From positions 1,984,001-2,048,000 of the forward strand of contig NZ_CP134159.1 in NCBI RefSeq assembly GCF_032197885.1: DNA of 64,000 bases, in the 5' to 3' direction. Below, piece after piece: positions 1 to 64,000 of the stretch. The stretch comes from Levilactobacillus namurensis. GTDB taxonomy: Bacteria > Bacillota > Bacilli > Lactobacillales > Lactobacillaceae. Within the stretch, counting starts at the first letter, position 1. Every line of letters starts with the position of its first letter. The notes below the pieces were generated by a model. That model saw nothing but the letters and a program-made list of their open reading frames with translations. It searched no databases and was not told the origin of the DNA. The position numbers were made by a program, and so were the translations under genes.

Positions 1-1011
1 GGGCAAGCCGCTCAGAACGGCAAACAGGTCACCGTACTGGTCGAAGTTAAAGCCCGGTTCGATGAAGAAAACAACGTCCACTGGGCCCAACAGCTCGAAA
101 AGATGGGCTGTCACGTGATCTACGGGCTGATTGGCCTGAAGACCCACTGTAAGTTGACCCTGATCGTTCGGCGCGAACCGGACGGGATTCGGCGCTACAT
201 GCACATGGGAACCGGGAACTACAACGACGTGACCGCTCATTTCTACACCGACATGGGCTTGTTGACCACCAACACCGACATGGGGGTCGACGCTTCGAAC
301 ATCTTCAACATGCTGTCGGGTTACTCGGAACCACCGTACTTCCACCAGTTGCACATCTCACCGGACGGGATTCGGGAGTTCATCAACGCTAAGCTGGACC
401 AAGAAATCGCCAACGCTAAGGCTGGCAAGGAAGCCTGGGCGGAGATGAAGATGAATTCCCTCTCCGACTCTGCCATGATCGCCAAGATGTACGAGGCCTC
501 GCACGCCGGGGTGAAGCTCCGGCTCATTGTCCGGGGAATCTGCTGCCTTAACGTGGGGATTCCGGGCATCAGTGAGAACATCACGGTCCACTCCATCGTG
601 GGCCAGTACCTGGAACACAGCCGAATCTACGCCTTCGCCAACGGCGGCGACGAGCAACTGTACCTGGCCAGTGCCGACCTGATGACCCGGAACCTGAATC
701 GCCGGGTCGAACTGCTCTTCCCGATTCTTAACGAAGCTCTCCGGCAACACGCCTTCGATATCTTCACCACCATGTGGCACGACAACGTCAAGACGCGGGT
801 CTTACAAGCCGACCGGACCTTTACCCGTATCGACCGACGGGGCTTAGAGCCGCTGAACGCCCAGGAGACGTTCATGCGCCAGGCTGAACAGAAGAGTCAC
901 GCCCAACACGTGTCGACCGGTCATTTACCGGGAACACCGCACCAATTTCACCCCATGCTGAGTCCTAAGAACCAAGCGAAATCCACTCAAGATCGGGGGC
1001 CGCACGCATGA
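1..1011 (+). CDS. ppk: Polyphosphate kinase 1, C-terminal part (5' truncated by window)
   Basis: PPK1 reversibly transfers the terminal phosphate of ATP to polyphosphate. The frame is open from base 1, so the visible start-like ATG at 103 is internal. The visible part is the pair of phospholipase-D-like C-terminal domains: KARFDEENN near the edge, GLKTHCKL (the H-x-K motif carrying the autophosphorylated His of the family), HMGTGNYND, and the second active-site His region YLEHSRIYAF followed by YLASADLMTRN. The last codons overlap ppx by four bases (ATGA), so the two are translationally coupled. The family assignment is secure; the N-terminal domains lie outside the window. Confidence 0.96.
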   Translation, partial: GQAAQNGKQVTVLVEVKARFDEENNVHWAQQLEKMGCHVIYGLIGLKTHCKLTLIVRREPDGIRRYMHMGTGNYNDVTAHFYTDMGLLTTNTDMGVDASNIFNMLSGYSEPPYFHQLHISPDGIREFINAKLDQEIANAKAGKEAWAEMKMNSLSDSAMIAKMYEASHAGVKLRLIVRGICCLNVGIPGISENITVHSIVGQYLEHSRIYAFANGGDEQLYLASADLMTRNLNRRVELLFPILNEALRQHAFDIFTTMWHDNVKTRVLQADRTFTRIDRRGLEPLNAQETFMRQAEQKSHAQHVSTGHLPGTPHQFHPMLSPKNQAKSTQDRGPHA

Positions 1012-1952
1012 AGAATCTGGTCGTCATTGATTTAGGGTCTAATTCCGTCCGGATGACGGTAACTGAAATCGATGCTCACGGACACTTTAAGACGGTCCAC
1101 GAACTCAAACGCTACGTGCGCTTATCCGAAAACATGGGTACCGAAAAGGTCCTTCAGGCGGCGTCCATTGACCGGACCATGGACGCCCTGACCGAATTCA
1201 AAGCCATCTACGACCCGTTAAAGAACCGTAAGATCATCGCGGTCGCCACGGCAGCGGTCCGTCTAGCCAAGAACCAAAAGGCGTTCTTAAAGCGCGTCAA
1301 GGAGGAACTCGACTTGACCCTGACCGTGATCTCCGGGGCCGCCGAAGCCCGCTACGATTACTTAGGCGTGGTCAACACCCTGCCCATGGTCAACGGCTTG
1401 ATTGTCGACACGGGCGGTGGGTCGTCCGAACTGGTCTTGGTTCAAAACCAACAACTCAAGCACGTGGTCTCCATTCCACTGGGCTCAGTCACCCTCTCGC
1501 AGAACTACCTGGAAAGCGATAAGGTCGCGGCCGACTCGCTCTTCAGTGCCATGACCTTCGTCAACAACGTCTTCAACGACATCTGGTGGTTACGCGAAGC
1601 CACTAACCTGCCCATCATCGGGCTAGGGGGCGCAAACCGGACGCTCGCGAAGATCAACCGCCGGAAGAAGAACTTCCTCAACGTGGAAGACGTCCACGGC
1701 TATAAGCTCACAGCGGCAGACTGCTACGCCACCCTGACCAACCTGTTGGGCTTAGACCTAGCAGGCCGTAAGAAGGTCCCGGGGCTCTCTAAGGAACGGG
1801 CCGACATCATCATCGGGGGATTGATTCCCGTGATTCTCCTGATACGTCTGCTCGATTCTCAGCAGATCACCTTCTCCAACGCCGGGCTCCGCGACGGCAT
1901 TCTCCACGACTACCTTAACCAGCTTGAAATGGTTGAAACTAAACAGGGATAG
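1008..1952 (+). CDS. ppx: Exopolyphosphatase / Ppx-GppA family
   Basis: 314 residues of the Ppx/GppA actin-like phosphatase family, which releases phosphate from polyphosphate ends or hydrolyses pppGpp. Motifs seen are the N-terminal phosphate-binding VVIDLGSNSVRM and the second loop IVDTGGGSSELVLV near residue 135. The length fits the short Ppx form without the C-terminal HD domain. It starts with the ATGA overlap on ppk, so synthesis and degradation of polyphosphate are encoded as one unit. A strong hairpin terminator follows. Ppx versus GppA activity cannot be separated from sequence alone; pairing with ppk favours Ppx. Confidence 0.93.
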   Translation: MKNLVVIDLGSNSVRMTVTEIDAHGHFKTVHELKRYVRLSENMGTEKVLQAASIDRTMDALTEFKAIYDPLKNRKIIAVATAAVRLAKNQKAFLKRVKEELDLTLTVISGAAEARYDYLGVVNTLPMVNGLIVDTGGGSSELVLVQNQQLKHVVSIPLGSVTLSQNYLESDKVAADSLFSAMTFVNNVFNDIWWLREATNLPIIGLGGANRTLAKINRRKKNFLNVEDVHGYKLTAADCYATLTNLLGLDLAGRKKVPGLSKERADIIIGGLIPVILLIRLLDSQQITFSNAGLRDGILHDYLNQLEMVETKQG

Positions 1953-1965
1953 TTTTTTCCAAAAT

Positions 1966-2005
1966 AAAAGAAGCACAGCGGCCCCTCGGTCGTTGTGCTT
2001 CTTTT
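1966..2005. terminator. Bidirectional terminator between ppx and the 2017 gene
   Basis: A 15-bp stem (1966-1980 with 1991-2005, one G-U pair) starts with AAAAG and ends with CTTTT, so it can terminate both ppx and the convergent gene at 2017-2325. Confidence 0.9.
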
Positions 2006-2016
2006 GCGTTGGCTAC

Positions 2017-2325
2017 TTACCCAATATGGTTTTCGTGTAAGATGGCCGCTACTTCTTCTTGTTGTTCCTTAGGCTTTTCCCATTCTTGGAACTCAGTGAA
2101 ATCTTCGTCGGGCATGGTGTAATGCTCATTCACGTAGTCCTCGTACGCTTGAACGTGCGGCGTGTGCGCGATGTTTAGCTGCAAGATGCGCACTTCCTTG
2201 ATTAGCCCCCGTTCGGCGGCCAACTCCGCCCGACCGTTCTGTACCATGTTACTGATTTCCATGTACTTAGTCCCGTCTAGTCGGGTAATCTCTTCAATTA
2301 AGGTAAACGTTTCGTGACTCTTCAA
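2017..2325 (-). CDS. Hypothetical protein, 102 aa, TTG start
   Basis: Not recognised. A soluble acidic protein with no signal peptide or membrane segment; the C-terminal half is rich in Glu/Asp/Gln (EFQEWEKPKEQQEE). The start is a TTG at 2325, chosen because a strong SD (AGGAGGGAA) sits 8-15 bases upstream. It has its own promoter (TTAACG-17-TATGAT) and shares the terminator with ppx, so it is a monocistronic unit between ppx and the small-RNA region. Confidence 0.75.
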   Translation of the reverse strand: MKSHETFTLIEEITRLDGTKYMEISNMVQNGRAELAAERGLIKEVRILQLNIAHTPHVQAYEDYVNEHYTMPDEDFTEFQEWEKPKEQQEEVAAILHENHIG

Positions 2326-2356
2326 TGCCGGTTCCCTCCTAGTTCGCGTTATCTAA

Positions 2357-2385
2357 ATCATAGCACATCCCCCACACCCCGTTAA
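2357..2385 (-). promoter_or_regulatory. Promoter of the 2017-2325 gene
   Basis: On the minus strand TTAACG (2380-2385), 17-base spacer, TATGAT (2357-2362) preceded by TGC (extended -10). Confidence 0.7.
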
Positions 2386-2430
2386 CCGGAATGTTGCGTT
2401 CGCCTTACCGGTCAACGCCGGTGCCACATT

Positions 2431-2521
2431 TTGGGCAAAACAAAACCACTACCAGGGAATGGCAGTGGTCGGCATAAGAGAGAAAGAGAATTGATTAGAA
2501 GGTAATTATTAATACCTTACG
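2431..2521 (-). ncRNA. Predicted small RNA of about 90 nt under cre/CcpA control
   Basis: No protein frame with an SD lies here, but all parts of an RNA gene do. A near-consensus promoter (2528-2556) points leftward. About 90 bases downstream is an intrinsic terminator: 10-bp stem 2445-2454 with 2460-2469, one G-U pair, followed on the minus strand by TTTTGTTTT. The predicted transcript starts near 2521, forms a 5' hairpin (AAGGUA ... UACCUU), leaves a single-stranded C/U-rich stretch (UUCUCUUUCUCUCUUAU) complementary to purine-rich SD sequences, and ends in the terminator hairpin. This is the layout of trans-acting sRNAs. Transcription itself is inferred, not seen. Confidence 0.7.
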
Positions 2522-2527
2522 AGTACT

Positions 2528-2556
2528 AATATACCTATAATTGTAAGCGCTGTCAA
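2528..2556 (-). promoter_or_regulatory. Strong sigma-A promoter with overlapping cre site
   Basis: Minus strand TTGACA (2551-2556), exactly 17 bases, TATATT (2528-2533). Bases 2542-2555 read TGTAAGCGCTGTCA, a full match to the CcpA cre consensus TGWAANCGNTNWCA. The site covers the -35 and part of the spacer, so CcpA binding should repress. Confidence 0.82.
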
Positions 2557-2760
2557 CACCTTTCGCGAAAAAGTTTGGTTTTTTCGCAATTATTTCTGCA
2601 AATAACCGGTCCACTAAATCATTTTTTAGCTAACTGATTAGCCACCAACGCTAGTCGCCCAAGGGGTCTCCCGTTTTCACCCATTTCTAGTTCTCCCCTG
2701 ATTTAGCCGACCATCTTATTGAAAATTTTTTTGGAAAACGCGAATTAGTCCTAAAATGGT

Positions 2761-2890
2761 CGCTTACCGGGCACCGATAAGTTCACAACACTAGGCACGA
2801 CTTCAAGCCTCGCACGACCACGAGGTTTAAAACTCAGTCTTAACCTATGCCAAGAAAATGGCTCGGTTAACACCACCCTCACCGACTAGC
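2761..2890 (+). repeat. Degenerate copy of repeat family A
   Basis: Begins CGCTTACCGG and contains GGCACGACTTCAAG and a TTAACC/GGTTAA hairpin, the landmarks of the family A repeat described at 2950-3102. The long outer stem is not recognisable, so this is probably a decayed copy. Confidence 0.5.
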
Positions 2891-2949
2891 CTCCACGACC
2901 AACAGGACCTCGTGGTCAGCACCTAACTACCAGTTATGCTCAATTGTAA

Positions 2950-3102
2950 GCCGTGAGGGTGCCCAGACAGGGCTCAGCCGTGAGATTATTCTTAGTTGGC
3001 GTTCCTCAGCCAGCTTAGAATAAGGCCCAGCTTCGAGACCGCTCTTTGGCTCGAAGTGGTGCCCACGGTGTTCCAGCCCTGTCTGGGCACCCGGTAAGGC
3101 GG
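2950..3102 (-). repeat. Family A structured intergenic repeat, copy A1
   Basis: Read on the minus strand: CCGCCTTACCGG, outer stem P1 (18 bp perfect, 3075-3092 with 2957-2974), GTGGGCACCACTT, stem P2 (CTTCGAG/CTCGAAG), GGCCTT, stem P3 (TTATTCT/AGAATAA) with a GCTGAGGAACGC loop, closing P1 arm, and CTCACGGCT. Copies A2-A4 (14311, 18207, 18406) keep the same architecture and short conserved boxes, while their stem sequences differ by compensatory changes. An open frame crossing it is an artefact of the inverted repeats. Confidence 0.85.
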
Positions 3103-3116
3103 ATGGACTACACATC

Positions 3117-3148
3117 AAAAAAAGACCGTCGGGAGCCACCCGACGGTC
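3117..3148 (-). terminator. Terminator downstream of tagH
   Basis: Perfect 10-bp stem GACCGTCGGG/CCCGACGGTC (3124-3133 with 3139-3148), followed on the minus strand by a run of seven T. It lies 155 bases beyond the tagH stop. The 3149-3303 stretch between holds only short AT-rich inverted repeats. Confidence 0.88.
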
Positions 3149-3303
3149 GTCACCATTTAGTGTTGTAACCTTGTAACCAAATGAGAGATAGTCTCTGTAG
3201 TCAACCTCATGGGGTTCAATTCACTACAGCGGATCATTAAATGGTAAGTTAACCATACCATTAAAAATGATAGAAATCTATCTATTTTCTAATAAAGTTC
3301 TCA

Positions 3304-4389
3304 TTATTTAACTGAATTCGTGGCGTTGGGGTCATGCAGCACCGTTTCGGGATGAATTAAATTCCCGGGATGCTGAACCACGTCGCCCAACGTATGGCCC
3401 GAAACGTTCACCAAGCAAGCCAGGACAAACACGATACCCACCACCGTGGTCAGGATCCGGTTCCCCAGACTCATCTTTTCGCTAATCACCGACCCATAGA
3501 ATTCCTTCTTAACGGTCGCCGCCACGTTGGGCTGGTCCGGTTCGGCCTGTTGCCGTTCTTCCGTGACTTGTTTCTGGTAGGCGTCAATGTCAAAGGCCTT
3601 TTGGTTCTCCTTCATCTGCCGCTGGAACAGCTTCTTTTCCTTCTTGGTCTGCGCCTTGAACCACTTGGTGAAGGCCCGGTAGTGCTTGACCACGGTCTTG
3701 GTCTCGCCAATTTCCTTCAGGGTCCCATAATGGATCCAGGCAACCCGGTCACATAAGATTTCAATCTGCTTCAAGGAATGACTGACGAAGACGATGGTCT
3801 TGCCCTCTTCCTTGAATTCCGCAATCTTATCAACACACTTCTGGTAGAAGGTGTCATCCCCCACGGACAGGGCTTCATCAATGATCAAGATGTCCGGGTT
3901 CACGTGGACCGCAATCGAGAAGCCCAACCGGGACTTCATCCCGGAGGAGTAACTCTTGACCGGTTGATACAAGAAATCACCAATATCCGCAAAGGAGACG
4001 ATGTCGTCCATCAACGCATCGATCTCGGGATTGGTCAGCCCCTGCATCAGTGCTTTTAACCGAATGTTCTCCAGCCCCGTCAGGTTGCCCCGTAAGCCGG
4101 CCCCAATCGCGATGATCGAGGTATCGCCCCGGACATCCACGACCCCGGTGGTCTGCGGGATGATTCCGGAAATGATGTTCGACAGCGTCGACTTCCCGGA
4201 ACCGTTAACCCCAATCAGGCCCAAGGTCTCACCGGACTTGACCTCCAGTGAGATTCCCATTAGGGACCAGAAATGCGGCACCTTCGTGTTGCTCAACGAG
4301 AAAAATGAACGGAGTTTTTCGGACTGACTCTTGTACAGGTCGTATTCCTTCGTCACATTTTGGACTTTAATTTTGTAGGCATTATCCAT
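3304..4389 (-). CDS. tagH: Teichoic acid export ABC transporter ATP-binding protein TagH
   Basis: ATPase of the TagGH exporter that moves wall teichoic acid to the outer membrane face. The first 245 residues are an ABC domain of the polysaccharide-export type: Walker A GVNGSGKST, signature SYSSGMKSRLGFSIA, Walker B ILIIDEALSVGDD, switch His in FVSHS. A charged linker follows, then one membrane segment (residues about 308-328, LTTVVGIVFVLACLV) and a short tail, as in longer TagH proteins. The partner permease TagG is not adjacent, which is unusual. SD AGGAAG precedes the ATG; an extended -10 promoter lies at 4459. Confidence 0.93.
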   Translation of the reverse strand: MDNAYKIKVQNVTKEYDLYKSQSEKLRSFFSLSNTKVPHFWSLMGISLEVKSGETLGLIGVNGSGKSTLSNIISGIIPQTTGVVDVRGDTSIIAIGAGLRGNLTGLENIRLKALMQGLTNPEIDALMDDIVSFADIGDFLYQPVKSYSSGMKSRLGFSIAVHVNPDILIIDEALSVGDDTFYQKCVDKIAEFKEEGKTIVFVSHSLKQIEILCDRVAWIHYGTLKEIGETKTVVKHYRAFTKWFKAQTKKEKKLFQRQMKENQKAFDIDAYQKQVTEERQQAEPDQPNVAATVKKEFYGSVISEKMSLGNRILTTVVGIVFVLACLVNVSGHTLGDVVQHPGNLIHPETVLHDPNATNSVK

Positions 4390-4458
4390 TGAATTAAACT
4401 TCCTAACGCATTTTTTTAATATTTCCCGGTCCCAAAGGTACGGGACTTAATCTGTAGT

Positions 4459-4464
4459 ATTATA
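4459..4464 (-). promoter_or_regulatory. Extended -10 promoter of tagH
   Basis: Minus strand TGGTATAAT; no good -35 at 17 bases. It would give a leader of about 60 nt. Confidence 0.55.
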
Positions 4465-4526
4465 CCAGAAAAACCGGGTAAACGGAAAGGCTGACCCACG
4501 ACTTAGGGTTTTCTTTAAGCCAACTA

Positions 4527-4556
4527 AAAATGGCGCCGCCCTCGCGTCGCCATTTT
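4527..4556. terminator. Terminator of the glucosaminidase gene
   Basis: Stem AAAATGGCG/CGCCATTTT (4527-4535 with 4548-4556), symmetrical A/T tracts, just downstream of the stop at 4565. Confidence 0.8.
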
Positions 4557-4564
4557 ACCCCTAC

Positions 4565-6010
4565 TTAGCTTAACGCCTTAGCGTCAACCCAGTAGTTGGT
4601 CGAATCACCTTTAAATTGAATTCGGTACCAAGTCGTCTGATACTTGGGCTTGGTGGCCTTCTGATTGACCGTCACCTTGGTGCCCACCTTAGCCTTAGCC
4701 GGCCATTTCAGCTGTACCTGGTTAAAGTGGGTCTTCTTAACATGGTTGTACAGGTGGTACTTGGCAAACTTCTTTCCCAGCTTCTTAGTCCCACTCGCCG
4801 CCGTATAGGCTGCGTAGTCGTAATCGGGACTAACTTTTTGGGTGGCCGACGCGACCCAGTACTTCTTGTCGCCGACCTTGATTCGGTACCAGGTACTGGC
4901 GACGCCATCTTGGGTCTTGACCGCCTGATTATCCGCCGTATAGGTCTGATTGGCGAGGTCCTTAAGGCTCCCCTGCGACTTGGCCAAGTACGTCGAATTA
5001 TAGACGTGATCGTAGTAGCTACCCTTGGCTGTCGCACTCAGCTTGACCTTGGCTTGACCGCTGGTATAAGTCACCTTAGGCAAGGTTAAGGCCTTGGTGT
5101 AGACCCAATACTTTTTTGCGGATTTACTGGTACTGAAGCGGACGCGGTACCAAGTGGTCTTCTTGCCCGTCTCCGGGTTCTGCTTAACACCCCGCATGTC
5201 AAAGTAGACGGGTTGGCCCACGTAGGCGTGAACCTTGGTCCAAGCCGTCTTGGTGACCTTAGCCCAGGTGCCCTTGATGTGGTTGTACAGTCGGTAGCTG
5301 CGATACTTGGTCCCTAACCGGCCCATCTGGTTACCCGTGGCACCATGGTACTTCGCTTGGGCATAAACGGGCTGAGGCGTAACACTGTTACCATCGCTCG
5401 AATTTGAACTGGAACTGGCGCTGGAACTCGAACTGCTGGCTGCCGCATCGCCGTCTAGACTGCTCAGATTATACTGCGTAATCAACGCAATCAGACTCGC
5501 GCCATAGGTCGGCGCCGTGGCGTAAGTATTGGTCAACGCATTGGCCGCATCGGCATAGGTTGCCGCATTCTCGCGCCAAGTGCCACTATAAATGGTCGGA
5601 TTGTAACTGGTTCCGTTCCGCAACAACTTCGCGTTATCGGTCATGGACGCCTTAGCGTTGGGATACTTCCGGAAGTTAGCATCCGTATAGTACAGCTGCC
5701 CGTTCGCGTCGTATTCGGACGTCTGCATGGTGACCGATTGGCCGTTATAACTCCCTTTGATACCAAAGTAGTTATTGGCTTGCAGCGTCAGCTGACTGGT
5801 TCCCCAGCCACTTTCCAACGCCGCCTGAGCCATCATGACCGATGGATAAAGTTTGTATTGATTGGCCACCGTTTGCACGGGGCTCTTCAATGAGGAAATA
5901 AAGTTCTGTGGGTTCGTGGTTGTCGCCGCATGACTCGTCAACCCTACCGCACTGCCGACACCCGCACTTACTACCAGCGCGGTAATCAGCCATCGTTTTG
6001 TTCGCATCAT
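4565..6010 (-). CDS. Secreted glucosaminidase (GH73-like) with SH3-type wall-binding repeats
   Basis: 481 residues. N-terminal signal peptide (KRWLITALVVSAGVGSAVG...SHA). Residues about 35-190 are an N-acetylglucosaminidase domain that cleaves peptidoglycan glycans; the expected catalytic Glu is in MAQAALESGWGTSQ, followed by NNYFGIKG. A Ser-rich linker (about residues 192-208) leads to three repeats of an SH3-like/GW-like cell-wall binding module, each with a Y-x-x-YNH/YN core and a WYR...YWV ending (for example YRLYNHIKGTW, YDHVYNSTY, YHLYNHVKKTH). SD AAGGGGGAAA precedes the first ATG. Likely an autolysin for cell separation or turnover; the exact bond specificity is inferred. Confidence 0.88.
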   Translation of the reverse strand: MMRTKRWLITALVVSAGVGSAVGLTSHAATTTNPQNFISSLKSPVQTVANQYKLYPSVMMAQAALESGWGTSQLTLQANNYFGIKGSYNGQSVTMQTSEYDANGQLYYTDANFRKYPNAKASMTDNAKLLRNGTSYNPTIYSGTWRENAATYADAANALTNTYATAPTYGASLIALITQYNLSSLDGDAAASSSSSSASSSSNSSDGNSVTPQPVYAQAKYHGATGNQMGRLGTKYRSYRLYNHIKGTWAKVTKTAWTKVHAYVGQPVYFDMRGVKQNPETGKKTTWYRVRFSTSKSAKKYWVYTKALTLPKVTYTSGQAKVKLSATAKGSYYDHVYNSTYLAKSQGSLKDLANQTYTADNQAVKTQDGVASTWYRIKVGDKKYWVASATQKVSPDYDYAAYTAASGTKKLGKKFAKYHLYNHVKKTHFNQVQLKWPAKAKVGTKVTVNQKATKPKYQTTWYRIQFKGDSTNYWVDAKALS

Positions 6011-6111
6011 GATACCGGTTTCCCCCTTAAAATCGTTTCAGGTCAAGAATACCATAATTCGGTTAATTGGCGGGAGAAAACTTTAGTTCAGATGCCAGTT
6101 TTTAGGGCTGG

Positions 6112-6840
6112 TTAGTTCAACTTGCTAGCTGCGGCTTGATCCAAAATCACGTGGACGTTGGGGTGCGTTTGCAGGTAGCTGGCCGGCACGTCAGGCGTTA
6201 CGGGGCCTTGGAGCATCGCCGCCACAGCATCCGCCTTGGCGGCACCATAAGCAACGATCAAAATCTGCTTGGCCTTTAAGATGGTCCCAATCCCCATCGA
6301 GTAGGCGTAACGGGGTACTTCGTCCTGGTTCTCAAAGAACCGGGCGTTGGCCGCAATCGTGGAAGCCGTCAATGCGACCTTGTGGGTGATAGAATCTGGC
6401 GCTGTGCCGGGTTCGTTAAACCCGATGTGCCCGTTTTGCCCTAAGCCCAAAAGCTGTAAGTCGATTGGGTTGGCCTTGATCAAGGCTTCGTAGAGTTGGG
6501 TCTCGTCTTCGGCATTGGGGTTCATCCCATCCGGTACAAAGGAGTGGGCGAACGGCTTCGCGTTGAAGAGGTGTTCTTGCATGAAGTAATGGTAACTTTG
6601 CGGATGGGTCGCCGGTAACCCCACGTATTCATCCAAGTTAATCGACGTGAGGTGGCTAAAGTCCAGCTCGCTCGCAGTCAACTCGTCGTAAATCGTGACG
6701 GGCGTACTCCCCGTGGCCAGGCCGAGTACTTGCGCGCCATGCTCTAGCGCATCCTGAAAGACTTTGAATCCGGCTAATCCCCCGGCCGTTTGATCACGAA
6801 CAACTTGAACGTGGATATTCTGCTTAACTTGTTGCATCAT
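6112..6840 (-). CDS. nagB: Glucosamine-6-phosphate deaminase
   Basis: Converts glucosamine-6-P to fructose-6-P and ammonia, the catabolic counterpart of glmS. Motifs: GLATGSTPVTIYDEL (phosphate loop), NLDEYVGL and GLGQNGHIGFNEPG (active site). The open frame begins at a TTG at 6861, but the SD (AAGGAG) lies inside that extension; the ATG at 6840 is correctly spaced, giving 242 residues, the family length. It is monocistronic with a strong promoter that overlaps a NagR-like box. It is probably induced by amino sugars. Confidence 0.95.
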   Translation of the reverse strand: MMQQVKQNIHVQVVRDQTAGGLAGFKVFQDALEHGAQVLGLATGSTPVTIYDELTASELDFSHLTSINLDEYVGLPATHPQSYHYFMQEHLFNAKPFAHSFVPDGMNPNAEDETQLYEALIKANPIDLQLLGLGQNGHIGFNEPGTAPDSITHKVALTASTIAANARFFENQDEVPRYAYSMGIGTILKAKQILIVAYGAAKADAVAAMLQGPVTPDVPASYLQTHPNVHVILDQAAASKLN

Positions 6841-6860
6841 CAAAACTCCTTCTCTTCTCA

Positions 6861-6902
6861 ATGGTATAGCCCAATTATAAACGCTCTAGACCAATTTTGC
6901 AA
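6861..6902 (-). promoter_or_regulatory. nagB promoter with two NagR-like operators
   Basis: Minus strand TTGCAA (6897-6902), 17 bases, TATAAT (6874-6879). The spacer contains ATTGGTCTAGA on the minus strand (6886-6896) and the leader has ATGGTATAGCCCAAT (plus strand, 6861-6875). Both resemble the GntR-type NagR/YvoA site ATTGGTATAGAC. Confidence 0.7.
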
Positions 6903-6917
6903 GAATTTCGCCCATAC

Positions 6918-6939
6918 CAAAAAGAGCCACTAGGGCTCT
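6918..6939 (-). terminator. Terminator of the secreted 179-aa gene
   Basis: AGAGCC/GGCTCT hairpin (6923-6928 with 6934-6939) followed on the minus strand by TTTTTGG. It separates the upstream gene from the nagB promoter. Confidence 0.75.
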
Positions 6940-6965
6940 GGTTAGTCATCATTTTTACTATAGTC

Positions 6966-7505
6966 TCAGGCCTGAGTTGCCTGCTGGGCCGCTTCCTGAG
7001 CCGCCAACTGGGTCTTGGCATCGGCGACCACTTTCTGGATGGCCGGTAAATCCGCGGTCTTAAAGTAGGTCTGAACGTCGGTCTTCGCCGTCGCGGGCCG
7101 TCTTAACGTTGGGAACTTCAGGAACGTCTTGCCAACCTTCAGTTTGAAGCGCTGACTCTTGACCTTCCGGGCCCCAATCGTCCGGTACCCTGCCGCAGTC
7201 TTCTTGGAAACGTAGAGTTGGGTCTTCTTACTCTTCTTGCTCAAAAATAACTTGCCGTTTACGCGCCAAGCCTTCACCACTTTGCCTTGCTGGTTCTGCA
7301 CGACCCCCATGACCGTATACTTGGTCACGATGATCCGCTGTACCTGCTGGCCCCCGTTCAACGGCGTAATCCAATCTCCCCGTAAGTTCGTAGGCGTCGT
7401 GGTGTAATGACGCGCTGCGGCCGCTGGGGTGGCTTGTCCCGTCCACAAAAGCATCCCCGCCACTAACGCAACGAGTCCTAACATGATCCGTTCAAAATGT
7501 CTCAT
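6966..7505 (-). CDS. Secreted hypothetical protein, 179 aa
   Basis: Not recognised. N-terminal signal peptide (RIMLGLVALVAGMLLWTG...AAA), then a Lys/Arg-rich domain of about 110 residues (VNGKLFLSKKSKKTQLYVSK, KVKSQRFKLKVGKTFLKF) and an Ala/Gln-rich tail ending QEAAQQATQA. The start was set at the second ATG (7505): the first ATG at 7514 directly abuts the SD AAAGGGGG, whereas the second is 9 bases from it. The strongly basic mature part suggests binding to anionic wall polymers, which is only an inference. Own terminator at 6918. Confidence 0.75.
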   Translation of the reverse strand: MRHFERIMLGLVALVAGMLLWTGQATPAAAARHYTTTPTNLRGDWITPLNGGQQVQRIIVTKYTVMGVVQNQQGKVVKAWRVNGKLFLSKKSKKTQLYVSKKTAAGYRTIGARKVKSQRFKLKVGKTFLKFPTLRRPATAKTDVQTYFKTADLPAIQKVVADAKTQLAAQEAAQQATQA

Positions 7506-7629
7506 TTTGCGCATCCCCCTTTACGCCCCATTATACGCGTTAATTGACCCACTTTGTAATTTAGGGCTCACACAACCTCAGTCTCCCGTAAAGTCCACTA
7601 TCTAAACTGATGGCAGAGTATTTCAACAA

Positions 7630-7658
7630 AATAAAAAGACGGTGCCTTAGACACCGTC
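7630..7658 (-). terminator. Terminator of the 40-aa gene
   Basis: GACGGTG/CACCGTC (7638-7644 with 7652-7658) followed on the minus strand by TTTTTATTTTG. It starts within five bases of the stop codon at 7663. Confidence 0.85.
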
Positions 7659-7662
7659 TCCC

Positions 7663-7785
7663 TTATTTCCGTCGATCGCCACGTCGGTCGGCGCTTAATG
7701 CGTTCTGTTGTTTCCGGAACTTTTCGAAAGTCGCATCCCGCTGTTTCTGGTTCTTCCGGGAATTTTCTCGTTTAGTATATTTCAT
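7663..7785 (-). CDS. Small basic protein, 40 aa
   Basis: A short gene not covered by the usual length cut-offs. Starts MKYTKRENSRKNQKQRD and ends ADRRGDRRK: about 35% Lys/Arg with Gln/Asn, no hydrophobic segment, probably helical and nucleic-acid or ribosome binding (inference). All signals are present: promoter TTGCGT-17-TATAGT (7823-7851), SD GGGAGG ten bases before the ATG, and an intrinsic terminator right after the stop, so it is a complete monocistronic gene. I do not recognise the family. Confidence 0.8.
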   Translation of the reverse strand: MKYTKRENSRKNQKQRDATFEKFRKQQNALSADRRGDRRK

Positions 7786-7822
7786 GCTTTCGTCGCCTCC
7801 CTTTCCGTTGTGTTATGCAAAT

Positions 7823-7851
7823 ACTATATAACGAAACGCGGCTGGACGCAA
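7823..7851 (-). promoter_or_regulatory. Promoter of the 40-aa gene
   Basis: Minus strand TTGCGT (7846-7851), 17 bases, TATAGT (7823-7828). Confidence 0.75.
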
Positions 7852-7908
7852 GATTTACGTTCGCCCGTTCCTCCGTTAGACACCCCAATCAACCACATCC
7901 CTAGGCCT

Positions 7909-7942
7909 AAAAAAACGGCTGAGCCCCGTGGCCCAACCGTTT
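7909..7942 (-). terminator. glmS terminator
   Basis: AAACGGCTG/CAACCGTTT (7913-7921 with 7934-7942, one G-U) followed on the minus strand by a run of seven T. Confidence 0.85.
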
Positions 7943-7954
7943 CTTCATTTCACA

Positions 7955-9769
7955 TTATTCAACCGTAACACTCTTGGCCAAGTTCCGGGGCTTATCCACG
8001 TCCAAGCCCTTGTTCAAGCTGGTGTAGTAAGCCAGTAACTGAGCAGGCACCACACTCAAGAGTGGCATCAACATCTCGTCAACGTCAGGCAGTACTAGGT
8101 TGTCACCTTCGATGGCTAACCCCTGCCGGGCGATGGTCATGGTGTTCGCACCCCGCGCCATGGTCTCTTGCAAGTTGCTCCGCGTCAGGCCAGCCGTCTT
8201 GGCTTGCGTGATGAACCCGATCACTGGTGTACCGTCCTCAATCAAGGCAATCGTTCCGTGCTTCAGTTCACCAGAAGCGAACCCTTCAGCTTGGACGTAG
8301 GAGATTTCCTTGAGCTTCAACGCCGCTTCCAACGAAACCGCGTGGTCGATTCCCCGGCCAATGTAGAAGGCCTTCGGTGACTTCATCAGGTAGTCGTTCG
8401 CCAACGCTTCAATCGTGGCCTTTTCGTCCACGATCGCCTGCATTCCCGTTGCGACTAAGCCCAACTGTTGCCGAACGTTGAAGTTCTGGGCAATGATTTG
8501 GCCGTTAACTTCACCTAACGCCTTAGCCAGGATGGCTTCCAGCGCAATCTGCGCCGTGTAAGCCTTGGTCGAAGCCACGGCGATTTCTGGGCCGGCGTGC
8601 AACAGCAGCGTGTAGCTCGCTTCCCGGGACAACGTTGAGTTCTGGACGTTGGTAATCGTCAGACTTGGGTAACCCGCGTCGTTAACGTTGACCAGCACTT
8701 CTCGACTATCCGCAGTTTCCCCGGACTGCGTCAAGAAGATGAAGAATGGCTTATCGGACAGCATAGGTTGTTCGTAAGCGAGTTCGGAAGAAACGTGTAC
8801 TTCCGTTGGGATGTGGGCTAAGCGTTCAAAGAGCCGCTTCCCAATCAAGCCGGCGTGGTAACTGGTCCCGGCACCCACAATGTACAACCGGTCAGCCGCC
8901 TGCATGGCCTTGATCAGCTTGTCGTCGATTTGTGGTTCACCGTGTTCGGACAGGTAAGTCTGGGCCAACTTCCGCATCACGTTAGGTTGTTCGTCAACTT
9001 CCTTCAGCATGTAGAAAGGATAGGTTCCCTTGTCCGTCTCGTCAGCATTCATGTCGACGTGGTATGGCTTCCGTTCAACGGTCTTGCCGGCCGCATCCTG
9101 GATGTGCACCGTGTCTGGCGTGACCGTCACCACTTCACCGTCCATGATTTCTAAGAAGTCATGGGTTTCCCGTAACATCGCCATGGCATCGGAGCAGACC
9201 ACGTTAAAACCGTCAGCGACCCCGATCAGTAAAGGACTCTTGTTCTTGGCTACGAACAGCGTGTCGGGTTGTTCCCGGTCCATCAGTAAGAAAGCGTATG
9301 AGCCTTCCAACAGGCCCAACGCCTTTAAGAAGGCCGCCTTGGCGTCCAAGTGGTCTTCTACGGCGAACTTGTCAATCAATTGAACCACGACTTCGGTATC
9401 CGTTTGGCTCTTAAAAGGTACGTCGCTTAAGTATTGCGCTTTGATTTCTTGGAAGTTATCGATTACACCGTTGTGCACCAAGTAGAAGCGGTCGTCGTTC
9501 GAAAAGTGCGGGTGTGCATTGTCCACACTCACCACACCGTGCGTCGCCCACCGCGTATGGCCGATCCCCGTGGATCCGTGAACGTCCGGCGTGATCTTTT
9601 CGCGTAATTGCGAGATCCGGCCCTTGGTCTTGACCAAGTAGTCGTTGCCCTTCTGATCGTTCACGTAGATTCCAGCAGAGTCATAGCCCCGGTACTCCAA
9701 CTTTTGGAGACCTTCCACTAAGATTTTAACGGCATTATCGTTTCCCGTAACCCCAACAATTCCACACAT
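7955..9769 (-). CDS. glmS: Glutamine-fructose-6-phosphate aminotransferase
   Basis: Makes glucosamine-6-P from fructose-6-P and glutamine, the first step to UDP-GlcNAc. 604 residues, full length. The N-terminal Ntn glutaminase begins MCGIVGVTG with the catalytic Cys2; GIGHTRWATHG follows. Two SIS domains occupy the C-terminal half (GAGTSYHAGL; LTQSGETADS; IGRGIDHAVSLEAALKLKEI), ending KSVTVE as in the family. SD GGAAG. The leader (about 125 nt) carries a NagR-like box and a hairpin but no glmS ribozyme core. Confidence 0.97.
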   Translation of the reverse strand: MCGIVGVTGNDNAVKILVEGLQKLEYRGYDSAGIYVNDQKGNDYLVKTKGRISQLREKITPDVHGSTGIGHTRWATHGVVSVDNAHPHFSNDDRFYLVHNGVIDNFQEIKAQYLSDVPFKSQTDTEVVVQLIDKFAVEDHLDAKAAFLKALGLLEGSYAFLLMDREQPDTLFVAKNKSPLLIGVADGFNVVCSDAMAMLRETHDFLEIMDGEVVTVTPDTVHIQDAAGKTVERKPYHVDMNADETDKGTYPFYMLKEVDEQPNVMRKLAQTYLSEHGEPQIDDKLIKAMQAADRLYIVGAGTSYHAGLIGKRLFERLAHIPTEVHVSSELAYEQPMLSDKPFFIFLTQSGETADSREVLVNVNDAGYPSLTITNVQNSTLSREASYTLLLHAGPEIAVASTKAYTAQIALEAILAKALGEVNGQIIAQNFNVRQQLGLVATGMQAIVDEKATIEALANDYLMKSPKAFYIGRGIDHAVSLEAALKLKEISYVQAEGFASGELKHGTIALIEDGTPVIGFITQAKTAGLTRSNLQETMARGANTMTIARQGLAIEGDNLVLPDVDEMLMPLLSVVPAQLLAYYTSLNKGLDVDKPRNLAKSVTVE

Positions 9770-9853
9770 AATTCGTCTTCCTTTGCTCGACCGGTTTCTG
9801 AAAAACAGGCGGTCGGATTAATTTAGTAGGTCAATGAACGAGCTTTCATGAAA

Positions 9854-9866
9854 ATTGGTATAGACT
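9854..9866 (+). promoter_or_regulatory. NagR/YvoA-like operator in the glmS leader
   Basis: ATTGGTATAGACT, an excellent match to the GntR-family NagR (YvoA) site. It lies downstream of the glmS transcription start, a roadblock position. A weaker related sequence (AATGGTATATCA) occurs near 9943. Confidence 0.7.
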
Positions 9867-9899
9867 GAAACAATCTGAAAGCTATTCCTGAATGACTAT

Positions 9900-9928
9900 A
9901 CTTTACAGCCTTCCAGCAGGGTTGTCAA
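9900..9928 (-). promoter_or_regulatory. glmS promoter
   Basis: Minus strand TTGACA (9923-9928), 17 bases, TAAAGT (9900-9905). An alternative TATAGT lies five bases further. The remaining intergenic bases to 10040 hold nothing recognisable. Confidence 0.65.
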
Positions 9929-10043
9929 TTAATAAAAGCTAAAATGGTATATCAGGCTTTTAATATTTACTTAAGACCACTGAAAATTCTGGGCATCCCG
10001 CGTTTTGTGCCTTGCCCCTCGCTTAACCGTTCAGACGACAAAT

Positions 10044-10074
10044 CAGCCCGCAGAAGACGACCTCCTGCGGGCTG
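10044..10074 (-). terminator. Terminator of the cdaA-cdaR-glmM operon
   Basis: Perfect 10-bp stem CAGCCCGCAG/CTGCGGGCTG (10044-10053 with 10065-10074); modest T-tract (ATTTGT) on the minus strand. Confidence 0.75.
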
Positions 10075-10105
10075 ACTCACGATGCATGATACTGTTTTAT
10101 CGATG

Positions 10106-11461
10106 TTAGTCGATACCGACTTCGGCCCGAACTACATCCGCGATACGTTCTACGTAGGTCGCAACGGCCTCTTCGGTTGGGGCTTCCGCCATCACCCGTA
10201 ATAGGGGTTCCGTCCCGGAAGGCCGAACTAAGATGCGACCATCACCGTTCATTTCTTTTTCAACCGTGGCGATCATGGCCTGAACTTGCGGGTTGTTCAA
10301 TGCCGCTTGCTTATCGGCCACCTTCACGTTGACTAACTTCTGAGGATAAGTCGTCACATCCGCTGCCAGCTCGGACAGCTTCTTGCCCGTTGCCTTCAGG
10401 ACATGCAACAGCTGCAGGCTGGTCAATAGACCATCACCCGTGGTGTTGAAGTCTAAGAAGACCACATGGCCGGACTGCTCGCCCCCCAAGTTATACCCGG
10501 ACTTCAGCATTTCTTCGACCACGTACCGGTCTCCGACCTTGGTCTTCACGGACTTCAAGCCATGGGCTTCCATGGCCTTATACATCCCCAGATTACTCAT
10601 CACCGTGGTGACGATGGTGTCCTTCTTCAACCGGCCGTGCTCCGCCATGTACTTCCCACAGATGTACATGATCTTATCCCCGTCGACCAAGTTTCCTTGT
10701 TCGTCGACCGCAATACACCGGTCACCGTCACCGTCGAAGGCCAGCCCGATTTGGGCACCCTTTTCGACCACGAACTTCTGTAAGTTCTCGGGGTGCGTTG
10801 AGCCGACTTGGTCGTTGATGTTGACGCCATTAGGGGACGTCGCCATGGTATCGAAGTCCAGGTCGAAGTCCGCGTATAACCGGGAGACCAATCCGCTGGT
10901 GGCTCCATTTGCGGAATCGACAGCGATGTGCAGGCCACTCAGCTCATCGGAAATGGTTTGTTCCAAGAACTGGATGTACTTTTGGCTGCCTTCGGAGTAG
11001 TCCTCCACAACGCCTAAACCATCCGTAGAAGGCCGTGGGAGGTCGTCTTGTGGCGCATCCAATAAGGCTTCGATCTCTTCTTCCATCTGGTCGGACAGCT
11101 TGAAGCCATCGTTACCGAAGTACTTGATTCCGTTGTATTCGGAGGGGTTGTGGGAGGCCGTGATCATGACCCCAGCTGCTGCCCCCTGCGTCCGAACCAA
11201 GTACGCAACGGCTGGCGTGGTAATCACGCCTAACCGCAGAACTTCGATCCCTACGGACAGTAAACCCGCTACCAAGGCGTTCTCCAGCAATTGACCGGAG
11301 ATTCGCGTGTCCCGGGCTACTAAGACCTGGGGATGCTTATTTTCGCTATCGGCGTGCTGGGTCAAGACGTAACCGCCAAACCGGCCGACTTTAAACGCTA
11401 ACTCGGGCGTCAAATCTTGGTTTGCGACTCCCCGGACACCATCAGTTCCAAAATATTTCAT
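10106..11461 (-). CDS. glmM: Phosphoglucosamine mutase
   Basis: Interconverts glucosamine-6-P and glucosamine-1-P. 451 residues: [10 protein letters not shown] at the N-terminus, catalytic phosphoserine loop [17 protein letters not shown], metal-binding DGDGDR, sugar-binding GEQSGH and C-terminal phosphate loop [12 protein letters not shown]. Third gene of cdaA-cdaR-glmM; GlmM is known to bind and modulate CdaA in Firmicutes. SD GAGGAG well placed before the ATG. Confidence 0.97.
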
Positions 11462-11495
11462 GACAAAAACTCCTCATTTCTCAAGATTAACTTCT

Positions 11496-12461
11496 CTATT
11501 TCTGACTGGCCTTGACCGTGACTTTAATGGTGGCGGGATCAAACGCCGTCACATCATTATCGTTGGTATCTAAGGTCACGGTCTTAGTCGCCTGGCGCTT
11601 CACATCACTCACATCCACATCGACTTGGCAATTATCCAACGCCTTTAATTGCGCCGAACTGCCAAAGGCCTTCACGGAAGTCGTGCTGCTACTTAGTTTA
11701 TACGTCTTTCCGGACGCGCCGTTCTTGGCGTTTAGCTTCACATCAACTTTCTTGCTGGCACCCTTGGACGTAATCGGCAAGTTCACCGTCGTGGTCGACG
11801 GCGTCAAAATCACGTTGACCGTCTTCCCACTCTTGTCCAGCGCCTCGATTACCGCCTGACTATTCAGCGTCTTCTTGGTATTCTGTGGGACCGACAACTG
11901 GGCAATGACTTGGCTGACCCGTGCGATTTCGTTGGCCGCCCCGGTCGCCTTCACGCTGGTCACATCCGTGGTAGGTTTTCCAGCCGTGTAGCCCGCCGCA
12001 ATGTTTTGCTGGTTAAAGCGCACTTTGACGGGGAACGAGACCGTCCGGCGGGGTTCAATATCCACCGTGATCTTTTCCGGACTAATCGTGGATTGAATCT
12101 CGCGATTGAGCCCCTCCTGATGCAGGGTCACCCGATGCTTCCCCGTTCCTAAGTCGCTCAGGCTGGCATAGACTTTAAAATTCTGGGTATTGGCCGTCGT
12201 CGTAACTAACGCCAACGGGCCCTTCAACGTCACCTTGACCCGTTCCGGGTAGCCGGTCACAAAGTACTTATTACTATTCACGTTTAACTGTAACGGCACC
12301 GAGACCGTGACCGTCTTGGTCGCCGTCAACGAGGTCTTCCCCGAGTTCGTCGCCTGTTGGCCACTGGACGACTGGGTACTGTTCACGTATAAGAACAGCA
12401 GGACAGCCAAAATCAGCGCGAGAATCCGGTAGACCCAGGTGGTATAGTGCTCATTCCTCAT
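11496..12461 (-). CDS. cdaR: CdaR, YbbR-domain regulator of diadenylate cyclase
   Basis: 321 residues. One N-terminal membrane anchor (RILALILAVLLFLYVNS) and an extracytoplasmic part of repeated YbbR domains, each about 80-90 residues (for example FPVKVRFNQQNIAAGYTAGKP and the VDVKLNAKNG segment). CdaR modulates CdaA at the membrane. Its ATG overlaps the cdaA stop by one base (TAATG), so the pair is translationally coupled. Confidence 0.92.
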   Translation of the reverse strand: MRNEHYTTWVYRILALILAVLLFLYVNSTQSSSGQQATNSGKTSLTATKTVTVSVPLQLNVNSNKYFVTGYPERVKVTLKGPLALVTTTANTQNFKVYASLSDLGTGKHRVTLHQEGLNREIQSTISPEKITVDIEPRRTVSFPVKVRFNQQNIAAGYTAGKPTTDVTSVKATGAANEIARVSQVIAQLSVPQNTKKTLNSQAVIEALDKSGKTVNVILTPSTTTVNLPITSKGASKKVDVKLNAKNGASGKTYKLSSSTTSVKAFGSSAQLKALDNCQVDVDVSDVKRQATKTVTLDTNDNDVTAFDPATIKVTVKASQK

Positions 12462-13309
12462 TACCTGCGCCCCCTATGAATGCGTTGATCGATCCAATCC
12501 AACGCGGTCTCTAAAATGTTATGGTTCGTCGCAGCCTCTTCGTTCACTAATTCGTGCCGCAAGAACTTCAGGTAATCTTCCTGCGTCAATCCCCGTAACA
12601 GTTCATTGTTCTTGGTGATGGATACTTCACCGGTCTCTTCGGAGATCACGATGGTCAACGCATCGGTCACTTCCGAGATCCCCACGGCTGCCCGGTGACG
12701 GGTTCCCAATTCCTTGGGAATCAAGTTGCTTTCGGACAACGGCAGGTACGCCGCAGCCACGGCAATACGGTTGTTGCGAATGATGACCGCACCGTCGTGC
12801 AAGGGTGTGTTGGGGATGAAAATATTGATCAGTAATTCACCCGTCAACTCGGCGTCCAACGTGATGCCCGTCTCGATGTAGTCTTCCAGTCCCGTGTCCT
12901 GCTGAATGGTCATTAACGCCCCAATCCGGCGTTTGGACATGTACTGGATGGCTTTATCCAGACCAGCAATCATCTTGTTAGCGGCCTCATTTTCATGCCG
13001 CATACGCACGAATAACGAGCCCCGGCCTAAATGTTCCAGGCCCCGACGAATTTCGGGCTGGAAAATGATGATGACCGCAATGACACCCCAATTAATCACT
13101 TGGTCCATCAACCAAGCCACCGTATTCAAGCCAAAGTAACTACTCAGAACCTTGACCACCAGGATCAAAATGACACCCCGGAAGAGTTGGATGGCTTTGG
13201 TCCCCCGCAACATCACAATCAGTTCGTAAATCACGAACCAGACCACGAGGATGTCCAGAATGTTGACCAAATTTCCTAACGTTAGGAGATTTTCCCAATT
13301 TAGGTTCAT
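12461..13309 (-). CDS. cdaA: Diadenylate cyclase CdaA
   Basis: Makes c-di-AMP from two ATP, the messenger for potassium and wall homeostasis. 282 residues: three N-terminal membrane helices (to about residue 80), a short coiled segment, then the DAC domain with DGAVIIRNNRIAVAAAYLPL (DGA motif) and GTRHRAAVGISE (RHR motif). SD GGAGGGG. An extended -10 (TGATATAAT) at 13340-13345 is the likely operon promoter. Confidence 0.97.
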   Translation of the reverse strand: MNLNWENLLTLGNLVNILDILVVWFVIYELIVMLRGTKAIQLFRGVILILVVKVLSSYFGLNTVAWLMDQVINWGVIAVIIIFQPEIRRGLEHLGRGSLFVRMRHENEAANKMIAGLDKAIQYMSKRRIGALMTIQQDTGLEDYIETGITLDAELTGELLINIFIPNTPLHDGAVIIRNNRIAVAAAYLPLSESNLIPKELGTRHRAAVGISEVTDALTIVISEETGEVSITKNNELLRGLTQEDYLKFLRHELVNEEAATNHNILETALDWIDQRIHRGRR

Positions 13310-13339
13310 TTTTTCCCCTCCAAATCGAATTCAAATTTC

Positions 13340-13345
13340 ATTATA
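13340..13345 (-). promoter_or_regulatory. Extended -10 promoter of cdaA-cdaR-glmM
   Basis: Minus strand TGATATAAT with the leader ending at the cdaA SD; the -35 is poor. Confidence 0.5.
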
Positions 13346-13533
13346 TCACGGCCCCTATCTTTCCGCCTTAATTCTCCCCAATGCCACCAAATTCTTGCGA
13401 ATCTCGTCCTAAATTTGCATAATTTCTTAAGACCGCGCAAAGTTTCCTAGCCCCTTAAAGTTTTCTGGTAAGATAGAGAGCGTATTCTAAGAATTGCCAC
13501 CTTATTCGCTGTAAAATAGAGAAGAGGTGAGCA

Positions 13534-14223
13534 ATGAACTCACGGGAAAGGACGGTGATGGTCATGAATCAGCGCGCACGATGGGAAATTCGGGGGGTCT
13601 TTGCCCTGTGGTTGGGCTTCCTGTTCTTCCGCGTCCACGACCCGTTCTCCTTCCTGCTGCTGAATACCTTTCTGGGGTACCTCCCCATTGAGCTGAGCTT
13701 CCACCTGGGGGCCCACCGCCCCAAAGCGGTCTGGTTCTTCTGGCCCCTGGTCATCATCTGGCTGCTGTTCTATCCGAACGCCCCCTACCTGCTGACCGAC
13801 TTGTTCCACTTATCGCTGCTGAACCCTTACGCCGCTAGCGGCCTGCTCCGGGTCACACCGCATATCTGGATCTACTTCACCTACATGATGCTCAGTGCCC
13901 TAGGATGCGCCTTTTTAGGCTTCTGGAGCCTGAATTACGTCAGCGAAAGCATCGCTCAGCGCATCGCCCGAGGTAACGGTCTGGTTCGCTTACTGGTGGT
14001 TCTGACGTTGACCGTACTATCGTCTATCGGTGTCTACATCGGTCGCTTCTTACGGATTCACACCATCTACTTATTCCTGAATCCGGAGCAATTCATTCAG
14101 CCATTATTGACCATGTGGACCTACCACCTCTGGATCTTTGTTCTCCTGATGACGGTCCTCCAGCTCTTCTGTTACTGGATCTTGCACCTAATCATGACTG
14201 CGCGCAATACCACCAACGACTAA
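13534..14223 (+). CDS. DUF1361 family membrane protein
   Basis: 229 residues with about six hydrophobic segments. FYPNAPYLLTDLFHL and SSIGVYIGRFLRIHT are the recognisable conserved stretches of DUF1361, a family of unknown function. Two starts are possible: ATG 13534 (SD AGAGGTG) and ATG 13558 (MVMNQRAR, with AAAGGA upstream); the longer is given. Monocistronic with a strong terminator; transcribed divergently from cdaA. Confidence 0.82.
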   Translation: MNSRERTVMVMNQRARWEIRGVFALWLGFLFFRVHDPFSFLLLNTFLGYLPIELSFHLGAHRPKAVWFFWPLVIIWLLFYPNAPYLLTDLFHLSLLNPYAASGLLRVTPHIWIYFTYMMLSALGCAFLGFWSLNYVSESIAQRIARGNGLVRLLVVLTLTVLSSIGVYIGRFLRIHTIYLFLNPEQFIQPLLTMWTYHLWIFVLLMTVLQLFCYWILHLIMTARNTTND

Positions 14224-14235
14224 TCTTTCCAAAAC

Positions 14236-14274
14236 AAACGGAGCCCGGGATACCAATCTCAGGCTCCGTTTTTC
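14236..14274 (+). terminator. Terminator of the DUF1361 gene
   Basis: AAACGGAGCC/GGCTCCGTTT (14236-14245 with 14262-14271), then TTTTT. Confidence 0.9.
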
Positions 14275-14310
14275 TACGTCTCAAACAATACGATACTGTG
14301 ACTTATCATC

Positions 14311-14468
14311 CGCCTTACCGGTTGGTCCTGAAGAGGCTGGAGTGTGGTGGGCACGACGTAAGCCCTAAAAATCCCAGATCTTCAAGTTTGGCCTTTGGGT
14401 AAGCCAGCACAAAACGCTAACTAACCCAAACGACACCACTGAGCCTCTTCAGGCCCAACCTCACGGCT
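14311..14468 (+). repeat. Family A structured repeat, copy A2
   Basis: Starts CGCCTTACCGG and ends CTCACGGCT. The P1 stem is 14320-14338 with 14442-14460, 18 of 19 paired, with a sequence unrelated to the P1 stems of A1, A3 and A4. P3 is TTTGGGT/ACCCAAA. GGTGGGCACGAC and GGCCTT boxes are retained; P2 is poorly preserved in this copy. Confidence 0.85.
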
Positions 14469-14582
14469 AAATTGAATGTACCAAATATAGTGTTTCTTGA
14501 CGCTTGAAATTGGAAATATCACCAGGTGGGACTGTTAAAATCAGATGATAACGTGTAAACCTGATTGGACCTCGAGTTCGCA

Positions 14583-14820
14583 GTATGCGTCATCATACAC
14601 TTGCTTGGTTTATGCTATGAATGCAAGCGATTGACGGTCTAATTTATGTAAACGATCACTGTGAGCTTATCCTGTTTAGAACGTGTCTTTTAACTGATCA
14701 TAGTCGTCACCAATATGAGTGGGGGCCACGGCCTGTTAGCATATCTCGTGTGCCGATTATAGTTAACACGACTGTAAGCCGAGGGGACGGACAATCATCA
14801 CCACGGTATTGTTTTAAGAC
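14583..14820. repeat. Family B intergenic repeat, copy B1
   Basis: About 240 nt, clearly similar but diverged from 44409-44645. Shared blocks include TCATACACTTG, CGGTCTAATT, CACTGTGA-CTTATCCTG, ATAGTCGTCA-CAATAT, a TGTAAGCCGA-type block and GGACGG. Starts with a small hairpin (GTATG...CATAC). No convincing coding frame. It lies directly after a family A copy and before a terminator. Confidence 0.7.
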
Positions 14821-14880
14821 TGGTTCTAATAAAGCGATGCGACTGTTCAATCTTCAGTGCCACATAGGCCACGGCAACTC

Positions 14881-14921
14881 AAAAAAGCTCGGTAAAACCG
14901 TTGGGGTTTTACCGAGCTTTG
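14881..14921. terminator. Antiporter terminator
   Basis: About 15-bp stem AAGCTCGGTAAAACC/GGTTTTACCGAGCTT with an A-run before it (T-run on the minus strand). Confidence 0.88.
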
Positions 14922-14938
14922 CTTTGTCATTTTAAGGA

Positions 14939-17077
14939 CTACTCGCCCTCGTCGTTATTCATGGACATCACCAGCACGTTTTCCGCGTAATTGACGTATT
15001 GCCGAAGATGCGTCGCCATAGTCCACGAGATGTTGCCCGCTTCCAAGAGCGATTGAATCCCCGCCCGTTCGGCACTTAACGCCCGAATCCGCAGCTTGTT
15101 GAACTGCCGCTGGTACTCGTCCTCGTGGGACGGTCCCGCGGCCGCTTTAGCCCGCTCGATTCGATTCCGGTAATGCACGATCAGGTGGTAGATGGCCTGG
15201 TTATCGAACTGGGTCTCATCTACGTCTTCTCTGGCTAGATACTGCGACAGTGCCTTAATGGCCGCCTTCGACGTCTCCCGTTCTACTAGGTTGCCTTCCG
15301 CGTGGAGCCGGTCCGTATCTTCCGAATGCAACCAGTACGCCGTATTCCGGAACAGGTGCTTAAAGAATTGAATCCAGTACCGCATCACACTGGGCAACGT
15401 TCGGCCAGTCGCCTGCGTTAGCCGGCTCTCTAACCGTTCAATCCTCCGCACCGCCCCAACGTAGCTGGTCTGGGTAATCTGTTCATTCTTGCGCATCGCC
15501 TTTAACGCCACGCGCTCACCATCAATAGCAACTTGCCGGAGCTGTAATTCGTCACTCAAGACCTTTTGCATGGTGGCATCCGCCCGGTAGTTCATCTCGA
15601 GCCGCCGAATCACAAACTGGTAATCCAAGATCAAGTCGTAGGCCGCCCGCTGATTAATGGGCCGCCGTAACTCCTCAATCTTAGAAATCGCTAGCCGCAT
15701 GATGTAGGCCCGGGCTTCGTCTTCACTGATCTGCCGCACGCCATCATCCAGGTCGTCAAAATCATCATCTTCGTCCGCCAAGTCCAGATCGTCGTTAAGG
15801 TCATCACTGACACTCGCCCGCGTCTGAAGGGGCTGACTGGAACTCGAAATCAACGGTAACGTGACCGTTGCCGCGACCAGACTAATGATGATCACTCCGG
15901 AGGCCACGAACAACATCAACGACCGGGTCGGGAACCCCGCCCCGCTCGCGATGGTCAACGGTACCGAGAGAACCCCGGCCATGGTCACGGCTCCCCGAAC
16001 CCCGGAGAGTCCCGATAGGATGGCGGTACGGAAACTAGGCCGGTCGGCGTTACGATCCCGCAGACGTTTAACCAGCACGTAACCATAGGTCCAGACCGTC
16101 CGAATCCCCAGGATGACCACCCAGGTGCCGACCGCAAACAGGAAGGCTTCGCCAGTGTTGAACTGGCCGCCCTTGATGACTTGCGAGGTCGCTACGGGCA
16201 ATTCGATTCCCAGAATCACGAACACGATTCCGTTCAACGAATAGATAATAATATCCCAAACTTTTTCCGTCACCAGCTTTAATTCTGGTGAATCTTCGAC
16301 CACTTGGCTCTCCCGAGCATGGTATAAGACTCCCGCCGTGACCACCGCAATCACCCCAGATGCATGGGTGATTTCTTCGGTCACCAGATAAACCACGAAT
16401 GGCGTGGCCAACTGCAGCACCGTGTTAAAGACCACGTCGTCGATGCCTTGCCGGCGTAACACGTCCATCAATAACTGGATGGCGGTCATCATAATCAGGC
16501 CGGCTAAGAATCCGACAATACTGATATAGAAGAAGTCACCGACCGCGGTCCCCATGGAGAAGGCCCCGGTCACGGTCGCCGCAATTGCGTATTTAAAGGC
16601 AATCAGGCCACTGGCATCGTTGATCAGGCTTTCCCCGCTGACCAGGTGCATCAGGCTCTCCGGTAACTTAGCTTGCTTGGAGATCGACTGCACCGCCACC
16701 GGGTCGGTGGGTGAAAGAATGGCTGCCAGCGCAAAGGCCACGGTCAACGGCATCTTAGGAATCAACCAGTAGATCAAGTAGCCCCCTAAGATGGTGGTCA
16801 AGAAGACTAGCCAAATTGCGTTGGCAAAAATCGGCCCCCGCAGACGCCATAATTCGCGTCGTGGGAAGCGGCGCCCATCGTTATACAACAAGGGCGCAAT
16901 AAATAAGAGTAAAAACCAGTCAGTTTCCAACTGAATCTGAAAATGCCAAGTCAGAGCCACAATCAGGCCCAGGGCAATCTGAATCAGACTGACTGGAATA
17001 AACGTGAGGTAGTGACTGATGATATTGGATAGGAGGACTAACACAATCAGTAAAATCACTGCTTCAACTATGGGCAA
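14939..17077 (-). CDS. Na+/H+ antiporter, CPA1 (NhaP/NHE) family
   Basis: 712 residues. The first about 410 form a 12-helix exchanger domain with ILSPTDPVAVQSI, the ESLINDASGL motif carrying the ion-binding Asn-Asp pair, and GVRGAVTMAGVL. The cytoplasmic C-terminal 300 residues begin with a strongly acidic run (DLNDDLDLADEDDDFDDLDD) and continue as helical Arg/Glu-rich sequence, probably regulatory. The start is a TTG at 17077 after SD AAGGGGGG; no ATG is available in frame. murB lies 21 bases upstream, so the two are probably one operon. Confidence 0.9.
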   Translation of the reverse strand: MPIVEAVILLIVLVLLSNIISHYLTFIPVSLIQIALGLIVALTWHFQIQLETDWFLLLFIAPLLYNDGRRFPRRELWRLRGPIFANAIWLVFLTTILGGYLIYWLIPKMPLTVAFALAAILSPTDPVAVQSISKQAKLPESLMHLVSGESLINDASGLIAFKYAIAATVTGAFSMGTAVGDFFYISIVGFLAGLIMMTAIQLLMDVLRRQGIDDVVFNTVLQLATPFVVYLVTEEITHASGVIAVVTAGVLYHARESQVVEDSPELKLVTEKVWDIIIYSLNGIVFVILGIELPVATSQVIKGGQFNTGEAFLFAVGTWVVILGIRTVWTYGYVLVKRLRDRNADRPSFRTAILSGLSGVRGAVTMAGVLSVPLTIASGAGFPTRSLMLFVASGVIIISLVAATVTLPLISSSSQPLQTRASVSDDLNDDLDLADEDDDFDDLDDGVRQISEDEARAYIMRLAISKIEELRRPINQRAAYDLILDYQFVIRRLEMNYRADATMQKVLSDELQLRQVAIDGERVALKAMRKNEQITQTSYVGAVRRIERLESRLTQATGRTLPSVMRYWIQFFKHLFRNTAYWLHSEDTDRLHAEGNLVERETSKAAIKALSQYLAREDVDETQFDNQAIYHLIVHYRNRIERAKAAAGPSHEDEYQRQFNKLRIRALSAERAGIQSLLEAGNISWTMATHLRQYVNYAENVLVMSMNNDEGE

Positions 17078-17098
17078 ATGAGGTCCCCCCTTCTGAGA

Positions 17099-18013
17099 CT
17101 ATGCCTGTGGGTCTTCACCAATGATCCGAACTTCGGTCTCCAAGTGCACCTGGTTCTTCTCCCAGATGACAGCTTGAATATGGTGAATCAAGTCTAAATA
17201 ATCCGTTGCGGTCGCGTGGTCGATGTTCACGATGAACCCAGCATGCTTGGTCGACACCTGCGCGCCGCCCCACTTCAAGCCCTGTAAACCGGCCTCTTGA
17301 ATCAGCTGACCGGTATAGTGGCCCGTTGGTCGTTTGAAGACACTGCCACAAGACGGTAACTCCAAGGGCTGCTTGGCCGCTCGCCGTGCATTCAACTCGT
17401 CCATTTGGGCTTGAATCGCCGGTTTCTCACCCGGCGTTAGGGTAAAGGTCGCCGCCAGGACGATGTCGTGGTAATCCTGCACGGAACTGTGCCGGTACCC
17501 GAAGTCCATCTCCGCTAACGACAGCGTGCGAATCTCACCCTGCGGCGTCAAGACTTCGACGGAAGTGGCTACGTTGCTGATCTCGCCACCGTAGGCTCCC
17601 GCGTTCATGAAGACGGCTCCGCCAACGCTGCCGGGAATCCCGGCAGCCCATTCGAAACCGCTCAAGGCGTTGGCCTGAGCAACCTGAGTCGCCTTGATCA
17701 AGGCCGCCCCCGCCGCTGCCGTCACCGTGTGGTGGGTGGCATCGGCGGTGATCTGATCCATCTTGGTCAGAATCATGACCAAGCCACGAATCCCGCCATC
17801 CTTCACGATCAGGTTACTGGCGTTCCCAATGACCGTTACGGGTAACTGTTCCTGGTTTGCGTACGCTAACAGGGACTTAGTTTCTTGAATGTTAGTCGGG
17901 AAGGCCAGGTAATCGGCCGGCCCGCCGGTTTTCGTGTGGGTGTAGTGCGCCAAGGGCTCATGGCGCAAAATTTCAATTGCTGGAAAAACTGTTGCAAGAT
18001 CTTCTGCCATCAT
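17099..18013 (-). CDS. murB: UDP-N-acetylenolpyruvoylglucosamine reductase
   Basis: FAD enzyme forming UDP-MurNAc. 304 residues: [13 protein letters not shown] and [15 protein letters not shown] bind FAD pyrophosphate, [23 protein letters not shown] is split by the family insertion, and SCGSVFKRP holds the catalytic Ser with LIQEAGLQG after it (type II MurB). The start uses the first of two ATGs, with AAGGGA about 11 bases upstream. Upstream lies a 0.6-kb non-coding stretch with two family A repeats. Confidence 0.95.
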
Positions 18014-18206
18014 AATTGTTCGTATCCCTTCGTTTCACCAAAATTCCGCCCGTTAGACCAACTCTCAGGCCGAACGTGGTTGACACTCATAGAACCATTT
18101 TATCATGAATTCCCGTCAAACAACACGTTGAAGGCCCCGAAAGCGGTCACCTCCCATTTTCTGGTATACTAGGAACTGTCCAGAACCAACCAATAGTGGT
18201 AACCAT

Positions 18207-18359
18207 CGCCTTACCGGACGGCCAGCCAGGGCTGGAACGCAGTGGGCACCACTTCGAGCCAAAGAGCGGTCTCGAAGCTGGACCTTTGACTAGGGCAGCT
18301 GAGAAACGCTCCCCAAGTCAAATTTCACTGCTGATCCCTGGCTGACCGTCCTCACGGCT
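18207..18359 (+). repeat. Family A structured repeat, copy A3
   Basis: CGCCTTACCGG, P1 stem 18216-18231 with 18336-18351 (15 of 16 pairs), GTGGGCACCACTT, P2 CTTCGAG/CTCGAAG, GGACCTT, P3 TTTGACT/AGTCAAA with loop GCTGAGAAACGC, CTCACGGCT. An extended -10 (TGGTATACT, 18165-18170) just upstream would transcribe it and A4 into a long xth leader. Confidence 0.85.
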
Positions 18360-18405
18360 AATACTTACGGGTAATTGCACTTTGCACCGGCGGTTCGGTG
18401 CACCA

Positions 18406-18570
18406 ACGTGAGGCCCCGGTAGCCGATAGGGCCCAGCCGGTGAAATTAGCGTTAGCCGAGTGGTCTTCTCGGCTTAGGCTAAGGCCGAGCTTTAAGACGG
18501 GCGGGTTTTGCGCGGCTTAAAGTCGTGCCCACTGGCGTCACGGCCCTGCCAATCGGCTACCGGGGCCGGA
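18406..18570 (-). repeat. Family A structured repeat, copy A4 (inverted relative to A3)
   Basis: Minus-strand reading: P1 16 bp perfect (18552-18567 with 18412-18427), GTGGGCACGACTT, P2 CTTTAAG/CTTAAAG, GGCCTT, P3 13 of 15 paired starting TTAGC and ending GCTAA, then CCTCACG. Compared with A1/A3, P2 shows two compensatory base-pair changes. The 5' CGCCTTACCGG box is not retained. A small hairpin GCACCG...CGGTGC lies beside it (near 18384-18402). Confidence 0.8.
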
Positions 18571-18628
18571 TTCACCCGACAATGTTGTTTCTGGGCAGAT
18601 TCCTAAGGATTCTTTGGAGGTGCTTTTG

Positions 18629-19393
18629 TTGAAATTTATTTCTTGGAATGTGAATGGTCTGCGGGCCATTGTGAAAAAGGGATTTGTAGATACTTTTCAG
18701 GACTTGGATGCCGACTTCTTCGGGGTGCAAGAAACCAAACTGCAAGCGGGCCAGATTGACCTGGACCTGCCGGGCTACTATCAATATTGGAACTACGCCG
18801 AACGTAAGGGGTACTCCGGGACGGCGCTGTTCACCAAGCACAAGCCCCTGAGTGTCCACTACGGCATCGACGCCCCCGATTTCGACCACGAAGGCCGGGC
18901 AATCACCCTCGAGTATCCGGACTTCTACCTGTTGACCTGCTACACCCCTAATTCGGGAACTAAGCTCAAACGCCTAGATTTCCGCATGGGCTGGGAAACG
19001 GCCTTTCTCGCTTACATCAACCAACTGAACGCGCAAAAGCCCGTGATTTTCTGCGGTGACCTCAACGTGGCCCACCAAGAGATCGACCTGAAGAATCCTA
19101 AATCCAATCACCATAACGCCGGGTTCTCCGATGACGAACGTCACAAGTTCACCCACCTGCTAAGCAACGGGTATACCGACACGTTCCGGTACTTCTACCC
19201 CGACGTGACTGGTCACTATTCCTGGTGGAGCTACCGGTTCCACGCCCGGGACAATAACGCTGGATGGCGCATCGATTACTTCATCACCAGCGATCGCTTG
19301 CAATCTCAGTTAAAAGACGCTAAAATTCTAGACCAAGTCATGGGATCTGATCATTGTCCCGTAGAACTGGTGATCGACGGGCTCACCGTCTAA
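18629..19393 (+). CDS. xth: Exodeoxyribonuclease III / AP endonuclease
   Basis: Repairs abasic sites and trims 3' ends. 254 residues of the ExoIII/EEP family: KFISWNVNGLRA, FFGVQETKLQ (metal-binding Glu), GYSGTALF, GDLNVAHQEIDL (catalytic Asp-x-Asn), WRIDYFITS and the terminal GSDHCPV His. The start is the TTG at 18629 with SD GGAGG eight bases before it; the frame opens at a TTG inside the SD, which is not the start. The next gene is another nuclease 26 bases downstream, so they are probably co-transcribed. Confidence 0.95.
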   Translation: MKFISWNVNGLRAIVKKGFVDTFQDLDADFFGVQETKLQAGQIDLDLPGYYQYWNYAERKGYSGTALFTKHKPLSVHYGIDAPDFDHEGRAITLEYPDFYLLTCYTPNSGTKLKRLDFRMGWETAFLAYINQLNAQKPVIFCGDLNVAHQEIDLKNPKSNHHNAGFSDDERHKFTHLLSNGYTDTFRYFYPDVTGHYSWWSYRFHARDNNAGWRIDYFITSDRLQSQLKDAKILDQVMGSDHCPVELVIDGLTV

Positions 19394-19419
19394 TTTTTCA
19401 CTGAAAGGAAGCACGCCAC

Positions 19420-19956
19420 GTGAATTTTGTTGCCATGGATTTTGAAACAGCTAACGGTAAACGCTACAGTGCTTGTTCACTTGCCTTGACCATCGTCCGC
19501 GACAGCCAAGTCGTCGATGAATTCTACTCACTGATCAAGCCCGATACGGACTTCTTCTGGCGTAACGTGCAGATTCACGGGATCCACCAAGCCGACGTTG
19601 CCAACGCCCCCACCTTTCCAGAAGTCTGGGAGCACGTGGCACCGTTCTTCCAACGGGACCGGTTGGTGATTGCCCACAACGCCCCCTTCGATAACGGGGT
19701 GCTGCGGAGCAGTCTCGAACACTACCACCTGCCCTCCGCACGGTACCTGACCCTCGACACGGTCAAGACCAGTCGGAAGTTCTTCCCTGAATTTCCCAAT
19801 CACAAGCTAGATACGGTCTGCAACGAACTGGACATCGACCTACACCATCACCACAACGCGCTCGACGATAGTCTGGCCTGTGCCAACATTCTCCTCTACC
19901 AGGCGAACCACTTCGGCACCCAACCGCTTAAGTCGTTCGTTAAGGTGACCGCCTAG
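19420..19956 (+). CDS. DEDDh 3'-5' exonuclease (DnaQ/epsilon-like)
   Basis: 178 residues, GTG start after SD AAAGGAAG. Exonuclease motifs are Exo I MDFETAN, Exo II HNAPFDNGVL and Exo III HHNALDDSLACANI (His plus Asp of DEDDh). It is a single-domain proofreading-type exonuclease as found in many Firmicutes apart from PolC. It follows xth by 26 bases and ends at a good terminator, giving a two-gene DNA repair unit. Confidence 0.9.
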   Translation: MNFVAMDFETANGKRYSACSLALTIVRDSQVVDEFYSLIKPDTDFFWRNVQIHGIHQADVANAPTFPEVWEHVAPFFQRDRLVIAHNAPFDNGVLRSSLEHYHLPSARYLTLDTVKTSRKFFPEFPNHKLDTVCNELDIDLHHHHNALDDSLACANILLYQANHFGTQPLKSFVKVTA

Positions 19957-19980
19957 GCACCCCATTCAATTGAACAGTCA

Positions 19981-20017
19981 AATACCCTCGCCAGTACACC
20001 TGACGAGGGTATTTTTA
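19981..20017 (+). terminator. Terminator of the xth-exonuclease operon
   Basis: AATACCCTCG/CGAGGGTATT (19981-19990 with 20004-20013) followed by TTTAT; lies between convergent genes. Confidence 0.88.
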
Positions 20018-20020
20018 TGG

Positions 20021-20557
20021 TCATTTTGACGTATTATCGGTATCCGTTAACGGGAAGACCATTTCTACAGCCGTTACCGGCTTTCCCGCGTCATCCCGCA
20101 CGGTTTCGGGCGGCGTACTGGTCCGGACAAAGCCCATCTTTTGATACAGTCGCATGGCCGCGACGTTGCGCGTCTGTACGATCAATCCAATGGCCTCTAG
20201 CGAACTCGCCGTCTGTGCCCAGTACAGAGCTTCATCCACCAGCGCCGTCCCAATACCTTGGTGCCAGTAGGCTTTCTTCACGGCCAGGCCTAACTCCCCC
20301 ACGTTGCCCTGAGGGGTCGAGGCAATCGACAGGACCCCAATCAGTTGGGAGCCCAAGCTCGCCACCAGTAGCAGGTGGGACGTTGACCGTTCGATCTGGG
20401 CCAACTGGTCCGCTTCTTGAACGGCGCTCATGGGATCATCCGCATCCGCTAACGTGAAGGTATCGCTCTCTTGTTGCAGGCGTTCTAGTAACTTTAAGAG
20501 TGGCCCGGCATCGGCCGCTTCGGGCAACCGAATCGCTACTTCATCGTTTTCACTCAT
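20021..20557 (-). CDS. GNAT family N-acetyltransferase
   Basis: 178 residues with the GNAT fold. The acetyl-CoA loop is KKAYWHQGIGTALVDEAL, preceded by the beta-4 strand GELGLAV and followed by NVAAMRLYQKMGFVR. The substrate is unknown. The start was moved to the ATG at 20557 (MSENDEVAIRL), which has SD GGAGG at nine bases and overlaps tsaE by eight; the longer frame adds an unlikely Arg-rich leader. Position next to tsaE hints at RimI-type activity, but the sequence does not prove it. Confidence 0.87.
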   Translation of the reverse strand: MSENDEVAIRLPEAADAGPLLKLLERLQQESDTFTLADADDPMSAVQEADQLAQIERSTSHLLLVASLGSQLIGVLSIASTPQGNVGELGLAVKKAYWHQGIGTALVDEALYWAQTASSLEAIGLIVQTRNVAAMRLYQKMGFVRTSTPPETVRDDAGKPVTAVEMVFPLTDTDNTSK

Positions 20558-21026
20558 CTGGATCCGCCTCCACCTGCCGAACCAACGCTTCAAAGTGCGC
20601 GCCGTGCGGTTCAAACGTCAACGTTCGCTGATTTTCGCCCGCCGCGTCGTCACGCTTGAAGACGATTCTTAAATACTCGCTGGGCAGTTCATCCGCAATA
20701 AACTGCGACCACTCGATGACGTTGACCCCGTCACCGTTGAAGTACTCTTCTAAGCCCAGCTCATCCCCACTGCCGTCTTCCAAGCGGTAAACATCCATAT
20801 GGTAGAGCGGTAACCGACCGCCTTGATATTCGCGAATAATGGTAAAGGTCGGGCTCTTGACGTTCCGTTGAATGCCGAGTCCCGCCGCAAGCCCTTTGGT
20901 AAACGTGGTCTTGCCGGCACCTAAATCGCCATCGAGGAGAATAACGTCGCGGGGTTGCAGTCCCGGTGCGAGTTGCCGCCCCAGCGCCATGGTCTTCTCA
21001 GGACTAGTAACCGTGATTTCTAACAT
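20550..21026 (-). CDS. tsaE: tRNA threonylcarbamoyladenosine biosynthesis ATPase
   Basis: ATPase subunit of the TsaBDE complex making t6A37 in ANN-decoding tRNAs. 158 residues: Walker A LDGDLGAGKTTFTKGLA, then VKSPTFTIIREY and YHMDVYRLEDG, and VIEWSQ near residue 110, all typical. It overlaps the downstream GNAT gene. A promoter lies within the pta terminator hairpin. Confidence 0.95.
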   Translation of the reverse strand: MLEITVTSPEKTMALGRQLAPGLQPRDVILLDGDLGAGKTTFTKGLAAGLGIQRNVKSPTFTIIREYQGGRLPLYHMDVYRLEDGSGDELGLEEYFNGDGVNVIEWSQFIADELPSEYLRIVFKRDDAAGENQRTLTFEPHGAHFEALVRQVEADPDE

Positions 21027-21066
21027 ATGATGACCCCTTTTATCTCACAGATTTGTCTCCTTACAA

Positions 21067-21104
21067 ATAATACCCGGATTAACGCCGAAGCGCAATCCGG
21101 GTAT
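21067..21104 (-). terminator. pta terminator, overlapping the tsaE promoter
   Basis: Perfect 11-bp stem ATACCCGGATT/AATCCGGGTAT (21070-21080 with 21094-21104). The same bases hold minus-strand TTGCGC (21090-21095), 17 bases, TATTAT (21067-21072), a plausible promoter for tsaE. Confidence 0.7.
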
Positions 21105-21127
21105 CTTACCGGTTAGGGTTTATGTCA

Positions 21128-22105
21128 TTAAGCTAATGATTGAGCCGCCGTAATGATGGCGACCTTGTATACGTCCTCTTCGTTGCATCCCCGCGATAAG
21201 TCAGAGACAGGCTTGTTCAGACCTTGCAGGATCGGGCCAATGGCTTCAAAGCCACCGAAGCGTTGGGCAATCTTGTAGCCAATGTTCCCCGATTGTAATT
21301 CAGGGAAGACAAAGACGTTGGCGTGACCGGCAACCTTTGAACCAGGAGCCTTTTGGGCCGCAACGGTTGGCACGAAGGCTGCATCAAATTGCAGTTCGCC
21401 ATCAATTGGCAGTTCTGGTGCTGCTTCTTGGGCTAACTTCGTGGCTTCCTGGACCTTGGTGACCATGTCCCCTTTAGCGGAACCCTTAGTGGAGAAGCTC
21501 AACAGAGCGACCTTAGGGTCAATGTCGAAGACTTTGGCCGTATGTGCACTCTCTACGGCTACTTCTGCCATGCCAGGGGCATCCAGTTCAATGTTGATGG
21601 CGCAGTCCGCGAAGACGAACCGTTGGTCACCCTTTTGCATGATGAAGGCTCCAGAAATCCGCCGAACACCAGGCTTAGTCTTGATAATCTGCAGGGCTGG
21701 CCGAACCGTGTCCCCAGTTGGGTGGACCGCTCCGGAAACCATCCCGTCAGCCTGGTCCATGTAGACCATCATGGTCCCGACGTAATTCGGGTCCTTCAGC
21801 ATCTCTTTGGCTTGTTCCGGCGTGTTCTTGCCCTTCCGCCGTTCTACTAAGGCGTCCAGCATGGCCTGGTGTTGGTCAGCTGGTAAGTTCTCAGGGTCCA
21901 AGAGCGTCAGCGGCTTAAGGTCGATGTTATTGGCCTGGGCTGTCGCGTCGATTTCGCTTTGCTTCCCTAAGACGATGGCTTTGATCAGCCCGTCACTGGC
22001 CAGACGGCTAGCCGCCCCCAGTACCCGTGCGTCTTCGCCTTCTGGAAAGACGATGGTTTTATGTTGTCCCGTAATTTTCTGCTTAAGACTATCAAAAAGC
22101 TCCAT
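21128..22105 (-). CDS. pta: Phosphate acetyltransferase
   Basis: Interconverts acetyl-CoA and acetyl-P. 325 residues, the short Pta form without the N-terminal P-loop domain: FPEGEDARVL at the start, DGMVSGAVHPTGDTVRPAL, FADCAINIELDA, SFSTKGSAKGDMVTKV and PELQSGNIGYKIAQRFGG in order. SD GGAGG nine bases before the ATG. It follows ung by 31 bases in the same direction. Confidence 0.96.
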   Translation of the reverse strand: MELFDSLKQKITGQHKTIVFPEGEDARVLGAASRLASDGLIKAIVLGKQSEIDATAQANNIDLKPLTLLDPENLPADQHQAMLDALVERRKGKNTPEQAKEMLKDPNYVGTMMVYMDQADGMVSGAVHPTGDTVRPALQIIKTKPGVRRISGAFIMQKGDQRFVFADCAINIELDAPGMAEVAVESAHTAKVFDIDPKVALLSFSTKGSAKGDMVTKVQEATKLAQEAAPELPIDGELQFDAAFVPTVAAQKAPGSKVAGHANVFVFPELQSGNIGYKIAQRFGGFEAIGPILQGLNKPVSDLSRGCNEEDVYKVAIITAAQSLA

Positions 22106-22136
22106 AGATGATGACCTCCATAAAATATCCTACGAA

Positions 22137-22868
22137 TCAATTCTCTTCTGCTTGTGTCGAATGGGTATCCGGCCCCGTCGTATCGACCGTCACCTGTGCC
22201 GGTAACTGCCAATCGATGGGGGTCTCGCCTAATGATGTTAATGCGATGTTGGTTTTGGAAAACGGCTTTGATCCGAAGAACCCCCGGTAAGCGGATAACG
22301 GACTCGGATGTGGTGATTGCAAGACAATGTTGGTCTTGGTATCAATCAGACTGATCTTCGAGCGAGCCGCTGCCCCCCAGAGGATAAAGACCACTGGTTC
22401 GGGTCGTTCGGATAGCTTCGAGATGGCCGCGTCGGTCAAACGCTCCCAGCCATGTCCCTTATGGGAAAAGGCGGCACCATCCCGCACCGTCAGGATCGAG
22501 TTCAGGAGCAAGACGCCCTGGTCGGCCCACTTCTTCAGGTAACCGTGGTTAACGGGCGTACAGCCCACATCATCCTGCAGTTCCTTGTAGATATTCTGTA
22601 ACGATGGTGGCACCGCGGTCCCCGGCAACACAGAAAAGCTGCAACCGTGAGCCTGGCCCGGATTGTGGTAGGGGTCCTGTCCCAAGATGACCACTTTGAC
22701 CTGGCTAAACGGCGTCCATTCAAAAGCCGTAAAGATATGGTACATGTCCGGGTCGATCCGGTAATGCTGATACTCGCTGACCAAAAACTTGCGCAGTTCT
22801 TGATAATAATCCTGTTCAAATTCCGGTTCTAGTACCGGCCACCAATCATTATGAATAAACGGTTTCAT
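22137..22868 (-). CDS. ung: Uracil-DNA glycosylase, family 1
   Basis: Removes uracil from DNA. 243 residues with the water-activating loop [21 protein letters not shown], the [11 protein letters not shown] uracil-binding region and the C-terminal [20 protein letters not shown] loop containing the catalytic His. The start is the ATG at 22868 with SD GAGGTG six bases upstream, rather than the GTG at 22877 that overlaps the SD. Confidence 0.96.
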
Positions 22869-23046
22869 TCCCAACACCTCAAGGTTTATTCTATCATAAT
22901 GTTTTCCGAAATGATATTATCGAATGTTCCGGTCGAAACATGGTAAAATGAAGAAAACTAGTGCCAGTTGTCCCGCAGGCCGGCGACCACCGCGTCACCC
23001 CCTACGAGCAGAAGCCAGTACACCATTGAAGGAGGTGTCCCGCGTC

Positions 23047-23616
23047 ATGCGTCAACTCTATCTGAACCAGGCCGCACTGTCCGCCCGAGCCACAACAGTG
23101 ATTCGGGACGCGGACAACCAATCACGCTATCTCTTAGTCGGTAAGTGGGGCCTGCGTTCCGACGTCCTGACCGTCTACCTGATTGATGGGTCACTGGAGG
23201 CGGAGGTCCGCCAAGAATCACTGGGGTTACTCCCCCGCTTCCGGCTGGTCTATCACCGACAGACTGTGGGCCGGGTCAGCAAGACTCTGGGGGTCATCCG
23301 GGAAGTGCTCTTCGTCCGGGGGCTCAACTGGGTCATTATGGGGAACCTTAACAGCGGGAAGTTTCGTATCTACCACGGCCGCGACCTGATTGCGACCATT
23401 AGCCGGGTCACCGATAGCGGGGCCACGGTGGTCCTGACCGTCGACCAGACCAGTCATGAAGGACTGGTCATCTGCCTAGCAGCCATCCTCGACCGCTGGG
23501 CCAAGCGTCAACAACATAGCCTCCAGCTGATCAAACGGCGGGGTTGGAACCCAGGGATGGCGTCCGAACCACTCCCATTCACCCCGCACCAAACCCACGT
23601 CAAAAAGGAGTCCTAA
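23047..23616 (+). CDS. LURP-one-related (YxjI/LOR) family protein
   Basis: 189 residues. The N-terminal part follows the repeating strand pattern of the LOR/tubby-like fold: LYLNQAALS, ATTVIRDADNQSRYLLVGKW, LTVYLIDGSLEAEVRQESLGLLPRFRLVYHRQ. Function is unknown; the fold is a membrane-lipid binding type in eukaryotic relatives. The start is the ATG at 23047 with AAGGAGG eleven bases upstream; the frame opens earlier at 22924, but that stretch is leader sequence. A likely extended -10 (TGGTAAAAT) lies near 22940. Confidence 0.78.
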   Translation: MRQLYLNQAALSARATTVIRDADNQSRYLLVGKWGLRSDVLTVYLIDGSLEAEVRQESLGLLPRFRLVYHRQTVGRVSKTLGVIREVLFVRGLNWVIMGNLNSGKFRIYHGRDLIATISRVTDSGATVVLTVDQTSHEGLVICLAAILDRWAKRQQHSLQLIKRRGWNPGMASEPLPFTPHQTHVKKES

Positions 23617-23645
23617 TCACCAGCACTGGTGATTGGGGCTCCTTT
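23604..23645. terminator. Shared terminator of the LURP-one gene and smpB
   Basis: Long interrupted stem beginning AAAGGAG (23604-23610) and ending CTCCTTT (23639-23645) with an inner TAATCACCAG/CTGGTGATT arm. The T-run is best on the minus strand. It includes the stop codon of the plus-strand gene. Confidence 0.85.
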
Positions 23646-23657
23646 AATCGTTAACGC

Positions 23658-24131
23658 TTAATAATGTTTCATGACCCGGGCGATTTGCCGGTCTTGTTCG
23701 CGCCGCTTCAGAGACTCACGCTTATCGTACTCGCGTTTCCCATGGGCGACCCCTAACAGGACCTTCGCAAACCCGTGCTTGAGGTAGACCTTCAGTGGGA
23801 TCAAAGTGACCCCTTTATCCTGTGTGGCCAACCCCAACCGGTGAATCTGCTTCTTATGCAACAGCAGTTTCCGGTTACGCAACGGGTCGTGGTTGAACCG
23901 GTTTCCTTGAACATACTCACTAATGTGGACGTTCATCAACCAAGCCTCATCGTTGCGAATCTGCGCGAACCCATCCTGAAGATTGATTCGCCGTTCCCGT
24001 ACGGACTTGATCTCGGTTCCGGTCAACACCAATCCCGCCTCGACCGTTTCGGTCACGGCATAGTCGTGCCGGGCCTTCCGGTTCTGCGCAAGCAGGTTGT
24101 CCGGCGTCTTTTTCGGTTTCTTTTTAGCCAA
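23658..24131 (-). CDS. smpB: SsrA-binding protein SmpB
   Basis: Partner of tmRNA in rescuing stalled ribosomes. 157 residues: [54 protein letters not shown] and the basic C-terminal tail [14 protein letters not shown] segment ([20 protein letters not shown]). Follows rnr by 15 bases in the conserved secG-esterase-rnr-smpB order. RNase R and SmpB act in the same quality-control pathway. Confidence 0.97.
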
Positions 24132-24146
24132 GTGTGCTCACCTCGC

Positions 24147-26549
24147 TTAGTGCCGGCCACCGTTTTGGCCGCCCCGGTTCTGACCACCATTGCGGTGGTT
24201 ATTCCCGGCGTGCCCACGATGATCCGTTGACCGGTTATTGTTGCTGGTCCGTTGGCCGTGATTGCCATTGCGGTGGTTCCGGTTATTACCGTTACCATTA
24301 TGGCCATTACCATGCTGGTTGTTCCGGTTATTGCCGAAGCGTCCACGAGACCGGTGTTCCCGGTGAGGCAACAAGTCACTGACCGGCGCCTTTTCCGGAT
24401 CCAACAGATCAAAGTCGATTTCACTTTGTTCCTTATCCACGTGGATCACCTTGACCCGAATTGGTTGGCCAATCCGGTAAGTCCGCCGCGTGTTCCGACC
24501 GACTAAGGCCAGGTACTTTTCAACGTATTCGTAGTAATCATCCTGCATCCGGCTGATATGGATCAGGCCTTCGATCGTGTTCGGCAATTCCACAAACATC
24601 CCGAACTTCATCACAGAACTGACCACCGCGTCGAACTCTTCACCCACATGGTCAGCCATGTATTCGGCCATCTTCATGTCGTTGGTGCTCCGTTCAGCGT
24701 CGATTGCCCGCCGTTCCATTTCAGACGTGTGCGTCCCAATCTCTTCCAAGATGGGACCAAACTTCTCTTTAGAAGCCTGGTTAATTCCGTGATCCGCGTA
24801 GTAGTGAATCATCCGGTGAACCATGGTATCTGGGTACCGCCGAATTGGTGAGGTGAAGTGGGTGTAGAATTCCGCCCCTAACCCGAAGTGTCCCAAGGAT
24901 TGGTCACTGTACCGAGCCTGCTTCAAGCTCCGTAACATCATCACGGAAACCATGGCTTCTTCCGGCTTACCCGCAACTTGCTTCAGAACGCCTTGCAGCA
25001 TCTTAGGCCGCAAGTGGTTCGGGTCACCCTTAACGTTGATCCCGAAGGCCGTCAAGAATTCGAAGAAGCTCCGAACCCGGTCGCCATCTGGCGTTTCGTG
25101 GACCCGGTATAAGAACGGTACCTTTGCCCGGAAGTAGTGGTCCGCGACCGTTTCGTTAGCAGCTAGCATGAAGGATTCAATCATCCGTTCTGCCAAGCCC
25201 CGCGTCCGTAACTTCACGTCAATTGCGTGGCCCTTGTCGTCCACGATGATTTCAGCTTCCCGGTCATCGAAGTCAATGGCGCCCCGGTTCTTCCGGTGCT
25301 TCAAGAGAATCCGGTGCAGGTCACCCATGGTTTCGAACATCGGAACTAATTCCTTGTACCGGTCCATGGTAACGGGATCATGAGCTTCCAGAATCTGGTT
25401 CACACCAGTATAGGTCATCCGCGCCTTAGAGCGCATCACGGATGGGTGAATGCGGTGCTTGACCACATTCCCTTCATGGTCGATTTCCATCTCACAGCTC
25501 ATGCATAACCGCAGTTCGCCTTCGTTCAACGAGCAGATTCCGTTCGATAACCGCCGTGGCAACATTGGAATGACCCGGTCAGTCAGGTAGACACTGGTCC
25601 CACGCTTGTAAGCTTCTTGATCGATCAAGGAACCTTCTTTGACGTAGTGGGACACGTCCGCAATGTGAACCCCTAAATGGTAATTACCGTTAGGCAACTT
25701 CCACGCAGTGACCGCGTCATCCAAGTCTTTCGAGGACTCACCATCAATCGTGACCAGGTTCTGGTCCGTGATGTCTTCTCGGCCTTTGGCTTCTTCGGGT
25801 AAGACGTGGTCTGGAATCTCATCGGCCGCTTGCAACACTTCTTCTGGAAATTCAGCTGGAATGTTGTGTTGGTAGACGATTTCCAAGATATCGATTCCGG
25901 GGTCATCTACACTCCCGATGACCTGCTTCGCAATCCCCACCATGGCTTCTGGGTGAGCATCGTTGGGGTACTCCGTAATCTCAGCCGTGACCACTTCACC
26001 CGGAGTCGGCTTGAGTCCTACAGCTGTCACGTAAAACTTGTACTTCAATAACTTCTTGTCCGTTAGCCGAACTTGACCCACGTAACCCGCATCGTCGTCC
26101 GTCTGGATGAACTCACCCACAACTTGTTCGTAATGCCGTTCCGTAATTGCCACGACTTTACCTTCGGGGCCCTTGCCCGTCCGGGGGTCGCCGGCACGCA
26201 CAATCTCAATGTTGACCGTGTCGCCGTTCAACGCCCGCATGGTGTTGTCGGGAGCGATGTAAGCGTCTGGTTCGATCTTATCGGGATCGTACTGGACGAA
26301 GCCAAAGCCCTTGTCGTTGCCGTGGAAGGTCCCACTCAGAATCTTCTGACTAGGGTCTAACTGGAAATGGCCGTGTTCGGTCACCTGAACTAACCCGTCT
26401 CGTTCGAGTTGGGCCAGTTCCTGGACAATCAGCTTGAACGCCGCTGAACCATGGTAATGTAAGGCATCTGAGATGTCTTCAACTGTATAAGTTTCGTCCG
26501 CATGTGCGCGGAAGAACGCTGTTAAATCATTTTTTAAATTATCTTGCAC
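24147..26549 (-). CDS. rnr: Ribonuclease R
   Basis: Processive 3'-5' exoribonuclease. 800 residues: N-terminal HTH, two cold-shock domains, RNB catalytic domain with GESSKDLDDAV and HIADVSHYV (metal-binding Asp), TSPIRRYPD, and an S1 domain (VGEEFDAVVSSVMKFGMFVEL). The C-terminal about 70 residues are an unusual Asn/Gly/His/Arg low-complexity tail (NGHNGNGNNRNHRNGNHGQR). The start is GTG at 26549 with SD GAGGA; the TTG at 26573 overlaps the end of the esterase gene and lacks an SD. Confidence 0.95.
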   Translation of the reverse strand: MQDNLKNDLTAFFRAHADETYTVEDISDALHYHGSAAFKLIVQELAQLERDGLVQVTEHGHFQLDPSQKILSGTFHGNDKGFGFVQYDPDKIEPDAYIAPDNTMRALNGDTVNIEIVRAGDPRTGKGPEGKVVAITERHYEQVVGEFIQTDDDAGYVGQVRLTDKKLLKYKFYVTAVGLKPTPGEVVTAEITEYPNDAHPEAMVGIAKQVIGSVDDPGIDILEIVYQHNIPAEFPEEVLQAADEIPDHVLPEEAKGREDITDQNLVTIDGESSKDLDDAVTAWKLPNGNYHLGVHIADVSHYVKEGSLIDQEAYKRGTSVYLTDRVIPMLPRRLSNGICSLNEGELRLCMSCEMEIDHEGNVVKHRIHPSVMRSKARMTYTGVNQILEAHDPVTMDRYKELVPMFETMGDLHRILLKHRKNRGAIDFDDREAEIIVDDKGHAIDVKLRTRGLAERMIESFMLAANETVADHYFRAKVPFLYRVHETPDGDRVRSFFEFLTAFGINVKGDPNHLRPKMLQGVLKQVAGKPEEAMVSVMMLRSLKQARYSDQSLGHFGLGAEFYTHFTSPIRRYPDTMVHRMIHYYADHGINQASKEKFGPILEEIGTHTSEMERRAIDAERSTNDMKMAEYMADHVGEEFDAVVSSVMKFGMFVELPNTIEGLIHISRMQDDYYEYVEKYLALVGRNTRRTYRIGQPIRVKVIHVDKEQSEIDFDLLDPEKAPVSDLLPHREHRSRGRFGNNRNNQHGNGHNGNGNNRNHRNGNHGQRTSNNNRSTDHRGHAGNNHRNGGQNRGGQNGGRH

Positions 26550-26562
26550 TATGAATTCCTCA

Positions 26563-27312
26563 TTATTTTTCAAAGATTAGGTGTAAAAACGTCAGTAAAT
26601 CTTGTTCTAGGGCGTGATGGGCCGAATTAACGGTCAACACGTGACCAGCCCCAGCATACTCGTGGAACGTCACTTGGTCCTGCGGGTACGCCTCGGCGAG
26701 CCACTTACCTGAACGGGGATCGATCATCTGATCGGCATCCCCCTGGGCAATGAACACGGGTTGGGTCACCCGGTCCAGATGGGTCGCTGTGGTATCCGCA
26801 AAGGCCTGAATCGCCGTGAGTTGAGCTGTCAAGCGGTCCTGTAACCAGGCCACCTTCTGGTCCTGTTTTTCCCCGACAATCTTTGCCTGACGATAAGTCT
26901 CCCGGGCCATCTGAATGAAGGCCGCAGGAACGTTCGTCTGCCCCCGGAAGATGACGGGCGACGCAATCGTCCCACCACCCACTAATTGAGGGTCTTCCAT
27001 TAACGCCCGGGTCGCAAACAATCCCCCCAGCGACAGCCCAAAAATGGCAATCTGCTGGTAACCGCGATCTCGTAACTGTTGAATCGCGGCCTGAGTATCG
27101 TGCCACCACTGTTGCGGTGAACCAGCCGTTAAGATGTCGGCCGGATCACCCGTGGCGTGACCCGTAAAGATGGGCGCCAAAACCGTATAGTTTTCGCTTT
27201 CTAACCGGCGCGCTAATAGCCGCATGTCGTTAGAACTACCCGAATAGGCGTGCAGTAAGATTACCGCGTGAGGACCCTGCTCGAAAAAGAGCGGGGTTGG
27301 TTTTCGAATCAT
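26563..27312 (-). CDS. Carboxylesterase (alpha/beta hydrolase, Est30-like)
   Basis: 249 residues. Alpha/beta hydrolase with the nucleophile elbow FGLSLGGLFA (Ser about residue 93), HAYSGSSNDMR near the N-terminus (oxyanion region), GDADQMIDPRSG (acid) and the catalytic His in YAGAGHVLTVNS. Sits between secG and rnr, as esterase genes of this family commonly do in Firmicutes. Physiological substrate unknown. Confidence 0.9.
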   Translation of the reverse strand: MIRKPTPLFFEQGPHAVILLHAYSGSSNDMRLLARRLESENYTVLAPIFTGHATGDPADILTAGSPQQWWHDTQAAIQQLRDRGYQQIAIFGLSLGGLFATRALMEDPQLVGGGTIASPVIFRGQTNVPAAFIQMARETYRQAKIVGEKQDQKVAWLQDRLTAQLTAIQAFADTTATHLDRVTQPVFIAQGDADQMIDPRSGKWLAEAYPQDQVTFHEYAGAGHVLTVNSAHHALEQDLLTFLHLIFEK

Positions 27313-27390
27313 GTAAAACCACCACTTTCCGCTATCGAAATAGTCTGTTTAAATTGGTTCGTCAGCTCGTTAAAACTGCGAATTTTACTA

Positions 27391-27425
27391 AAAAGCCTCC
27401 TGCGCTGAATCGTGACAGGAGGCTT
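27391..27425 (-). terminator. secG terminator
   Basis: AAGCCTCCTG/CAGGAGGCTT (27393-27402 with 27416-27425) followed by TTTTAG on the minus strand. Confidence 0.88.
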
Positions 27426-27431
27426 AAATCT

Positions 27432-27668
27432 CTAGTGTGAAGAAAGATATACTAAAGCCAGTGCCAGTGCAAAGAAGATTGCACCTAAGACAACTGTGAC
27501 TTTTTGCATAAAGGCTTCAAACCCACGGGGCTTTTGCTTTGCAAAAAGATCATCCGCACCACCGGACAGTGCCGACAAAGCATCGTTTGTCTTAGCGGGC
27601 TGCATCATAACTGCAATAATGATCAAAACACTGACAATTAAAATACAGGTCATCAAAAAATTATACAC
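27432..27668 (-). CDS. secG: Preprotein translocase subunit SecG
   Basis: 78 residues with two membrane helices (FLMTCILIVSVLIIIAVMMQ and VTVVLGAIFFALALALVYL) joined by a cytoplasmic loop containing ALSGGADDLFAKQKPRG, the SecG signature. GTG start at 27668, SD GGAGG seven bases upstream. A TATAGT -10-like box lies near 27700. Downstream terminator separates it from the esterase gene. Confidence 0.95.
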   Translation of the reverse strand: MYNFLMTCILIVSVLIIIAVMMQPAKTNDALSALSGGADDLFAKQKPRGFEAFMQKVTVVLGAIFFALALALVYLSSH

Positions 27669-27755
27669 AAATTTGCCTCCTACCTATCGAATAGGTCTAA
27701 CTATACTCTCCCTAATCTATCATAATCAGCGCCGTTTTACCAGTCTTACCCTCGC

Positions 27756-29312
27756 TCAATCCTGAAAATGCGGGGGTAAAGTCGCGATTCGTTGCATTTC
27801 CTGCCGGACATAAGCGCGGTTCTGCTGATACGTCAGAATCACCAAACTGTCCCCGGCACGAATCAGAGTATCCCCGTGGGGAATCACCTGCCGTTCGCCC
27901 CGACGGACACTGGCTAATAACGCATCCTTCGGCCACATAATATCACGAACCTGGACGCCCGCCAAGGCGGAATCTTCTCCGACCGCGAACTCGACCCGGT
28001 CGCTTAGCCCGCTGGCATTGGGATCTGCTGGGGTAACCAACTTCTCGAGCAACGCTTCGTAGATGGGCGCGCCACCTAGTGAATCCACCGTAATGTAAGC
28101 AATAATGGACACTACCGCCAAGGGCAAGAGGTGCCCCAGGCTCCCGACCATTTCCGTAATCAACAGGATCGCGGTGAAGGGGGCCTTGGAGATGCCGGCA
28201 AAGTAACCGGCCATCGCGTAGATCATGAAGTTCGCAATATAGGCCGTCGGTAACCAGCCCACGGCGTTAAAGCTCCGCGCACCAATGGCCCCTAGTAGCG
28301 CCCCTAAAGCCAAGATTGGCAAGAAGATGCCACCGGGTAGCCCAGAATTATAACTGATCATGGAGAAGGCTAGCCGCAGGACAAAGAAGCCAATCAGCGG
28401 AAATAATAGCGGCGTATGTTGCGCAAAGGTCACGATCATCTGGTTCCCCCCACCCAGCGTAATGGGCCATAAGAGCCCAACCGGGATCACGAGTAGGAAC
28501 GGAATCACGCCATCGAACCGCCGGGGCAACCAAGTCAACTTGGCGTATAAGAAGCCGCCATGTAGCGTCCCCTGCTGGTAGACGTAGCCTAACAGCCCCA
28601 GGCCGACCCCTAGAATCAATAAGAGCCAGTAATACTTAAGGGGTAAGGCCCGCTGGTAAGCGATGTGCAACACGGGCGTCAGTCCGAAGACCTCACTGGA
28701 GACGAAATCCGCAACCACGGCACTGGTCAGTGAGGTGACCCAGACCAACGTCGAGAAACTGTGGTAGACCTCTTCGAGAATGAAGAGTGTCGAAGCGATG
28801 GGGGCGTTAAACGCCGCGGATAATCCCGCAGCGGCCCCACCCGCGATAAAGAGTCGCCGGCGACGGCCGGTTAGCTTTAATTGTGCCGCCATCCCTTGGG
28901 CAACGGTGCCGCCCAATTGAATCGAAGGCCCTTCCCGCCCTAGGAAAAGGCCTGACCCAATTCCAAGTACGCCACCCACAAACTTGCGCCAGAGTACCGG
29001 CCACCAGTGGTAATCAAGGTCGCCAGCCAATTGGCCTTCAATCTGGGGAATCCCGGACCCTTTGATCATGGGTTCTTGACGAACTAGGTGCCCAATGAAT
29101 AGGGCCACTAACACCAAAAGAATCGCCCACGGAACCAGCCAGAGCGGATGTTGCCCCAACCAGCCGTACGCGACCTGCATGATCGTCAATAGGTGTTCAA
29201 TTAAAAGACGAAACAAGCTTACGACACAGCCAGCCCCTAATCCCACCAGGCTTCCGAACCCGATGGCACGCAGACGGGTAAAGTCACGCTGCGTCCTTTC
29301 CTGCTTTTCCAT
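27756..29312 (-). CDS. CLC-type chloride channel/antiporter with RCK_C (TrkA-C) domain
   Basis: 518 residues. The CLC core has GSGIPQIEGQL, the filter/gate motif GREGPSIQLGG (gating Glu) and GLPGGIFLPILALGALLG. The last 80 residues form a TrkA-C ligand-binding domain (VRDIMWPKDALLASVRRGERQVIPHGDTLIRAGDSLVILT). Probably an anion transporter or H+/Cl- exchanger in pH homeostasis. ATG with GGGGG-type SD. No clear terminator separates it from secG downstream, so read-through is possible. Confidence 0.9.
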   Translation of the reverse strand: MEKQERTQRDFTRLRAIGFGSLVGLGAGCVVSLFRLLIEHLLTIMQVAYGWLGQHPLWLVPWAILLVLVALFIGHLVRQEPMIKGSGIPQIEGQLAGDLDYHWWPVLWRKFVGGVLGIGSGLFLGREGPSIQLGGTVAQGMAAQLKLTGRRRRLFIAGGAAAGLSAAFNAPIASTLFILEEVYHSFSTLVWVTSLTSAVVADFVSSEVFGLTPVLHIAYQRALPLKYYWLLLILGVGLGLLGYVYQQGTLHGGFLYAKLTWLPRRFDGVIPFLLVIPVGLLWPITLGGGNQMIVTFAQHTPLLFPLIGFFVLRLAFSMISYNSGLPGGIFLPILALGALLGAIGARSFNAVGWLPTAYIANFMIYAMAGYFAGISKAPFTAILLITEMVGSLGHLLPLAVVSIIAYITVDSLGGAPIYEALLEKLVTPADPNASGLSDRVEFAVGEDSALAGVQVRDIMWPKDALLASVRRGERQVIPHGDTLIRAGDSLVILTYQQNRAYVRQEMQRIATLPPHFQD

Positions 29313-29368
29313 TCAAACATGCCCCCAGAAAATAGTCTGTTCCTAGTTTATCACAGATTGGGGCGTCA

Positions 29369-30598
29369 TTAGTGACGTAATCGTCGGTAACGGTAGCCAA
29401 CCAGCGAACCTAACGCCAGTAGGCCACCCCACGCCCAGGTCGTTGGGGCCTGTTCGCTGGTCTGTGGCAAGCGATTCGCCGACTGTGCTCGTGACTGTGA
29501 GTGCTTAGCCCGGGAGCCATGCTGAGACCAGCTCCCATCAGTTGCGGGGACCTCTGGCCAGTCTAGGGCGTGGGCCACACTATCTGCGCTTGTACCATCC
29601 ATTGATGGCCGCGCTGGGCGACGAGTGCGCTTCGACTGAGATGCATGCCCCGTAGCTGCCGCCGTAACCGCAGTTGGCGAAAAGACCGTGTGCGGGAGCC
29701 GGGGACGGCTGGGGCGTACGTCAAGTTGCGGAACTGGGTGAGAACCCACTGGTACCGAGTTCTCCGGCTGCACCGTCATCACCGGTGGGCCAGGCTGTGC
29801 GTCTGGATTCAATGGTCGCTGATTCCCGGACTCAATTGGTCCAATTGGTTGCTCGGGGACCACTGGCGCTGGCTGTGGGTGCAACGGCACGGTCGGGACT
29901 TGTGGCTCTGCCGGCGCTACTAATCCTGGGCTCGGTTGTGGGTCTGGCGTAACCACGCCTGGTTTGGACTCTGATCCCGGCTTGACAACGAGTTCCGGCC
30001 CCACTTCCGAGTCTGGTCCGGCGTCCACTCCCGGTTTCGGCTCCAGTGGCTCCGGCAACGAATCCGGTTCAGGTTGCTGGTTCGGCGTAACCGGGGCACT
30101 CCCGATGACTTCAAAGATAAACCTCACAGTCTGATTCTCCTGGACCACCCGCTGATTGCCCTCAACTTTTTTGACCTGATAACCCTTTTCAGGATGGGGC
30201 AGTACGTAGCCTCCTAAGCTGGGATAGACGGCGTCTGTATGCCATTTCAAGTCTCGGGGATAGAACGTCATCACGTTTACCTTGAGTTGATTTTGCCGAC
30301 TATTATAAATCCATTCAACCATTTTTCGTCCATCCTGCTTGTAGACCTCACTTAAACGCGGCGCCACGCCCATGAACTTAAGCTTTTCGAGCCCATTCGC
30401 CTCTCCAATTTGCTTGACCTTCACCGTCTTATAAATATAGTCAGCCTTACTACCGTCTGAATTCCAAGCTAAAATCCGGTAATTCACCTGACACTCGTCC
30501 GCGTGGGCCTCGTCTGCATGGGCCGCAACTGCCCCGAAACTCCCCCAAACGCCGGCAATCGCCACGCTCAGTCCCCATATCCACTTTTTCCACATCAT
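29369..30598 (-). CDS. LPXTG-anchored surface protein, MucBP-like, proline-rich
   Basis: 409 residues. Signal peptide (WIWGLSVAIAGVWGSFGAVAAHA), a globular region of about 140 residues resembling MucBP-type modules (CQVNYRILAWNSDG ... VVQENQTVRFIFEV), then about 130 residues rich in Pro, Gln, Glu and Val that would span the wall, a Ser/Arg/His-rich stretch, and a sorting signal LPQTSEQ with hydrophobic TTWAWGGLLALGSLVGY and the charged tail RYRRLRH. The start is the ATG at 30598 with SD AAGGAGG; the longer frame to 30709 crosses the eno terminator. Adhesion is inferred. Confidence 0.87.
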   Translation of the reverse strand: MMWKKWIWGLSVAIAGVWGSFGAVAAHADEAHADECQVNYRILAWNSDGSKADYIYKTVKVKQIGEANGLEKLKFMGVAPRLSEVYKQDGRKMVEWIYNSRQNQLKVNVMTFYPRDLKWHTDAVYPSLGGYVLPHPEKGYQVKKVEGNQRVVQENQTVRFIFEVIGSAPVTPNQQPEPDSLPEPLEPKPGVDAGPDSEVGPELVVKPGSESKPGVVTPDPQPSPGLVAPAEPQVPTVPLHPQPAPVVPEQPIGPIESGNQRPLNPDAQPGPPVMTVQPENSVPVGSHPVPQLDVRPSRPRLPHTVFSPTAVTAAATGHASQSKRTRRPARPSMDGTSADSVAHALDWPEVPATDGSWSQHGSRAKHSQSRAQSANRLPQTSEQAPTTWAWGGLLALGSLVGYRYRRLRH

Positions 30599-30665
30599 CC
30601 TTGACGCCTCCTTCGATACTGCTAGTTCCGCAGAAGACGCTTCGAATATCGAAAATGGGGACAAA

Positions 30666-30700
30666 AAAATAACGCCCATTCTCAGAATGGACGTTATTTT
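30666..30700. terminator. eno terminator
   Basis: AAAATAACG/CGTTATTTT with inner CCATT/AATGG, symmetrical tracts; lies between eno and the surface-protein gene. Confidence 0.88.
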
Positions 30701-30712
30701 AAAAGTCACAAA

Positions 30713-32047
<1,335 letters not shown>

Positions 32048-32092
32048 TTATGAGTTTGACTTCACGGGAACTAGAAACTCATCCCATGCTTT

Positions 32093-32121
32093 ATTCTATA
32101 AGTTTAGCATTGAACTTTCAA
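32093..32121 (-). promoter_or_regulatory. eno promoter
   Basis: Minus strand TTGAAA (32116-32121), 17 bases, TAGAAT (32093-32098). Confidence 0.65.
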
Positions 32122-32137
32122 TCACATTTTGGACGTT

Positions 32138-32896
32138 TTACAAATTTTGATAGTTTGCAAGCTGAATAAATGAGTCCTCGGACAGACTGGAACCCCCGGC
32201 TAAGACCCCATCTACGTTGTTCCGCGCCATCAGACCGGCAATGTTATCCGGCTTCACGCTCCCACCGTACAGGACCCGTACGCCGTTGGCTAAATCATCC
32301 GAATAAATATCGGCGATGGTCTGCCGAATCAGGTAGCACCCTTCTTCCGCTTGGTCGCTGGAAGCCGAGGTGCCACTGCCGATGGCCCAGCTAGGTTCGT
32401 ACGCGATGACGACCTTCGCCGCATTCTCTTCACTGATGCCCTTGAGCGCTGCGCTGACCTGGTTGACGACCCAGTGGATCTTGTCGCCCGATTCACGACG
32501 CCCCATGGTTTCGTCACAACAGATGATCGGCGTCATACCGTTACGAAAGACAGCCTGCGCCTTTCGGTTGATCACGTCGTCGGTCTCATTGAAGTAGCGC
32601 CGCCGTTCGGAGTGCCCCACAATCACGTAAGGAATGCCCATCTGATGCAACGCTAACGGGCTGATTTCGCCCGTGTAGGCCCCTTCATCTTCGTAGTAAC
32701 AAGTCTCGGCACCAATTCGCAAGACCTGGTCCTGGTTGGCCTCCAGCATGGTCTGCAAGAACAGTGCTGGTGCGGCAATCGCCGTCTCTACTTGGTCGGC
32801 CGCTGGCAACTTGCCTTGCACGCCCGTTACGAAGTCGCGGGCTTCGGTGACCGTTTTGTTCATCTTCCAGTTACCCGCAATCAATGGTATCCGCAA
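32138..32896 (-). CDS. tpiA: Triosephosphate isomerase
   Basis: 252 residues. GNWKMNKT (active-site Asn/Lys), [11 protein letters not shown] (catalytic His), [11 protein letters not shown] (catalytic Glu) and YGGSVKPDN (phosphate loop). TTG start at 32896 with SD AAGGGG nine bases before. Expected directly downstream of pgk, but 2.6 kb of MFS/Rgg sequence lies between. An extended -10 (TGCTATACT, 33085-33090) upstream may drive it. Confidence 0.97.
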
Positions 32897-33084
32897 CCTA
32901 ATCCGCCCCTTTTTCGATAAATTCAGTACACAAGCTACATCTTACCTAATTTACCAGTAATCTACCAGTAATAACCCTTTCTTTAGTTTCCCAACGCCAC
33001 AACAATCTTTTCTGAGACGGTTTCAAAACTTTTCATTAAAGCTTGGGGCTACCATACTCCTTCAATTCAATCTCAGTATCTACA

Positions 33085-33090
33085 AGTATA
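33085..33090 (-). promoter_or_regulatory. Candidate tpiA promoter (extended -10)
   Basis: Minus strand TGCTATACT about 190 bases before the tpiA start; -35 weak. The surrounding 32.9-33.15 kb is otherwise AT-rich non-coding sequence. Confidence 0.45.
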
Positions 33091-33150
33091 GCAAGACAAC
33101 TTACATCCTGTTTAAACCTCAATAATTTTTGAATAACAAACAGTTTTTAA

Positions 33151-34423
33151 TCATACTTCTTTGCCGTTCTTTCGGGATAAGTGTACCTGTGTACTCCAAA
33201 GCAGCAATGTCACGACTTCAAAAAATAGTAAAGATAACCAAGAGACTCGTAACGATATTGCATTTGCAGTCGTTGAAAATAATGCTGACCCCAGCGGAAT
33301 TGTAACCTGAACTACTGTATAGAAGGTCCCCATAATGGACCCAATCATATTTTCCGGTAACTTTGTGATCATCATAGACTGTACCTGAGGATTAAGAACA
33401 CCAGTCAAAAATCCACAAGTTAATATTAGGATCAATAAAATAACCTTATTCTTGAAAAACAATATATTAGGTATCAACAAACCGTAGGCACCATATATCA
33501 AAAATATTTCCACCGTGATGCTTAAATATCTAGTTATTTTGCTAGGTAAAAAGGAACCAAGTATTGCGCCAATTGATTCAAACATTCCTTACTAAGGCAA
33601 CGGTATAGCCATAGTTTACAAAAATCAACTGTCGTTGTTCCACTAACGAGAGGTTCAGTAGTACCTCTTGACCTGCATCAAACAAATTGAATGCTGCAAA
33701 AACACCTATAAACTTTGTAATGTCGGGAAATGTTTTAAGCAAGCCAAAATTTGAATGTATTTGGTGAATAAATTCTTTTACGTTAAATACTATACCGGAA
33801 TGCTTTTCTATTACGATATGACTGCTTGAGATATTTGAGAAATTTTTCCGAACATAAAAAAGCAAAATGAATGCAAGAAAAAACGAAACTGAGTTTAGTA
33901 GGGCGAAAAAACTGTAATTATAATTAAAAAATGCTAACAAGGTTGCACCAATTAATCCACCAGTAATCTCAAGCGTTGAACTGAATCCCGTCTCAAAGCC
34001 CTCCGCCTCAGCTATGTCAGCTGATTGCACAATGTCCTTTATAATTGCAATAGCGCCATATGAATTATAGATACCAATTAAGCTGCAAGTGGCATTCATA
34101 ATAAGGAGAACAATAAAGATGGTCCAACTAACACGATCCAATAATAACGCACTAATAATTAGAAAAAGCATCCCCTGAACCAATCTATTTATCAACTGCT
34201 GTTGAAAATGATTTCTGGATTGATCGGATAAATACCCAATAAGAATATCTAAAAATAATGGAAGTACACCCACAAATGAAGCCAGACCAATTGCTAGAGT
34301 AGGATTCGGCATATGCCTTGCATAAATCACAAACACAATACTGAATAGCGTGGAGCCCAGTGCACTGATAATATTGGCAATCATAAACAGACGATATTGA
34401 AAATTATGAACGAAAACTGTCAT
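33151..34423 (-). pseudogene. MFS transporter, frameshifted
   Basis: Two frames together make one major facilitator permease of about 420 residues: 34423-33578 (N-terminal 281 aa, helices 1-8, with GYLSDQSRNHFQQQ as the loop 2-3 region) and 33585-33151 (C-terminal 144 aa, helices 9-12). They overlap by eight bases at 33578-33585, in different frames; the downstream ATG directly abuts AAGGA and has no usable SD spacing. A single extra A in the AGGAATG region would explain the break. The gene is visibly AT-rich against its GC-rich neighbours, suggesting transfer. Substrate unknown; divergent from an Rgg regulator. Confidence 0.8.
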
Positions 34424-34462
34424 AATTTGAGTCCCCCCTCGTTCGAATTACCCCGATTCTAC

Positions 34463-34508
34463 TTGTCGTTACTCATAAAGAATCATATAATTTAAGGCAA
34501 ATTTGCCT
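34463..34508 (+). promoter_or_regulatory. rgg promoter and palindromic operator
   Basis: TTGTCG (34463-34468), 17 bases, TATAAT (34486-34491), followed at 34495-34508 by the perfect palindrome AGGCAAATTTGCCT, a likely operator serving both divergent genes. Confidence 0.7.
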
Positions 34509-34538
34509 AGTTTCAGAACTCATTAAGGAGGAACTCAA

Positions 34539-35429
34539 ATGCTCAGTATTGGTGAAACATTAAAACAACTCCGTAAAAATCAGGGACTGACGCAAAATGA
34601 TCTTTACGGCGGACTGATCTCACCATCCTTTGCCAGTCGTCTTGAACGCGGTTTGCACCGGGTCACCGCGGACACCCTGTTCGCCATTCTTGACCGGTTA
34701 ATGATTGAGCCCACCGAATTCCAATTTATTCAGCGTGGCAATCGCCCTTCTACCGCGCAGCAAATAGCTGCCCAACTCGCAACAGCTAACAGTCAGCAAA
34801 ACTTCCCCTGGTTACGCCACCTCGACCAGCGCTATCAAGACAGCGACCACCCCGACCTTCAGGCCTTAGCAACGTTTGCCGATCTCTCCATCAGTGTAGT
34901 CGATGGGCGCCTTGTCGATACCCCCCGGACTGATCGAATCTGGCGACGCTTTAACCAGGCCCAATTGTGGACTTTGACCGAAATTCGACAAGCCAATATG
35001 TGGTTACTGATTGCGGATGCTAAGAACGCTCAGGCCCAGATTCTCCAGGGAATCGACAAGATGCACCACAGCTGTGCCCGGTATTTGTCCCAGCAAACAG
35101 ACATCTTTCATGTGCAACAATCACTGTTGGATTTTGACAATCTAGCCTTCCAGACCTTGGTTCAGAATCACCGCTACGAAGATGCACAATATTTTTGGTC
35201 TAACTGGCGTCCCGTCGATCCCGAACGGCTTAATGTCGAGGCCCGCATCACGCAACTCGTCACTGATTGCTTCTGGGAGTGGTACTTTGGTGATTTTAAC
35301 CAAGCAGACCATCAAGCCCAGATTCTCCGACATCTTCCCACCAACAAAGATTCGCTCTACATCCACGATGTTCTGCACGCCTACCGTCACTTTGCCAAGT
35401 GCTACCGGAAATCCTCAGAAAAAGCCTAA
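34539..35429 (+). CDS. Rgg/GadR/MutR-type transcriptional regulator
   Basis: 296 residues. N-terminal XRE helix-turn-helix (GETLKQLRKNQGLTQNDL ... SFASRLERGLHRVTADTL), residues 8-60, then a helical repeat C-terminal domain like the Rgg/PlcR TPR-type sensor region. SD AAGGAGG before ATG. Divergent from the MFS pseudogene, so it probably controlled that transporter. No convincing partner peptide gene is present. Base composition is intermediate between the MFS gene and the core. Confidence 0.8.
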   Translation: MLSIGETLKQLRKNQGLTQNDLYGGLISPSFASRLERGLHRVTADTLFAILDRLMIEPTEFQFIQRGNRPSTAQQIAAQLATANSQQNFPWLRHLDQRYQDSDHPDLQALATFADLSISVVDGRLVDTPRTDRIWRRFNQAQLWTLTEIRQANMWLLIADAKNAQAQILQGIDKMHHSCARYLSQQTDIFHVQQSLLDFDNLAFQTLVQNHRYEDAQYFWSNWRPVDPERLNVEARITQLVTDCFWEWYFGDFNQADHQAQILRHLPTNKDSLYIHDVLHAYRHFAKCYRKSSEKA

Positions 35430-35430
35430 C

Positions 35431-35480
35431 AAAAAATCGGCTTCCACCATCATCATTCGATGAAGTGAAAACCGATTTTT
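35431..35480. terminator. Convergent terminator of rgg and pgk
   Basis: AAAAATCGG/CCGATTTTT (35432-35440 with 35472-35480), bidirectional. Confidence 0.82.
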
Positions 35481-35512
35481 ATGACTACAAACTGCAGTCT
35501 TATTTAAAGAGT

Positions 35513-36715
35513 TTACTTGTCAGAAATCGCAGCAATTCCTGGTAAGGTCTTCCCTTCAAGGTATTCGAGAGAAGCACCACCACCAGTAGAGATGTGGGAC
35601 AGCTTGTCCGCAACCCCTAATTGTTGAACGGCAGCCGTGGAGTCCCCACCACCAACGATGGTCTTGGCATCGCTTAAGGTACCCAGGAACTTCCCAACTT
35701 CCAACGTTCCTTCAGCGTAGTTTGGCATTTCGAACACACCCATTGGGCCGTTCCAAACCACCGTCTTGGCGCTCTTCAGAACATCTTCGAATTCTTTGAT
35801 GGACTTAGGACCGATATCCAAGGCCATGTAGCCGTCAGGAATGTCACCGTCGACCGTCTTGTGGTCTGCATCATTCTTGAATTCAGTTGCGACTACGGAG
35901 TCACTTGGCAGAACCAGCTTGTCGCCGGCCTTGTCCAAGATTTCCTTGGCTAAGTCGATCTTGTCCTTTTCAACTAAGGAGTTCCCAATCTTCATGCCCT
36001 TAGCAGCGTAGAAGGTGTAAGTCATCCCACCACCGATCAAGACCTTGTCAGCCTTGGACAGTAAGTTGTCGATAACGCCAATCTTGTCGGAAACCTTGGC
36101 ACCACCTAAGATGGCAACGAATGGGTGTTCTGGGTTGTCCACAGCACCACCGATGAACTTGATTTCCTTTTCCATCAAGAAACCAGCAGCGGTTTGGGCC
36201 ATGTTCGACGCGATTCCCACGTTAGAAGCGTGAGAACGGTGCGCCGTCCCGAAGGCATCGTTGACGAAGACGTCACCCAATGAAGCCCAGTACTTGCCCA
36301 ATTCAGGGTCGTTGCCGGATTCACGCTTAACGTATTCGCCGTCCTTAACGTCTTCGTAACGAGTGTTTTCCATAACCAGAACATCGCCGTCGCTCAGACC
36401 GTTGATGGCGTCTTCCAGCTGCTTACCTTCCGTGGTTGGCACGAAAGTCACTGGCTTGTTCAACAAGTTGGACAGACGTTCTGCCACTGGCCGCATGGAC
36501 AGACCTGGCTTGTCGTCTTCCTTCTTGACCCGACCTAAGTGAGAAAGCAAGATGGCCTTACCACCATGTTCAATCACGTACTTGATCGTTGGCAATGCCG
36601 CTACGATCCGGTTGTCGTTACCGATGACGCCGTCTTTGATCGGGACGTTAAAGTCGACCCGCATCAGGACTTTTTTGCCCTTCAAATCTAAATCAGAAAC
36701 TGTTAATTTCGCCAA
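35513..36715 (-). CDS. pgk: Phosphoglycerate kinase
   Basis: 400 residues. [15 protein letters not shown] at the N-terminus, [21 protein letters not shown], the [17 protein letters not shown] hinge segment, [10 protein letters not shown] and the C-terminal nucleotide loop [18 protein letters not shown]. It has its own strong promoter and is separated from gap by a terminator. Confidence 0.98.
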
Positions 36716-36762
36716 TTTAGAAATCCTCCTTCAATGACATGCTTAAAAATGATTACTTTCAC

Positions 36763-36791
36763 AATATACAGCACTTACCCGTGAATTTCAA
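36763..36791 (-). promoter_or_regulatory. pgk promoter overlapping an inverted repeat
   Basis: Minus strand TTGAAA (36786-36791), 17 bases, TATATT (36763-36768). The -35 lies inside a perfect inverted repeat CCGTGAATTT/AAATTCACGG (36779-36788 with 36804-36813), a possible operator or hairpin. Confidence 0.75.
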
Positions 36792-36819
36792 AGGACTTCT
36801 CTTAAATTCACGGCGCAAG

Positions 36820-36855
36820 CAAAAACGCGCCGAGGAAATTCCTCCCCCGCCGCGT
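36820..36855 (-). terminator. Terminator between gap and pgk
   Basis: ACGCG/CGCGT (36825-36829 with 36851-36855) enclosing GAGGAA/TTCCTC (36832-36837 with 36839-36844), followed on the minus strand by TTTTGC. Confidence 0.75.
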
Positions 36856-36900
36856 CTTGCGCATCCTAAACGTTATAAACGTTAGGCAATGTCTAACGAA

Positions 36901-37911
36901 TTAGAGCGTTGCGAAACGAAGTAAAGTCCGGACCATGTTGCAAGTGAAGCCCCATTCGTTATCGTACCAAGCAACGGTCTTAACCAATTGGGTGTCACCG
37001 GCAGTCGTAACTTCCGTTTGAGTTGGATCAAAGACAGAACCATGAGGGTCGTCAATGATGTCGGTAGATACGATTTCGTCAGCATTGTAACCGAAGGCTT
37101 CGTTACCATCGGTGTGCTTCTTCATTGCGTCGTTGATTTCGTCGGCCGTAACCTTCTTGTCAAGAACAGCAACTAATTCAGTCAGAGAACCATCTGGAAC
37201 GGAAACCCGTTGTGCATGGCCTTGTAACTTACCTTGTAATTCAGGGATAACCAAACCGATCGCCTTAGCAGCACCAGTTGAGTGAGGAATGGTGTTGACA
37301 GAAGCAGTCCGGTTGTTCCGCATCTTCTTACCACGAGGGCCATCCAAGATCATTTGAGTGGACGTGAAGGCGTGGATCGTGGTCATCGTACCGGCCTTGA
37401 TACCGAAGTCTTCGTTCAAGAAGTATGCCATTGGAGCAAGGCAGTTAGTCGTGCAAGAACCAGCAGAAACGATCACATCGTCCTTGGTCAACTTGTCCAA
37501 GTTAACGCCAGGAACAACCGTCGTAACGGCACCGGCTGGGGCAGAAACTAAGACCCGCTTAACACCAGCATCGATGTGGGCGTGAGCCTTTTCTTCAGAA
37601 GTGTAGAAACCGGTACATTCAAGAACGAAGTCAACGCCATCGTTCTTAACCCAAGGAATATCTTGAGCCTTTGGTTCAGCGTAAACTGGGTATTCCTTAC
37701 CGTCAACCACGATACCCTTGTCCGTTGATGAAACTTCACCAGGGAAACGGCCATGAGTTGAGTCATACTTCAATAAGTATGCCAACATTGAAGGCGTCGT
37801 TAAATCGTTGATTGCGACAACTTCGATGTCATCAGAGTGCAGTTCGTGAATCCGCTTGAAAGCCAAACGACCGATACGGCCGAAACCATTAATACCAATC
37901 TTTACAGTCAT
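36901..37911 (-). CDS. gap: Glyceraldehyde-3-phosphate dehydrogenase
   Basis: 336 residues. NAD-binding [15 protein letters not shown], the catalytic [12 protein letters not shown] (Cys) and [25 protein letters not shown] near the end. The start is the ATG at 37911 (MTVKIG) with SD GGAGG ten bases upstream; the frame opens nine codons earlier inside the SD region. Follows cggR by 68 bases. Confidence 0.98.
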
Positions 37912-37979
37912 ACTGTGATTTCCTCCTTCAGGAAGCAAACAAAGATAATTTTTTTAAAAAGCAGTACATGTTAAGTGTA

Positions 37980-39008
37980 TCACTTTTTTAAAACAATGTC
38001 AGCAGCACCATCATCGGTTATCAACCAAGTCTGGGCTGGCGCTAAATGCATGTAGGCCGCAATGGCCGTTCCCTTCTCCGCCCCACCGGCGACCGCAATC
38101 ACCAGTGGCTTATTGGCCAGGTCAGCAATACCGATCCCGATTCGGGGGAACTTGCTGACCACGTGACCCGTGGCATCGAAGAAGAACCCAAACGCTTCAC
38201 CTACCGCGTGGGCGGCGGTCAAATCCCCAATCACCTGGGGCGACATGTTTCGCCGCTCCGCCATGGTCCGGGCCTGACCAATGCCGTGGAGAACCACGTT
38301 ACTTTCATTGATCAGCTGTAAGACTTCGTGAATCGCTGGTTCTGCAAATAACGACTTGTAAGTAGCGGTGTTTAGTTGTTCCGGCACGAATAACGACCGG
38401 AACTTACTATTCGTCCGCTGAGCCATTTGGGCACTCACGGCGTTGGCCTGAATGTCCGGTGACTCACCAATGCCCCCGCGTGCCGGGACAAACAACAGCT
38501 CCCGGTTGGTCGCAAGTGACGGGGTCAGGACCGACGCCACGGTCGCTAAGGTATGCCCGCCCATCACGGCCACCGTACTGGCACCACTGGGCAGCTGATC
38601 CATCAAGACCTGCTTGGCCGCTTCGGCCATTCCGCCCAGTGACCCGTTCGCCGCGGTACTGTCCCCCGGCACAATGGTGCAATTGGCAATTCCTAACTTT
38701 TGAGCTAACTTGCGCTCACGTTCCTGCCGACCGGCCAACGTATCCATCACCGGCGTTAACCCGTGCAAGACCCGGTTACCCGCCGCGGTGATCTGCATCC
38801 CCTTGACGCTCATCTGGATGAATCCCAGATTAGCCAAGGCATCCGTCGTAGTCCGAACCGTGCGTTCAGTACAGGCTAAGTGGTTGGCCAAAGTTCGCCG
38901 GCCAACCGGCTGAAGAGCAGCGATACCCTTTAATACCCGAAAGCGACTGGTTAATTTCGTCACCATCTGGGGCATAATCGCTTCTACCCATTGCCAATCA
39001 TCCTGCAT
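37980..39008 (-). CDS. cggR: Central glycolytic genes regulator CggR (SorC/DeoR family)
   Basis: 342 residues. N-terminal winged helix (residues about 15-75, GRRTLANHLACTERTVRTTTDAL) and the SorC sugar-binding domain that senses fructose-1,6-bisphosphate in characterised CggR (VAVMGGHTLATVA, FVPARGGIGESPDIQANAV, VIAVAGGAEKGTAI). SD GGAGG eight bases before the ATG. First gene of the cluster with gap; probably autoregulated through a dyad upstream. Confidence 0.94.
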   Translation of the reverse strand: MQDDWQWVEAIMPQMVTKLTSRFRVLKGIAALQPVGRRTLANHLACTERTVRTTTDALANLGFIQMSVKGMQITAAGNRVLHGLTPVMDTLAGRQERERKLAQKLGIANCTIVPGDSTAANGSLGGMAEAAKQVLMDQLPSGASTVAVMGGHTLATVASVLTPSLATNRELLFVPARGGIGESPDIQANAVSAQMAQRTNSKFRSLFVPEQLNTATYKSLFAEPAIHEVLQLINESNVVLHGIGQARTMAERRNMSPQVIGDLTAAHAVGEAFGFFFDATGHVVSKFPRIGIGIADLANKPLVIAVAGGAEKGTAIAAYMHLAPAQTWLITDDGAADIVLKK

Positions 39009-39104
39009 CCTACTTACCTCCCGGTGGGACGTTGAGCGACCAGGGTGGCCAAATAACGCCCACCCTGCTCAAAAAATATAGGCCAACTCATCGCTAACCT
39101 AACT

Positions 39105-39117
39105 TACTGTGTCAGTA
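39105..39117. promoter_or_regulatory. Candidate operator upstream of cggR
   Basis: Perfect dyad TACTGTGTCAGTA about 100 bases before the cggR start. Between it and cggR are a -10-like TATATT and a leader hairpin CAGGGTGG/CCACCCTG. Assignment to CggR is a guess. Confidence 0.4.
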
Positions 39118-39261
39118 TAAGCCCATTTAAGTCCTTTGGCAAGTGAATCCACCTAACGATTTCTTAATTTCGAACCGACCTAGACCGCTGACCGTCTCCT
39201 CCCAGAAGCAAGTCTATTCTAGCAGGCATCCGCCCAATTCTGAGAGCATTAAAAAAATACT

Positions 39262-39466
39262 AAGCTTAGAGGCATAGAAGTTACCCGACGGGGTGCTCCT
39301 ATGCCTCTATTACTTTATAGTGGTAGTGAAGACAGGCCGTGGGCGCTTTGGGTCCTTGAGACCGTAATAAAAAATGGCCGCTTCACTGGTTTTAGTCAAT
39401 TTGATCAAAGTATTTGGGCTCTCGAAGCCGTGTTTTGAAAACGAGATTACTAAAACTGACGTGAAG
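39262..39466 (+). ncRNA. Predicted bridge RNA of IS110 copy 1
   Basis: Three consecutive hairpins. HP1: 10-bp stem 39268-39277 with 39299-39308. HP2 (target-like loop): outer stem AGTGAAG/CTTCACT (39325-39331, 39381-39387), GGCC/GGCC, inner stem GGTC/GACC, loop strands 39339-39350 and 39364-39375. HP3 (donor-like loop): outer stem GTTTTAGT/ACTAAAAC (39389-39396, 39449-39456), inner GGCT/AGCC, loop strands 39397-39416 and 39430-39448. AGTATTT (39409-39415) is complementary to the left end AAATACT, and AAAACGAG (39438-39445) nearly equals the right end AAAACGTAG. This is the bridge-RNA layout known from IS621; expression is inferred. Confidence 0.75.
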
Positions 39467-39485
39467 ACTTCAGAAAGACAGGTAT

Positions 39486-40712
39486 ATGATTATGCGAACA
39501 ATTATTGGAATCGATGTCAGTAAAAACAAAGCTAACGTTGCGGTGGCGACGGATTTAATCGTCGCCAAAGAACTGACCGTCCCTCTAGATGCACTGGGAT
39601 TTAATGAACTGAAACACGTCGTGCTTCAGTTCGGCGGAAAAGCGGAAATCGTCTTTGAAGCGACTGGTGTTTACTCCCGGCGCTTAGAGTATTTCCTTCA
39701 ACAAGAAAATTTGAATTACCATATTTTAAATCCCCTGGCGGCTAAGAATCGCATCGCCACTGGTACGCGAATGAGAAAAAACGATCAACGTGATGCGCGC
39801 CGATTGGCGATTACCGAGTTTACCGAACAGTTAGAGCCCTATCTTCTAGCTTACAAACAGGATCCCATCTATCGTGAATTAACGGATATGAACCGTTATT
39901 ACGACCAACTCAATGAGGATAAGAAACGGGCCCGCAATCGAGCTCATCGTGTCTTACAGCTTGTATTTGCGTCATTTGGGGCCTCCAAGGGTGGCTTTAA
40001 CTTCGATACAAAGCTGGCTTGGAAGATCCTAACACTCTTCCCGCATGCACAAATCGTTCGTGAAATTGGCGACCTTAACGCGTTAGAAGCACGAATATCA
40101 GCAGCACATTTCAAAGGGATGAACGCTAGGCGTATTCACGATGCCGCACGAAAGTTATGGAAACTGGCCGCTCAGAATGGTGACGCCGTACCCGTTACTT
40201 CGGATAACACGCGGCAAATGAAAGCTTTGGCGGAACAAGTTCTCACCCTAGAAGCAGCGCAGGACCAGCAGGTCGTGCGCATGATGGCCTTAGGTAAATC
40301 CTTGTCAGAGTTTACGCTTCTTCAAACAATCCCTGGTATTGGTGGCAGTACCGCCATTCGGCTAATTAGTGAATTAGGTGATATCCGACGGTTCAATACC
40401 CGTCAGCAATTGAACAGCTATGTTGGCCTGGACACAACGGAAGTTGACTCCGGTGACCATCAATCCGCTCGCCATATCACCAAACACGGTAATCCCCATG
40501 CACGCCGAATCTTGTATTGGACGGTCGTTCTTATGCTTAATCCTAAGATGGGCGACAATCATATTCGCGATGCATACGAAAAAAGACGAGAAGCTTCTTC
40601 TTCAAAGAAGAAACTCATCGTCCGTCAAATGGATCGTCTTATTAAAACAATCCTATACCTGATAAAAACGAATCAACCTTACTCCTATGAGCTGAGCCCT
40701 CAATCGAAGTAA
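39486..40712 (+). CDS. IS110-family DEDD transposase/recombinase, copy 1
   Basis: 408 residues. N-terminal RuvC-like DEDD domain (TIIGIDVSKNKANVAVATD, EATGVYSRRLEYFL, KNDQRDARRLA) and C-terminal transposase-20 domain with the helix-hairpin-helix-like TIPGIGGSTAIRLISELGDI, the region carrying the catalytic Ser in this family, and SGDHQSARHITKHGNPHARRIL. It would act as an RNA-guided recombinase on a circular intermediate. Intact and identical to the second copy, so recently mobile. Confidence 0.95.
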   Translation: MIMRTIIGIDVSKNKANVAVATDLIVAKELTVPLDALGFNELKHVVLQFGGKAEIVFEATGVYSRRLEYFLQQENLNYHILNPLAAKNRIATGTRMRKNDQRDARRLAITEFTEQLEPYLLAYKQDPIYRELTDMNRYYDQLNEDKKRARNRAHRVLQLVFASFGASKGGFNFDTKLAWKILTLFPHAQIVREIGDLNALEARISAAHFKGMNARRIHDAARKLWKLAAQNGDAVPVTSDNTRQMKALAEQVLTLEAAQDQQVVRMMALGKSLSEFTLLQTIPGIGGSTAIRLISELGDIRRFNTRQQLNSYVGLDTTEVDSGDHQSARHITKHGNPHARRILYWTVVLMLNPKMGDNHIRDAYEKRREASSSKKKLIVRQMDRLIKTILYLIKTNQPYSYELSPQSK

Positions 40713-40906
40713 CATTCATTATAGTTTATAATACCAGCCTTGAAAAAAATTTGATACCTCCAAGGCTTATTTAGCTGGCTATAAATCACTAAAATAATAG
40801 CAATAGGGCCTAGGCTCCGGAACGAAGAACATCGTTCCGGAACCTAGACCCTAAATTTCTCATCATAAAACATTGATTTAACAACATCTTTATTGACAAA
40901 ACGTAG

Positions 40907-40936
40907 AAAAAGCTCACCGCCAACAACGGTGAGCTT
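40907..40936 (-). terminator. tRNA-Arg terminator whose T-tract is supplied by the IS end
   Basis: Stem AAGCTCACCG/CGGTGAGCTT (40910-40919 with 40927-40936). The A-run on its left (T-run of the terminator) is now the right end of the IS. Confidence 0.85.
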
Positions 40937-40942
40937 ACTAAG

Positions 40943-41014
40943 TGCGCCCGGAGGGAATCGAACCCCCATTTCAAGAACCGGAATCTTACGTGCGATCCAT
41001 TACACTACGGGCGC
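40943..41014 (-). tRNA. tRNA-Arg(CCG), copy 1
   Basis: 72 nt on the minus strand: acceptor GCGCCCG/CGGGCGC plus discriminator A, D-stem GTGT/GCAC, anticodon stem TAAGA/TCTTG with loop TTCCGGT (anticodon CCG), T-arm GGGGG-TTCGATT-CCCTC. CCA is not encoded. Promoter TTGTAT-17-TATAGT upstream. Confidence 0.95.
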
Positions 41015-41041
41015 ATATCAATGACTTGATAACACTTAATT

Positions 41042-41070
41042 ACTATAACTGATTTTGCATAAAAATACAA
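41042..41070 (-). promoter_or_regulatory. Promoter of tRNA-Arg copy 1
   Basis: Minus strand TTGTAT (41065-41070), 17 bases, TATAGT (41042-41047). Between this and 41300 I see only unassigned non-coding sequence. Confidence 0.75.
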
Positions 41071-41300
41071 GGCGTATCTGAAAATTTATCCTGATTATTT
41101 TTACCGTTCCCCATCTGAGTGGCCCTGACTTAGTTCGGTCACCAGCCATTCACTTGAATGGTCGCGCTTCCGTCAGACGAACACCGGTGGGCCCTGGCAC
41201 TTAATACGCGTCGGTCCCCTACCGAATGATTATCCACCCGCAAGAGCGATTTGTGGGAAATACTCATTCCCGTCGCAGTCCATTACCCTCTAAAACATGC

Positions 41301-41306
41301 TATAAT
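41301..41306 (+). promoter_or_regulatory. -10 box of the ECF S-component gene
   Basis: TATAAT about 30 bases before the start; the leader is too short for a riboswitch. Confidence 0.55.
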
Positions 41307-41338
41307 GACGGAACCATTTGATTATTGGAGGTTTCATT

Positions 41339-41935
41339 ATGACGCGTCATAAGACCTTTCGTCTGGTGGTCGATGCCCTGCTAATGGCCATCGTCCTCCT
41401 ACAAAACATCGTGCCCTTTCTAGGGTACATCCCCCTGGGGCCCTTCAGCATGACCCTGATTGGGCTCACCGTAATCGTCGCTGGTATCGCACTCGAACCT
41501 CGCGACGGTGCCCTCATCGGGGGCTTCTGGGGCCTGATCACTTTCGTCCGGGCCTTCACCTCGCCTACCAGCCCCGTGGCGCCTTACGTCTTCACGAATC
41601 CATTGGTCGCCATCTTGCCCCGCCTCTTAATGGGGCTGATTGCCGGGTACCTCTACCGGTGGGTCCGCCAACGTTGGTCCAGTACCAACGCAATGCGGTT
41701 GGCCGCCGGAGTCGGTGCTCTCATCAACAGCTGCCTAGTTCTGGGCATGATCTACATCTTCTACCAGACGCCCCAAGTGGCCCACGCCATGGGTGCCACC
41801 GGCGGGAAGACCCTAGGGTACGTCCTGATGCTCTCGGTCCTGACCAACGCCATCCCCGAGTTACTTCTGGACAGCCTGGTCGCCCCGCTGATTGCCCGGC
41901 CCCTCCGGCATAAATGGGACCGTTTAAAAGCTTAA
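41339..41935 (+). CDS. ECF transporter S-component (vitamin-type)
   Basis: 198 residues, about six helices. Substrate-binding membrane subunit of an energy-coupling factor transporter. The stretch VPFLGYIPLGPFSMTLIGLTV followed by ALEPRDGALIGGFWGLI is typical of group II S-components; the closest pattern I recall is the pantothenate type (PanT), but folate or another ligand cannot be excluded. The shared EcfAA'T module is not nearby. SD GGAGG seven bases before the ATG at 41339. Flanked by the two tRNA-Arg genes. Confidence 0.82.
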   Translation: MTRHKTFRLVVDALLMAIVLLQNIVPFLGYIPLGPFSMTLIGLTVIVAGIALEPRDGALIGGFWGLITFVRAFTSPTSPVAPYVFTNPLVAILPRLLMGLIAGYLYRWVRQRWSSTNAMRLAAGVGALINSCLVLGMIYIFYQTPQVAHAMGATGGKTLGYVLMLSVLTNAIPELLLDSLVAPLIARPLRHKWDRLKA

Positions 41936-41944
41936 TCACCCGTC

Positions 41945-41978
41945 AATGGGGCTCGGCTATTCGCCGGGTCCCATTTTT
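41945..41978 (+). terminator. Terminator of the ECF S-component gene
   Basis: AATGGG/CCCATT with inner CTCGGC/GCCGGG pairs, followed by TTTT. Confidence 0.8.
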
Positions 41979-41984
41979 AGGTCG

Positions 41985-42017
41985 AAAAAAAAGCTCACCG
42001 CCAACAACGGTAAGCTT
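41985..42017 (-). terminator. Terminator of tRNA-Arg copy 2
   Basis: Same hairpin as at 40910-40936 with one mismatch and an A-run of eight on its left (native, uninterrupted T-tract). Confidence 0.85.
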
Positions 42018-42023
42018 ACTGAG

Positions 42024-42095
42024 TGCGCCCGGAGGGAATCGAACCCCCATTTCAAGAACCGGAATCTTACGTGCGATCCATTACACTACGGGCGC
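42024..42095 (-). tRNA. tRNA-Arg(CCG), copy 2
   Basis: Identical to the tRNA at 40943-41014, including the terminator region, with an independent promoter (TTGAAA-17-TATAGT). The flanking conservation shows a segmental duplication around the ECF gene. Confidence 0.95.
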
Positions 42096-42128
42096 ATATA
42101 GCCGTGTTCCTTTAACAGAACACTAACT

Positions 42129-42157
42129 ACTATACCTGACCCCCATCTGAATTTCAA
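42129..42157 (-). promoter_or_regulatory. Promoter of tRNA-Arg copy 2
   Basis: Minus strand TTGAAA (42152-42157), 17 bases, TATAGT (42129-42134). Confidence 0.78.
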
Positions 42158-42190
42158 GGGGCAAACGCATTTTTCTTTAATCAAATCTCA

Positions 42191-42931
42191 TCACAGGTAG
42201 ACCACAGTCAGTCCCGCCAAGGAGACCCGCCCCTGGACGATGACCCGCGGCCCATCCGTGGCTGGTTGCTTGCCCTTGACGTCCACCCCGCCCAGACTGG
42301 AGTCTACCGCTAACTTGACGTTCCAGTCACTCGGGAAGTACAGGGTCACGCCCCCCAACGAGACGTCTAGGTTAACCACTGCCCCATCGGCTGCCACCTG
42401 AACGTCGTCAAAGTACACTTTCGCGTTCCCCATCCGGACCCGGACGTCGGCTTGTTGAAAGTCCTGCGATTGGAGGTACCGAATACTATCTCCCATGTTG
42501 ACGTCAACCTGCACGTGGTCCTCATCCGTGGTCATCCGATCGGGACTACCCAAGCGTTCGTCCGAATCCTCCCAGTCATCTTCCGTGCCGGAATCAAAGT
42601 GGTAGTGGTAACTAATCGCGTGCGTGGGCTTCAACAAGAGCGTCAAACCAATGGTCACCAACAAGGCGACGCCCACGATAGTCCAGGGCCCCAGGGCCGT
42701 GATGCCCAACGGCCGGCGAAATAGAATCGCCAAGGCCGCCAACCCAAAGACGGTGCCCGTGATGCCTTTATGCGCCAAACTATAGATGACGATGGCGACC
42801 ATGAAGATTGCAAATAGGATGCGCCAAAACCCAAACTCGGCGGGTAATCCGCCCAACTGGCCCATGACCACCAGGACAGCGCCAATGAGAAAGAAGCTCC
42901 CCCAAAACCAACGATGACTTTTTTTCATCAT
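42191..42931 (-). CDS. LiaF-like membrane protein
   Basis: 246 residues. Four N-terminal hydrophobic segments (residues 8-110), a short acidic linker, and a C-terminal beta-helical domain like LiaF/YvqF (VRVRMGNAKVYFDDVQV, LDVSLGGVTLYFPSDWNVKL, SSLGGVDVKG). LiaF proteins restrain envelope-stress signalling. It is paired three bases downstream of a LytTR regulator rather than a LiaRS kinase/regulator, so this is probably a LytTR-controlled variant module. Confidence 0.82.
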   Translation of the reverse strand: MMKKSHRWFWGSFFLIGAVLVVMGQLGGLPAEFGFWRILFAIFMVAIVIYSLAHKGITGTVFGLAALAILFRRPLGITALGPWTIVGVALLVTIGLTLLLKPTHAISYHYHFDSGTEDDWEDSDERLGSPDRMTTDEDHVQVDVNMGDSIRYLQSQDFQQADVRVRMGNAKVYFDDVQVAADGAVVNLDVSLGGVTLYFPSDWNVKLAVDSSLGGVDVKGKQPATDGPRVIVQGRVSLAGLTVVYL

Positions 42932-42934
42932 GAC

Positions 42935-43384
42935 TCATTCCTTTCGTTCCAAGGCGTGCTTGACGGCACCGTAATAGCGCCGTGACACGTAGAGTTGCTT
43001 ATGCGACTGCTGAAACTGAATCAGGTTACCGGTCAGTGACTTGCTCAACGTGGCAATCTGCTGGACGTTGACCACGGCGGACTTGGAGGCCCGGACAAAC
43101 GTCGCCGGCAATTCGGCGGCCAATTGATATAGCGGCACGTGGGTGGTAACCACCCGATTCGCGGTATGAATCGCCACCTGGTGGCCGGTTGCCTCGCAGA
43201 ACAGGATGGTCGCAACGGCGATTCGTTCGCGACGGCCCCGCTGGGTGACCACCAACTGCTGCGGTGGTGCTACGGCCGCTTGGATGGCCGCTACCAGCTG
43301 GGCCGTCGTCGCCGTTTGGGCTGGGACCCGGACCACAACGCTGGGGGCGGTCAGGTCCGAATCAATCTCGACTTTAACTTCCAT
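42935..43384 (-). CDS. LytTR-family DNA-binding protein
   Basis: 149 residues. The C-terminal 95 residues are a LytTR domain (IAVATILFCEATGHQVAIHTA ... FVRASKSAVVNVQQIATL ... LYVSRRYYGAVKHAL). There is no receiver domain, so it is not a classical response regulator. The start is the ATG at 43384 with SD GGGAGG six bases upstream; the longer frame runs into the promoter region. It precedes the LiaF-like gene by three bases and probably controls the pair. Divergent from clpP. Confidence 0.88.
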   Translation of the reverse strand: MEVKVEIDSDLTAPSVVVRVPAQTATTAQLVAAIQAAVAPPQQLVVTQRGRRERIAVATILFCEATGHQVAIHTANRVVTTHVPLYQLAAELPATFVRASKSAVVNVQQIATLSKSLTGNLIQFQQSHKQLYVSRRYYGAVKHALERKE

Positions 43385-43603
43385 CTCATCCCTCCCGTGG
43401 TGACCGCTCTGTGCCGCCGCTCCATCGCGCCGGTGCTTATTAATAGTAGACCACATCCCCGACTAGCTGTAAACACCGCCAGCCCAAGGGGCCAGTCAAG
43501 CCCCCTAACCGGTCATTTTTGTGACAGAATACGTGTCATTTGGCCGAACTCTGTTATGATAGGGTCAGTTAATCGGCAAATCAATCCAGGGGAAGACATA
43601 TCG

Positions 43604-43633
43604 TTTGACCTGTTTTGACCAAAGCGGTACACT
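43604..43633 (+). promoter_or_regulatory. clpP promoter with CtsR operator
   Basis: Two TTTGACC heptamers spaced by three bases (43604-43610, 43614-43620), i.e. GGTCAAA-NNN-GGTCAAA on the other strand, the CtsR box. The promoter is TTGACC (43605-43610), 17 bases, TACACT (43628-43633), so CtsR covers the -35 and spacer. Confidence 0.92.
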
Positions 43634-43689
43634 AACAACATGTTAGCAATCGCTAGCCACACAACGTAATCTAAGGAGGCTATCACGTC

Positions 43690-44286
43690 ATGAATTTAGT
43701 ACCAACTGTTATTGAACAATCATCCCGTGGTGAACGGGCATACGACATCTATTCACGACTCTTAAAGGACCGCATCATCATGCTTTCCGGTCCCATCGAA
43801 GATGACATGGCCAACGCAATTATTGCGCAACTACTCTTCTTGGATGCTCAAGACAACACTAAGGATATTTCCTTATACATCAACTCACCTGGTGGCGTCG
43901 TTTCTTCCGGGTTAGCTATCTACGATACCATGAACTTCATCCAATCTGACGTTCAAACGATCACGTTAGGGATGGCGGCTTCCATGGCCAGCGTGCTGGC
44001 TTCTTCCGGGACTAAGGGTAAGCGGTTCGCCTTACCACACGCCCAAGTCATGATTCACCAACCATCCGGTGGTGCACAAGGGCAACAAACTGAAATCGAA
44101 ATTGCTGCTCGTGAAATCTTGAAGACGCGGAAGTTAATCAACCAAATCTTAGCTGACAACTCCGGCCAACCAATCGAACGGATCAACAAGGACACGGAAC
44201 GGGATAACTACCTGAGTGCCCAAGACGCCGTCGATTACGGTTTAATCGACCACATTATGACCAACAGCAGCGAACAAAAGAAGTAA
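43690..44286 (+). CDS. clpP: ATP-dependent Clp protease proteolytic subunit
   Basis: 198 residues. Catalytic Ser in [16 protein letters not shown], His in [14 protein letters not shown], Asp in the [14 protein letters not shown] region; [18 protein letters not shown] binds substrate. Forms the tetradecameric protease with ClpC/ClpX. SD AAGGAGG. Controlled by CtsR heat-shock repression as the promoter shows. Monocistronic with a 14-bp terminator. Confidence 0.98.
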
Positions 44287-44303
44287 TCAGTAATCATCAC
44301 CTT

Positions 44304-44336
44304 AAAACGCTCGTCACAACCGTGACGGGCGTTTTA
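44304..44336 (+). terminator. clpP terminator
   Basis: AAAACGCTCGTCAC/GTGACGGGCGTTTT (44304-44317 with 44322-44335), one G-U pair. Confidence 0.9.
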
Positions 44337-44379
44337 TGATGAACCGAATCGACCCAAGGGGCAGATAGTGACAATCCCC

Positions 44380-44400
44380 CGCCTTACCGGTTGGGCCTGG
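44380..44400 (+). repeat. 5' stub of a family A repeat
   Basis: CCGCCTTACCGGTTGGGCCTG matches the start of family A and the outer stem of copy A2, then stops where family B begins. Across the B copy, at 44596-44614, GGACGGCCAG and TAAGGCGG resemble the family A outer ends again. Confidence 0.6.
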
Positions 44401-44408
44401 AATCAATG

Positions 44409-44645
44409 ATATGCATCGTCATACACTTGACGCTACAAACGGTTGCCGGTCTAATTCACACAAACAACCACTGTGACCTTATCCTGCTTGAGATGAGGCC
44501 TTTTTTACCCAATAATAGTCGTCAACAATATCCTTGAAAGTCGCGGCTTGATACTGCATCATATTCGGATATGGTTACACGATTGTGAGCCGAAAGGACG
44601 GCCAGATAAGGCGGATGACGATCACATCGGTAATTGTTTTATACG
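44409..44645. repeat. Family B intergenic repeat, copy B2
   Basis: Diverged homologue of 14583-14820 sharing at least six blocks in the same order (see B1). The leading hairpin is kept with a compensatory G-U change (ATATG...CATAC here, GTATG...CATAC in B1). Confidence 0.7.
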
Positions 44646-44693
44646 GAAGGCTTGAAGCCCAAGGGTCATGTCTGACTCTCAGCATCATACATT

Positions 44694-44740
44694 CCAAAAA
44701 AGCTCTGTAAAGCCAAAAGGTTTTACAGAGCTAATTTTTA
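44694..44740. terminator. whiA terminator
   Basis: AGCTCTGTAAA/TTTTACAGAGCT (44701-44711 with 44721-44732), A-run on the left gives the T-run for minus-strand transcripts. Confidence 0.87.
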
Positions 44741-44774
44741 GCTATTCTACAAACAACTTGGCTGACATCACCAC

Positions 44775-45716
44775 TTAAGCCGTGGCTTCGCCCTCCCGCA
44801 GTTGCTTGGCATAATCGTTGATTTTACGTAGCCGGTGGTTGATCCCCGATTTGGAGATGGGACCACCCGGAACCAGGTCGCCCAGTTCCTTGAGACTGAC
44901 CTCACGGTGCGCCAACCGGGTCTCGGCAACTTCCCGCAACTTGGTCGGCAACTGACCTAACCCCACCGTGGCTTCGATATATTGAATATTATCGATCTGG
45001 CGGGTCGAAGCGTTAGCCACCTTGTCCAGGTTCGCGCTCTCACAGTTGACCAGCCGGTTGACCGAATTACGCATGTCCCGCATGATTCGGACATCTTCGA
45101 ACTTCAGCATCGACGTGGTCGCCCCAATCAAGGACAGGAAGGTGGCAATCTTTTCAGCCCCCTTCAGGTAGGTGATGTACCCGCTGCGTCGGACGATGGT
45201 CCGGGCGTTTAAGTCATAGCGGTTCATCATCTCAGCAATCATCTGGTTGTGCTCCTCATATAGGGAGTAGATTTCCAGGTGATACCGGCTGGTTTCGGGA
45301 TTGTTGACCGAGCCTCCCGCGAGAAACGCCCCCCGCAAGTACGAACGGACCTGCAGATCCGAGTGCAAGATCTCATCGGGGACCGACTCTAAGAGTTGCA
45401 TCCCGTCAAAAATCCCCAAGTCGGAGAGAACCTCCGTGGCCCCGTTCTTGACCCGCACGATGTACAGGTTATTCTTCTTCAACTTCATCTTCCGCCGAAC
45501 CAACAATTCACTTTCCAAATCATAAAACTGCTTCAGTAACTGGTACATCCGTCGCGCAATCGCTGGGTTTTCCGTCTGAACGTTCAGGACGAAACGGTGG
45601 TTCGCCAGCCCCAGTGCCCCGTTCATTCGAATCAAGGCAACCAGTTCGGCCTTCGCGTTGGCCCGATGCACCTCTAGGGTGGTCAGTTCTTTTTTTACTT
45701 CACTTGCAAAAGACAC
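44775..45716 (-). CDS. whiA: DNA-binding protein WhiA
   Basis: 313 residues. N-terminal LAGLIDADG-like domain ([32 protein letters not shown]) and a C-terminal helix-turn-helix ([25 protein letters not shown]). Involved in chromosome segregation and division in Firmicutes. The start is GTG at 45716 with a G-rich SD (GGGGGG) inside the end of yvcK; the longer frame to 45755 is unlikely. Last of the rapZ-yvcK-whiA operon. Confidence 0.95.
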
Positions 45717-45717
45717 G

Positions 45718-46731
45718 TTAAGCCCCCCCGTTCGCTCGGTAACGCGGCTGACCAATCAGGTTCAAGAGTTCTGAGACCACTTCTTGCCCATTATGGAACG
45801 CCCCGTTATCGCGCAATTGTAAGAAGTCCGTCGAGATGACCCGGCACCCTTGGCTGCGTAGGCCTTGAAAATCATGACGGACTGGTTGTGACATTTCATT
45901 CCACCGTTGGTAATCGATGTACTGGTCGGGCACCTTACGGGTGTTGACCAGGACCGTATCAATAAAGTTGCGGTGTAAGTGTTGGTTCAAGACGCGCACA
46001 TGGTCGGCGTCCGTAAAGTTCTCGGTCTCGCCCTTCTGCGTCATGATGTTGCAGATGTAGACCACCTCGGCCTGCGACTCGCAGACCGCCCGGCCGACAC
46101 TGTCGATCATCAGGTTCGGCAGGATGCTGGTAAACAGGCTACCGGGACCCAAGACAATCTGGTCAGCGTTCATGATGGCATCGATCACCGGTTGAACCGC
46201 GTGCGGCTGTTGATGGTGATCGCTAGTTTCGACCCAGACCCGCTTGATCAGCTTATGGGCCGCCGTAATCTCTGATTCCCCGCTGAGGGTGCTGCCATCG
46301 TCGAATTGCGCGTGCAGTTCCAAGGGCTCGTTCGCCGCCGGATAGATGTGCCCGTTGACCCGCATCAACTGCGAGAGCTCCTGAACGGCGTCAAAGATAC
46401 CGCCCTTCATCTCGGACAACGCCGCAATGATCAGATTACCAATCGCGTGGCCGGCAAAGAAATCGTCGGTGGTCTCGAAGCGGTACTGGAACAGGTCCTT
46501 GTAAATCCCGGGGACCTCCGCCAAAGCGACCATCACGTTACGAATATCACCAGGTGGCACCACGTTAACGTAATGGCGAATGATGCCGGACGAGCCGCCA
46601 TCATCAGCCACCGTCACCACCGCCGTGATGTCGACGTCCTGGTCCCGTAGGTTACTCAAAATCACGGGTAACCCGGTCCCCCCGCCAATCACGACGATTC
46701 TGGGCCGATGAGTTTTCATTAAATCTTTCAT
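45718..46731 (-). CDS. yvcK: YvcK/GlmR family gluconeogenesis factor
   Basis: 337 residues of the CofD-like fold: [71 protein letters not shown]. Binds UDP-GlcNAc and links carbon supply to wall synthesis in B. subtilis. The ATG overlaps the rapZ stop (ATGA), and whiA starts one base after its stop, so all three are coupled. Confidence 0.95.
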
Positions 46732-47612
46732 GATCGGTTCGCGGACTCCTTTCGTTTATTAATATCGCGATGGGTCACGTGAACCGGATACTGGTTCCCC
46801 AAAGCCTGAGCCAACCGCTGCGTTAGCGCAACCGAACGGTGTTGACCCCCGGTACAGCCAATGGCAATCGTCAAGTTGGCCTTACCCTCTTTTTTATACC
46901 CCGGCATGATGGCCTCTAGCAAGCTCAAGAACTGCTGGTAAAAGGCTTCCGTCTGGGGTTGTTGCATCACATAATCGTAGACTGGTTGATCCAAGCCCGT
47001 CTGGTCCCGCAACTCCGGTAAGTAGTACGGGTTCGGCAAGAACCGCACGTCCATCACGATGTCGGCATCGATTGGCAGGCCGTACTTAAAGCCAAAGGAC
47101 ATCAGCTCGATATGGAACGTCTGCGTACTTTCCGTCTCATAGTTATGGAAGATCTCTTCGCGTAACTTACGGGGCGAAATGCTCGTGGTGTCGATCACCA
47201 GCTGGGCCGCCTGACGGATGGGCGCCAACAGCTCTCGTTCGCGTTGAATCCCTTCCATGACGCGACCGTTTCGCGCCAATGGATGGGAGCGCCGGGTCTC
47301 CTTATACCGCGAGACCAGTTCCTCGTCGGAAGCATCCAAAAAGAGCACCTGAGCCTGCATGGTCCCGTGCACAGCTACATCGTTCAGCATTTTGACGATT
47401 TCGTCGTAAAACGCTCGTGACCGCAAATCAATCACCAGCGCAATTTTGTTCAACTTACCGGATTCGCGGACCAGGTCCCAAAATTTCGGTAGGAGGGTTG
47501 GGGGCAAGTTATCAATACAGAAATAGCCGAGATCCTCAAAACTCTGCATCGCAACCGTCTTGCCGGCCCCACTCATCCCCGTAATAATTACTAAATGGAC
47601 TTGTTCAGTCAT
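46728..47612 (-). CDS. rapZ: RapZ family nucleotide-binding protein
   Basis: 294 residues. Walker [22 protein letters not shown] followed by YFCIDNLPP, the signature of RapZ/Yvc[11 protein letters not shown] and the C-terminal [11 protein letters not shown] (His-Arg ligand site). In E. coli the protein tunes glmS expression; in Firmicutes it binds UDP-GlcNAc-related signals less clearly. First gene of the operon; an extended -10 (TGCTATACT) lies upstream near 47656. Confidence 0.95.
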
Positions 47613-47743
47613 CGTTTACGCCACCCTTTCCGTCTAAAAATGTCTTTTACGAGTATAGCACACCGGGCGTGTCTTTCCTAATCATTCTCTTGTTCCCACC
47701 TAAAAATAACGGGTTACCGACCTAATTCGCCCCAACACGCCAA

Positions 47744-47775
47744 TAAAAAAGTTCGCGGTCATCTACCGCGAACTT
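47744..47775 (-). terminator. Terminator of the DUF308 gene
   Basis: Perfect AAGTTCGCGGT/ACCGCGAACTT (47749-47759 with 47765-47775) followed by TTTTATTGG on the minus strand. Confidence 0.87.
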
Positions 47776-47817
47776 GGCTGTTACTCTAATATTCAGCCAT
47801 ACCTGGCTGGGTCCTGA

Positions 47818-48363
47818 CTAGCCGCGACTGCGAGCGAACGCAATCCAGATAGCGTTGAGGCCAAAGATCATAAAGAAAATGGCGACCAACCCGTTTAACG
47901 ACAACGCCGCCAAAACAGGGTGGACGAACAAGAGAATTCCGACGATCAACGTTAGAATATCCAGAACCATCGAAATCCAGAAGTAGCCCCCGCCAAACCG
48001 ACGCAGGTGGTTGGCCACAATCAATCGCTCAAGCGAGTCAATGATAAACCACAGGGCGAACAGGTACCCCAACGTGACAATGGCGCTGTTCATATCGAAG
48101 AAGAACACCACGGCAATCAAGATATCTAAGATGCCTAACGCGAGCGCAAAATTGGCGCGCACGCCCGTAACTTCACGTAATTTTGAATACCCCGCAATCG
48201 TGGTCAGACCACTTAGAAGGGCCATAACGGCAAAAATAATAGCTAAGCCCGTGAGTCCAATCTTGGGTGACCGAAATAGACCGTACGCGGCAACCAAGAA
48301 TAGGATGCCCAGAATAAATTCGCCCCAATCGAAGCCCCAACGGGTCCGGTTCATTTGAAACAT
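47818..48363 (-). CDS. DUF308 (HdeD-like) membrane protein
   Basis: 181 residues, six hydrophobic helices in three pairs (for example FILGILFLVAAYGLF, GLAIIFAVMALLSGL, ILDILTLIVGILLFVHPVLA), the repeat pattern of DUF308/HdeD. Function unknown; acid-stress roles are known only for the enteric relative. The start is the ATG at 48363 with GAGGAG ten bases upstream. Monocistronic with its own terminator. Confidence 0.8.
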   Translation of the reverse strand: MFQMNRTRWGFDWGEFILGILFLVAAYGLFRSPKIGLTGLAIIFAVMALLSGLTTIAGYSKLREVTGVRANFALALGILDILIAVVFFFDMNSAIVTLGYLFALWFIIDSLERLIVANHLRRFGGGYFWISMVLDILTLIVGILLFVHPVLAALSLNGLVAIFFMIFGLNAIWIAFARSRG

Positions 48364-48455
48364 TTGCGTGCATCTCCTCACAACTTCAGTCATCTGCTGA
48401 CTGGTTTCTAACCATTGTACTGGTTTTCAGGGGTTCTCACAAGGACCTCCACTCA

Positions 48456-48496
48456 CAAAAAGGCGTTAACCCGCAATGATTCACGGGTTAACGCCC
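48456..48496 (-). terminator. uvrBA terminator
   Basis: GGCGTTAACCCG/CGGGTTAACGCC (48462-48473 with 48484-48495), then TTTTTGTG on the minus strand. Confidence 0.88.
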
Positions 48497-48526
48497 CCTT
48501 TCTAACAATTAGGTAACAGTGAGCCG

Positions 48527-51385
48527 TTACTTACTGGTCTGGTCGGCTTCCGTCCGCTGACGATCGCGTTCCAACACGGGTTTTAAGTACTTTCCCGTGT
48601 AACTGTTCTGAACAGTCGCTAATTCTTCTGGCGTCCCGGTGGCCACCACGTGTCCGCCGGCTTCTCCGCCTTCGGGTCCCAAGTCAATCAAGTGGTCGGC
48701 CGTCTTGATGACGTCCAAGTTGTGCTCGATCACCAAGACCGTGTTGCCCTTGTCGACCAATCGGTGCAGGACCTCCAACAACCGTTTGATGTCATCGGTG
48801 TGCAGCCCCGTCGTGGGTTCGTCTAAGATATAGAAGTTCTTGCCGTTCTGTTGCTTATGCAACTCCGACGCCAACTTCATCCGTTGTGCTTCCCCACCAG
48901 ACAATGTGGTCGCGGGTTGCCCCAACTTGACGTAGCCTAGGCCCACGTCCTGAATCGTCTGGAGCTTACGCGTGATCTTAGGAATGGCATCGAAGAACTT
49001 CAGTGCCTCGCTGACCGTCATGTTCAAGACGTCCGCGATGTTCTTCCCCTTGTATTCGACTTCCAGGGTCTCGGAGTTATACCGCGTCCCGTGGCAGACT
49101 TCACACGGGACGTAGACGTCGGGCAAGAAGTTCATTTCGATCTTCAAGATACCGTCCCCGTGACAGGCCTCACAACGGCCGCCCTTGGTGTTGAAGCTGA
49201 AGCGACCCTTCTGGTACCCCCGGAGCTTCGCGTCGTTGGTCTGCGCGAACAGGCCGCGAATATCGTCGAAGACCCCGGTATAGGTCGCCGGGTTACTCCG
49301 CGGGGTCCGTCCAATCGGACTCTGGTCGATATCGACCAGCCGTTCAATGTTTTCGACCCCGGCAATTGAGGTGTACTTCCCAGGCTTTTCCGAATTATGG
49401 TTGAGCTTCTGGGCCAACGCCCGCTTGAGAATCGTATTGACCAGCGTCGACTTTCCGGAACCGGAAACCCCCGTGACCACTACGAACTCCCCTAACGGAA
49501 AATCAACCGTGATGTTCTTCAGGTTGTTCTCAGCCGCCCCGGTGACCCGAATCAGCTTGCCGTTCCCCGGTCGCCGAGTCAATGGCACCGGAATGTACTT
49601 CTTACCGGCTAGGTACTGGCCGGTCAACGACTTCCGGGAACGCATGACCTGCTTCGGTGTCCCGGCAGCCATGACCTGACCCCCGTTCTCACCGGCGCCC
49701 GGGCCAATGTCAACAATGTAGTCAGCGGCCCGCATGGTGTCCTCGTCGTGTTCCACCACGATCAGGGTGTTCCCCAGGTCACGCATCTGCTTCAACGAAG
49801 CAATCAGCCGGTCGTTATCCCGCTGGTGCAACCCAATCGAGGGTTCGTCCAAGATATACAGGACCCCCGACAAGTTAGAGCCAATCTGGGTAGCCAACCG
49901 GATTCGTTGGGCTTCCCCACCGGACAGGGTCCGGGCCGACCGACTCAGCGTCAGGTAGTCTAACCCCACGTTCCGCAAGAAGGTCAAGCGGTCCCGAATT
50001 TCCTTTAAGATCGGTTGGGCGATCACCTGGTCCTGTTCTCCGAAGGACAGCGCCTTAAAGAAGCCCAACTCTTGGTCAACCGGTAAATCAGAGACTTCTC
50101 CGATGTGTTGACCGTCGATCTTGACACTTAAAGCTTGCCGGTTCAACCGGTAACCGTGACAGGTGCTGCAGGTCAGTTCGGTCATGTACTTGCGCATCAC
50201 GTCGCGGGTGAAATCACTATTGGTCTCGTGGTAGCGCCGGTTGATGTTCGGCACCACCCCTTCGAAGGCGGCATCCACGTCGCGAACGCCACCGAAGTCG
50301 TTTTCATAGTGGAAGTGGAAGGTCTTTCCCTCTGACCCGTACAGGACCAACTTTTGGGCTGCCTGATCCAGGTCCTTAAACGGCGTATCCATATCCACAC
50401 CGAAGGCCTGACAAGCTTGTTCCAATAAGGCCGGGTAGTACTGTGAGCTGATGGGGTTCCAGGGAGCCAAGGCCCCTTCACGCAAAGTCTTGTCCTTATC
50501 CGGCACGACCAGGTCCAAGTCGACTTCAAGCTTGACCCCGAGACCGTCACAGTCGGGGCAAGCGCCGAATGGGGCGTTAAACGAGAACAGACGTGGTTCC
50601 AATTCACCCACAGTAAACCCACAGATAGGGCACGCGTAGTGTTCGGAAAAGATCAATGGTTCGCCGTCGATTACGTCACCGATGGCGTAGCCGCCGCTCA
50701 ACCGCAACGCTGCTTCGAAGGAATCGAATAGCCGGGAGCGAATCCCCTTCTTGACCACGATTCGGTCGATCACGATGGCAATACTGTGCCGTTGGTTCTT
50801 ATTGAGTTCGGGAACGTTGTCGATATCCTGGATCTCCCCATCGACCCGGACCCGGACAAAGCCTTCCCGCCGAATCTTCTCAAAGACCTGCTTGTGCTGG
50901 CCCTTCTTGTCCCGGACGATGGGCGACAGGATCTGTAACTTGGTCCGTTCGGGTAACGCTAAGACTTGGTCAACCATCTGTTCCACGCTTTGGCTGGTAA
51001 TCTTGGTGCCGTCGTTGGGACAGATAGGCGTTCCGACCCGGGCCCAGAGCAGGCGCAAGTAGTCGTTGATTTCGGTCACGGTCCCGACCGTCGACCGCGG
51101 ATTCTTCGACGTGGTCTTTTGGTCGATCGAGATGGCGGGACTTAGACCATCGATGGAATCGACGTCCGGTTTATCCATTTGCCCTAAGAATTGCCGGGCA
51201 TACGACGAAAGGCTTTCGACGTACCGCCGCTGGCCCTCGGCGTACAGGGTATCGAACGCTAACGAACTCTTCCCCGAACCAGAAAGGCCACTAATGACCA
51301 CCAGCTTATTCTTGGGAATCGTGACGTCGATGTTCTTCAAGTTATGGGCCCGCGCCCCGTGAATCACAATTTTATCATTCTGCAA
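48527..51385 (-). CDS. uvrA: Excinuclease ABC subunit A
   Basis: 952 residues, damage-recognition ATPase of nucleotide excision repair. Two ABC modules (Walker [20 protein letters not shown] and [18 protein letters not shown]; signatures [12 protein letters not shown] and [12 protein letters not shown]) and two zinc modules (CPICGF...[14 protein letters not shown]...CEVCHGTRY). The start is TTG at 51385, six bases after GGAGGAGGA. Follows uvrB by 19 bases. Confidence 0.98.
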
Positions 51386-51404
51386 ACTAGTTCCTCCTCC
51401 GGAC

Positions 51405-53411
51405 CTAATCACCGATCTCCGTCTTCATATCCATAATGGTATCCCGCAACGAAGCCGCCTGTTCGAAGTCCAACTTCTTAGCAGCCGCTCGCATCTGGTC
51501 TTCCAGTCGTGCAATCAATTTCTCTTGGTCTTCCTTATCCATGGACTCGAAGTCGTTTTCGACAAAGTCATCGCTTTCACCGGTATCGTCACTCTTCTTA
51601 GTGACCGCAATCAGGTCGCGAATTGGCTTGATAATGGTGGTTGGCGTGATATGGTGCTTCTGATTATAGGCGATTTGAATCTTCCGCCGCCGGGCCGTTT
51701 CATCCATCGCCGCCTGCATCGACTCCGTGACACTGTCGGCATACATGATGACGTGCCCGTGCGAGTTCCGGGCCGCCCGGCCGATGGTCTGAATCAAGGA
51801 CCGTTCGTTACGCAAGAAGCCTTCCTTATCCGCGTCTAGGATGGCGATCAAGGAAACTTCCGGAATATCGATTCCTTCCCGCAAGAGGTTGATGCCGACC
51901 AACACATCGTACTTACCTAGTCGCAGGTCCCGCATGATGGCGGTCCGTTCCAAGGTCTTGATGTCCGAGTGCAGGTACGCGACCTTGATGCCTAGGTCTT
52001 TGAGATAGTCGGTCAGGTCTTCCGCCATCTTCTTGGTCAACGTGGTGACAAACGTCCGCTCGTTGGCCTCGACGCGCTGGTTGATCTCTCCGACCAAGTC
52101 GTCCATTTGGCCCATGATTGGCCGGACCTCAATGGTTGGGTCCAGTAGCCCCGTTGGCCGAATGATCTGTTGAACCACGTGCTTGGTCTGGTCCTCTTCG
52201 TAAGGCCCCGGCGTCGCCGACATGTAGACCACCTGGTTCACGTGTTGTTCGAATTCACTGAGCTTCAGTGGCCGGTTGTCCAACGCACTAGGTAACCGGA
52301 AACCATAGTCGATCAACTGTTGTTTCCGGGCCCGGTCACCGTTGTACATCCCCCGAACCTGCGGCATGGTCACGTGTGACTCGTCGACCACTAACAGGAA
52401 GTCCTTGGGGAAGAAGTCCAATAACGTGTACGGTGGTTCGCCGGCTTTCCGGCCGTCCATCCACCGCGAGTAGTTCTCAATTCCGCTGGTGTAGCCCATC
52501 TCCCGCATCATTTCGACGTCGTAGGTGGTCCGTTGCTTCAACCGTTGGGCTTCCAATAATTTACCCTGTCCCTCAAGTTCCGCCAGCCGGTCCTTGAGTT
52601 CGCCTTCGATTCCCTTAGTGGCCGTAGCCATGATATCGTCATTGGTCATGAAGTGGGTCGCCGGGAAGATGGCAACGTGTTCCCGGTCACCAACGATTTC
52701 CCCGGTCAGGGCATCGACTTCACGAATCCGGTCAATCTCATCACCGAAGAATTCGACCCGCAACGCCCGTTCATCCCGGGAAGCGGGGAAAATCTCGACC
52801 ACGTCACCGTGGACCCGGAAGCGGCCCCGCTGGAAGTCGTAATCGTTCCGTTCAAACTGGATGTTGACCAGCTTGCGTAGCAGTGCGTCCCGTTCGATTT
52901 CCTGACCGACCCGCAACGAAACCACGTGGTTCTTGTATTCTGTTGGGTCCCCTAATCCAAAGATCGAAGAGACGGACGCCACCACGATCACATCGTTACG
53001 TTCCAACAGTGAGCTGGTTGCCGAGTGTCGTAACTTATCGATCTCATCGTTGATCGACGAGTCCTTTTCGATATAGGTATCACTCGACGGCACATAGGCT
53101 TCTGGTTGGTAATAATCATAGTAACTGACAAAGTATTCGACCGCGTTGTGCGGGAAGAACTGCTTGAACTCACCGTAGAGTTGGCCCGCCAGTGTCTTGT
53201 TATGCGACAACACCAGCGTGGGCTTATTAACGTTTTTGATGACGTTCGAGATAGTGAACGTCTTCCCCGTCCCGGTAGCCCCCAGTAAAATCTGCGCCTT
53301 CTCGTGATTCTCAATACCCTTGGTCAGTTCCTCAATCGCCTGCGGTTGGTCCCCCGTAGGCTGGTACTTCGAAACTAAGTCAAATTTTCGATCCGTCTGT
53401 CGATCGATCAT
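51405..53411 (-). CDS. uvrB: Excinuclease ABC subunit B
   Basis: 668 residues, helicase-like damage verification subunit. Walker [13 protein letters not shown], beta-hairpin [50 protein letters not shown], and the C-terminal UVR coiled coil ([25 protein letters not shown]). SD GGGGG. A LexA-like box upstream places uvrBA in the SOS regulon. Confidence 0.98.
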
Positions 53412-53502
53412 GGCAGCGACCCCCTTACTGATTAAAATTTTGATGGCAGCGAAAAAATGGGAAACTTAGCGCTCCCCATCACGTTCAAATAGTTTACCAT
53501 AC

Positions 53503-53516
53503 CGAACATACTTTCG
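53503..53516. promoter_or_regulatory. LexA (DinR) box of uvrBA
   Basis: CGAACATACTTTCG, one mismatch from the Gram-positive consensus CGAACRNRYGTTYG. It lies in the -35/spacer region of an extended -10 (minus strand TGGTAAACT, near 53490-53498). Confidence 0.75.
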
Positions 53517-53529
53517 CTAGTCTGGTGAT

Positions 53530-54057
53530 TCACCGGGCGAACTTATCTTGATAAATCGTCACGTTCGCAGTGCGGTCTCCCCGGACGACCGTCGTGGTCT
53601 GCACTTTGGTTAACCCTTGATCAGCCCAAAACGCCGGCGCATTGCGGTCCCCCATGAAGACGCTCAGCTGTAGCTGGACGGCATCCGCCGCCCGTAGCGT
53701 GGTCACTAGGCTCTGATAGAGGTCGGCACACCGCGCCGCCGATAGCGTCTTCTCCGGCATCCAAAGCCCTAACCAGACCAGACTGGGCAACGGGTAATCG
53801 ATGATCAGATCAACGATCAAAACCAACTGCTCATCCTCGAAAGCCCCCAGGTACGCCTTCTGGTCCGCCGTGGCGTTGACCGGCACGTCGTCTAAGTCCT
53901 GAATAGCTTCCCGCCGGGTCACCGGATGGTCCTGGAAGTGTTCGTAGTAGTCCGGATGGGCGCTTTGAAACCGATAGATCAGGTCGTCATCGTCGTGGGT
54001 CAACGGCCGGACCGTGGCGTGTTGAATGTGCTGATTCCATACTGTGGCTAATTACAT
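53530..54057 (-). CDS. GNAT-like acetyltransferase with stop codon at position 2
   Basis: GNAT-like fold: acceptor-side strand LVLIVDLIIDYP, VWLGLWMPEKTLSAARCADL (CoA-loop region is degenerate) and a C-terminal NAPAFWADQGL. The ATG at 54057 has a good SD (GGAGG, ten bases) and sits two bases after the upstream stop, but the second codon is TAA. Past it the frame stays open and reads LATVWNQHIQHATVRPL, a typical GNAT N-terminus. Without read-through, translation could only begin at TTG 54003 without a visible SD. Either a decaying gene or an error in one base (CAA to TAA). Confidence 0.65.
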
Positions 54058-54059
54058 GC

Positions 54060-54698
54060 TTACTTCTCCTCCGCGTGTTGTAAGAGGTCGTGGGTCATCG
54101 ATTGGAGCTTCTGGCGGTCGCTGAAGTCCGCCGACAACAGTTCCGGTAAGACCTCCTTCAAGAAGTACTGGACACAGGCCATGTTCTGGAACTTCAAAAT
54201 GGTAGTCAGACTCTCCCGGTAGATCTCCGTATAGACCGGTTCCGGATTGCCCTTTTGAATCTCACCGAAGGATTCGTATAACAGGTCCACCTTGTCAGCA
54301 ACGGAAAGGATCTGGCCTTCCAGTGTGGCATCCTTCCCCTCACCTAGCCGCCGGGTATAGGCCGCTTGGAACTGTTTCGGAATTTCATTGTGGATAAAGT
54401 TAGCGGTCAGAGAATCCTCTACGTCGGCCAACATATGCCGCAATTCCGGTGTCGCGTACTTTACCGGCGTCTTGATATCCCCGATAAACCGTTCCGTGTA
54501 GTCGTGGTTCAAGGCCTTCTCGTACAGTAAGCGCCAATTGACCGCGTTGCCGGCCTGTTCTTCGACGTCGCCTAAGAACTGTGCCTCTTCGGCCACCTTG
54601 AATGAATGGGCCGCTACGGAGTGCTGCTCAAACTTGAAATAGCCCGGTGCCCGATTAATCGTCTCCAGATCACTTAAACTCTGCAAAAACTGATTCAT
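54060..54698 (-). CDS. HD-domain phosphohydrolase (YfbR-like)
   Basis: About 212 residues. HD motif residues: FEQHSVAAHSFKVAEEA (first His), LNHDYTERFIGD (His-Asp), and a later Asp in SVADKVDLLYESF; the pattern fits YfbR/HDDC2-type 5'-deoxynucleotidases. The start is uncertain: TTG 54704 is nine bases from SD AAAGGGAG, ATG 54698 is fifteen; the ATG is given. Upstream of and probably co-transcribed with the GNAT gene. Confidence 0.82.
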   Translation of the reverse strand: MNQFLQSLSDLETINRAPGYFKFEQHSVAAHSFKVAEEAQFLGDVEEQAGNAVNWRLLYEKALNHDYTERFIGDIKTPVKYATPELRHMLADVEDSLTANFIHNEIPKQFQAAYTRRLGEGKDATLEGQILSVADKVDLLYESFGEIQKGNPEPVYTEIYRESLTTILKFQNMACVQYFLKEVLPELLSADFSDRQKLQSMTHDLLQHAEEK

Positions 54699-54886
54699 GC
54701 CCAATACTGCCAACTCCCTTTCCTAACTCTTGATGTCGGTCGACCGACGACCGTTGTTCTCTTTAGAATACCACAATCTGGATAGGGCACGTTAATCATG
54801 GTTTGGTCCCATCAACAACTCATCACCATTACGGATTTCCACGCCCACAAGCGCCCATGTTTCGCTATTCAGAATAAAAAAATACT

Positions 54887-55091
54887 AAGCTTAGAGGCAT
54901 AGAAGTTACCCGACGGGGTGCTCCTATGCCTCTATTACTTTATAGTGGTAGTGAAGACAGGCCGTGGGCGCTTTGGGTCCTTGAGACCGTAATAAAAAAT
55001 GGCCGCTTCACTGGTTTTAGTCAATTTGATCAAAGTATTTGGGCTCTCGAAGCCGTGTTTTGAAAACGAGATTACTAAAACTGACGTGAAG
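54887..55091 (+). ncRNA. Predicted bridge RNA of IS110 copy 2
   Basis: Same three-hairpin structure and guide loops as 39262-39466, offset 15625. Confidence 0.75.
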
Positions 55092-55110
55092 ACTTCAGAA
55101 AGACAGGTAT

Positions 55111-56337
55111 ATGATTATGCGAACAATTATTGGAATCGATGTCAGTAAAAACAAAGCTAACGTTGCGGTGGCGACGGATTTAATCGTCGCCAAAGAACTG
55201 ACCGTCCCTCTAGATGCACTGGGATTTAATGAACTGAAACACGTCGTGCTTCAGTTCGGCGGAAAAGCGGAAATCGTCTTTGAAGCGACTGGTGTTTACT
55301 CCCGGCGCTTAGAGTATTTCCTTCAACAAGAAAATTTGAATTACCATATTTTAAATCCCCTGGCGGCTAAGAATCGCATCGCCACTGGTACGCGAATGAG
55401 AAAAAACGATCAACGTGATGCGCGCCGATTGGCGATTACCGAGTTTACCGAACAGTTAGAGCCCTATCTTCTAGCTTACAAACAGGATCCCATCTATCGT
55501 GAATTAACGGATATGAACCGTTATTACGACCAACTCAATGAGGATAAGAAACGGGCCCGCAATCGAGCTCATCGTGTCTTACAGCTTGTATTTGCGTCAT
55601 TTGGGGCCTCCAAGGGTGGCTTTAACTTCGATACAAAGCTGGCTTGGAAGATCCTAACACTCTTCCCGCATGCACAAATCGTTCGTGAAATTGGCGACCT
55701 TAACGCGTTAGAAGCACGAATATCAGCAGCACATTTCAAAGGGATGAACGCTAGGCGTATTCACGATGCCGCACGAAAGTTATGGAAACTGGCCGCTCAG
55801 AATGGTGACGCCGTACCCGTTACTTCGGATAACACGCGGCAAATGAAAGCTTTGGCGGAACAAGTTCTCACCCTAGAAGCAGCGCAGGACCAGCAGGTCG
55901 TGCGCATGATGGCCTTAGGTAAATCCTTGTCAGAGTTTACGCTTCTTCAAACAATCCCTGGTATTGGTGGCAGTACCGCCATTCGGCTAATTAGTGAATT
56001 AGGTGATATCCGACGGTTCAATACCCGTCAGCAATTGAACAGCTATGTTGGCCTGGACACAACGGAAGTTGACTCCGGTGACCATCAATCCGCTCGCCAT
56101 ATCACCAAACACGGTAATCCCCATGCACGCCGAATCTTGTATTGGACGGTCGTTCTTATGCTTAATCCTAAGATGGGCGACAATCATATTCGCGATGCAT
56201 ACGAAAAAAGACGAGAAGCTTCTTCTTCAAAGAAGAAACTCATCGTCCGTCAAATGGATCGTCTTATTAAAACAATCCTATACCTGATAAAAACGAATCA
56301 ACCTTACTCCTATGAGCTGAGCCCTCAATCGAAGTAA
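55111..56337 (+). CDS. IS110-family DEDD transposase/recombinase, copy 2
   Basis: 408 residues, identical in protein sequence to the copy at 39486-40712: the same DEDD RuvC-like N-terminus (IIGIDVSKNKANVAV) and C-terminal transposase-20 domain (IPGIGGSTAIRLISELGD). Starts MIMRTIIG; AGACAGGT upstream is only a weak SD. The intact frame implies a functional enzyme. Placed between the HD/GNAT genes and trxB, both on the opposite strand. Confidence 0.95.
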   Translation: MIMRTIIGIDVSKNKANVAVATDLIVAKELTVPLDALGFNELKHVVLQFGGKAEIVFEATGVYSRRLEYFLQQENLNYHILNPLAAKNRIATGTRMRKNDQRDARRLAITEFTEQLEPYLLAYKQDPIYRELTDMNRYYDQLNEDKKRARNRAHRVLQLVFASFGASKGGFNFDTKLAWKILTLFPHAQIVREIGDLNALEARISAAHFKGMNARRIHDAARKLWKLAAQNGDAVPVTSDNTRQMKALAEQVLTLEAAQDQQVVRMMALGKSLSEFTLLQTIPGIGGSTAIRLISELGDIRRFNTRQQLNSYVGLDTTEVDSGDHQSARHITKHGNPHARRILYWTVVLMLNPKMGDNHIRDAYEKRREASSSKKKLIVRQMDRLIKTILYLIKTNQPYSYELSPQSK

Positions 56338-56531
56338 CATTCATTATAGTTTATAATACCAGCCTTGAAAAAAATTTGATACCTCCAAGGCTTATTTAGC
56401 TGGCTATAAATCACTAAAATAATAGCAATAGGGCCTAGGCTCCGGAACGAAGAACATCGTTCCGGAACCTAGACCCTAAATTTCTCATCATAAAACATTG
56501 ATTTAACAACATCTTTATTGACAAAACGTAG

Positions 56532-56565
56532 AAAAAAGGAGCCCCGGCAAAACGCCTAGGCTCCT
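56532..56565 (-). terminator. trxB terminator abutting the IS end
   Basis: AGGAGCC/GGCTCCT (56537-56543 with 56559-56565) with inner GCC/GGC; the following T-run is made by the A-rich right end of the IS. Confidence 0.85.
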
Positions 56566-56659
56566 CTTAGTCTCTTGATTTAGCTGGTGTTGCAGCGTAC
56601 TCCCCAGGCAACCAGCGAACCCTAATCACCAAGGGAACCCACACTGATAACTGACGCGC

Positions 56660-57601
56660 TTATTGAGCAGACGCTGCTTGGGACTTCAAGGTTTCCAGGT
56701 AATTGAAGACCGCTTGTCCCGCCGTGCCCCCTTCACCAACGGCCGTGGTAATCTGCCGCAGGTCCTTCTGGCGCACGTCACCGATAGCAAAGATGCCAGG
56801 AACCGCCGTGGCCATGTGGTCATCGGTCTTGATCCAACCTGCATCATCGGTAATGCCTAAGCCCTTGAAGGCTTCCGTCATTGGCAAGGTCCCAACGTAG
56901 ATGAAGACCCCGCTGGCATCCAGATGGCCATCTTCGCCCGTCTGGTTGTTGTGGGTGGCCACACCGGTCACCTTCATGTCGTCGCCTTGAATCTCCGTGA
57001 CGTTCGTGTTCCATACGAATTCAATCTTATCGTTGGCAAACGCCCGGTCTTGCAAGACCTTTTGGGCCCGCAACTGGTCCCGCCGAACCACGATAGTGAC
57101 CTTAGCGGCCAAGCCGGCCAGATAGATGCCTTCTTCGACGGCAGAATCACCACCACCGACGACAATCACGTCGCGGTTCTTAAAGAATGCACCGTCGCAG
57201 ACCGCGCAGTAGGAGACCCCGCGGCCACCGTAGCTATCCTCACCGGGAACACCTAACTTCTTGTACTCAGAACCCGTGGCGACGATCACGGCTTTGGCCG
57301 TGTAGTCCCCATCGTCGGTCTTGACCACCTTATGGTCACCGTGGTCTTCAATGGCTTCTACGCTCCCGTAGGCAAATTCAGCGCCAAACTGGGTCGCGCC
57401 TTCGTACATGTCCTTCGCCAAGTCTGGTCCTAAGATCGACTTGAACCCCGGATAGTTTTCGATGGCGGCCGTGTTGTTCATCTGGCCCCCGTAAATGCCC
57501 CGATCAAGCATCAAAACGGACAGGTTCGCCCGCGATGCGTAAAGCGCACCGGTCATCCCACCGGGTCCAGCACCAATTACAATCACATCATAGTTTTTCA
57601 A
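56660..57601 (-). CDS. trxB: Thioredoxin reductase
   Basis: 313 residues. FAD-binding VIGAGPGGMTGAL, redox-active CAVC in SYCAVCDGAFF, NADPH-binding VVGGGDSAVEEG, and GIFAIGDVRQKDLRQI (FAD). Reduces thioredoxin with NADPH. TTG start at 57601 with SD GGAAGGGAG; promoter GTGACA-17-TAAAGT just upstream. Its terminator is at the IS junction. Confidence 0.97.
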   Translation of the reverse strand: MKNYDVIVIGAGPGGMTGALYASRANLSVLMLDRGIYGGQMNNTAAIENYPGFKSILGPDLAKDMYEGATQFGAEFAYGSVEAIEDHGDHKVVKTDDGDYTAKAVIVATGSEYKKLGVPGEDSYGGRGVSYCAVCDGAFFKNRDVIVVGGGDSAVEEGIYLAGLAAKVTIVVRRDQLRAQKVLQDRAFANDKIEFVWNTNVTEIQGDDMKVTGVATHNNQTGEDGHLDASGVFIYVGTLPMTEAFKGLGITDDAGWIKTDDHMATAVPGIFAIGDVRQKDLRQITTAVGEGGTAGQAVFNYLETLKSQAASAQ

Positions 57602-57669
57602 GATGACGACTCCCTTCCGAAATATCTTAGCCTGACTGACACTTTACTATTAAAAAGTAAGTTTGTCAC

Positions 57670-58575
57670 CTATTTTGTTCCGGATTTTTTCTCATCCTCT
57701 GCGGCCAGCTTCTGGCCTAAGGTCTTAATGTATTCGCGCAATTGCGTTTTAGTCTCAGGATGGTTCAACCCAAATTCGATATTGGTCTGTAACCAGCCAA
57801 ACTTATTGCCGACGTCAAATCGCTTGCCGGTGTATTCGTGGGCAAAGACGCGTTGGGTCCGGTTCAAAATATCAATCGCATCCGTCAATTGCAATTCGTT
57901 ACCTAAACCAATTGGCGTGTTCTCCAGCGCTTCGAAGATTTCTGGCGTGAACAGGTACCGACCAATAATGGCCAGGTCACTGGGTGCCTTATCTGGTTCC
58001 GGCTTTTCCACGAAGTTCGTCACGTTATACAGGCCCGGCGCCGTCTCTTCAGAGGGGTTGATCACCCCATACTTAGCCGTGTCTTCATGCGGTACCCGCA
58101 TCACAGCTAAAGTTGACGCGCCCGTCTGGTTGTACCGGTCGATCAATTGCTTGGTCAACGGTACCTTACTTTCCGTCATGTCATCGCCCAACATCACCAC
58201 GAAGGGTTCGTCGCCGATGAAGGCTTTCGCGGTCAGAACAGCGTCGCCCAGGCCCCGCGGGTAAGGTTGCCGAATGAAGTACAAGTTCATGCCGGTGGTC
58301 TCTTGGACCTGCTTCAACATCTTTTCCTTGTGCTTGGCTTCCAAGTTAGCTTCCAATTCAGGGTTGGAGTCGAAGTGATCTTCGATGGACCGCTTGGACT
58401 TCCCGTCGACGACCACGATATCCTCAATTCCGGACTTCCGGGCTTCTTCGACGATGAACTGAATCGTTGGCTTGTCAACGATTGGTAACATTTCCTTAGC
58501 AAGTGCTTTGGTAGCCGGTAAGAACCGGGTCCCCAAACCCGCGGCTGGAATGACTGCTTTTCTGACTTTTCTCAT
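57670..58575 (-). CDS. galU: UTP-glucose-1-phosphate uridylyltransferase
   Basis: 301 residues. Nucleotide-binding [48 protein letters not shown] (metal Asp), FVEKPEPD and IGRYLF. Produces UDP-glucose for teichoic acid glycosylation, glycolipids and galactose use. SD GAGGAGG. Sits 29 bases after gpsA in a lipid/envelope precursor cluster with lgt. Confidence 0.97.
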
Positions 58576-58604
58576 AACGATGGTTCCCTCCTCAGTGACA
58601 TTAA

Positions 58605-59618
58605 CTAAAATTCAGCGCGACCCTCACGTTGCATTAGGTCGGAAATGGCGGTGCGAATATCCTTGCCTTCATACAGAACCTGGTAGATGGCTTCCGTAAT
58701 TGGCATGGAGACGCCCCGTTGCTGCGATAATTCATACGCGGCCTTGGTCGTGGCCACCCCTTCGATGACCATGCCCATGTGGCTGACCACGTCGTCCAAC
58801 GCTTCACCACGGCCTAGTTCATCCCCAGCACGCCAGTTCCGGGAATTGGCACTGGTTGCGGTGACGATGACGTCGCCGACACCGGATAATCCGATGAAGG
58901 TCATTGGGTCGGCACCAAATGACGTGCCCAGCCGGGAAATCTCGGCTAGCCCACGGGTCATCAGCGCTGCCTTCGCGTTATCACCGTAGCCCAGGCCATG
59001 TAAGGCCCCGGCACCCAAGGCGATGATATTCTTCAAAGCGGCTCCGATTTCCACCCCGATGACGTCGGAGTTGGTGTAGACCCGGAAGTAGTTGGTCATG
59101 AATAACTTTTGGGTGTACTTAGCTGCTTCGGGGCTCGCACTGGCCGCCGTGATCAGCGTCAGGTCATGCCGGGCAACATCTTCCGCGTGACTCGGCCCCG
59201 ACAAGACCGTGACCGCCTTGCGGTTGGCCGCCGGAATCTCTTCTTCCAAGATCTGGGAGATCCGCTTATAGGTCTTCTGCTCGATTCCCTTGCTGGCATG
59301 GATGATTTCCGGTTGTAATTGCTTTTCTGCCAATAGCGCGCCCACTTGATGGGCTACGGACCGCACAGCCTTGGTTGGCACCACGAACAAGATGGCATCG
59401 ACCCCGTCGATCGCCGTCGCGAGATCCGCGTAAGCGACTAACGATGACGAGAACGTAAAGTCCTTGATGTACCGGCTATTGGTATGTTGCGTATTCAGTT
59501 CTTCGACTTGCTTGGGGTTGTACGACCATAGCCGCACGTCATGGCCATTTTCATCCAAGACGCTCGCAAGGATTGAACCCCAAGAACCGGCACCGAGTAC
59601 TGCAATTTTCTCTGACAT
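58605..59618 (-). CDS. gpsA: Glycerol-3-phosphate dehydrogenase (NAD(P)+)
   Basis: 337 residues. N-terminal [47 protein letters not shown], catalytic Lys in [34 protein letters not shown]. Makes sn-glycerol-3-P for phospholipid and teichoic acid. The start is the ATG at 59618 with AAGGAG upstream; the frame to 59672 lies within lgt. Follows lgt by 13 bases. Confidence 0.97.
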
Positions 59619-59631
59619 AGTTGTCTTCTCC

Positions 59632-60489
59632 TTAATTTGAAAGTTTAGCACGTTCACGGAACGGGTTGCCATCTAGGTAGTCCGTCGGGGCTTGCGTCTG
59701 CCGCCGCCGATAGATCCAGATGATCAAGGCACCGATGAACAGAACCACCGACAATAATTGGGAGACACGAATGACCCCCAGTAACATCAGACTGTCCGTC
59801 CGCATGCCTTCAATGAAGAACCGTCCCAATGAATACCACATCACGTAACTTAAGAAGACTTCGCCCTGCTTAAAGAGTTGCGGGTAATGCCGCAGACTCA
59901 TCAGCACCACGAAGCCCATCAGATCCCACATCGACTCGTACAAGTACGTGGGTTGACGGTATGCCCCGTTGATGAACATCTGATTGATGATCCACCCGGG
60001 TAGGTGCAACCCCTGCAAGAACGACAGGCTGGTGATCCGGCCGAACGCCTCTTGATTCATGAAGTTGCCCCAGCGGCCAATCGCTTGGCCCAAAATGACG
60101 GTGGGCGCCGCCACGTCTAACATTAACCAGACTGGAATGAAGCGGGAACGACAGAAGAAAAAGACTACCAGACCGGCCCCAATCAACGAGCCATAGATGG
60201 CAATCCCGCCATCCCAAATCGCAATGATCTCGCCGGGATGTTGGCTGTAATACCCCCATTGGAAGACCACGTAGTACAGGCGCGCCGCAATCAGCGCCGC
60301 TGGTAACGCCCACAAGATCATGTCGTAAATATCATCGGGTTTGATTCCGCGCCGTTGTCCCTCACGAACGGCTAACGTCACCGCGATGATCACGCCGGTC
60401 GCGATAATCACCCCATACCAGTGAACGGCCAGTGGGCCTAAGTGAATCGCAATCGGATTGAGGGCTGCTAAAATCGGTGTTAACGTGAT
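59632..60489 (-). CDS. lgt: Prolipoprotein diacylglyceryl transferase, apparent AUC start
   Basis: Transfers diacylglycerol to the lipobox Cys of prelipoproteins. Seven membrane helices; signature [13 protein letters not shown] with WVG-like region and C-terminal [11 protein letters not shown]. The first canonical start in frame is a GTG at 60411, but 26 codons upstream of it read [18 protein letters not shown], the conserved N-terminus of Lgt. In that stretch there is no ATG, GTG or TTG; an ATC at 60489 lies six bases after AAAGGGGG. I therefore place the start at ATC 60489 (285 aa). hprK ends 17 bases upstream. Confidence 0.8.
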
Positions 60490-60505
60490 TGTCTACCCCC
60501 TTTAG

Positions 60506-61447
60506 TTAGTGCGTATCTTTTTTAGAATTTTGCTTAATCAAACGGTTCAAGTTCTCGTCAAAGACCTTGGTGGCATCGTACCCCATAGAACGGGCCCGGA
60601 AGTTCATCGCCGCTGCTTCGATGATGATTGCCAGGTTCCGCCCTGTCTTGACCGGAATCGTAATCTTGGGAACCACCACATCGAAGAAACGTTGTTCTTC
60701 CGTGTTGTTCCCCAACCGATCGAAGTGGTTATCGTCATGCCAAAGTTCCAAGTGCACGATCAGGTCAATGTCGGTCTCGCTCCGCACAGCCCCCGCCCCG
60801 AAGAGGTTCATGACATCAATGATTCCAATGCCCCGAATCTCTAGCAGGTGACTTAAGATGGCGGGTGCGGCACCGACCAGGGTCTGTTCGTCTTGTTGAT
60901 AGACTTCGACCCGGTCGTCGGCAATCAGCCGGTGGCCCCGCTTGACCAGTTCTAGAGCGGTTTCACTTTTCCCCACCCCAGAATCACCGGTAATCATGAC
61001 GCCGACCCCGTAGATATCGACTAAGACCCCGTGTACGGATTGGCGCTCGGCCAGCTTGCCTTCCAAGAAGTTGGTCATGTTACTCAGAACCCGCGACGTG
61101 GTCAGCTTGGTCCCCAGAATCGGAATGTGGGCTGCCTCGGCCGCCTGTTGGAGCTCCTCGGGCGGATCAAGTTGCGTCGAGATGACGAAGGCGGGCGTCT
61201 CGGGTTGACACATCTTCTGCATCACATCGAGAAGCTTCTTGTGACTCATCCCCTTAGCAAATGAGGTTTCCGTAATCCCTAAGAGTTGGACCCGTTTAGC
61301 TGGATAGTAATTAAAATATCCCGTGAGTTCGAGCCCAGGACGCGAGATATCACTGGTGGTAATCTGTCGATCCAAATCATCTTGACCGGAATAGACATCC
61401 AACCGGTTGACTTTGACCAGGTCGGCGACTGTGACGCTTTCTGGCAT
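60506..61447 (-). CDS. hprK: HPr kinase/phosphorylase
   Basis: 313 residues. Phosphorylates HPr on Ser46, the signal for CcpA-dependent catabolite control. Walker A GDSGVGKSETALELVKRGHRLIADDRV, K-loop/signature LEIRGIGIIDVMNLFGAGAV, and VVPKITIPVKTGRNLA. SD AGGAGG. Followed by lgt, preceded by yvlD and pspC-like genes, as in the B. subtilis yvlCD-hprK-lgt order. Confidence 0.97.
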   Translation of the reverse strand: MPESVTVADLVKVNRLDVYSGQDDLDRQITTSDISRPGLELTGYFNYYPAKRVQLLGITETSFAKGMSHKKLLDVMQKMCQPETPAFVISTQLDPPEELQQAAEAAHIPILGTKLTTSRVLSNMTNFLEGKLAERQSVHGVLVDIYGVGVMITGDSGVGKSETALELVKRGHRLIADDRVEVYQQDEQTLVGAAPAILSHLLEIRGIGIIDVMNLFGAGAVRSETDIDLIVHLELWHDDNHFDRLGNNTEEQRFFDVVVPKITIPVKTGRNLAIIIEAAAMNFRARSMGYDATKVFDENLNRLIKQNSKKDTH

Positions 61448-61535
61448 GAACGCTTCCTCCTTACTGCATAGTAAACTAGTTTAATTTTAGCACTTTACCG
61501 GGGTAACTCCTATCATATTCCTCCCGTTGCGCTGA

Positions 61536-61907
61536 TTAATTTCGCGCGAAATGGTCGTTAATGATGGCGTTAAAAATCGCCATGACCACCGCTACCAATA
61601 AGGTGACCCCGAAGGACTTAAACGCGAAGTTGGCCCCCACAAAGTAGGACGTCAGCTCCAGCATTGCGGCGTTCAAAACGATGCTAAACAGCCCCAACGT
61701 TAGAATCGTAATCGGTAGCGACAAAATGAAGAGAATTGGCTTCACCACGGCATTTAATAGCGCCAAAACGAAGCTGGCCAACAGGGCGATTCCCACGCCG
61801 GAAACGTAGAAGGCGTACTGATAGCTCCCCGCGAGCTGACTCTGGAAAAAGCCCGCCAACGCCAGAAAAATGGCGGCGTTAACTAAGATTCGGGACCAAA
61901 AGTGCAT
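61536..61907 (-). CDS. YvlD-like membrane protein (phage holin family 4)
   Basis: 123 residues, four hydrophobic helices, with the conserved LLNAVVKPILFILSLPITILTLGLFSIVLNAAML stretch (in two halves) of the YvlD family. Not a phage gene: it belongs to the yvlCD-hprK-lgt chromosomal cluster. Starts at the base after the pspC stop (TAGATG). Role unknown; linked to envelope stress by context. Confidence 0.88.
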   Translation of the reverse strand: MHFWSRILVNAAIFLALAGFFQSQLAGSYQYAFYVSGVGIALLASFVLALLNAVVKPILFILSLPITILTLGLFSIVLNAAMLELTSYFVGANFAFKSFGVTLLVAVVMAIFNAIINDHFARN

Positions 61908-62243
61908 CTACTCACCATCCTTATGGGTGTGGACGTCCTGTTCCGTCGCGTGAATGTCCTTCCGTTCGGACTGGTGCGGCTGCGTCGCCCCACCGCCAAA
62001 CTGCCCAAACAAATCCCGGAAGCTCGCCGAGGTGGTCCGCGTATCATCCAGCGGAATGAACGTCATCAAGATCACGTAGATCAAGAGACCCAAGACCCCG
62101 TGGGGTGGAATCGCCAGCGAGATGATCACGTAGATCAACCGCAGTAAATTAGCGTTCCAGTCGAAGTATTCGGCGATCCCGCCTAAGACCCCGCCGACTA
62201 AGCGGTTAGTCCGGGAACGCACTAAACGTTTTTTACCTGCCAT
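61908..62243 (-). CDS. PspC domain protein (YvlC-like)
   Basis: 111 residues. PspC domain in the first 65 residues (RTNRLVGGVLGGIAEYFDWN, LLRLIYVIISLAIPPHGVLGLLIYVIL), including one or two membrane segments, then a polar His/Asp/Glu-rich tail (HATEQDVHTHKDGE). The start is the ATG at 62243 (MAGKKRLV) with GGAG nine bases before it. Probable envelope-stress function with the YvlD-like partner. Confidence 0.88.
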   Translation of the reverse strand: MAGKKRLVRSRTNRLVGGVLGGIAEYFDWNANLLRLIYVIISLAIPPHGVLGLLIYVILMTFIPLDDTRTTSASFRDLFGQFGGGATQPHQSERKDIHATEQDVHTHKDGE

Positions 62244-62405
62244 AATTAGAATCTCCTTCGTATAAGTCTGATCTTTTGTAAGCACCGCTTCCTAATTCGA
62301 AGAACCGTGTGCTGCTCCTAAGTTCCCCCAGAAAAATCGGGAAACTCTGGGAAACCACCGCGCTACCGGTTGCGTAGCGGGGGCCCACTACCGAAAGAAT
62401 AACGA

Positions 62406-62441
62406 AAGCGGCCACTGAAAGCAAGTTTCCAGTGGCCGCTT
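62406..62441 (-). terminator. Terminator of the pst-phoU operon
   Basis: Perfect AAGCGGCCACTG/CAGTGGCCGCTT (62406-62417 with 62430-62441); TTTCGTTATT follows on the minus strand. Confidence 0.83.
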
Positions 62442-62476
62442 AGGTAAATCTTCAATTTGACGTAAGGTTTCGGAAC

Positions 62477-63154
62477 TTATGACCCAGTCCCCTCACTGGC
62501 TGAATTCAACTCAATGATGTGTCCGGACTTCAGGTAAATGATCCACTCACAGACGTTGGTGACGTAATCCCCAATGCGACAGAGATCTTGGGCCACGTTC
62601 AGGTAGATGGACGCCCCCGTTTCAAAGGCGGCATCCTTGCGCATCTGCTGGTAACTGCCTTCCCGTACCGCGTGGTTCAGGCGATCCAGCTTCCGGTCGT
62701 ACCCCGCCAAAGCTCGGGCTTCCTGCTCGTCTTTGTTGACGTAGGCCGACAAGACGTCCTTGACCATCTGGGTGGTCATCTGACTCATCTCACTGATCAG
62801 TTGTTCGATTTCGGGAACCTTTTGCTTAGCCCCCATCTTGATGGCTGAATGGGCGATATTCCGCGCGTGGTCTCCCGCCCGTTCTAGATCCGAAACGGCC
62901 TTTAAAATCGTCACGATCTCCCGTAAGTCCGTGGTCACGGGCTGGTACAGGGCGATCATCTCAAAGGTCTTCTTCTCCAGCGCGATTTCGCGCTGGTTGA
63001 TGTCGTGGTCGTGGTCAATAATGTGTTGCGCCGTCTGCGCGTCACGCTTCATAAACGCCTCGACCGCTTGCTGAATGACCTCGCTGACCAGCATCCCCAT
63101 TTCCGTAAAGTCAGCATCCAAATCCGCTAACTCATCATCAAATAATCTCCGCAT
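62477..63154 (-). CDS. phoU: Phosphate transport system regulator PhoU
   Basis: 225 residues, two three-helix PhoU repeats. Seen: HDHDINQREIALEKKTFEMIALYQPVTTDLREIV (metal-binding region, E/DxxxD pattern) and the second repeat KLDRLNHAVREGSYQQM ... LCRIGDYVTNVCEWIIYL. Restrains Pst transport and the PhoR kinase. Follows pstB by 11 bases. Confidence 0.96.
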   Translation of the reverse strand: MRRLFDDELADLDADFTEMGMLVSEVIQQAVEAFMKRDAQTAQHIIDHDHDINQREIALEKKTFEMIALYQPVTTDLREIVTILKAVSDLERAGDHARNIAHSAIKMGAKQKVPEIEQLISEMSQMTTQMVKDVLSAYVNKDEQEARALAGYDRKLDRLNHAVREGSYQQMRKDAAFETGASIYLNVAQDLCRIGDYVTNVCEWIIYLKSGHIIELNSASEGTGS

Positions 63155-63165
63155 GTCCTGCCTCC

Positions 63166-63924
63166 TTAACCAAATCGACCGCTAATGTAATCTTCCGTTT
63201 GCTTCTTCGCGGGATTCATAAAAATATTCTTCGTCGCATCCACTTCGATCAACTCGCCGTTCATGAAGAAGGCGGTCCGATCGGCAATCCGCGACGCTTG
63301 TTGCAAGTTGTGGGTCACAATAATAATCGTATAATCTTGCCGTAAATTCAAGAGCGTGGTTTCAATTTGACTACTCGATACCGGGTCCAAGGCACTGGTC
63401 GGTTCGTCCATCAGGATAATCTCCGGGGAAAACGCCAGGACCCGCGCGATGCAGACCCGTTGCTGTTGTCCCCCGGATAAGGCCAAGGCGCTCTCGTGCA
63501 GGTGGTCCTTGACTTCATCCCACACCGCAGCTTGCCGGAGTGATTTCTCCACCACCGCGTCCAACTTTTCCTTATCCTTCTCACCGGCGATCCGTAACCC
63601 GTAGATCACATTATCGTAGATGGAGAACGGAAACGGGTTAGGTTGTTGGAACACCATGCCGATTTCCTTGCGAATCTCAACCGTATCGGCACTAGGGGCG
63701 TACAAGTCCTGCCCCTTGAACTGCACCGTTCCGGTAATCGTAACCCCCGGAATCAGGTCGTTCATCCGGTTCAAGGTCCGCAGATACGTCGACTTCCCAC
63801 AGCCGGATGGGCCGATCAAAGCCGTGATCCCCTTGTCTTTAAAGTTCAAGTTGATGCCCTTTAAGGCCTCTTTGTTCCCGTAGTACAGGTGCAGGTCCTG
63901 GGTCGTTAAAATCTCTTCTCTCAT
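63166..63924 (-). CDS. pstB: Phosphate ABC transporter ATP-binding protein (second pstB)
   Basis: 252 residues. Walker [23 protein letters not shown]-loop [18 protein letters not shown], signature [17 protein letters not shown], Walker [18 protein letters not shown]-loop [10 protein letters not shown]-terminal [10 protein letters not shown]. ATPase of the PstSCAB phosphate importer. A second pstB ends 15 bases upstream, so this operon has tandem copies, as in several lactobacilli and streptococci. Confidence 0.97.
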
Positions 63925-63939
63925 GCTCTGTTCTTCCTC

Positions 63940-64000
63940 CTAACCAAAGTTCCCCGAAACGTAATCACTGGTGATTTGCACCCGTGGATTAGTAAAAATA
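63940..64000 (-). CDS. pstB: Upstream pstB, C-terminal end only
   Basis: The last 19 codons read IFTNPRVQITSDYVSGNFG then stop, homologous to the end of the downstream PstB ([19 protein letters not shown]). The rest lies beyond the window. Confidence 0.9.
   Translation of the reverse strand, partial: IFTNPRVQITSDYVSGNFG

What the first reader, a model, noticed from the sequence alone, without database searches (positions are those of the whole stretch)
39250..39466. IS110 element with a readable bridge RNA: donor loop matches both of its own ends
Upstream of the transposase are a 5' hairpin and two hairpins with large internal loops, the architecture established for IS621-type bridge RNAs. 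In the second loop, AGTATTT (39409-39415) is exactly complementary to the left end AAATACT (39255-39261), while the opposite strand AAAACGAG (39438-39445) matches the right end AAAACGTAG (40898-40906) with one missing base. So the donor-binding loop can be assigned from sequence alone. The split of 5' and 3' strand roles is consistent with the target loop.
Basis: partly seen in the sequence, partly recalled or inferred. Interest (0 to 1): 0.85.

Follow-up and report, generated by a model that had tools for sequence, protein, structure and literature searches.

The report
RNA-guided jumping gene targeting terminators
This is a small mobile DNA element whose own guide RNA recognises both the element's ends and its landing sites; unlike the studied model its guides are in reversed order, and many of its landing sites are the stop signals at the ends of genes.

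Summary
Window 39251-40911 is an IS110-family element, present as 6 near-identical full copies plus a rearranged seventh in its genome. Upstream of the transposase lies a conserved, covarying bridge-RNA-like structure with two internal loops. The 5' strand of the second loop (AGUAUUU) tracks the left end: 28 of 33 aligned elements match 6 of 6, far above row shuffles, and 4 of 4 held-out ends agree. The claimed 3'-strand match to the right end is present but not tracked; GU-NNN-GAAA with GTAGAAA fits better.

The literature reports this order for IS1111 elements, whose RNA is mostly downstream. (2) Insertion is into A/T-runs that are often U-tracts of intrinsic terminators: 29 of 58 right flanks versus 28 of 125 background runs; empty sites confirm the insertion point. 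RNA expression and recombination are untested.

The parts
39251..40911 (+). whole IS110-family element (ends lie inside A-runs, so exact to within the runs 39251-39257 and 40907-40911)
   Evidence: 6 full near-identical copies with different flanks; empty sites in sibling genomes
39486..40712 (+). IS110 RNA-guided transposase/recombinase, 408 aa; motifs GIDVSK (aa 8-13), FEATG (57-61), KNDQRDAR (98-105) and serine motif VDSGDH (320-325)
   Evidence: Pfam PF01548 E 3e-22 and PF02371 E 2e-21; NCBIfam NF033542 178 bits, cut-off 140; aligns with ISCro4 9t56 and IS621 8wt6; motif positions
39267..39309 (+). bridge RNA 5' stem-loop
   Evidence: helix 1: 13 of 13 counted pairs with double changes, 85.5% of cells paired
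39326..39386 (+). target-binding loop: outer stem 39326-39340 with 39375-39386, apical stem-loop 39351-39363
   Evidence: helices 2-4, 92-95% of cells paired; fold
39341..39349 (+). 5' target guide GGGCGCUUU; [quoted passage not shown]
   Evidence: own 7.01 against permuted 5.78 of 9, z 8.1, 49 sites, 27 groups; a fixed-register version failed
39366..39374 (+). 3' target guide AAUAAAAAA (about 7 nt plus handshake positions); same sequence as the top strand of the LEFT flank, so pairs with its bottom strand
   Evidence: z 11.2, z 8.6; 5 of 6 own copies match 8 of 8, this copy 7 of 8
39390..39455 (+). donor-binding loop: outer stem 39390-39396 with 39449-39455, apical stem-loop 39417-39429
   Evidence: fold; apical helix 5, 95.8% of cells paired. 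The outer stem was not counted: its 3' side does not align across the families
39409..39415 (+). 5' donor guide AGUAUUU; [quoted passage not shown]
   Evidence: covariation score 1.43, shuffle maximum 0.52; 28 of 33 match 6 of 6; held-out 4 of 4 left ends
39432..39440 (+). proposed 3' donor guide GU-NNN-GAAA; [quoted passage not shown]
   Evidence: motif in 30 of 33 elements. Right ends were found with a pattern that already required TAG[AG]AA, so their constancy is partly by selection. Of four right ends with a changed base, two have a matching RNA change (L028, L067) and two do not (L051, L027). Register taken from the IS621 structure. Inferred
39261..39266 (+). TAAGCT, candidate -10 of a promoter formed only at the circular RE-LE junction
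   Evidence: read from sequence; CTAA served as the anchor when the left ends were cut out, so its constancy is partly by selection. Inferred
40893..40898 (+). TTGACA, candidate -35 of the junction promoter, 17-18 bp from 39261 in the circle
   Evidence: TTGAC in the 28 right ends found of 33, but TTGAC was part of the search pattern. Inferred
40903..40911 (+). right end GTAGAAAAA
40912..40934 (-). stem of the putative intrinsic terminator of tRNA-Arg(CCG) (40942-41014, minus strand); its T-tract is the insertion site
   Evidence: 10-bp stem abutting the run; tRNA; homologous site without the element in G018

Best explanation
An IS110-family insertion sequence that excises as a circle and inserts by bridge-RNA-guided recombination. 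The RNA is encoded upstream of the recombinase, probably transcribed from a promoter rebuilt at the RE-LE junction (inferred). Its first loop reads the target and its second reads the element's own ends. In each loop the 5' guide pairs with the top strand to the right of the core (right flank; left end) and the 3' guide with the bottom strand to the left of the core (left flank; right end): the mirror image of IS621, equal to an IS621-type reaction with gene plus RNA flipped relative to the ends. Recombination occurs within an A/T homopolymer shared by target and donor. In this element and many relatives the 5' target guide encodes 'GC-rich arm then U-run' and the 3' guide an A-run with a variable tail, so insertions often fall into U-tracts of intrinsic terminators. 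The right end brings its own T-tract, so the stem keeps a following run of Ts. Shown computationally: structure, tracking of the left end and of both flanks, polarity, insertion point, terminator enrichment. Inferred: the 3' donor guide, transcription, RNP formation, recombination chemistry, preserved termination.
For: Copies and ends. Empty sites without duplication, with A counts that add up (for L071/L072 of G030, target A6 plus circle A4 gives 4 + 6; for L002, target A6 in G018 plus circle A7 gives 7 + 6). RNA structure. Left end / 5' donor guide: held-out. Target guides and polarity: z 8.1 and 8.6 for reversed order against 0.3 and 0.4 for IS621 order. IS621 control, 4 copies: 5' guides resemble the left flank and the right end. 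Terminators: 29 of 58 right flanks with a stem of 6 bp or more against 28 of 125 A5+ runs of the window, p 2.1e-4; window clade 8 of 14, p 0.009; left-flank control 12 of 52.
Against: 29 of 58 sites, and 6 of 14 in the window clade, are not terminators by the strict test, and one relative (L147/L148) looks by eye to have one specific target site. With a looser energy criterion (-8 kcal/mol, gap up to 3) the enrichment is weaker: 30 of 58 against 39 of 125, p 0.006. A fixed-register test of the 5' target guide failed (z 0.7 and 0.3); only sliding placement works. The 3' donor guide rests on nearly invariant bases, selected in part by my search pattern, plus two double changes against two uncompensated changes. 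Some right-end diagonals elsewhere in the RNA also exceed shuffles (0.68-0.86), which shows that relatedness alone can pass that test at this level. Circle A count of the window element is 6 or 7 depending on the sibling site used. No expression or transposition data.
Confidence: 0.88

Rival explanations
1. Canonical IS621 polarity: the 5' guides read left flank and right end, the 3' guides read right flank and left end (for example GUGUUUU with AAAATAC through one G-T wobble), and the reader's matches are coincidence.
For: IS621 and ISEc21, studied IS110-type elements with an upstream RNA, have this order. The GUGUUUU wobble pairing exists in the window.
Against: Under this order guides do not track flanks (z 0.3 and 0.4); the left end is tracked by the 5' strand, not the 3' strand, of the donor loop.
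Confidence: 0.03
2. The terminator association is only a by-product of the A-run requirement, since long A-runs in these genomes are often terminators; the GC part of the 5' target guide plays no role in finding them.
For: 28 of 125 A5+ runs in the window already pass the stem test; 29 of 58 insertions lack such a stem; one relative seems to target one specific site.
Against: Terminators are enriched over A5+ runs (29 of 58, p 2.1e-4) on the right flank only (left-flank control 12 of 52); the 5' guide tracks the right flank (z 8.1). The background is one 64-kb window, while the sites come from many genomes.
Confidence: 0.25
3. The upstream region is a conserved structured leader that regulates the transposase; end complementarity serves end recognition by protein or excision control, not RNA guidance.
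For: The RNA lies directly upstream of the gene; no expression data here.
Against: Both strands of the first loop track external flanking DNA of each insertion, which a leader would not.
Confidence: 0.04

Closest known systems
IS621 bridge RNA system (Durrant 2024, PMC11208160: sections 5 and 12 and passages read; Hiraizumi 2024, PMC11208158: passages read)
   Same: DEDD recombinase with serine domain, RNA in the upstream end, 5' stem-loop plus target loop then donor loop, guides split over two strands, probably a gapped 3' donor guide and a junction promoter, scarless insertion
   Different: Guide order reversed in both loops; recombinase 408 aa against 326 (CDS); A/T-run at the crossover instead of a CT core; terminator U-tracts instead of REP elements
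IS1111-type seekRNA elements (Siddiquee 2024, PMC11187229: abstract, sections 6, 12, 13 and passages read)
   Same: Order of top- and bottom-strand guides (top-strand complement first), taking 'top' as the strand that carries the gene
   Different: In nearly all IS1111 elements the RNA lies downstream of the gene, subterminal inverted repeats are long, and the protein is 330-350 aa. Here the RNA is upstream, the longest exact terminal inverted match is 4 bp, and the protein is 408 aa
ISEc21 (same paper)
   Same: IS110-type, upstream RNA, circle junction promoter
   Different: Its top-strand match lies 3' of the bottom-strand match, the opposite of this element

Membership tests
IS110 family | DEDD RuvC domain PF01548 plus PF02371 with conserved serine | tested here: met
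IS110 family | scarless insertion without target duplication at a core shared by donor and target | tested here: met
   homologous sites without the element; exact core hidden in an A/T-run
IS110 family | circular intermediate | not testable with these tools
   junction sequence inferred only
Bridge-RNA IS110 group (IS621-type) | structured RNA in the left end with target loop then donor loop | tested here: met
   structure; loop assignment
[quoted passage not shown]
   IS621 control
Bridge-RNA IS110 group (IS621-type) | RNA expressed and bound by the recombinase | not testable with these tools
   no expression data
IS1111 group | top-strand complement 5' of bottom-strand complement in the RNA | tested here: met
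   against PMC11187229
IS1111 group | guide RNA region downstream of the gene | tested here: not met
   guides found upstream, 39341-39440. The paper notes a few IS1111 members with an upstream region
IS1111 group | subterminal inverted repeat of 7-17 bp | tested here: not met
   longest exact inverted match between the outer 50 nt of the two ends is 4 bp; imperfect repeats not scored
IS1111 group | phylogenetic placement of the transposase | not tested
   no ISfinder reference set at hand

The most novel reading that the evidence does not exclude
A clade of bridge-RNA elements in Bacillota (Lactobacillaceae, with members in Streptococcus and Bacillus) with a third architecture, upstream RNA and inverted guide polarity. 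In many members the target loop encodes a generic intrinsic terminator (3' arm plus U-tract), so the element is RNA-guided to transcription terminators and rebuilds the T-tract on insertion: a self-made safe harbour.
Probability: 0.6. Interest if true: 0.8.

Novelty: new variant of a known kind. Interest (0 to 1): 0.64.

Why it matters
It suggests that guide polarity and RNA location, which differ together between the studied IS110 and IS1111 elements, can be uncoupled. That constrains how bridge recombinases evolved and how guides should be read in new orthologues: applying IS621 rules here would misassign the guides. It also supplies natural target/guide pairs with A/T cores, and a way for a mobile element to use RNA guidance to land at gene ends without breaking genes.

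Tried and rejected
Variable 5 nt of the right end (TTGAC-NNNNN-GTAG): no credible guide partner; the RE x NCR diagonals that exceed shuffles (0.68-0.86) fall at the donor-loop outer stem and near the ribosome-binding site and are read as relatedness. Fixed-register test of the 5' target guide: failed, repeated with sliding placement. Looser terminator criterion: weaker. Covariation of handshake positions: looked at by eye, mixed, not claimed. Rfam at gathering thresholds: no bridge-RNA hit, only two tRNAs. Alignment A1 mixed strands because '-' loci of the genome search are not turned; discarded, replaced by A2. One search crashed after printing the guides. Literature: (open PMC papers only); in their listings and in the papers opened I saw no report of IS110 elements aimed at terminators, or of this guide order with an upstream RNA; subscription papers, supplements, figures and ISfinder were not searched. 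Rows dropped: five of 33 elements without a right end by the pattern (L010, L043, L023, L053, L027), L078-L080 (anchor not found) and L091 (guide of another length); searches used 27 groups, leaving out L043, L023, L053, L010, L027 (no right end) and L049 (contig ends after the run), L147 has no left end on the stretch fetched. In one search the left-end hexamers were matched by script, the target guides by eye.

Full report
What is there. The window lies in a 2.78-Mb genome (G000, unnamed; named close relatives of the recombinase are from Lactiplantibacillus and Levilactobacillus). Window 39251-40911 is a complete IS110-family element. A 408-aa recombinase at 39486-40712 carries the DEDD and serine domains and aligns weakly with the solved ISCro4 and IS621 proteins. 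The same genome holds six near-identical full copies in different places, a seventh (L007) with two segments of its right end swapped, one copy in two pieces (L008, L009), and several remnants. Relatives at E 1e-60 or better occur in 40 of 397 genomes of the family searched.

Observation. The upstream region folds into a 5' hairpin and two long hairpins with internal loops (-72.3 kcal/mol, z -4.5). On 24 aligned elements RNAalifold predicts 31 pairs, 23 of them with changes on both sides. Counted on that structure, 90.2% of cells pair and the covariation score is 0.560, against 0.241 on average in shuffles and at most 0.134 when the 3' partners are slid. The donor-loop outer stem is not in that count because its 3' side does not align across families.

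Donor loop. I aligned the upstream regions of 33 elements and scanned the left end (LE) and right end (RE) against their well-filled columns in both orientations with 2000 row shuffles. For the LE the clear winner is complementarity with the 5' strand of the second loop (1.43; shuffle maximum 0.52). Examples: LE ATACT with AGUAU in the window, CAGACT with AGUCUG, CATTCT with AGAAUG, CTTACT with AGUAAG, CGGACT with AGUCCG. 28 of 33 match at 6 of 6 positions, 4 at 5 of 6, and L088 at 4 of 6. Of five further elements fetched afterwards, the four with a left end (two Streptococcus, Bacillus velezensis, Pediococcus inopinatus) obey the rule. A direct test allowing one gap gives own 5.11 against permuted 4.87 (p 0.075), the full 8-nt match occurring only in the window element and L038.

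The IS621 structure has a gapped 3' donor guide (2 nt paired, 2 flipped out, 1 wobble, 4 paired; PMC11208158, passages). The same register here gives GU-NNN-GAAA against GTAGAAA. That motif is in 30 of 33 elements. The right ends were collected with a pattern that required TAG[AG]AA, so their constancy (28 of 28 with a G before it) is partly built in. Looking again without that requirement, four right ends differ by a base. In L028 (GTAGGAA) the RNA has GGAA, and in L067 (GCAGAAA) it has GC in place of GU: both are compensated. In L051 (CTAGAAA) and L027 (CTAGAA) the RNA does not follow. L043 has no recognisable end. This is suggestive, not proof.

Target loop and polarity. The 3' strand of the first loop has the same letters as the left flank of each insertion, for instance AAUAAAAA, AACUAAAA, AAGCAAAA, AGUAGAAA, GAGGUAAA beside the same letters in the flanks; over 51 sites in 32 groups the mean is 6.78 of 8 against 5.03 when guides are reassigned (maximum 5.57). 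[quoted passage not shown] A fixed-register version of that test did not work (z 0.7 and 0.3), so the exact register of the 5' guide is not settled. Testing both orders side by side on 49 sites in 27 groups: reversed order z 8.1 and 8.6; IS621-like order z 0.3 and 0.4. As a control I took four IS621 copies from E. coli plasmid records: there the 5' guides are ATCGGGCCT, like the left flank (ATCAGGCC in three copies, ATCGGGTC in one), and ACAGTATC, the right end of all four. So both loops here run in mirror image to IS621. Siddiquee et al. (PMC11187229; abstract, sections 6, 12, 13 and passages read) report this order for the IS1111-type elements they tested, whose RNA region is downstream, and the IS621-like order for IS110-type ISEc21, whose RNA region is upstream. 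The present clade has the upstream location with the IS1111 order. Whether members of the long-recombinase IS110 subgroup were already known to do this I could not check.

Insertion point. A sibling genome (G018) has the homologous site without the element for four own copies, and other genomes of the genus, G003 and G025 among them, for two copies of a relative. Clean examples are CAAT-AAAAAA-GCAGACAT for L002 and AACT-AAAAAA-GCAG for L071. No bases are duplicated beyond the shared A-run. Run lengths vary between siblings (A6 or A7 at the L002 and L071 sites, A7 at the L006 site), so the circle of this element holds 6 or 7 As between GTAG and TACT; the relative holds 4 by two sites. The relative fits the 14-nt IS621 geometry exactly (AGTCTGT-TT-TCTAC; AGGCTTT-TT-TAGTT, read on the bottom strand); the window element fits with 6 As and is one over with 7.

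Terminators. The right flank is often the stem of an intrinsic terminator whose T-tract is the A-run. In the window this is the putative terminator of tRNA-Arg(CCG). By a strict test (6 or more contiguous pairs ending within 1 nt of the run) 29 of 58 distinct right flanks qualify, against 28 of 125 A5+ runs in the window (p 2.1e-4) and 12.7% of shuffled flanks. The window's own clade has 8 of 14 (p 0.009), the other sites 21 of 44, and left flanks 12 of 52, like background. A looser energy test is weaker (30 of 58 against 39 of 125, p 0.006). The background is the 64-kb window only, while the sites come from many genomes. One relative (L147/L148) seems by eye to have one specific target site. 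So: terminator U-tracts are a preferred target of this and many related elements, not of all. A survey of insertion sequences reports IS110 among the families over-represented between convergent genes (PMC9208149, passages), which would fit. Because the right end supplies its own A5 run, the stem keeps a T-tract after insertion; that termination survives is inference.

Promoter. TTGAC in the right end and TAANNT in the left end would lie 17-18 bp apart in the circle, a junction promoter of the kind described for IS621 and ISEc21. Read from sequence, not tested.

Verdict. New here are the reversed guide order with an upstream RNA, a corrected (still inferred) 3' donor guide, and the terminator preference.

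Noticed in passing
window 41985-42095: A second tRNA-Arg(CCG) gene with nearly the same terminator and an A8 run, unoccupied: a paralogous empty target in the same window.
   Followed up: partly
L007 2974-3170: The seventh full-length copy carries two right-end segments (positions about 1522-1611 and 1612-1674 of the query) in swapped order; its right flank is again terminator-like.
   Followed up: partly
L018 from 1501: About 110 bp (by eye) with a left-end 5' hairpin joined to a degenerate right end and no gene: possibly a non-autonomous miniature derivative.
   Followed up: no
window 40806-40851: Long near-perfect hairpin in the right end; relatives have a different but equally paired hairpin there (GGGCATTGG.../...CCAATGCCC in L039 and L088). 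Role unknown; perhaps blocks read-through.
   Followed up: no
L008/L009 (G000:C1:483011-485998): One copy split into two pieces about 1.3 kb apart on the same strand, apparently interrupted by other DNA.
   Followed up: no
L147, L148, L022: Relatives with 3' target guide CCUUAAAA equal to the left flank and, in L147/L148, 5' target guide AAGAAGUUU; L147's right flank matches that 5' guide 9 of 9 by eye.
   Followed up: partly
G000 whole genome: 62 places match AATAAAAARS, a loose form of the target (control pattern 40), so cognate-like sites are far from exhausted.
   Followed up: no
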